Shown in pieces: positions 1 to 20,609 of a stretch of DNA of 20,609 nt. The stretch is taken from positions 3,604 through 24,212 of IMG/VR virus record IMGVR_UViG_3300037847_004966; one strand, given 5' to 3'. Both the position numbers and the translations under genes were made by a program. Positions within the stretch are counted from its first letter, which is position 1, and every line of letters starts with the position of its first letter. Origin of the DNA: a virus. The notes beneath the pieces were generated by a model. That model had not been told where the DNA came from and made no database searches. It saw only the letters and a list, made by a program, of their open reading frames with translations.

Positions 1-134
1 TTGGTAGTCCCGATACCACCATTCGCCTCAGACATGATGCCGACACCGTTGTCGGGCGTATAAATGTTCTGGTTATGCCCCAGTGTATCAAGTGTCAGGC
101 CGTTGACGTAGTTGTAGGGGGTTGAGACTGTCAT
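1..134 (-). CDS. Virion structural protein, N-terminal part (truncated by window edge)
   Basis: The reading frame opens with ATG at 134 on the minus strand and stays open for 44 codons to the left edge. It begins MTVSTPYNYVNGLTLDTLG and contains a Gly/Asn-rich stretch (NGVGIMSEANGGIG). A good ribosome binding site (GAGGTCAG) lies just upstream, and the start is only 8 nt after the stop of the 590-residue virion gene, so it continues the same operon. A position after the tail proteins suggests another tail, fibre or baseplate-type component. That role is inferred from position and style only, because most of the protein lies outside the window. Confidence 0.65.
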   Translation of the reverse strand, partial: MTVSTPYNYVNGLTLDTLGHNQNIYTPDNGVGIMSEANGGIGTT

Positions 135-142
135 ACCTGACC

Positions 143-1915
143 TCAGATAAAGAGTTGAATCACCGATAGATTACAGCGTCTATAGAACATGCGAACTCGA
201 GGCGTGCTTGAAACCGTAGACGCGGCTCCTCCAGGCGAACATGTTGACCCATAAATATCAAACGTCGCGATGTTCTCGCCGCCCGACATAGACGACAGTT
301 CAGTTGAGGTAAACACATGGAAAAGAGGGATGTTGACCTCTTCGTCAAAACTTTTGTCGTGATCTGCAAATTTCGTCGGCGCTGAACCTGTCGGCGCATC
401 CTCAAACGTGATCGCATTAAACGAGTTGACGTAAGTAATCGTTTGTTCGCTTATGACGTTGGCGCTGGATGAGGCGGTTGTAAAACCCAACGCAATCGCG
501 CCGAAGTTGGCCATCGTTCCGACACCCTCTGACGTAGAACTTGAGCCGCTACCAAAACCTCCTAAAGTTGTTGCGTTCTTAAGTCCGTTGACCTGTACGT
601 TACCCGTTACGATAAAAATAGAAGCTTCGGTCAAGTCAAAAGCGCTGGCGGACGACGGACCTACTTGAAAGTTACCTGACGATGTTCGCATCAAGTAAAA
701 CCCGATACCCGAAGACGTCGAAGAGAACTTGGCCGTGTGAGTTGAACTCTTCCATGAACCATGACCTGGATACGCAGCTGTCAAAGAAGTAGACGGGTCG
801 CTTCGCGCTATTTGATTGGCGTCAATCACAGGTGATTTAAGATGGTAATGGTTCAGCGCACCTCGAGCCAACGCACCTCGCTTGACGGTATTGTACGCAG
901 TACGGATGGTATCGACTCGGTCCACTTGCAAGGCTTCATTGTCGAATGCGTCTTCGGTCTCGAATGCAGGTACTTGAATAGAAGATTCAACTGAAGTAGC
1001 TGTAGGATATCGTTTGAGCTCAACAACCAATAGCTTACGTGTACCGACTAAGACAACATCATCATCAATGTCGCTGTCCTCCAAGTCGTAGCGATCGTCA
1101 TTGGCATCTAAACGCGGCAGCCTTCGTACTACCAACTCAATCGTATGACTGCCTGGCTGCACTTCTTGATAGCAGCCCAGCCTCACAGGCAATACAGCCG
1201 GACCTAAGCCTGTAGCCCCCTCTGTCCACGTACCGTGCGGGCCGGGAAATTTCTGGGCTGCCGCGCCCGAGCCGAATCCCATCCCCCCACCGCGTTGAAA
1301 CTCAGAGCGAATAGGTTCAATCGAATGCTCAAAAGCATAGCGTTTACCCGTAATCGTAGACTCAACGATGCGCCCATCGATTCGAATGGCAAACTGTAGT
1401 CGACAGTTACCGAGACCTTGTGACGCCCACATGTGATTCGTTCTTTCGGCGGCTGTCGTTATCGCTGACCCGCTAGACCCGCCTCGTGTGGCTGAGCCTG
1501 CTACAAACCCCATCCAGAAATATTGAGCTGATGCCGTGATCCACAGCGTTGAGATACCCGTAGTGAAATCTGAGACTCTTAAGTTACTGGAGTCGACCAC
1601 ATCCCAAGAGTTGTCGTTTCGGACTTGATGCTCACCACTAAACGTAGACAAAAGAGGTAGTGTGTAAGGTAGCGAACCTCCTGCGGTCGCCGCACCTAAC
1701 TGGGGATCTCCACCTGTAGATTTAAAAGCGTATTTGTAATACGCAGTCTCGTCTGTATTGTTCCGTCGAAAATCAGGTTGGACGTTTTCTTTGATATTAT
1801 GTGCGTTTAGCTGACCTGAATACAGTTCCGCCGCTGGTATAAAGTCTTCGTTCAGCTCAACTACGTCAAGAATATCTTTGTCTTTCAGTCGTCTCTGGGG
1901 AAAAATATACGGCAC
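143..1915 (-). CDS. Large virion protein, probably tail/appendage component
   Basis: This encodes 590 residues and starts with GTG at 1915, supported by the site GAGGTGACTT directly before it; no ATG lies near. The start is 8 nt after the stop of the propeller-like tail gene. The first 60 residues are charged (PQRRLKDKDILDVVELNED). The rest is rich in Ser, Thr and Gly with many short beta-type stretches, including an acidic patch near residue 280 (DLEDSDIDDD), as expected for an extracellular virion protein. There is no signal peptide or membrane segment. I do not recognise a named family. Its place at the distal end of a head-to-tail operon makes a tail or host-binding appendage the best guess. 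Coding is secure, function is inference. Confidence 0.75.
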   Translation of the reverse strand: MPYIFPQRRLKDKDILDVVELNEDFIPAAELYSGQLNAHNIKENVQPDFRRNNTDETAYYKYAFKSTGGDPQLGAATAGGSLPYTLPLLSTFSGEHQVRNDNSWDVVDSSNLRVSDFTTGISTLWITASAQYFWMGFVAGSATRGGSSGSAITTAAERTNHMWASQGLGNCRLQFAIRIDGRIVESTITGKRYAFEHSIEPIRSEFQRGGGMGFGSGAAAQKFPGPHGTWTEGATGLGPAVLPVRLGCYQEVQPGSHTIELVVRRLPRLDANDDRYDLEDSDIDDDVVLVGTRKLLVVELKRYPTATSVESSIQVPAFETEDAFDNEALQVDRVDTIRTAYNTVKRGALARGALNHYHLKSPVIDANQIARSDPSTSLTAAYPGHGSWKSSTHTAKFSSTSSGIGFYLMRTSSGNFQVGPSSASAFDLTEASIFIVTGNVQVNGLKNATTLGGFGSGSSSTSEGVGTMANFGAIALGFTTASSSANVISEQTITYVNSFNAITFEDAPTGSAPTKFADHDKSFDEEVNIPLFHVFTSTELSSMSGGENIATFDIYGSTCSPGGAASTVSSTPRVRMFYRRCNLSVIQLFI

Positions 1916-1923
1916 AAGTCACC

Positions 1924-4047
1924 TCAAACGTCAGTTCGGTGGGGGATCCTACCTCGAACATTACCCGCTGTGGCGATACTGACATCAAAACCAAACGCGG
2001 CTAAGTGCAGTCGAGTCGGGCTTTTGGCGCGAATCTCAAACGCCCATGACGTAACATTCTCCAACCCCACAGGAACTTGACGGTAAAACAGTCGCGGGTC
2101 ATGCGCTTTGGCTGAGCCAATCTTCGCTTTGCCTGCCACGTCAGTTACCACGCCGCTCTCGTCGTCAGTCCCGATAGGTTTGACATCGGTCATTAGAGCC
2201 ACAGATTTGAACGAACCGTTGCGATAGAATCGAATCTCAAACTCGTCATCAAACGCGTCTAACATTCCGATATACATGCTTCTGACATTCAAGACAGCTA
2301 AGCCTGTCTCATTGCCTTTCATCCAAGCCGACCGATAGACGATATCTCGTGTGTTGGGTCGGTAGCTGAGAGTCTCCCGACCGAGCACAAACACGTCGTC
2401 TCGATCGAGTTCGGGGTCTTTACCGACAGCCAAAACATACCGCCGCCAGTCATCTGTCTGGCACATGTCAGCGATGTCGATACCCAGTTCTTGTCGCTTC
2501 CAGTTGGTGCCGTTGAAGGTCAACAGTAATGAGTTTGCGTTTGATCCTGCAGGCGCCAATGCACATCGGTATTCTTTGCTGACTGGGTCAACGACAGCTA
2601 CAGCCATCGACGCTTTGGGTTTATTGATTCCGTGACGCAGCGTTCTCGAAATCGGCAAACTGACTGGAGTTAGTTGATTGTCTCGAAGAGCGTAGAACCC
2701 GTCTTCACTCAACCAAATCAAAGAACCGTCAGGCAACGCTTTGATGGACCTCGGTGCGATACAACCCACACCTTGAGCCAACGGGATGGGTGTCGTGAAG
2801 TCCTGCAACACATAGCTACTGGTGCGTGTGAACGCGATTAGCTGACCGTTGTGGGACGCTACGCCTGTGACCTCGGCACCGCCCGAATCAGGGTAGATGA
2901 AGTCAAAGCGCTCAAACGTACCAGGGAATCCGACTTGAGACCGTCTTACAACACCAGGGTCATCCGGTGTGTTGGCGATCACTAAACGACCTTGGTGCGT
3001 ACACATCATGCGGAAGACAGGTACAGCTACGGTATTGAGCATGGCGTTACCCAACAACCCGTCAGCTTTTGTATCTGAGAAAAGCACTTGAGACTTGCCG
3101 GGTACGCGTACCACCAACTGAGGTACGGCATCGTTGTTCTTTGTATCTTTGGTGCGGTAGATGTGTTTTGCTACACAGTGATCTGGTCCGCCGCCTGCGA
3201 CGCGCACCATAAACTGGCGAGTCAGGTCTCCAATCTCGGCGCCTGTGGCGTCTTCGTCCATGAGCTCGAGAGGATCGGCTTGAATCGACTCAATCAAAAC
3301 AACATTGCTTTCAGCCGATGGCTGAGACAGGTTACCGTGGATGTCCTCATATTGACAGTAGTAGTACCAGGCACCGGCACGGACGGCGCCTGTGAAACCG
3401 TCAAGCAAGTCTCCATACGTACCGATACCTCCAGCCCACGAGTAACCCAAAGAGTTAGGGTACAAACCGTCTCTGTCTTCGGGTGCGGGCTGTTGCGGTC
3501 CATCTACAATCGGTGCCGTCGGTACTTGCGCAAACCCGAGGGGCACAACCATACCGTCTGCACTAATAGTCAACGCCCTATCGATACCGTTGGTCCAGAT
3601 AATCTTGTCGTTCATCACCAAGAACTGGTCTGGATACAGCGCTCGAGGCTCTGTCGTTAAGGTGTTTGGTATCGTCAACTCCTCAAAAGAACGTGACCAA
3701 CCGTGATGCCTGTACAACTTACGACCGCCGCGCACAATCAAAGTGTCACCGATACCGCCAAGGAGCCCGGCGTGAAAAATGCCGTGCCCCTTGTCTACTG
3801 AACTACCTGAAGACCCCTCTGATTCAAGAACAGCCTGATATTGATCTTCATCAAACTGAGAGCCTGGCGTCTCCAGTAGTCTTTTCGGTTCATAAAAGGT
3901 CGGACCCACTACTGACCTTAGCGTCCCTTCAGGGGTCGACTCGAAGTTTAAAATCTTACGTGCGAGCAACGTCGCCGAGAAGATTACCTGAGCCTCCCCT
4001 GCGGGGATGATCATGTCAATAGGTTGCTGATTGCTTGGACCCGCCAT
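1924..4047 (-). CDS. Tail/head-closure protein with propeller-like repeats (stabilisation-protein-like)
   Basis: The likely start is ATG at 4047 (MAGPSNQQPIDM), because GGAG sits 6 nt before it. A TTG two codons upstream would abut that site and is rejected. The product is 707 residues. Its middle resembles beta-propeller tail proteins of podovirus-like phages: RMMCTHQGRLVIANTPDD, a GVVRRSQVGFPGTFERFDF stretch, and PDGSLIWLSEDGFYALRDN followed by VAVVDPVSKEYRCA. These repeated aromatic-rich blades are typical of proteins annotated as packaged-DNA stabilisation or tail tubular B-like proteins. Such proteins close the filled head or build the short tail. It follows the adaptor-like gene and precedes the appendage genes, which fits. 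The exact family is uncertain; assignment as a virion protein is strong. Confidence 0.75.
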   Translation of the reverse strand: MAGPSNQQPIDMIIPAGEAQVIFSATLLARKILNFESTPEGTLRSVVGPTFYEPKRLLETPGSQFDEDQYQAVLESEGSSGSSVDKGHGIFHAGLLGGIGDTLIVRGGRKLYRHHGWSRSFEELTIPNTLTTEPRALYPDQFLVMNDKIIWTNGIDRALTISADGMVVPLGFAQVPTAPIVDGPQQPAPEDRDGLYPNSLGYSWAGGIGTYGDLLDGFTGAVRAGAWYYYCQYEDIHGNLSQPSAESNVVLIESIQADPLELMDEDATGAEIGDLTRQFMVRVAGGGPDHCVAKHIYRTKDTKNNDAVPQLVVRVPGKSQVLFSDTKADGLLGNAMLNTVAVPVFRMMCTHQGRLVIANTPDDPGVVRRSQVGFPGTFERFDFIYPDSGGAEVTGVASHNGQLIAFTRTSSYVLQDFTTPIPLAQGVGCIAPRSIKALPDGSLIWLSEDGFYALRDNQLTPVSLPISRTLRHGINKPKASMAVAVVDPVSKEYRCALAPAGSNANSLLLTFNGTNWKRQELGIDIADMCQTDDWRRYVLAVGKDPELDRDDVFVLGRETLSYRPNTRDIVYRSAWMKGNETGLAVLNVRSMYIGMLDAFDDEFEIRFYRNGSFKSVALMTDVKPIGTDDESGVVTDVAGKAKIGSAKAHDPRLFYRQVPVGLENVTSWAFEIRAKSPTRLHLAAFGFDVSIATAGNVRGRIPHRTDV

Positions 4048-4064
4048 GCTCAACTCCGAGCCGG

Positions 4065-4520
4065 TTAGGCTTCCGCGGCTTCGCCGGATTCAGCCTTATT
4101 CTTCCACACATCCGAAAGGATCTCAGTTGCTTGAGCATCTTTCTTCAGGGCTGGGATCTCACGGAACACGCGAGCACGCCAACTCATGTACTTTTCGCCT
4201 GACCGAGGGGCGGGAACTTTCCAGTCAACCTTGTCGGCGTCACGTACATCGTTTGCATCAACTGGCGCAACCCACACTTTACGGTCTTCGTCGTACATCC
4301 AAGTGATGGGCACCCAGTCGTGGCGTCCACGGTACTCTTTGTCCGACCCAACGAACTCAACGCCGTTCTTGGTCAAAAGAGTTGCGGTCCAAAAATCAGG
4401 GTTATCGGGCGGGCCGATGATACTGATGACAAGGCACTCCTCAACTTGCTGGGTCAAAGTAAACTTATACATCTTATCGCCCAGCTGTGGACGAGGAAGA
4501 GCAAACGATCTGGCTGACAT
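4065..4520 (-). CDS. Small structural-operon protein of unknown function
   Basis: The chosen start is ATG at 4520 (MSARSFALPRPQLG), preceded by AGAGGTGAAA; longer upstream frames would overlap the previous gene by more than 80 nt. The protein has 151 residues. Its first two thirds are beta-rich with several Trp (DFWTATLLTKNG, HDWVPITWMYDEDRKVWV). The end is a charged, Ala/Glu-rich helix (KNKAESGEAAEA). It starts 19 nt after the adaptor-like gene's stop and ends 17 nt before the tail protein's start, so all three are surely co-transcribed. I do not recognise a family. The position is where small head-completion or neck proteins are often found, but this is only context. Confidence 0.7.
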   Translation of the reverse strand: MSARSFALPRPQLGDKMYKFTLTQQVEECLVISIIGPPDNPDFWTATLLTKNGVEFVGSDKEYRGRHDWVPITWMYDEDRKVWVAPVDANDVRDADKVDWKVPAPRSGEKYMSWRARVFREIPALKKDAQATEILSDVWKNKAESGEAAEA

Positions 4521-4539
4521 TTTCACCTCTGTGAGTTTA

Positions 4540-6084
4540 TTATTCGGTGACCGAGAATGTACCAAACCTTGATCGTTGGTAGTGGCCGCCGAGCGGAACG
4601 GGTTCAACAACCCGACCCGGATTAGCATAGTTCAATCGGTAGCGCATTACGAGTTGATTATATCGTTCCATGTGGAGCTGGGCTCCTTGCTGATCGACAC
4701 CGTCGATCAAAGACAAATAGTAAAGAGCGAGTTCAAGCAGCGCAGGCACCGCATCACGTTGGATTGGTGCCGTATCTTGATCATCCTGAAACTTAGCAGG
4801 TAGTTTCAATACACGAAAGTCTAACTCGTAGCGGGCATCTTGGTGCGGGAACACGCTGTAAGCGTAATAACCGGTCGAGTGCTTCAAGGGTCGATGGTAG
4901 TCAGGGGTGACGCTACCATCCCAAAGATAGCTGGCTTCTTTGGCAGTCATCGCTGCGTTTGTCGGCTCAATCTCTGTCAACAGATAAAAGATACCTGACG
5001 ACTCGACTCTGTTGTATGAACCTCGACCCGCAGTTCGGATAGAGTCTCGAGCTACATAGATGCGAATCCGCAACCCTGACTTAGCGTATCGGGTTGTCGT
5101 GCTGTCACCGAAGCCCTGCATGGCATCGATATTCGTTGCCTGAATCAGAATCTGCGAACTTGTATTTTTTGTATGGTCGAACAAGTCACTGACTGGAGAC
5201 GGTGCGCTTTCAAAGAGAGGGTCTCTAAGACCGCCAGTTAAACCGCCTGGAGCCACACTGACACTGTTGTCACGTCGGCCCCACACATATGTAAAGCAAA
5301 AGCGGAAACCCCCTTCTTGCTCAGGACCGACCCACGGATTTGGGGGTACACCTGTTTCAGACGGTGCTGTAGTGCGGGGTGTTGCCAAAGGTTTCTGTCT
5401 CGGCGCAGGTATCTGAAAATGACGCCCTCTCCACATACGAAACGGTGTACCCGTGGCGTTTGCTTGGAAGTCAATCATATCTTGTCGATACGCACCGCCT
5501 GTGTCAATCGACCAGACTTGCTGCCGCTCGCTATCGTATACACGGGCAGGCTCTAATACTTCCATCACGTCGTCATGAACAAAGAACTCAGGTTGATGGA
5601 TGCGAAACTTCATCAACGTGTCGGTAGTGTTGGGCCAAGGGCGGTCGATGGTAACGTGCGCTGTGTTACCTGTGACAAACCACTCTCGTGCTTGTCTTCT
5701 GTGAATGATATTGTTCGAGTCTGTGATCTCAAGATGCATGACACCATCCCAAGTTCCGTCAGACTTGAAGTCAGATGAGTACCAGCTTCTGGCGGTAGCG
5801 TCGGCTCCACCTAAGCCCAAAGCCACCCCTGCTGTATCGGTAATCTTCAATACTAAGTTTTCAGACGTAGCATTGATTTTTATGTTGTACGAGTCGCTGC
5901 TGACATCGGGCAGCAACACAATCGTTTCTTGTGCAGGAATCAACGCTTCGGGTACATCACCTGACATACGATACAAAGCCGTATTCAGAGCCTCTCTCAC
6001 GCGTTTATCAAACGTAGCGCCGGAACTATCCCACGCTCGCATTTCCAAAAGACGCTCGCGAAGAGCCCCAAGAGATACGTCCAT
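4540..6084 (-). CDS. Head-tail adaptor-like protein
   Basis: The protein has 514 residues and starts with ATG at 6084 behind GGAGGGAAG. The first 55 residues are helical (LGALRERLLEMRAWDSSG, then KRVREALNTALYRMSGDVPE), a pattern seen in podovirus adaptor or tail tubular A-type proteins that bind under the portal. A helical C-terminal part (ALLELALYYLSLIDGVDQQ, then HMERYNQLVMRYRLNY) resembles the helix pair that closes such adaptors. Between them lies a large beta-rich insertion (about residues 60-420), so the protein is longer than classical adaptors and may have an extra virion surface domain. It lies directly downstream of an intrinsic terminator, so it is probably made in smaller amounts than the capsid protein. 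Homology is inferred from the pattern, not a search. Confidence 0.65.
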   Translation of the reverse strand: MDVSLGALRERLLEMRAWDSSGATFDKRVREALNTALYRMSGDVPEALIPAQETIVLLPDVSSDSYNIKINATSENLVLKITDTAGVALGLGGADATARSWYSSDFKSDGTWDGVMHLEITDSNNIIHRRQAREWFVTGNTAHVTIDRPWPNTTDTLMKFRIHQPEFFVHDDVMEVLEPARVYDSERQQVWSIDTGGAYRQDMIDFQANATGTPFRMWRGRHFQIPAPRQKPLATPRTTAPSETGVPPNPWVGPEQEGGFRFCFTYVWGRRDNSVSVAPGGLTGGLRDPLFESAPSPVSDLFDHTKNTSSQILIQATNIDAMQGFGDSTTTRYAKSGLRIRIYVARDSIRTAGRGSYNRVESSGIFYLLTEIEPTNAAMTAKEASYLWDGSVTPDYHRPLKHSTGYYAYSVFPHQDARYELDFRVLKLPAKFQDDQDTAPIQRDAVPALLELALYYLSLIDGVDQQGAQLHMERYNQLVMRYRLNYANPGRVVEPVPLGGHYQRSRFGTFSVTE

Positions 6085-6093
6085 CTTCCCTCC

Positions 6094-6129
6094 AAAGAAA
6101 AGGGCCGGGGCCTTTTGAGCCCCGACCCT
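6094..6129 (-). terminator. Intrinsic terminator between decoration and adaptor genes
   Basis: Read on the minus strand, AGGGTCGGGGC (6129-6119) pairs with GCCCCGGCCCT (6111-6101) in an 11-bp stem with one G-T pair and a 7-nt loop. TTTCTTT follows. On the plus strand no T-run follows, so it works for leftward transcription. It separates the highly expressed capsid/decoration genes from the tail genes. As those still need expression, it probably acts as a partial terminator. Confidence 0.8.
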
Positions 6130-6150
6130 AATGTATCACGAATCAGCTAA

Positions 6151-6678
6151 CTACCACACACCGTTGATCCAGCAAGTGGCCTTGTCTCCCGAAGAAGAAC
6201 CTGCATCGGCTTCAAGAGCCATAGCAAAGACACACTCAAGGTTGTCGGTGGTTGCATCGGCATTCAGAGTGATTGTATCAGCGATACCTGCGGTACTTGC
6301 ATGAGCAACCAAGCGGTCACCCTGAGCAACACCACCGTCACACTGAACTTCACCAGAGCCCTTAGCAATGATCCAGCCATAAGAACCTGCGGGGATCGCG
6401 TGAGCCGCTACACCAAGAATCCGGTACACATGAAGTGTCGCGGTGGAGAGCAGTCCGTGGAAGGGAGCGTAATCGCTGTTATCCAGCATGATCACGTTTC
6501 CTTCAGCGAAAGCCGTAGAAGCCTCGTCGTTATAAACGAAGATCCACTCTCGGTCACCGTAGTGAGTCGAGTTGGCTGCGGTTACCTCGTCAGCAGGTTG
6601 AACATACCGAGTACCTACAGGGTAAGCCTCAAAGGTATAGGTCGTATCAATAGAATCAGTTTTAACTGCGTTTCCCAT
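6151..6678 (-). CDS. Probable head decoration / capsid-associated protein
   Basis: This gene codes for 175 residues, starting with ATG at 6678 behind a near-perfect AAAGGAGGT. It begins 11 nt after the stop of the major capsid gene, the usual place for decoration or head-fibre proteins. The sequence is acidic, poor in Lys, and beta-rich. Its centre, PAGSYGWIIAKGSGEVQCDG then AQGDRLVAHAST, has the look of small beta-barrel phage proteins that coat capsids or fill gaps in the shell. It ends in CWINGVW. The strong ribosome site, and the terminator right after it, suggest high output together with the capsid protein. The decoration role is inference from position and composition. Confidence 0.7.
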   Translation of the reverse strand: MGNAVKTDSIDTTYTFEAYPVGTRYVQPADEVTAANSTHYGDREWIFVYNDEASTAFAEGNVIMLDNSDYAPFHGLLSTATLHVYRILGVAAHAIPAGSYGWIIAKGSGEVQCDGGVAQGDRLVAHASTAGIADTITLNADATTDNLECVFAMALEADAGSSSGDKATCWINGVW

Positions 6679-6689
6679 AATGACCTCCT

Positions 6690-7775
6690 TTAAGCGATGG
6701 TGTTAGTGGCAGTACCAACACAAGCACCCTGTGCAGGAAGCTTAGTGCAGATAAGATTGCCTTGCATTGAGAACAGTGCCGTCACCACGTCTTGGTCACC
6801 AACTCGCTCCTCGAACTTGCCGATCGTGGGAGCTTCGTGCATTGGAAACTCCAGGTAATCGGTGTTCAGGAAGTAAGAGATACCTTCAGTTGGATCTGGG
6901 TCTGTCCCTGCGTCTTCAGTGAAGTCAGTGGTGTCCAGGTCGAGAGAACTGAATACCTGACCAAGACCAAGCTCAAGACCAAGCATGTTGGATCCTGCCT
7001 TGTCATCTGGGTCCTGAACCACGTTAACGCGAACATTACTACGTCGAGTGTCTTCAAAGTTTCCATAAGTCGCATCATCCATGATGATGAGATCTGGTCC
7101 CTTACCGACACCGCCAGCGTAATGAGCACACTTACGGTAGGTTTCACGCAACTTCTTCATACCGTCTGTGCTAAACCCGTTCGCCGCGACGAACTGGTTG
7201 AAGTGGAAGTACGATTCAGCCTTAGCCACGCCCTGAACTTCGTCGGACTGAGAGCCGGGAGCAACAAAGTCAATAAGACCATGCTGTACGCCAGTTCCGA
7301 TACCGGTGTTCTTTTCACCGTTCAGAGTCATTAGTCCGCGCAGTTCGGCAGTTTGGAAGACCAAGCCACGACTCACACCAGTGAGCAGGAACTTGTTGAT
7401 GTCTGCCTTCACACCTTCCATAACGGTCTGAGGGTATTCTTCGATGAGTCGGATGACAGCAAGTTGCCCGCTGTTCATCAGAAGCTCACGCTTCGGAATG
7501 TTAATAGCGACAACCAGACGATGCGGTTCCACTTGGAACTTTTTAATCTGTTGACGCCGAGTCATGTTCAAAAGCTCGTCACCGACGTAGACGCCAACAC
7601 CACGAGCAGGAGCACCACCGGTAAAGGTTCGCTCAATGAGAGAACCTCCTTCCATGGGCATCCGTGCCTTGTCAGACAGCGCCTCGAACAGCTCATTGCT
7701 TCGAACGAAAGAATTGACCAGAGGACCGCGAAGGTCTTCAAAGGTCGTATTCAATACTTCGTTTGAAATAGCCAT
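6690..7775 (-). CDS. Major capsid protein
   Basis: The chosen start is ATG at 7775 (MAISNEVLNTTFEDLRG) with GAGG 5 nt upstream; a GTG 18 codons earlier (7829) has no ribosome site. The protein has 361 residues, right for an HK97-fold coat protein. Features fitting this family are the N-terminal helical arm, a long central helix (EEYPQTVMEGVKADINKFLL, residues 112-131), the segment GPDLIIMDDATYGNFED (226-242) and, near the end, YFLNTDYLEF (301-310). These are typical of coat proteins in podovirus and related phages. It heads the leftward virion operon, while its scaffold is encoded 8 kb away on the other strand. No protease domain is fused. Family-level identification rests on pattern and context. 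Confidence 0.85.
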   Translation of the reverse strand: MAISNEVLNTTFEDLRGPLVNSFVRSNELFEALSDKARMPMEGGSLIERTFTGGAPARGVGVYVGDELLNMTRRQQIKKFQVEPHRLVVAINIPKRELLMNSGQLAVIRLIEEYPQTVMEGVKADINKFLLTGVSRGLVFQTAELRGLMTLNGEKNTGIGTGVQHGLIDFVAPGSQSDEVQGVAKAESYFHFNQFVAANGFSTDGMKKLRETYRKCAHYAGGVGKGPDLIIMDDATYGNFEDTRRSNVRVNVVQDPDDKAGSNMLGLELGLGQVFSSLDLDTTDFTEDAGTDPDPTEGISYFLNTDYLEFPMHEAPTIGKFEERVGDQDVVTALFSMQGNLICTKLPAQGACVGTATNTIA

Positions 7776-7918
7776 TGTAGCCTCAATAAAGAGAAAAAAT
7801 ATATTGCGTTGCTTGACTGCCCGACTCACGTAATGACGGACCCGAGGGCTACCGACAAAGACGGGTTCAGCTAAATGCTTACATCATCGGGCTTGACAAA
7901 GCAAGTCGAATTCTACTT
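7776..7918. promoter_or_regulatory. Intergenic leader of the capsid gene, candidate control region
   Basis: This 143-nt stretch separates the 56-residue minus-strand gene from the capsid gene. It contains a perfect TTGACA on the plus strand (7893-7898) inside the inverted repeat CTTG-ACAAAG-CAAG (7892-7905). It also has a TATATT-like element on the minus strand shortly before the capsid ribosome site. Neither hexamer has a convincing partner at 16-18 nt spacing: on the plus strand the nearest -10 candidates are TACTTT at 15 nt and TAGTAT at 21 nt. I therefore call it a control region without fixing a promoter. Confidence 0.35.
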
Positions 7919-8089
7919 TTAGTATAGTTTGCCGGGATTGTTTTCCGCGCCCGACGCAACTCGAAAAGGACCACCCTTACCGACTACTTTCTTAATCATA
8001 TTACGTCGGCCTTTGAGTTGAGCCGGTGTGAGTTTCTCTATTGCTGGTTTGATTTGTTTACGCATCGTCGCTTTCAGGTCACCAGGCAT
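7919..8089 (-). CDS. Small basic protein (56 residues) upstream of the capsid gene
   Basis: An open frame begins with ATG at 8089, behind GGAGAAGTGAG, and ends with TAA at 7919-7921. The product is 56 residues, very basic, beginning MPGDLKATMRKQIKPAIEKL and continuing with GRRNMIKKVVGKGG. The N-terminal half is probably helical and the Gly/Asn-rich end is likely flexible. It is the first minus-strand gene of the leftward group and faces the first plus-strand gene across about 53 nt. I know no family for it. Composition resembles the other tiny lysine-rich proteins of this phage. A good ribosome site and full use of the gap support it being real. Confidence 0.6.
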   Translation of the reverse strand: MPGDLKATMRKQIKPAIEKLTPAQLKGRRNMIKKVVGKGGPFRVASGAENNPGKLY

Positions 8090-8142
8090 CTCACTTCTCC
8101 ATGACTACGCGGCATGTTACCATGACGTACAAGGAGTCTAAT

Positions 8143-8292
8143 ATGCCAGTCAAAAAGATCAAAGACAAAGAAGGTAGAGTTATTGGTCACCAGTATGGAG
8201 ACAGCGGCAAAAAATACTACGGTAAAGACTCGCAACGGAAAGCCGCGGTGCAAGGATACGCTATCGAGCAAAGCAAGCGTGAAAAGAAATGA
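8143..8292 (+). CDS. Small basic phage protein (KYYG-type), first gene of packaging operon
   Basis: ATG at 8143 has AAGGAG six nt upstream and is preferred to the ATG at 8101, which has none. The product is 49 residues (MPVKKIKDKEGRVIGHQYG, then DSGKKYYGKDSQRKAAVQG). Short proteins of this build, with a central GKKYYG-like motif and a basic helical end, are common in phage structural modules, and their function is unknown. The gene overlaps terL by 4 nt (ATGA), so translation of terL, which has only a poor ribosome site of its own, is probably coupled to it. It opens the rightward operon. Confidence 0.75.
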   Translation: MPVKKIKDKEGRVIGHQYGDSGKKYYGKDSQRKAAVQGYAIEQSKREKK

Positions 8293-9938
8293 GCGCTCGT
8301 AAACCGCCAAAGTTGCTGTCGAGTGGCGCCAAGCTGGCATACCACCCGAACTTGAACCAAAGTAAGGTTCACGCCATGTTCTCTACGCCTGACGCATTTG
8401 TATCTATGTGTCAGATTGTGCGAGAGAACGAAAGCATCGGCTACCTCGAACCCACTAAGACACAGAGAAAACTCCTGCAGGCTGTGCATGACCACAAGTG
8501 GGTGCTTGTAAATAAGTTTCGTCAAGCAAAGATTACGACCATCTCCGTTATGCTTTTGTTGCGCGACTGCATGTATCTTGAAGGAGTCAAAGGACTTCTC
8601 ATCGCTGAGCGACAAGACACCGCAGAAGATATCTTCGAGCGCATCTTGTTTTCGTACAATCGATTGCCTGATGACGTAAAGATGCCGATGGCTAAAGGAC
8701 GTAAGGCAGGGACGACTCAGATGCACTTTTGTCATGGTGGAGGCATCAAAGTCCTGACTGCGGGCGGGCGGTCGCCCGCGATTGGTCGTTCTATTGACCG
8801 TCTGGTCATCACCGAGTTTGGTGAAGCGCAGTGGCAGAAGAAAGCCGCCATCAATATCTTCCCGACAGTTAACAAACGCGCCAACGCTCGAGTGATTCTC
8901 GAGTCAACTCCCGGTCGCGCAGGGTCGCACCACGAGCAGATGTGGCGGTCAGCCCTCGAAAACAAGAGCCGCTTCCAGCCGTTATTCTTAGATTGGTGGG
9001 ACGACGACAGCTGTCAAATACACGACAGTAGCTTTCAACCTTCAGAAGCTGAGTTGAAATACTTACAGCACCATGAAGGTATGACTCATGAGAACCTGGC
9101 ATTCAGACGCAGTGCTTTGAACACAGAGTTTGTAGGAGACGCTCGCCTCTTCAGCTCTAAGTACCCCTCAGACCCTTACGATGGTTGGTTGGGGTCAATG
9201 GCACCCATCATGCCTGCTGACGTCTTGAAGCCCGCATTGGCCAAAGCTGTACCCGACCCGCCCCTGGCTACCGTCGGTTGTTGTGTGCTCGACAAGCCTT
9301 ACATCAACGGTCAATACATCATTACAGCTGACCCGGCAGGATTCGGTGGTTCTGGTGATAAAAGCGCGCTGACCGTATGGGATGCGCTTGAGCGCAAAGA
9401 AGTGGCTTTTTGGGAAGACCGAGAAGACCCAGGACGGTTTGCATATAGGCTCATGCGATTGCAGGGATACTACAACGGAGCTCTGCTTGCGGTTGAGTCA
9501 AACGCTACGGCATGTATCGCGGTACTTAAAGATAAGAACTGCAAGAACCTACTATGGACCAATCGAAATCATCCAGGCTGGTACGCAACAGAGAAACGCA
9601 TTCAAGAAGCGGAAGCCCGACTTGTGCAGATGCTCCGTCAAAGCGACATACAGATTCGATCGAGAGGTCTTTTGCACCAGCTAATCAACTACGATGGTAG
9701 TAGAAAGAAGCGCGTAAAAGGGCTCGACGGGACAACTCACCACTTCGACAGAGCACGCACTGCTATTATGGCAGCCGATATACTGTCGCGCCGACACTTC
9801 ACACAAGCTAATATCGGGGAGACACAGAAGCCCCGACTACCAGGGCAGCTGAGCATAGCTGATTTGGATCAACATAAGAAGCGTCTTAAGCAGGATGCTG
9901 TAAACCCTTTTGCACCCCCACCTCGAGATTGGTTGTAG
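8289..9938 (+). CDS. terL: Terminase large subunit
   Basis: The protein has 549 residues and is the ATPase-nuclease that drives DNA into the prohead and cuts the concatemer. The ATPase domain shows a degenerate Walker A (KFRQAKITT, residues 76-84), a Walker B-type strand LVITE (172-176) with Thr in place of the usual Asp before the catalytic Glu, and a coupling motif ESTPG (205-209). The RNase H-fold nuclease shows three acidic positions: D348 in ADPAGFGGSGDKSA, E403 in AVESNA and D487 in FDRARTA. Length fits the family. The start overlaps the preceding gene by 4 nt. No small terminase gene is recognisable next to it. Confidence 0.93.
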   Translation: MSARKPPKLLSSGAKLAYHPNLNQSKVHAMFSTPDAFVSMCQIVRENESIGYLEPTKTQRKLLQAVHDHKWVLVNKFRQAKITTISVMLLLRDCMYLEGVKGLLIAERQDTAEDIFERILFSYNRLPDDVKMPMAKGRKAGTTQMHFCHGGGIKVLTAGGRSPAIGRSIDRLVITEFGEAQWQKKAAINIFPTVNKRANARVILESTPGRAGSHHEQMWRSALENKSRFQPLFLDWWDDDSCQIHDSSFQPSEAELKYLQHHEGMTHENLAFRRSALNTEFVGDARLFSSKYPSDPYDGWLGSMAPIMPADVLKPALAKAVPDPPLATVGCCVLDKPYINGQYIITADPAGFGGSGDKSALTVWDALERKEVAFWEDREDPGRFAYRLMRLQGYYNGALLAVESNATACIAVLKDKNCKNLLWTNRNHPGWYATEKRIQEAEARLVQMLRQSDIQIRSRGLLHQLINYDGSRKKRVKGLDGTTHHFDRARTAIMAADILSRRHFTQANIGETQKPRLPGQLSIADLDQHKKRLKQDAVNPFAPPPRDWL

Positions 9939-9939
9939 C

Positions 9940-10083
9940 ATGGCAGACAAAACAAAAGTATTTCGACCGCAATCTATGCTAAATCGGCAAGAAGTTTTTC
10001 GTCGAGCGATTCTAAAGCGAGACGCAGCAAAACCGGCTTCGAAGAAACCGGCCAAGAAAGAGGAAGGCGGCTCTAATGCCTAA
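9940..10083 (+). CDS. Small basic protein (47 residues) between terL and portal
   Basis: The frame starts with ATG one nt after the terL stop (TAG C ATG) and ends at TAA 10081-10083, overlapping the portal start by 8 nt. The 47-residue product begins MADKTKVFRPQSMLNRQEVF and ends in a Lys/Ala/Pro-rich tail (KPASKKPAKKEEGGSNA) like a histone tail. No strong ribosome site is visible; re-initiation after terL would explain translation. The exact fit between its neighbours, without which there would be a 137-nt gap in a compact operon, is the main argument that it is real. I know no family for it. A DNA-binding or virion role is possible but unproven. Confidence 0.65.
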   Translation: MADKTKVFRPQSMLNRQEVFRRAILKRDAAKPASKKPAKKEEGGSNA

Positions 10084-11785
10084 GTTATCCACACTGATTC
10101 AGCGGCACAAAAAGTTCTACGAGAACAACGAGAAGAAGCAGTTTGACAAGGCTCGTCGATATTACCGAGGTGAGTTTTACTCAAACAAAGCAGCCGACTT
10201 GCAGAAGTCGACTCAACTTCATCTTTGCAGCAAGAACTTAATCTACTCGATTGCGGATACTGCCGTCAGCGCACTTCTTGGTCCCAACCCGCAAGTCTCT
10301 GCTACACCGCGAAACAGCAACAGCCAAGAGGCTGTACCCGCGGTCAATGGGTTGATGGAATACATTTACAGCTCAAACAACATGCGTCGACGTGCTGCCA
10401 CAGCGTTGATTGATGCTGTTTTGTGTAAGCGCGGTATCTTCAAGACAGGCTGGGATATTGTAGAGGACCGACCTGTAGTCAAAGTCTGCGACCCATCTAC
10501 GGTGTTCTTTGACCTAACGGTACGCGACCCTGATGATATTCGGTATTGGCTCGAGGCCACGGTTGTGCCTTTTAGAGAGTTCAAACGACGAGTCAACTCA
10601 GGACTATACAAAGTCAAGATGGGCGACGTGACGCCTGACCGTTATCCAAAGTGGGTTCTTGGGGACAAGCAAGGTAAAGAAGCCAACTCAGTCAGAGATG
10701 CGTTTGAGTGGGTCACCATCTACGAATACTACGATCGAGAAACCAACCAAGTAAAACACTACTTAGAGCAGGGCGAGCAAGTCGTATTCGAGGACGAGAT
10801 TGACTACATCCCCTACTCGATGTTTAGCCTGAACCAATCAGGTGTGGATTGTTTGGGGCTATCTGAAGTCCAGTTGGTGCTGAACCAGCAAGAGACCATT
10901 AACGACCTGCTGACTCACCTCAAGCGAATCACGTACCTGCAGATTCCGAGAATCTTATACGATGCCGGTCGCATCAGCGAAGAAGACCTCAACAAAGCTG
11001 TCACCGCCACTGCAGGTAGCTTTGTAGGAATCGCACCACAGAACGCCGAAGCGCTTAGAGCGCTCAACACATTGTTCTACGAGATGCCCATGCCGCAGAA
11101 CCCTGTGGGCGTGCAAGAGTTCATTGCTCGTATGGAAGGTGATGCTGCCTTTATCAGCGCCTTAGCTGAAGCAGCTCGAGGTCAAGTCGTTGGCGCCCGT
11201 ACTGCAACAGAGATGGCAATCATCGACGCACAGATGCGGACACGACTGGCGACTCGAGAAGGTCATATCAATGCAGCCTTAGAGGATGTTGCCGCCAAAG
11301 CGTTCTACCTCACCCGTAAATACATGAAAGGTGAGAAGATGGTGCGTATCACAGGTAGTAGCGATTGGAGATCGGTCAACTTGGGACTGATTCAAGACAT
11401 CGAAGTAGACTTCGAGATGGTCAGCTACAACCCAATCAGGCAGAACCCTTCGGTGCAAATCGAGACTCTGATTCAGATGATTCCGCTGCTGCAAGCAGAT
11501 CCAAACATCAATGCCCGCGGTCTTATCGAAGAGATTGTGCGGAGCATGGGACTGCCCGTCAAGTTGCTCAAGCCTGAAGAGCAGGTGGCCGCTGAGGCCC
11601 AGGCCCAAGCTCAAGCGCAGCAACAGATGGCGTTGGGCGGCGCTGCAGTCAAAGCGGCTGAGCCGGAAGCCGCCCCAGGAGGCGAAGAGTTACCACCCGA
11701 ACTGATGGCCCTGCTGGCTCAAGAAGCCGGGACAGCACCTGAACAAGCTCTCGCTGCAGGCGGCGGCGCTCCCATTAGAGAATAA
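10076..11785 (+). CDS. Portal protein
   Basis: This encodes 569 residues of a podovirus-type portal, the ring at the capsid vertex through which DNA passes and to which terminase and tail bind. Typical marks are the N-terminal helix and RRYYRGE, the early segment LCSKNLIYSIADTAVSALLG, the long stem region FSLNQSGVDCLGLSEVQLVL followed by NQQETINDLLTHLKRITYL, and EAARGQVVGARTATEMAIID in the second half. The C-terminus after about residue 500 is low-complexity, rich in Gln, Ala, Glu and Pro, probably a flexible or barrel-like extension. ATG at 10076 follows GAGGAAGGCGG and lies inside the end of the preceding small gene, so the two are translationally coupled. Confidence 0.9.
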   Translation: MPKLSTLIQRHKKFYENNEKKQFDKARRYYRGEFYSNKAADLQKSTQLHLCSKNLIYSIADTAVSALLGPNPQVSATPRNSNSQEAVPAVNGLMEYIYSSNNMRRRAATALIDAVLCKRGIFKTGWDIVEDRPVVKVCDPSTVFFDLTVRDPDDIRYWLEATVVPFREFKRRVNSGLYKVKMGDVTPDRYPKWVLGDKQGKEANSVRDAFEWVTIYEYYDRETNQVKHYLEQGEQVVFEDEIDYIPYSMFSLNQSGVDCLGLSEVQLVLNQQETINDLLTHLKRITYLQIPRILYDAGRISEEDLNKAVTATAGSFVGIAPQNAEALRALNTLFYEMPMPQNPVGVQEFIARMEGDAAFISALAEAARGQVVGARTATEMAIIDAQMRTRLATREGHINAALEDVAAKAFYLTRKYMKGEKMVRITGSSDWRSVNLGLIQDIEVDFEMVSYNPIRQNPSVQIETLIQMIPLLQADPNINARGLIEEIVRSMGLPVKLLKPEEQVAAEAQAQAQAQQQMALGGAAVKAAEPEAAPGGEELPPELMALLAQEAGTAPEQALAAGGGAPIRE

Positions 11786-11787
11786 CA

Positions 11788-12090
11788 ATGGCTGACTACT
11801 ACACACTCAAACGCAAAAAGAAGTTGCTGGCTGAACACAACCTTGAAGGCTGCAACAAACCCAAACGCACACCGAACCACCCTAAGAAAAGTCACATTGT
11901 CTTGGCGTGCAAAGGCGACAAGTTCAAACTGATTCGATTCGGGCAACAAGGTGTTCGAGGTGCGGGTAAGAACCCGAAGACCAAGAAAGATAAAGCACGC
12001 AAGAAAAGCTACTACGCTCGACATGATGCTCAAGATGCAACTCCCGACAAGTTCAGCGCCCGATACTGGTCGCATAAGGTGAAATGGTAA
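11788..12090 (+). CDS. Small basic conserved phage protein (RFG...ARYWSHK type)
   Basis: The protein has 100 residues and starts 2 nt after the portal stop. It is strongly basic. An internal core reads SHIVLACKGDKFKLIRFGQQ, followed by GVRGAG, a Lys-rich link, SYYARHDAQ and the end FSARYWSHKVKW. Short proteins with this RFG-x-x-G then ARH then YWS(H/N)KxxW layout are found in many phages and some large viruses, without known function as far as I know. The second Cys-free half may be a DNA-binding tail. Its stop overlaps the start of the next gene (TAATG). A place right behind the portal suggests a virion or packaging accessory, which is inference. Confidence 0.75.
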   Translation: MADYYTLKRKKKLLAEHNLEGCNKPKRTPNHPKKSHIVLACKGDKFKLIRFGQQGVRGAGKNPKTKKDKARKKSYYARHDAQDATPDKFSARYWSHKVKW

Positions 12091-12380
12091 TGGCTAAAAA
12101 GAAAGGCAAAAGCGAATACGAAAAGCGCAAACAGGGCAAGAAAGACGAAGCCCGTGGATCGGGTAAGAAAGTCAGTGCAAAGACCAGAGAGACTCTTCGC
12201 AAGAAAGCCGCGGAGAAAGAAGGTGTGAGCCTGGCTACTCTGATTAAAGTCTACAAGCGAGGTCTGGGCGCATTCTTCTCATCAGGCTCCCGTCCTGGCG
12301 TATCCGCCCATCAGTGGGCCATGGGTCGAGTCAACAGTTTCCTGCGCGGTAGCAAGAAACACGACACAGATTTGAGGTAG
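12090..12380 (+). CDS. Small conserved phage protein with RGLGAF...HQWAMGRVNSFL motif
   Basis: ATG at 12090 overlaps the previous stop (TAATG) and has AAGGTG 8 nt upstream; an in-frame ATG two codons earlier is too near that site. The 96-residue product has a lysine-rich N-terminal part and a compact C-terminal motif, VYKRGLGAFFSSGSRPG, then HQWAMGRVNSFLRG and a final D-x-DL. This motif recurs in small proteins of many phages and giant viruses and is often listed as a domain of unknown function; I do not give a number since I cannot check it. It probably forms one folded helical domain. It lies beside the RFG-type protein, and both may act in the same step. Confidence 0.78.
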   Translation: MAKKKGKSEYEKRKQGKKDEARGSGKKVSAKTRETLRKKAAEKEGVSLATLIKVYKRGLGAFFSSGSRPGVSAHQWAMGRVNSFLRGSKKHDTDLR

Positions 12381-12382
12381 TC

Positions 12383-12625
12383 ATGTCTGATAAGAAAAGA
12401 AAGATGATGCGCAAAGCAGTGAAAGGCCAGAACAAACGACGAAAGCAACCTTACGTAAAAGTCGGAGGCGTAGAGCGTCCTGCGAAATATGTCAAAGGCG
12501 CGTTCAACAAAGCCAAAGAAGCCATAATCCAAAATCGGATTGCGCGAAAAGCACGCAAGGGCACACTCACAAAAGCCGAAATGGACGCTGAATCTAAAAG
12601 ACGCGCAAAAAGCGCGGTAGCATAA
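12383..12625 (+). CDS. Very basic small protein of unknown function (80 residues)
   Basis: ATG at 12383 follows GAGGTAGTC, a good ribosome site. The 80-residue protein is about one third Lys plus Arg: MSDKKRKMMRKAVKGQNKRR, then a helical stretch AFNKAKEAIIQNRIARKARK, then SKRRAKSAVA. Nothing in it looks catalytic. A short KVGGVERPAKYV segment is the only part with beta character. Its stop overlaps the start of the HNH-like gene (TAATG). It could bind DNA or RNA or be packed into the head with DNA, but there is no direct evidence. Confidence 0.7.
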   Translation: MSDKKRKMMRKAVKGQNKRRKQPYVKVGGVERPAKYVKGAFNKAKEAIIQNRIARKARKGTLTKAEMDAESKRRAKSAVA

Positions 12626-12891
12626 TGGCGCGCAACTACCGCAAAGAGTACGACGAGTACCACAAGCAGCCCGAACAGAAGAAGAACCGGGCTGCCCGGA
12701 ACAAAGCACGCCGCGATGCGGGGCTCAAGAAAGGCGACTCTCGAGAGGTCGATCATAAGAAGCCTTTGTCGAAAGGCGGAACAAATAGCCTCGACAATGT
12801 TAGGATCGTGGCGCGTGCTACCAATCGAAAGAAAGGTAACAAAGACTACTACGCGTTGAAAGAAGAAAAGAAACGCAAGGCGAGCAGCTGA
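12625..12891 (+). CDS. HNH/HNN endonuclease-like protein
   Basis: The 88-residue protein carries an HNH-type metal-binding motif: REVDHKKPLSKGGTNSLDNV (residues 40-59) followed by RIVARATNRKKGNK. The expected positions are H44 of the D-H pair, N58, and N67 where many family members have a third His, so this is an HNN form. The N-terminal half (YRKEYDEYHKQPEQKKNRAA) is a basic helix. No zinc-binding Cys pairs are present. In several phages a small HNH protein next to the terminase helps DNA cleavage during packaging; the position 2.7 kb downstream of terL would allow that. It could also be a free-standing homing-type nuclease. The start overlaps the previous stop by 1 nt. Confidence 0.75.
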   Translation: MARNYRKEYDEYHKQPEQKKNRAARNKARRDAGLKKGDSREVDHKKPLSKGGTNSLDNVRIVARATNRKKGNKDYYALKEEKKRKASS

Positions 12892-12898
12892 GGACGTC

Positions 12899-13318
12899 AT
12901 GGTCGAATACTACGAAATGATGGGAACGATGAAGCGGGACGCGCAGAACATGGATGCGTGCCCTGAACCCACTGTGAATCTTGAGCTCAATCTTGAGAAT
13001 CGACAGAACGCACTCGACAACAAAGAGTACGGACCAGCGAACCCAGGTCTTGACGAAGAAGGCGGCAACAAAGAGTTTTGGCAAAAGTACGCAGATCGAT
13101 TCAACGACAGCATTGAAAACGTCATGACGATGCGTTGCGCCAACTGCAGCTTTTTCGACACAACGGATCAAACACTCGAATGTATCGCAAAAGGGATTGG
13201 TGACGAGTCAGACCCTGAGTTGGCAATCGACGCAGGAGACCTGGGATACTGCCAGGCGCTTGATTTCAAATGTGCCTCGGCAAGAGTCTGCATTGTCTGG
13301 GCAGGAGGTGGAGCGTGA
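12899..13318 (+). CDS. Cys-rich metal-binding-type phage protein
   Basis: ATG at 12899 has GAGGACGTC just before it. The 139-residue protein has a flexible acidic N-terminal part with the phrase NLENRQNALDNKEYGPANPG, then GGNKEFWQKYADRFNDS, and a Cys cluster: C80-x2-C83, C95, C118, C125 and C131, ending in a VWAGGGA tail. The layout CxNC, GYCxALDFKC and RxCxxW recurs in phage proteins encoded near the portal, whose function is not known to me. The Cys spacing suggests zinc or an iron-sulphur cluster. The stop is part of GTGA, where the next gene begins, so the two are tightly coupled. Confidence 0.78.
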   Translation: MVEYYEMMGTMKRDAQNMDACPEPTVNLELNLENRQNALDNKEYGPANPGLDEEGGNKEFWQKYADRFNDSIENVMTMRCANCSFFDTTDQTLECIAKGIGDESDPELAIDAGDLGYCQALDFKCASARVCIVWAGGGA

Positions 13319-13968
13319 GTGAGAAGTGCCCCCTATGTAATCAAGACTTGCCGGAGGCTCTGCCTGGCCCCCTGGGCCTAAGCCCAGAAAAAGTAGCGGA
13401 CCAGATCCGAAAAGTGGGCGGTCGCGTCTTCAAAGGACCATACAACCTTACGCTGTTTGGTATACGCAACAATGACACGCAGTCAGACATGTGGGATGAT
13501 TGGGTCGGCGCTCTGTACCACGATGATGAAGGCACACTCCAGATGGACCTATACCCTGCAACGACAGACCCCGGCACCGCTTGGCTCGAAAAGGGTAACG
13601 CGTCTCGAGGCGGAACTGCCGTGTTGTGCGAGAACATCCAGTTCAAGAGTTGCTGGCAACTGGGGATGCACCGCGGATACTACCCTGCGTTGGCCCAGAC
13701 GGGCGGGCAAGTCGCTGTCTATCGAGACAACAACAAAGACGACCAAGTAGACGCAGAAGGCAAACAACACTGGGGCTACTTTGGAATCAACTGCCATCGC
13801 GCATCAGCTCATCGACTTGTATCCAAGGTTGGGCTATACTCGGCAGGCTGCCAAGTGGTGAGAGACCCGGCTCACTTCGAGGCCCTACTTGATCTATGCC
13901 GAAAGTCTGCTCAGTCTTACGGTGACAAGTTTAGCTACATCCTTCTTAAGTGGCCATTTGGAGAATAG
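13315..13968 (+). CDS. Putative L,D-transpeptidase-fold cell wall peptidase (possible endolysin)
   Basis: GTG at 13315 follows AGGAGGTGGAGC and overlaps the previous stop by 4 nt, so it is preferred to an ATG at 13270 lying inside the previous gene. The product is 217 residues. It starts with a CPLC pair, then has GPYNLTLFGIRNND, an ATTDPGTAWL segment, and a core GMHRGYYPALAQTGGQVAVY followed by RDNN. The end holds NCHRAS (H161), then LYSAGCQVVRD (S176, G178, C179). His followed by S-x-G-C is the catalytic layout of L,D-transpeptidase/YkuD-type enzymes, which act on peptidoglycan peptides. Phages use such folds as lysins. Fold assignment is my reading of motifs and needs structure prediction. 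Confidence 0.6.
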   Translation: MSEKCPLCNQDLPEALPGPLGLSPEKVADQIRKVGGRVFKGPYNLTLFGIRNNDTQSDMWDDWVGALYHDDEGTLQMDLYPATTDPGTAWLEKGNASRGGTAVLCENIQFKSCWQLGMHRGYYPALAQTGGQVAVYRDNNKDDQVDAEGKQHWGYFGINCHRASAHRLVSKVGLYSAGCQVVRDPAHFEALLDLCRKSAQSYGDKFSYILLKWPFGE

Positions 13969-13970
13969 TC

Positions 13971-14123
13971 ATGGCAAAGACTAAAAAGTATGACAACAAC
14001 CCGGCACTCAAGGGTGGTCAGAAGAATCTACCGGACGCGCTACAAAAGGGCATCATCAAAAGCAAAGACCCCAAAGCGCTGATTGATGAGATGAAGCGAA
14101 AAGCTCGAGAAGAGGAGAAGTAG
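13971..14123 (+). CDS. Small basic protein (50 residues)
   Basis: ATG at 13971 has GGAG seven nt upstream, itself within the end of the peptidase gene. The 50-residue product begins MAKTKKYDNNPALKGGQKNL and ends in a charged helix (DEMKRKAREEEK). The phrase LPDALQKGIIKSKDPKA resembles other tiny phage proteins of unknown function. It is followed after 1 nt by the next gene (TAG C ATG). Spacing, ribosome site and gap-free packing support it; function is unknown. Confidence 0.7.
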   Translation: MAKTKKYDNNPALKGGQKNLPDALQKGIIKSKDPKALIDEMKRKAREEEK

Positions 14124-14124
14124 C

Positions 14125-14397
14125 ATGGCCATGGTACAGCCCACCGACGCTCAGCTTGAAGCCAGCTTCCCTCCCGAGGGGTCGGGGATTGCAGCCAGCG
14201 ACTGGTCAAAGGCCAGCCGCGACGAGCGTGCAGCTATGTTGATGCGAGGTAGTCGACCCACAGAAGCGGCTACCGCACCAACGGTCGAGGCAGAGGCCCA
14301 GAAACCCACAGCGGCGGTTCAAGCACCCCCAGATCCGCAAAAGATGATTAACCGACTGCTGGCACAAGCAGGCGGACTCGGTACACCATTTACATAG
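14125..14397 (+). CDS. Unknown small protein, Ala/Pro-rich (90 residues)
   Basis: ATG at 14125 follows AGGAGAAGTAGC; a second ATG two codons later is also possible. The N-terminal 35 residues contain a pattern like a short helical domain (PTDAQLEASFPPEGSGIAAS then DWSKASRDERAAML). The middle is a disordered Ala, Thr, Glu and Pro-rich link. The last 20 residues may form a helix (PQKMINRLLAQAG). No family is recognised. It sits among tiny basic genes but is itself near neutral. Co-transcription with its neighbours is clear. Confidence 0.7.
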   Translation: MAMVQPTDAQLEASFPPEGSGIAASDWSKASRDERAAMLMRGSRPTEAATAPTVEAEAQKPTAAVQAPPDPQKMINRLLAQAGGLGTPFT

Positions 14398-14407
14398 AGA
14401 GGTTGAT

Positions 14408-14518
14408 ATGTATCACGGAAAGAAAGGTAAGAAAAAAGACCCGGCTAAAAAGAAGCTCGACGAAATGAAAACCAAAGCAGGCGGAACCGGCAACGGAAAG
14501 TCTAAAGGGTCTTACTGA
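14408..14518 (+). CDS. Tiny lysine/glycine-rich protein (36 residues)
   Basis: ATG at 14408 is preceded by GAGAGGTTGAT, a good site. The frame codes for 36 residues, MYHGKKGKKKDPAKKKLDEM then KTKAGGTGNGKSKGSY, and ends with TGA two nt before the next ATG. Half the protein is Lys or Gly and it is surely unstructured alone. Such MYHGKKGKK-type peptides occur in other phage structural operons. It may bind DNA or be a virion component. The gene is short, so the ribosome site and exact fit in the gap carry the call. Confidence 0.65.
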   Translation: MYHGKKGKKKDPAKKKLDEMKTKAGGTGNGKSKGSY

Positions 14519-14520
14519 GT

Positions 14521-15012
14521 ATGTCTTTTGTCGCTCATGGATTGAAGTGTGACTCATGCAGTCACCAGGAGGATCATGTCTTCTACAAACGCGCCGACGG
14601 TCCCCCTGCGTGTCCGTCTTGCGGTGGGGCTCGTTCTGTTCATTGGGGCCACGGTAAGTTTCCTGGGGTCAAAGGCGACGGAATCAAGAGCTTCAAGAAA
14701 GTCGACTTAGGTGTGTTGGGCGTCTGCGAGACCCGTGAAGAGTACGACCGTGCAATGAATGTCATTCAGCAACGATACCCAAACAAGAAAATCGTTGTTG
14801 AAAGCGACAGCGACACCGATAAGAAGACCCGCTCTGACGAAGCCCGGCATCGTCAATGGGCACATCGAAAGTCGCAAGGACTGTCCAACAAGATGGTAGC
14901 CGAGATGAAATCCGAAGCCAAAGCGTTGAAGAAGACGCTCAAGAAAGGCCAACGACTTCACGTTAGTAAGTCAGGGTCTACAATCACACAGGCAGGACAA
15001 AGCAATGGCTGA
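14521..15012 (+). CDS. Zinc-ribbon protein (FmdB-like N-terminus)
   Basis: The 163-residue protein opens with a zinc ribbon: C10-x2-C13 (KCDSCSHQED) and C31-x2-C34 (CPSCGG), a layout like FmdB-type putative regulators, which are common in phage genomes near terminase and portal. The middle (about residues 65-90) contains TREEYDRAMNVIQQRYPNKK, and the end is a long basic helix (MKSEAKALKKTLKKGQR). Whether it binds DNA, RNA or protein is unknown. It starts 2 nt after the previous stop, lacks a strong ribosome site, and its end overlaps the next gene by 8 nt. Coding is secure. Confidence 0.75.
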   Translation: MSFVAHGLKCDSCSHQEDHVFYKRADGPPACPSCGGARSVHWGHGKFPGVKGDGIKSFKKVDLGVLGVCETREEYDRAMNVIQQRYPNKKIVVESDSDTDKKTRSDEARHRQWAHRKSQGLSNKMVAEMKSEAKALKKTLKKGQRLHVSKSGSTITQAGQSNG

Positions 15013-15595
15013 ACTAAACGAAGAACAAATACGAGCCAATGCTCAAGATATCCTTGATAACAAAAAGCCCATCTCATTCGACCGAGATATTCAACCTGTA
15101 ATTGACTTAATCAACTCAAAAATTTTCTCTGCCCTTAGCGGGCAAAAGGACACACCCATGAAAAAAGAAGACGACATGATGCCTGACGAAGCGCCTCCTA
15201 TGGACGCCACCGCCGACACACCAAAAGAAATGACCGAGATGGCAGCAGGCGCTGGTCCTGAAGGCGAAATGCCAGAGGACGAGATGGTCGATGACATGGG
15301 AGCACTGAAGGAAGTTCTTAACGCTGACGACGCGCAAGCCAAGGCAGTGTACGAAGCAGCACAAGAAATGGCTGAGACTCGAGGTAAGTCTATTGAAGAC
15401 TTGGCCAAGATGATTGCTGGTGACTTCAATCTTCGTATGCGTCTTCTTGAGCTCGCAGCTCAAATGGCAGAAGCCGGGTTACCTCCCGCACCTGCACCAA
15501 TGGATCCAATGATGGATGCTGGTATGGCCGACGCAGCAGCAATGGCACCTCCAGCAGCAATGCCAGGCGGAATGCCGCCAGAGGGGATGATGTAG
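15005..15595 (+). CDS. Acidic Met/Pro-rich protein upstream of the scaffold
   Basis: The product has 196 residues. After a short helical N-terminus (MAELNEEQIRANAQDILDNK) comes a disordered acidic region full of Met, Asp and Glu (PMKKEDDMMPDEAPPMD). Residues 100-155 form predicted helices (LNADDAQAKAVYEAAQEMAE, then a helical run ending LLELAAQMAEAGL). The tail is almost only Pro, Ala, Met and Gly. It lies directly before the scaffold gene and has similar acidic character, so it may be a minor scaffold or internal head protein. The start overlaps the preceding gene by 8 nt. No family is recognised. Confidence 0.7.
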   Translation: MAELNEEQIRANAQDILDNKKPISFDRDIQPVIDLINSKIFSALSGQKDTPMKKEDDMMPDEAPPMDATADTPKEMTEMAAGAGPEGEMPEDEMVDDMGALKEVLNADDAQAKAVYEAAQEMAETRGKSIEDLAKMIAGDFNLRMRLLELAAQMAEAGLPPAPAPMDPMMDAGMADAAAMAPPAAMPGGMPPEGMM

Positions 15596-15596
15596 A

Positions 15597-16520
15597 ATGA
15601 GTGAGATTGAAGGAGAGGTAGTCGAACCTCAGGAGAGCAGTGAAGCCGTAGAAGCTACTGAACCTGTCGAAGCTACAGATTCTATCGAAGCAAGTGAACC
15701 AGCTGAGTCGTCGGAGCCCGTAGAGGCTTCTAACGAATCCGATCTCGGTACAGTCATCGACTGGAACGGAGAACTCAGCAGCATGAAAGACGCTGAGTGG
15801 TTCAACAAGTTCGAAGAAGGTACGCGACAGGCTCTACTTCAAGGCATGGAAACGAAGTACAAAAACTGGCAACGCGGATACACCAAAGCGTTCGAGGAGA
15901 ACGCTGCGCGTCGTAAAGCGCTCGAGGACAGAGAGGCGCAAATCAAGTCTCAAGAAGCTCGTGTCAGTAAGTGGTTGTATGGAGAGAAAGATCCAATCGC
16001 CGACCTGAAGACTGAGATTGAAACCCTCAAACATACCCATGAAGAACGTTTGCTCGCGCTCAAAGAAGAGCACGAAAAGAATGTGGGAAACGCGTCTCAA
16101 GGTCGAACAGAAGAGCTGGAAGCTCTGATGAAAGAAAGAGACGCCGCTCTAAGTCGAATCGAAGAGTTCGAAAGTCACATCAAAGAACAAGAAGAAGCAC
16201 AGATTAATTCTGCCGTGGATGAGTTTGAAGCCTGGATTCAAGAGACGGCTAATGACGTATACGCCAACGACGAAGCATTCTACAGCCTTTGTGTTCTGTG
16301 TACTGGCGGAATCGACCGAGAAGACGCACTGGCGATGGTGCGCGGCAAGTACAAGATGCCCGAGCCTGAGCCCGAAGCACCAGAACCCGAACCCGTTCCT
16401 CAGTCGATGAGTCTGATGAACTTGGGTACGGGGCAAGCAGGCGGCACATCTAAGGGCGAAGCCCGCGGGTTCAATGAGATCATGGACGCCTTACGGCGTG
16501 AGGCACAGTCACTGAAATGA
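15597..16520 (+). CDS. Capsid scaffolding protein
   Basis: The 307-residue protein has the composition and layout of a phage scaffold, the internal chaperone that shapes the prohead and later leaves. Residues 1-48 form an acidic, disordered segment of degenerate repeats (VEATEPVEATDSIEASEPAE). Then come NKFEEGTRQALLQGMETKYK and a long coiled coil from about residue 75 to 205 with heptad Leu/Ile and alternating Lys/Glu (DLKTEIETLKHTHEERLLAL). A Pro/Glu-rich link (EPEPEAPEPEPVP) follows, then a C-terminal segment (ARGFNEIMDALRREAQSLK) that may bind the coat protein. Unusually, the coat gene lies 8 kb away on the other strand. Confidence 0.83.
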   Translation: MSEIEGEVVEPQESSEAVEATEPVEATDSIEASEPAESSEPVEASNESDLGTVIDWNGELSSMKDAEWFNKFEEGTRQALLQGMETKYKNWQRGYTKAFEENAARRKALEDREAQIKSQEARVSKWLYGEKDPIADLKTEIETLKHTHEERLLALKEEHEKNVGNASQGRTEELEALMKERDAALSRIEEFESHIKEQEEAQINSAVDEFEAWIQETANDVYANDEAFYSLCVLCTGGIDREDALAMVRGKYKMPEPEPEAPEPEPVPQSMSLMNLGTGQAGGTSKGEARGFNEIMDALRREAQSLK

Positions 16521-16759
16521 AACGCACAGAAGTAGTATTCCCTGAATCACCCAAGAACCCCGTTGTGGTGTTCGAGACGGTTCAAGAGGGCACAGATAAA
16601 CTGACGACTCAGTACATCAACTTGCGGTACGCGTACTCTATTCGAGTCGCGCGTTCCACGTTAGCTATTGGTTTCTCTGGCGGTGAGATCGTTGTCGACG
16701 GCGTAGACGCAGAAGACGCGGCTCACATCGCTGAGAAGTGGCTCGACCTGCAACCCTGA
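16517..16759 (+). CDS. Small protein of unknown function, last gene of the plus-strand virion operon
   Basis: The start overlaps the scaffold stop by 4 nt (ATGA), so it is probably translated by coupling. The 80-residue product looks like a small alpha/beta fold: strands VVVFETVQEG, YAYSIRVARS, TLAIGFSGGEIVVDGVD and an amphipathic end helix AEDAAHIAEKWLDLQ. No family is recognised. The stop lies 2 nt from the convergent minus-strand gene, and a 9-bp inverted repeat starts 9 nt beyond, likely ending the operon. Confidence 0.68.
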   Translation: MKRTEVVFPESPKNPVVVFETVQEGTDKLTTQYINLRYAYSIRVARSTLAIGFSGGEIVVDGVDAEDAAHIAEKWLDLQP

Positions 16760-16761
16760 AA

Positions 16762-17310
16762 CTACCATCCGTGGGGGATGATATGCCCAGGCCCCCACGG
16801 AGTTTCTTGCACCAACACTTTCTTACCTGAAGGACTCGCGACTGGAAACGGTTCGAGTCCTTCTTGTTCTTCTACTGTCGGACACCAGTAAAACGACAGG
16901 GTCTCCCGACCAGAGTCGCCCCACCAACGAGACCAACCGTTTCGTTCGTAGTACGCGTGACAGTCTGCCTGACTTGTGGGTACGCGCTCACCAGCACTCC
17001 ACTTCTGCCAGCCTGAGGGAGGCACGATCTTCCCGTCATCGGTCGTTACCACCTTGGTATCACTTTCTGGGGGAGGCTCAGATTTTTTCTTGGCTTCGGC
17101 CTTGGGTCCCTGACGGGGTTTGGGTTTCTCTTGAACAGGTTCAGGCGCTCCCTTGAACGTCTTGAGTCCGCGAACCAACGCTGCTCGAGCCACCATCTCA
17201 TACGTGACGTCGACGCCCAGCTCAACGACGGTGGGTGTTTTCTTCATCTCTTCGATTGCCGCATTGAGTTGCGCGAGAACCGAATCATCCAGTGTAAGTG
17301 TAATGTCCAT
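16762..17310 (-). CDS. Ribbon-helix-helix-like protein with Trp-rich C-terminal domain, possible regulator
   Basis: The product has 182 residues, with ATG at 17310 behind a perfect AGGAGGTCAT. The first 55 residues fit a ribbon-helix-helix (strand MDITLTLDD, helix SVLAQLNAAIEEMKK, helix TYEMVARAALVRGLKTF). A Pro/Lys-rich linker follows (about 56-95), then a Trp-rich domain with GWQKWSAGERVPTSQADCHA, YYERNGWSRWWGD and LSFYWC. This second domain is not one I can name. It is a single-gene unit on the minus strand, between two plus-strand blocks, with its own promoter. Both facts fit a regulator, but DNA binding is inferred only from the predicted fold. Confidence 0.7.
   Translation of the reverse strand: MDITLTLDDSVLAQLNAAIEEMKKTPTVVELGVDVTYEMVARAALVRGLKTFKGAPEPVQEKPKPRQGPKAEAKKKSEPPPESDTKVVTTDDGKIVPPSGWQKWSAGERVPTSQADCHAYYERNGWSRWWGDSGRETLSFYWCPTVEEQEGLEPFPVASPSGKKVLVQETPWGPGHIIPHGW
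16769..16800. terminator. Inverted repeat at the convergent junction, probable terminator
   Basis: CCGTGGGGG (16769-16777) and CCCCCACGG (16792-16800) form a perfect 9-bp stem with a 14-nt loop. On the plus strand AGTTTCTT follows, a weak T-rich tail, so it may end the rightward virion operon. It lies inside the last codons of the minus-strand gene. For leftward transcription the tail is poor. Confidence 0.5.
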
Positions 17311-17325
17311 ATGACCTCCTCAGTC

Positions 17326-17354
17326 AGCATAACAACCGAGGTGTCTTTTGACAA
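17326..17354 (-). promoter_or_regulatory. Sigma70-type promoter of the ribbon-helix-helix-like gene
   Basis: On the minus strand TTGTCA (17354-17349) is 17 nt from TATGCT (17331-17326), matching the consensus at 5 of 6 and 4 of 6 positions. The -10 box ends only 15 nt before the start codon, so the leader would hold little more than the ribosome site. Confidence 0.55.
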
Positions 17355-17686
17355 GTTGGTATGGAGTTTGAAAAATACACACGCCGAATGAAAGGGCTCT
17401 ACGTAGGGGCCCGGCGACACGACGTAGGGGGGTGGTGGGGTCTTTGTCTCGAGAACAAAAAAGACCGGAGCTCAAGTAATACCTTTAAGGTGGTTTCGAA
17501 CCCCATTCTACTGGTCGGTAGATTCGTTGGAACTGGCCACTATCATGTGGAGGATCGGGTTTGGTCTTGACAAGCCAACACCGAAACTTTGAGGGCTGAA
17601 AGTCAGTCTACTAATGAGTCGATTTGTTGGGATCCTTAACGTAAAGGATGGAGCTCACCCTTGCCAAGTCAATAGCCCGATACTCT

Positions 17687-17728
17687 GTTTCCTTTATAGG
17701 TGATCGTGTTTCCCTTAAAAGTGATCGT
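17687..17728. repeat. Two tandem copies of a 21-bp repeat
   Basis: Copies at 17687-17707 and 17708-17728 agree at 18 of 21 positions. Each starts GTTTCC, continues with a T/A-rich middle containing TTA, and ends GTGATCGT. The spacing of two helical turns places the GTGATCGT blocks on the same DNA face, as in operators or iterons. Confidence 0.75.
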
Positions 17729-17780
17729 CTTTGAAAACCAAGGTTCAACCTATAGTATCGAGTTTTCTTCAATATTTTGT

Positions 17781-17809
17781 TTAACATTATTGACACCCTG
17801 GCATAGACT
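17781..17809 (+). promoter_or_regulatory. Candidate promoter for the small-gene block
   Basis: TTAACA (17781-17786) is followed after 17 nt by TAGACT (17804-17809). A TTGACA (17790-17795) and TATAAG (17809-17814) overlap it with a spacing of only 13. The -10 region is framed by GACAC (17792-17796) and GTGTC (17814-17818), an inverted repeat that may be an operator. Transcripts would carry a leader of about 190 nt with two hairpins before the gene at 18005. Confidence 0.35.
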
Positions 17810-18004
17810 ATAAGTGTCGAAAGGGGGAACCCCTTAAGACACGCTCTTTGAAAAGCCCTATAGACGCTCCCTCTCATGAGGCAGTCCCTTAGAATATTGG
17901 AGGTCTAAGGGGTGACGATTCAGACAGAGGTTGAGGTCTCGACTGGTGGCAATGGTAGCCAGCCGAAAACAAACAATAAACCCTGAAACATTCAAAGGTA
18001 TACA

Positions 18005-18448
18005 ATGACAGATCAAGCGAAAATGTTTTCACCAATTCAAGCTATCGCTCTAAACTCCCTTGCTCGCAAGGTCAACGGGCCAAAAGCCTATACGGATCGA
18101 AACGGTAACCCTTGCTCCGCACGTAGTTTGGTGGACCCTGGTGAATATCATGGGGAGTTCGTTCCTGGTATCGGGTTCGGTCTTATCATAGGCGATCCTA
18201 AACCAGGTAAGCGAAACATATCATGGGCCAAATTGGCGCCCCTGTTCATCAATCGGACGAACGACCAAACGATTGCGGCGATCGTCAAACTGGCGACGGA
18301 TGGACGGTACGAAAGTATAACGGACGCCAAATCCGAACTACTTGAACCGCTTCGGACTCCGACCCTCCAAGATGCTCGACTTAAGACTAAGTATCTCCGA
18401 GTGTCTGAAGTCAGCCAGATAACGACGCGACGATCGAGAATCGGATAG
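18005..18448 (+). CDS. Unknown protein (147 residues), first gene of the small-gene block
   Basis: ATG at 18005 has AAAGG six nt upstream and the start context TATACAATG, close to the TTTACAATG of two later genes. The protein begins MTDQAKMFSPIQAIALNSLA. It contains a Gly/Pro-rich part (EYHGEFVPGIGFGLIIGD) and a second half of helices (AAIVKLATDGRYESITDAKS). The end is basic (ITTRRSRIG). No family or motif is recognised. It is not lysine-rich like the virion-block proteins. It starts about 190 nt after a candidate promoter, with hairpins between. Coding is supported by the ribosome site and an uninterrupted frame. Confidence 0.68.
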   Translation: MTDQAKMFSPIQAIALNSLARKVNGPKAYTDRNGNPCSARSLVDPGEYHGEFVPGIGFGLIIGDPKPGKRNISWAKLAPLFINRTNDQTIAAIVKLATDGRYESITDAKSELLEPLRTPTLQDARLKTKYLRVSEVSQITTRRSRIG

Positions 18449-18463
18449 TTTGAGTGCAACGAT

Positions 18464-18490
18464 AGTCCCCCTGAAAAGGGGGACTTGACG
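18464..18490 (+). promoter_or_regulatory. Hairpin-box leader element A
   Basis: AGTCCCCC (18464-18471) and GGGGGACT (18478-18485) form an 8-bp stem with loop TGAAAA. The box GGACTTGACG (18481-18490) overlaps the stem and directly adjoins ATG at 18491. No T-run follows, so it is not a standard terminator. Similar elements precede 18967 and 19280. Confidence 0.6.
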
Positions 18491-18628
18491 ATGCAATCAA
18501 GCATCAATGAATCCATGGGAGTGGATATAATGCAAACTTTTCTAATGACCGTTGCCGCTTTATGCATGTCAACGGGCTTTTCGATCGCTCTTTACGGTTT
18601 CCTGAATCCAATGGAGACGAGAAAATGA
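18491..18628 (+). CDS. Tiny membrane protein (45 residues, or 32 from an internal start)
   Basis: The frame can start with ATG at 18491, directly after the conserved box, or in frame with ATG at 18530, which has GGGAGTGGATATA before it. From the second start the product is 32 residues with one hydrophobic segment of about 22 residues (FLMTVAALCMSTGFSIALYG) and a short charged end (NPMETRK), so it should sit in the inner membrane. The stop overlaps the next start by 4 nt (ATGA). A small membrane modulator or holin-like peptide is possible. I know no family. Which start is used is open; I list the longer because of the shared leader box. Confidence 0.55.
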   Translation: MQSSINESMGVDIMQTFLMTVAALCMSTGFSIALYGFLNPMETRK

Positions 18629-18909
18629 GCATCAAAATACGGCGCGCTAATCACGTTCAAATGTGCATGGAAGATCCTACCTTTCTGTTCTATTGTGGAG
18701 ACGCACCAGAACATAAACCGTTCCGACGTTGGCTGGCTCAAGTTGACTTCATTGTGATCGAAGCAATCGATTGCGGAGTATTCGACATCGGAGATCGATG
18801 CTGGCGCGATGCGTTCGATAGTGGTTCAACTCCACGTGAGGCAGTTGAGGATCTCATAGGCGACCCTGACGACTTCGATAGCTTCGGTCATGCTGCAGTA
18901 TTCGGCTAA
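18625..18909 (+). CDS. Small acidic phage protein (WRDAFDSGSTPREAV type)
   Basis: ATG at 18625 follows GGAGACGAGAAA and overlaps the membrane-peptide stop; an ATG at 18562 in the same frame has no ribosome site. The 94-residue product has a basic start (MSIKIRRANHVQMCM), a hydrophobic middle strand (VDFIVIEAIDCGVFDIGD) and the motif CWRDAFDSGSTPREAVEDLI, then an Asp-rich end (GDPDDFDSFG). The W-x-D-x-F/Y-D-x-G-x-T/S-P-x-E-A pattern is familiar from many short phage proteins of unknown function. Translation is probably coupled to the membrane peptide, so the two may act together. Confidence 0.72.
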   Translation: MSIKIRRANHVQMCMEDPTFLFYCGDAPEHKPFRRWLAQVDFIVIEAIDCGVFDIGDRCWRDAFDSGSTPREAVEDLIGDPDDFDSFGHAAVFG

Positions 18910-18933
18910 ACCCTGACCAAATAAACCCTAACC

Positions 18934-18966
18934 GTCCCCCCACAAGGGGGGACATTGGACTTTACA
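18934..18966 (+). promoter_or_regulatory. Hairpin-box leader element B
   Basis: GTCCCCCC (18934-18941) and GGGGGGAC (18946-18953) form a perfect 8-bp stem with loop ACAA. The box GGACTTTACA (18957-18966) follows directly before ATG at 18967. There is no T-run and no AGGAGG-like site, so GGA of the box is the only ribosome-site candidate. Confidence 0.65.
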
Positions 18967-19251
18967 ATGACGACACGGAAAACAGAAATACAGATCGAGC
19001 GGGAACTTGATGAACTTATAGCTAATGTCAAAACAATCGACGAACTCGATAAGTGGTTTGAAGATCATCAAGGCACTCAGTTCACAAGTGAACAGCATCT
19101 AATACTCGATCAACTCGAGAATACTTTGATCGCTAAAGATATCGAGGAGAACGCGACGATTTACACTCGGATGAATGACGAATTTTGGGCCGACAAGGTC
19201 CATCCCCTTCACGTTCAACGCTGCGTCAATATTGACGTCACAAACCATTAA
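18967..19251 (+). CDS. Small helical protein of unknown function (94 residues)
   Basis: ATG at 18967 (MTTRKTEIQIERELDELIAN) is adjacent to the conserved leader box; a TTG four codons earlier lies within that box and is rejected. The product is acidic and almost all helical, with NVKTIDELDKWFEDHQGTQF and SEQHLILDQLENTLIAKDIE. It ends FWADKVHPLHVQRCVNIDV. No catalytic motif or membrane segment is visible. It is probably a soluble accessory or early protein. The next leader hairpin begins 2 nt after its stop. Confidence 0.66.
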   Translation: MTTRKTEIQIERELDELIANVKTIDELDKWFEDHQGTQFTSEQHLILDQLENTLIAKDIEENATIYTRMNDEFWADKVHPLHVQRCVNIDVTNH

Positions 19252-19253
19252 CC

Positions 19254-19279
19254 GCCCCATTGGGGCATCGGACTTTACA
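19254..19279 (+). promoter_or_regulatory. Hairpin-box leader element C
   Basis: GCCCC (19254-19258) and GGGGC (19262-19266) form a 5-bp stem with loop ATT, the weakest of the three. The box GGACTTTACA (19270-19279) is identical to that of element B and directly adjoins ATG at 19280. Confidence 0.6.
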
Positions 19280-19546
19280 ATGCAAACGATAGAGGTACAC
19301 GGTAAACGCTGGCAAGATTCATACGGTAACACGTATCATACAGCAACGATTTATATCGACAACGACGTGGAACCTGCCTACTGTAGCCCGATCACCTACG
19401 GGTATGGTGATCACTATTACCATTCAACTGCGATCGAATGGTTGGTCACCCAAGGTTACCTGACTTCAGACAAACCGATAAGAGAGGCGCGCGAGCTCGG
19501 CGTATCCTATGAAGCCGTCGACGTGAAAAGCCGACATCAACTATAA
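19280..19546 (+). CDS. Small phage protein of the RW...YGNTYH type (88 residues)
   Basis: ATG at 19280 directly follows the conserved box; longer frames would run back into the preceding gene. The protein begins MQTIEVHGKRWQDSYGNTYH, then TATIYIDNDVEPAY, a YGYGDHYYHSTAIEWLVTQG core and an end GVSYEAVDVKSRHQL. Short phage proteins with RW, YGNTYH and YGYGDxY in this order are widespread and their role is unknown. The fold is probably a small beta-sheet with one helix. It is the last gene before a strong terminator. Confidence 0.74.
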   Translation: MQTIEVHGKRWQDSYGNTYHTATIYIDNDVEPAYCSPITYGYGDHYYHSTAIEWLVTQGYLTSDKPIREARELGVSYEAVDVKSRHQL

Positions 19547-19552
19547 AACAAT

Positions 19553-19585
19553 AGCCCCATGGCCTTCGGGTCGTGGGGCTTTTCT
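19553..19585 (+). terminator. Intrinsic terminator with UUCG tetraloop
   Basis: A 12-bp stem starts at AGCCCCATG (19553-19561), continues through GCC, is capped by TTCG (19565-19568), and closes with GGT and CGTGGGGCT (19572-19580). TTTCT follows. It ends the small-gene block 7 nt after its last stop. Confidence 0.9.
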
Positions 19586-19815
19586 GCGTCTGGTCTCGAG
19601 CTCGAGGCGCGCTCGACTCGAGATATGATGATAGTTCCGGGTCCGGCGTCCGGAGTCCGGAGTCCGGAACCGGCGGACCGGCGAACCGGCGAACGAAACC
19701 GCCAAACCATATCCGCGACGGTCGATCCCTTTATATTATGTCCGGCGTCCGGCGAGGCAGGAGACCCGGCCGGACCGACCGGACCGGACGGACCGACCGG
19801 ACCGGACGGAAAAGG
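19586..19815. repeat. GC-rich tandem repeats downstream of the terminator
   Basis: No gene is supported here. Three CTCGAG sites occur between about 19595 and 19622. From 19641 to 19691 the DNA is a run of 7-8 bp units (GTCCGGC, then three GTCCGGA, then ACCGGCG, GACCGGCG, AACCGGCG). GTCCGGC repeats twice at 19740-19753. From 19772 to 19807 GGACCGACC and GGACCGGAC alternate, giving an 18-bp unit twice. The plus-strand reading has a collagen-like GPT/GPD pattern, which I take as a by-product. It lies directly after the stop of the minus-strand zinc-ribbon gene. Confidence 0.8.
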
Positions 19816-20283
19816 TCAGGCCTTGACCCAGGCCGAATCGGTCCGATGGTTCTGGAGATACTCGGCGACGGCATCCATTAGGTGCGGTCTTAACTCAGCG
19901 CGCGAGTATGGTGATTGATCCGAGTTATCGAGAAACGATCCGTCAGGGTTCTCGAAAGCCAGCGAAGTTAGATAACCGCTTTCAGGGAAGTCGCCTGCAG
20001 AGTCAAGGATATCGGACACGATAGCGCCGATGGCATAATCCACAATAAAAGTATCCCCAAGGTCAAGCATATCATGACCGTTATCGTCTGCAGCATATAA
20101 GGCAGCGAGGATAACGTCCTTGGGATGGATGATCGGTCGAAAGTTAGTCGAGAGGCAATCAGCGCAATGTGTGGGCTCACTGCCATATTCTAAGACGTCG
20201 CCAGTGTTAAAGTCGACTAACGCAGACGAGACGAGATTGTGACTACCACAATCAACGCATCGCATAATGGGCGCAGTTTCCAT
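19816..20283 (-). CDS. Zinc-ribbon protein of unknown function
   Basis: ATG at 20283 has GGAG five nt upstream and is preferred over GTG at 20289, which would touch the site. The 155-residue protein starts METAPIMRCVDCGSHNLVSS and holds two Cys pairs, C9-x2-C12 and C40-x2-C43 (HCADCLSTNF), a probable zinc ribbon of about 45 residues. The rest is acidic, with LAALYAADDNGHDMLDLGDT and a helical end (RPHLMDAVAEYLQNH). No enzyme motif was found. It stands alone on the minus strand with a good promoter and an operator-like palindrome at the start point. Repeats of the same type flank it, which hints at an inserted or exchangeable segment. Confidence 0.72.
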   Translation of the reverse strand: METAPIMRCVDCGSHNLVSSALVDFNTGDVLEYGSEPTHCADCLSTNFRPIIHPKDVILAALYAADDNGHDMLDLGDTFIVDYAIGAIVSDILDSAGDFPESGYLTSLAFENPDGSFLDNSDQSPYSRAELRPHLMDAVAEYLQNHRTDSAWVKA

Positions 20284-20322
20284 GTTCACTCCAATGGGTC
20301 GATAAAGGGTTGACCCGCACTA

Positions 20323-20353
20323 ACTATAGCACGATATCAAACCAAGGTGTCAA
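20323..20353 (-). promoter_or_regulatory. Promoter of the zinc-ribbon gene
   Basis: On the minus strand a perfect TTGACA (20353-20348) is 19 nt from TATAGT (20328-20323). The -10 is extended by TG (TGCTATAGT), which can compensate for the long spacer. The palindrome GGGTTGACCC (20307-20316) lies at or just after the expected start point and may be an operator. Confidence 0.6.
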
Positions 20354-20609
20354 GTATTGTGTTAAGAGAATGTCAAGACGCTCGAGGTGCTCGAGGTCAG
20401 CGAAACTTGAACCGCTACTTTAACCCTGGTCTTTCGACGTCAAGAGCTCGGCGCTCGAGGTCGGCAATTTCAGCCCCTCAAGTAACCTCGAGCTCTTGTG
20501 TTGACCGGACAAGACTAAGCGGCGCGTCTCGTGATAGTTTCCGGACCGGACGGACCGGACGGACCGGCGGAACAACGACCGGCGGAACCTCGAGGGGCTG
20601 AAAGTTATA
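20354..20609. repeat. Repeat-rich right end, no gene supported
   Basis: Imperfect direct repeats of about 32 nt start at 20372 and 20439 (both begin GTCAAGA and contain GCTCGAGGTC). TTTCAGCCCCTC (20468-20479) and GAGGGGCTGAAA (20592-20603) are perfect inverted repeats 112 nt apart. GGACCGGAC occurs twice in tandem at 20543-20560, followed by GGACCGGCGG. Five CTCGAG sites fall in this stretch. Plus-strand open frames exist but are Arg/Gly-rich products of the repeats and lack ribosome sites. Confidence 0.7.

Follow-up and report, generated by a model that had tools for sequence, protein, structure and literature searches.

The 694-nt gap at 17311-18004 of the window, a 20.6-kb stretch covering positions 3604-24212 of a 24.2-kb virus record, is best explained as a divergent control region with which the early genes of an uncultured phage of ~70 kb begin. 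A structured leader RNA, previously uncatalogued and belonging to an uncultured phage family, occupies the right third; that this RNA is real is close to certain. The stretch from approximately 17814 to 18004 is very probably the cis-acting leader of the early transcript. By analogy with known systems, this leader may be a boxA/Nus-type antitermination signal that mixes rrn- and nut-like parts with lineage-specific ones, the favored reading, for which the chances are about even. Most of what is known about phage antitermination comes from the lambdoid phages that infect enterobacteria. If the reading is true, the host Nus machinery would be exploited well outside lambdoid phages, through an RNA module absent from Rfam. 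The small size of the element (~190 nt) makes a direct reporter test possible.

Genomic setting and the left part of the gap

Virion genes (terminase, portal, and others) run rightward and end at 16759. A lone leftward gene for a 182-aa protein follows, and from 18005 onward come the small early genes, a block into which a 157-aa minus-strand gene breaks. Short G+C-rich repeats (CCGGA/TCCGGAG units) were also observed in the early block at 19636-19810 and 20541-20571, the first set sitting between plus genes and one minus-strand gene. The best identity of the terminase to named phages is ~25% at a coverage of ~75% of its length; as far as sequence comparison goes, the phage family is without a close cultured relative. 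Its IMG/VR relatives include near-complete genomes of 65-73 kb. In G001, the one genome scanned, PolA is fused to a uracil-DNA glycosylase domain, and genes for a primase/helicase and a DNA helicase are also present. The DNA polymerase A at L061:9073-11856 carries the uracil-DNA glycosylase domain at its N terminus. All four near-complete relatives encode a giant ORF of 2590-4190 aa (L060:6878-17887 and homologs), the length of which differs greatly among them; in G001 nothing in PHROG matched it, and Pfam gave no more than a match below threshold.

Table 1. Coordinates of features in and beside the gap, in window positions.
Feature	Position	Strand	Remarks
182-aa gene	16762..17310	-	divergent from early genes; conserved over the phage family (34-100%)
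Module A, family-wide conserved DNA element	17320..17446	.	GGTA half-sites, GTTTTGAAAAATAC..TCG, GGGxCCC, CGGGGGxGGGGG
Sigma70-like promoter of 182-aa gene, TTGTCA-17-TGnTATGCT	17326..17354	-	conserved in L058, L052, L053
Tandem repeat, 21 nt, 2.2 copies	17686..17732	.	not conserved: 13-nt deletion there in L052, L053
Candidate leader-RNA promoter, TTAACA-17-TAGACT	17781..17809	+	weak; not clear in G002
P1 hairpin, GUGUC..GGGG-GAA-CCCC..GACAC	17814..17842	+	directly 5' of boxA-like sequence
BoxA-like GCUCUUUGAAA and conserved linker to AUAG	17843..17863	+	between P1 and long hairpin
Covariance model R1, match extent	17846..17969	+	model search
Long covarying hairpin	17863..17938	+	outer helix 17863-17875/17926-17938
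Long hairpin, inner helix	17877-17880/17919-17922	+	covarying
Long hairpin, internal loop GCA // GACGA	17881-17883 // 17914-17918	+	invariant
Long hairpin, apical stem	17884-17893/17904-17913	+	covarying
Apical loop AUAUUGGAGG	17894..17903	+	invariant
P5 hairpin, conserved GGCAAYGG	17943..17962	+	changes mostly one-sided
147-aa first early gene	18005..18448	+	3' of leader; AAAGG as its own SD; genuine coding pattern

The original prediction held that gene-free space is rare in this genome and that the gap separates the virion block from the small-gene block. Both statements stand: the gap is the longest in the window (the runner-up measures 269 nt), with the virion block, ending in the divergent 182-aa gene, on one side and the small early genes on the other. 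Gaps of several hundred bases occupy the same place in other members, for example G002, L028, L047, and L040. The predicted tandem repeat is present, as are the A+T-rich stretch (17731-17820, up to 74% A+T) and several TTGACA boxes: three lie on the plus strand (17348, 17567, and 17790), of the seven in the whole 20.6 kb. Promoter-like sites number four in the gap versus 1.8 expected from shuffles. The claim of at least four inverted repeats fared less well. One stem, at 17886-17911, is real; counted strictly as perfect 7-bp stems, the total does not exceed that of shuffled sequences (27 of 200 reach it).

The predicted scarcity of good genes is borne out by both candidate frames, which are broken in relatives. 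In L053 and L052, ORF 17361-17570 does not stay open. ORF 17611-17877 was rejected as a protein because L058, at 93% identity, has eight stops in it and because its substitutions are spread evenly over codon positions (11/10/8, compared with 4/3/35 in the adjacent, real 147-aa gene). A short frame at 17311-17391 (MTSSVSITTEVSFDKLVWSLKNTHAE) has a half-coding look against L053, but its start codon is absent in L053 and L052, and its conservation is better explained by a promoter or operator. No tRNA was found. The prediction had named conservation of either frame as protein, or a lack of any conservation, as the outcomes that would count against it; neither frame is conserved in that way, and the gap region is conserved in relatives. 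Against L053/L052 (70% relatives), identity is ~90% over 17321-17400 and 67-90% over 17841-17920 but falls to 40% near 17441-17520 and near 17681-17720. Judged from these sequences, two parts of the gap are under selection, 17320-17446 and 17814-17969.

For the left of these parts, the proposal of a promoter array survives as a conserved divergent promoter region, with the minus-strand promoter of the 182-aa gene (Table 1) and an overlapping plus-strand TTGACA-17-AAAAAT at 17348-17376 inside module A. Identity to L053/L052 over 17321-17400 reaches 90%, versus 45-82% over most of the neighboring gene. The pattern of GGTA, GTTTTGAAAAATAC, GGGxCCC, and G-rich sequence recurs at the same place even in members whose 182-aa proteins share no more than 36-45% identity with that of the window. 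Beside this gene, much of the family shares an element of the form GGTAATACC/GGTAAGGTGTTTTGAAAAATAC, GGGxCCC, and CGGGGGGTGGGGGG. Module A is probably an operator, promoter, or packaging site, the simplest account being an operator/promoter region. The 182-aa protein itself matched nothing in Pfam, PHROG, or PDB. Its family, with >50 loci, has an invariant C-terminal motif TPWGPGH in addition to GWxRWWG. It might be a ribbon-helix-helix repressor on account of predicted N-terminal helices, but Pfam and PDB gave no match.

The conservation of module A as DNA across much of the family would also suit a DNA element (a replication origin, or a packaging or terminus site acting through double- or single-stranded DNA structure), an explanation that concerns mainly this module and is quite improbable. 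The ends of G001, G002, and G003, three of the four near-complete relatives, lie roughly ≤1 kb from the gap or from where the virion block ends. The two ends of G001 are near-identical over 64 bp (95% identity). A genome terminus near the gap is possible. The clustering of ends was, however, noticed after the fact, and several contigs cross the gap unbroken. An origin, one of the functions first suggested, found no support in cumulative GC skew, which turns at ~7-8 kb and 55-58 kb and not at the gap in two ~70-kb relatives of the same layout.

A covarying RNA structure before the early genes

The suggestion of a regulatory RNA holds for the right third (17814-17969), where the proposed folding with covariance across relatives revealed compensatory changes. 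From 5' to 3', the plus-strand RNA consists of a hairpin, the boxA-like GCUCUUUGAAA, a long hairpin, and a second hairpin. The alignment is a small one of five sequences from about four lineages (the window, L058, L053/L052, and G002), two of the five being close to each other. In the 28-pair structure, 93.5% of cells are paired, compared with 31-51% in slid controls. Two-sided changes occur at 16 of the 28 pairs; shuffles give 5.6, and none of 500 reaches 16. The covariation score over the five sequences is 0.543 versus 0.265. One helix reads UGAG/CUCA, CGAC/GUCG, or GGCU/AGCC, depending on the relative. The complementarity of P1 is retained in all five sequences, but its outer pairs hardly vary and hence give no independent covariation.

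Within paired positions, G-U cells outnumber A-C cells by 11 to 2, and therefore the plus strand is likely the RNA. The same bias counts against the DNA-element explanation, since it identifies module B as an RNA. When L058, L052, and G002 are folded freely, the same architecture emerges without the alignment. In the window, fold energy dips strongly at 17810-17929 (z = -4.1); it is remarkable in L058 as well, whereas it is ordinary in L053, L052, and G002. Covariation is the main argument. These ordinary energies, together with the strict stem count, would agree with an ordinary divergent promoter region in which hairpins arose by chance. This account is nevertheless hardly tenable in view of the compensatory changes relative to slid and shuffled controls and of a block identity exceeding that of the surroundings.

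No Rfam family exceeded its gathering threshold. The motifs GUGACGA and GAAA had raised the idea of a hammerhead ribozyme, which was rejected: the CUGANGA core is missing, all five sequences carry RUGACGA without the C, and the Rfam hammerhead gave no match. The covariance model R1 detects G002 at 103 bits, G002 being one of its seeds. Among 24 further family records it matched this seed alone, and among 48 loci with the 182-aa gene it matched none. Pattern scans of IMG/VR and GTDB genomes returned R1 matches in the same family members only; a Mycoplasma locus (L345) scoring 12 bits was dismissed as chance. The R1 hairpin is limited to six contigs of about four lineages and is therefore a feature of one subclade.

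The RNA lies directly 5' of the same gene in the window, L058, L052, and L053, and of another early gene in G002. This placement speaks against a trans-acting phage small RNA, for instance an antisense or protein-sequestering one, as does the lack of an intrinsic terminator before the gene at 18005. Such an RNA would be compact and strongly structured with an invariant single-stranded loop, as observed, and through its GGAGG loop it could base-pair with ribosome binding sites or imitate them; we rate it as improbable as the DNA element.

A 5'-UTR element for translation or mRNA stability, with a leader peptide from 17912 coupled to the early gene, is unlikely. Here the leader RNA would be present in any case, and in all five sequences the apical loop offers an SD (GGAGG) followed by GUG or AUG (RUG) at constant spacing. 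The possible leader peptides, however, measure 24, 15, 26, 36, and 6 codons and have no sequence in common beyond their first residues. Between the window and L058, moreover, their frame is shifted by an insertion of one base. The spacer between SD and start is a conserved stem, which would block initiation. Translation also leaves the invariant GCA//GACGA internal loop and the boxA sequence unexplained.

The boxA-like sequence and a proposed antitermination leader

The gamma-proteobacterial boxA is GYTCTTTAANA (PMC5725501). The sequence GCTCTTTGAAA at 17843-17853 is one base off this consensus. For the form of boxA in other hosts, 16S leaders were read from an alphaproteobacterial sample, giving GCTCTTTGACA (two), GATCTTTGA (two), and GCTCTTTA (one) at 136-180 nt upstream of 16S; a Vibrio 16S leader has GCTCTTTAACA at -191. 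Taken against GYTCTTTAANA or a host equivalent, GCTCTTTGAAA in the phage leader is boxA-like and of the type seen at the boxA position of alphaproteobacterial 16S leaders. The site in L058 reads GATCTTTGACA, compared with GCTCTTTGAAA in the window, and the core CTTTGAAA is kept in G001 and G002 while the first bases vary.

BoxA-like sites extend beyond the range of the hairpin, to relatives 34-40% identical in the 182-aa protein. In L423 (GCTCTTTGACAAC) and L424 (GTTCTTTGACAT) they lie in the leader just 5' of an early gene. L425 carries CTTTGAAATCTCAATA in the leader before an early gene, the same 16 bases occurring in G001 and G002. In L412 and L428, GCTCTCTGACAAC follows a strong TTGAC(A/G)-17 promoter by ~45-55 nt, again in the leader before an early gene. 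Over 41 members, TCTYTGAMA occurs seven times on the plus strand and a single time on the minus strand, the expectation being 0.96. This pattern was loosened after L054/L055 had been seen and is thus partly chosen post hoc; most members are without a site. The stricter G[CT]TCTTT[AG]A.A occurs three times in the 41 members against an expected 0.17. The leaders of L423, L424, and L425 combine an rrn-like boxA with a differently structured leader, and they are possibly independent variants of the same device.

In the proposed mechanism, the early transcript would run rightward and begin with ~17814-18004 as an untranslated leader. The P1 hairpin would emerge first and the boxA-like sequence second, the latter presumably bringing NusB/S10 (NusE) of the host to its RNA polymerase during elongation. 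The long hairpin and the GGCAAYGG hairpin could then touch a phage protein, a Nus factor, or the polymerase itself, which would become processive through the early region. The order hairpin, boxA, long hairpin, together with the absence of a terminator between the RNA and the gene at 18005, fits an antitermination leader. Against it stand the shortness of the boxA, the weakness of the candidate promoter 5' of P1, the restriction of the R1 hairpin to one subclade, and the 157-aa minus-strand gene that breaks the early block.

It is unlikely that the leader represents a new class of processive-antiterminator RNA, in which a host-type boxA is fused to a phage-specific RNA module. In such a class, the invariant GCA//GACGA and AUAUUGGAGG loops themselves would contact RNA polymerase or a Nus factor, and the RNA module would stand in for a protein such as lambda N. 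Promoters of T7-like or N4-like polymerases, considered in view of CTATAG motifs and a genome size of 70 kb, were rejected, no RNA polymerase having been found. The large proteins scanned included none, and the giant ORF, scanned in one member, had no polymerase match; a search with PF00940 was also negative, though weakly so, as its control search was empty too.

Comparison with known antitermination systems

Antitermination in rRNA operons involves Nus factors, SuhB, and S4. The phage element resembles an rrn leader in having a candidate promoter, a hairpin, and a boxA-like sequence at the presumed transcript start, with a boxA matching alphaproteobacterial 16S leaders. Unlike an rrn leader, it precedes early genes, and its boxA stands before a conserved hairpin with invariant loops, which is not known from rRNA leaders. 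In rRNA operons the promoter is followed by boxB, then boxA, then boxC, and recruitment of the complex needs no more than boxA (PMC10250234). A boxC-like UGUGUGGG, as defined in enterobacteria, is not present 3' of boxA in the gap sequence.

In lambdoid phages, boxA and boxB act with protein N to antiterminate early genes. Nus-dependent non-lambdoid coliphages exist as well, for example mEp021 (PMC11893012). As in lambda nut and mEp021, the leader of the early genes presents a boxA-like sequence and then a hairpin. Unlike lambda nut, the hairpin spans 76 nt with the 10-nt loop AUAUUGGAGG and an internal loop, in place of a short boxB with a GNRA-like or A-rich loop. The phage also belongs to another lineage, and neither an N-like protein nor a homolog of N was found among the proteins scanned.

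The put RNA of HK022, a structured RNA of ~70 nt, antiterminates without a dedicated protein factor (PMC9378689). The phage element is similarly a two-stem-loop structured RNA in an early phage leader just past a candidate promoter; compared by description, it differs from put in its structure and in containing a boxA-like sequence. EAR is a cis-acting structured processive antitermination RNA of host biosynthesis operons in Bacillus. The two would be alike as cis-acting structured antiterminator RNAs of comparable size, but no sequence relation is known between EAR and the phage leader element, which matched nothing in Rfam.
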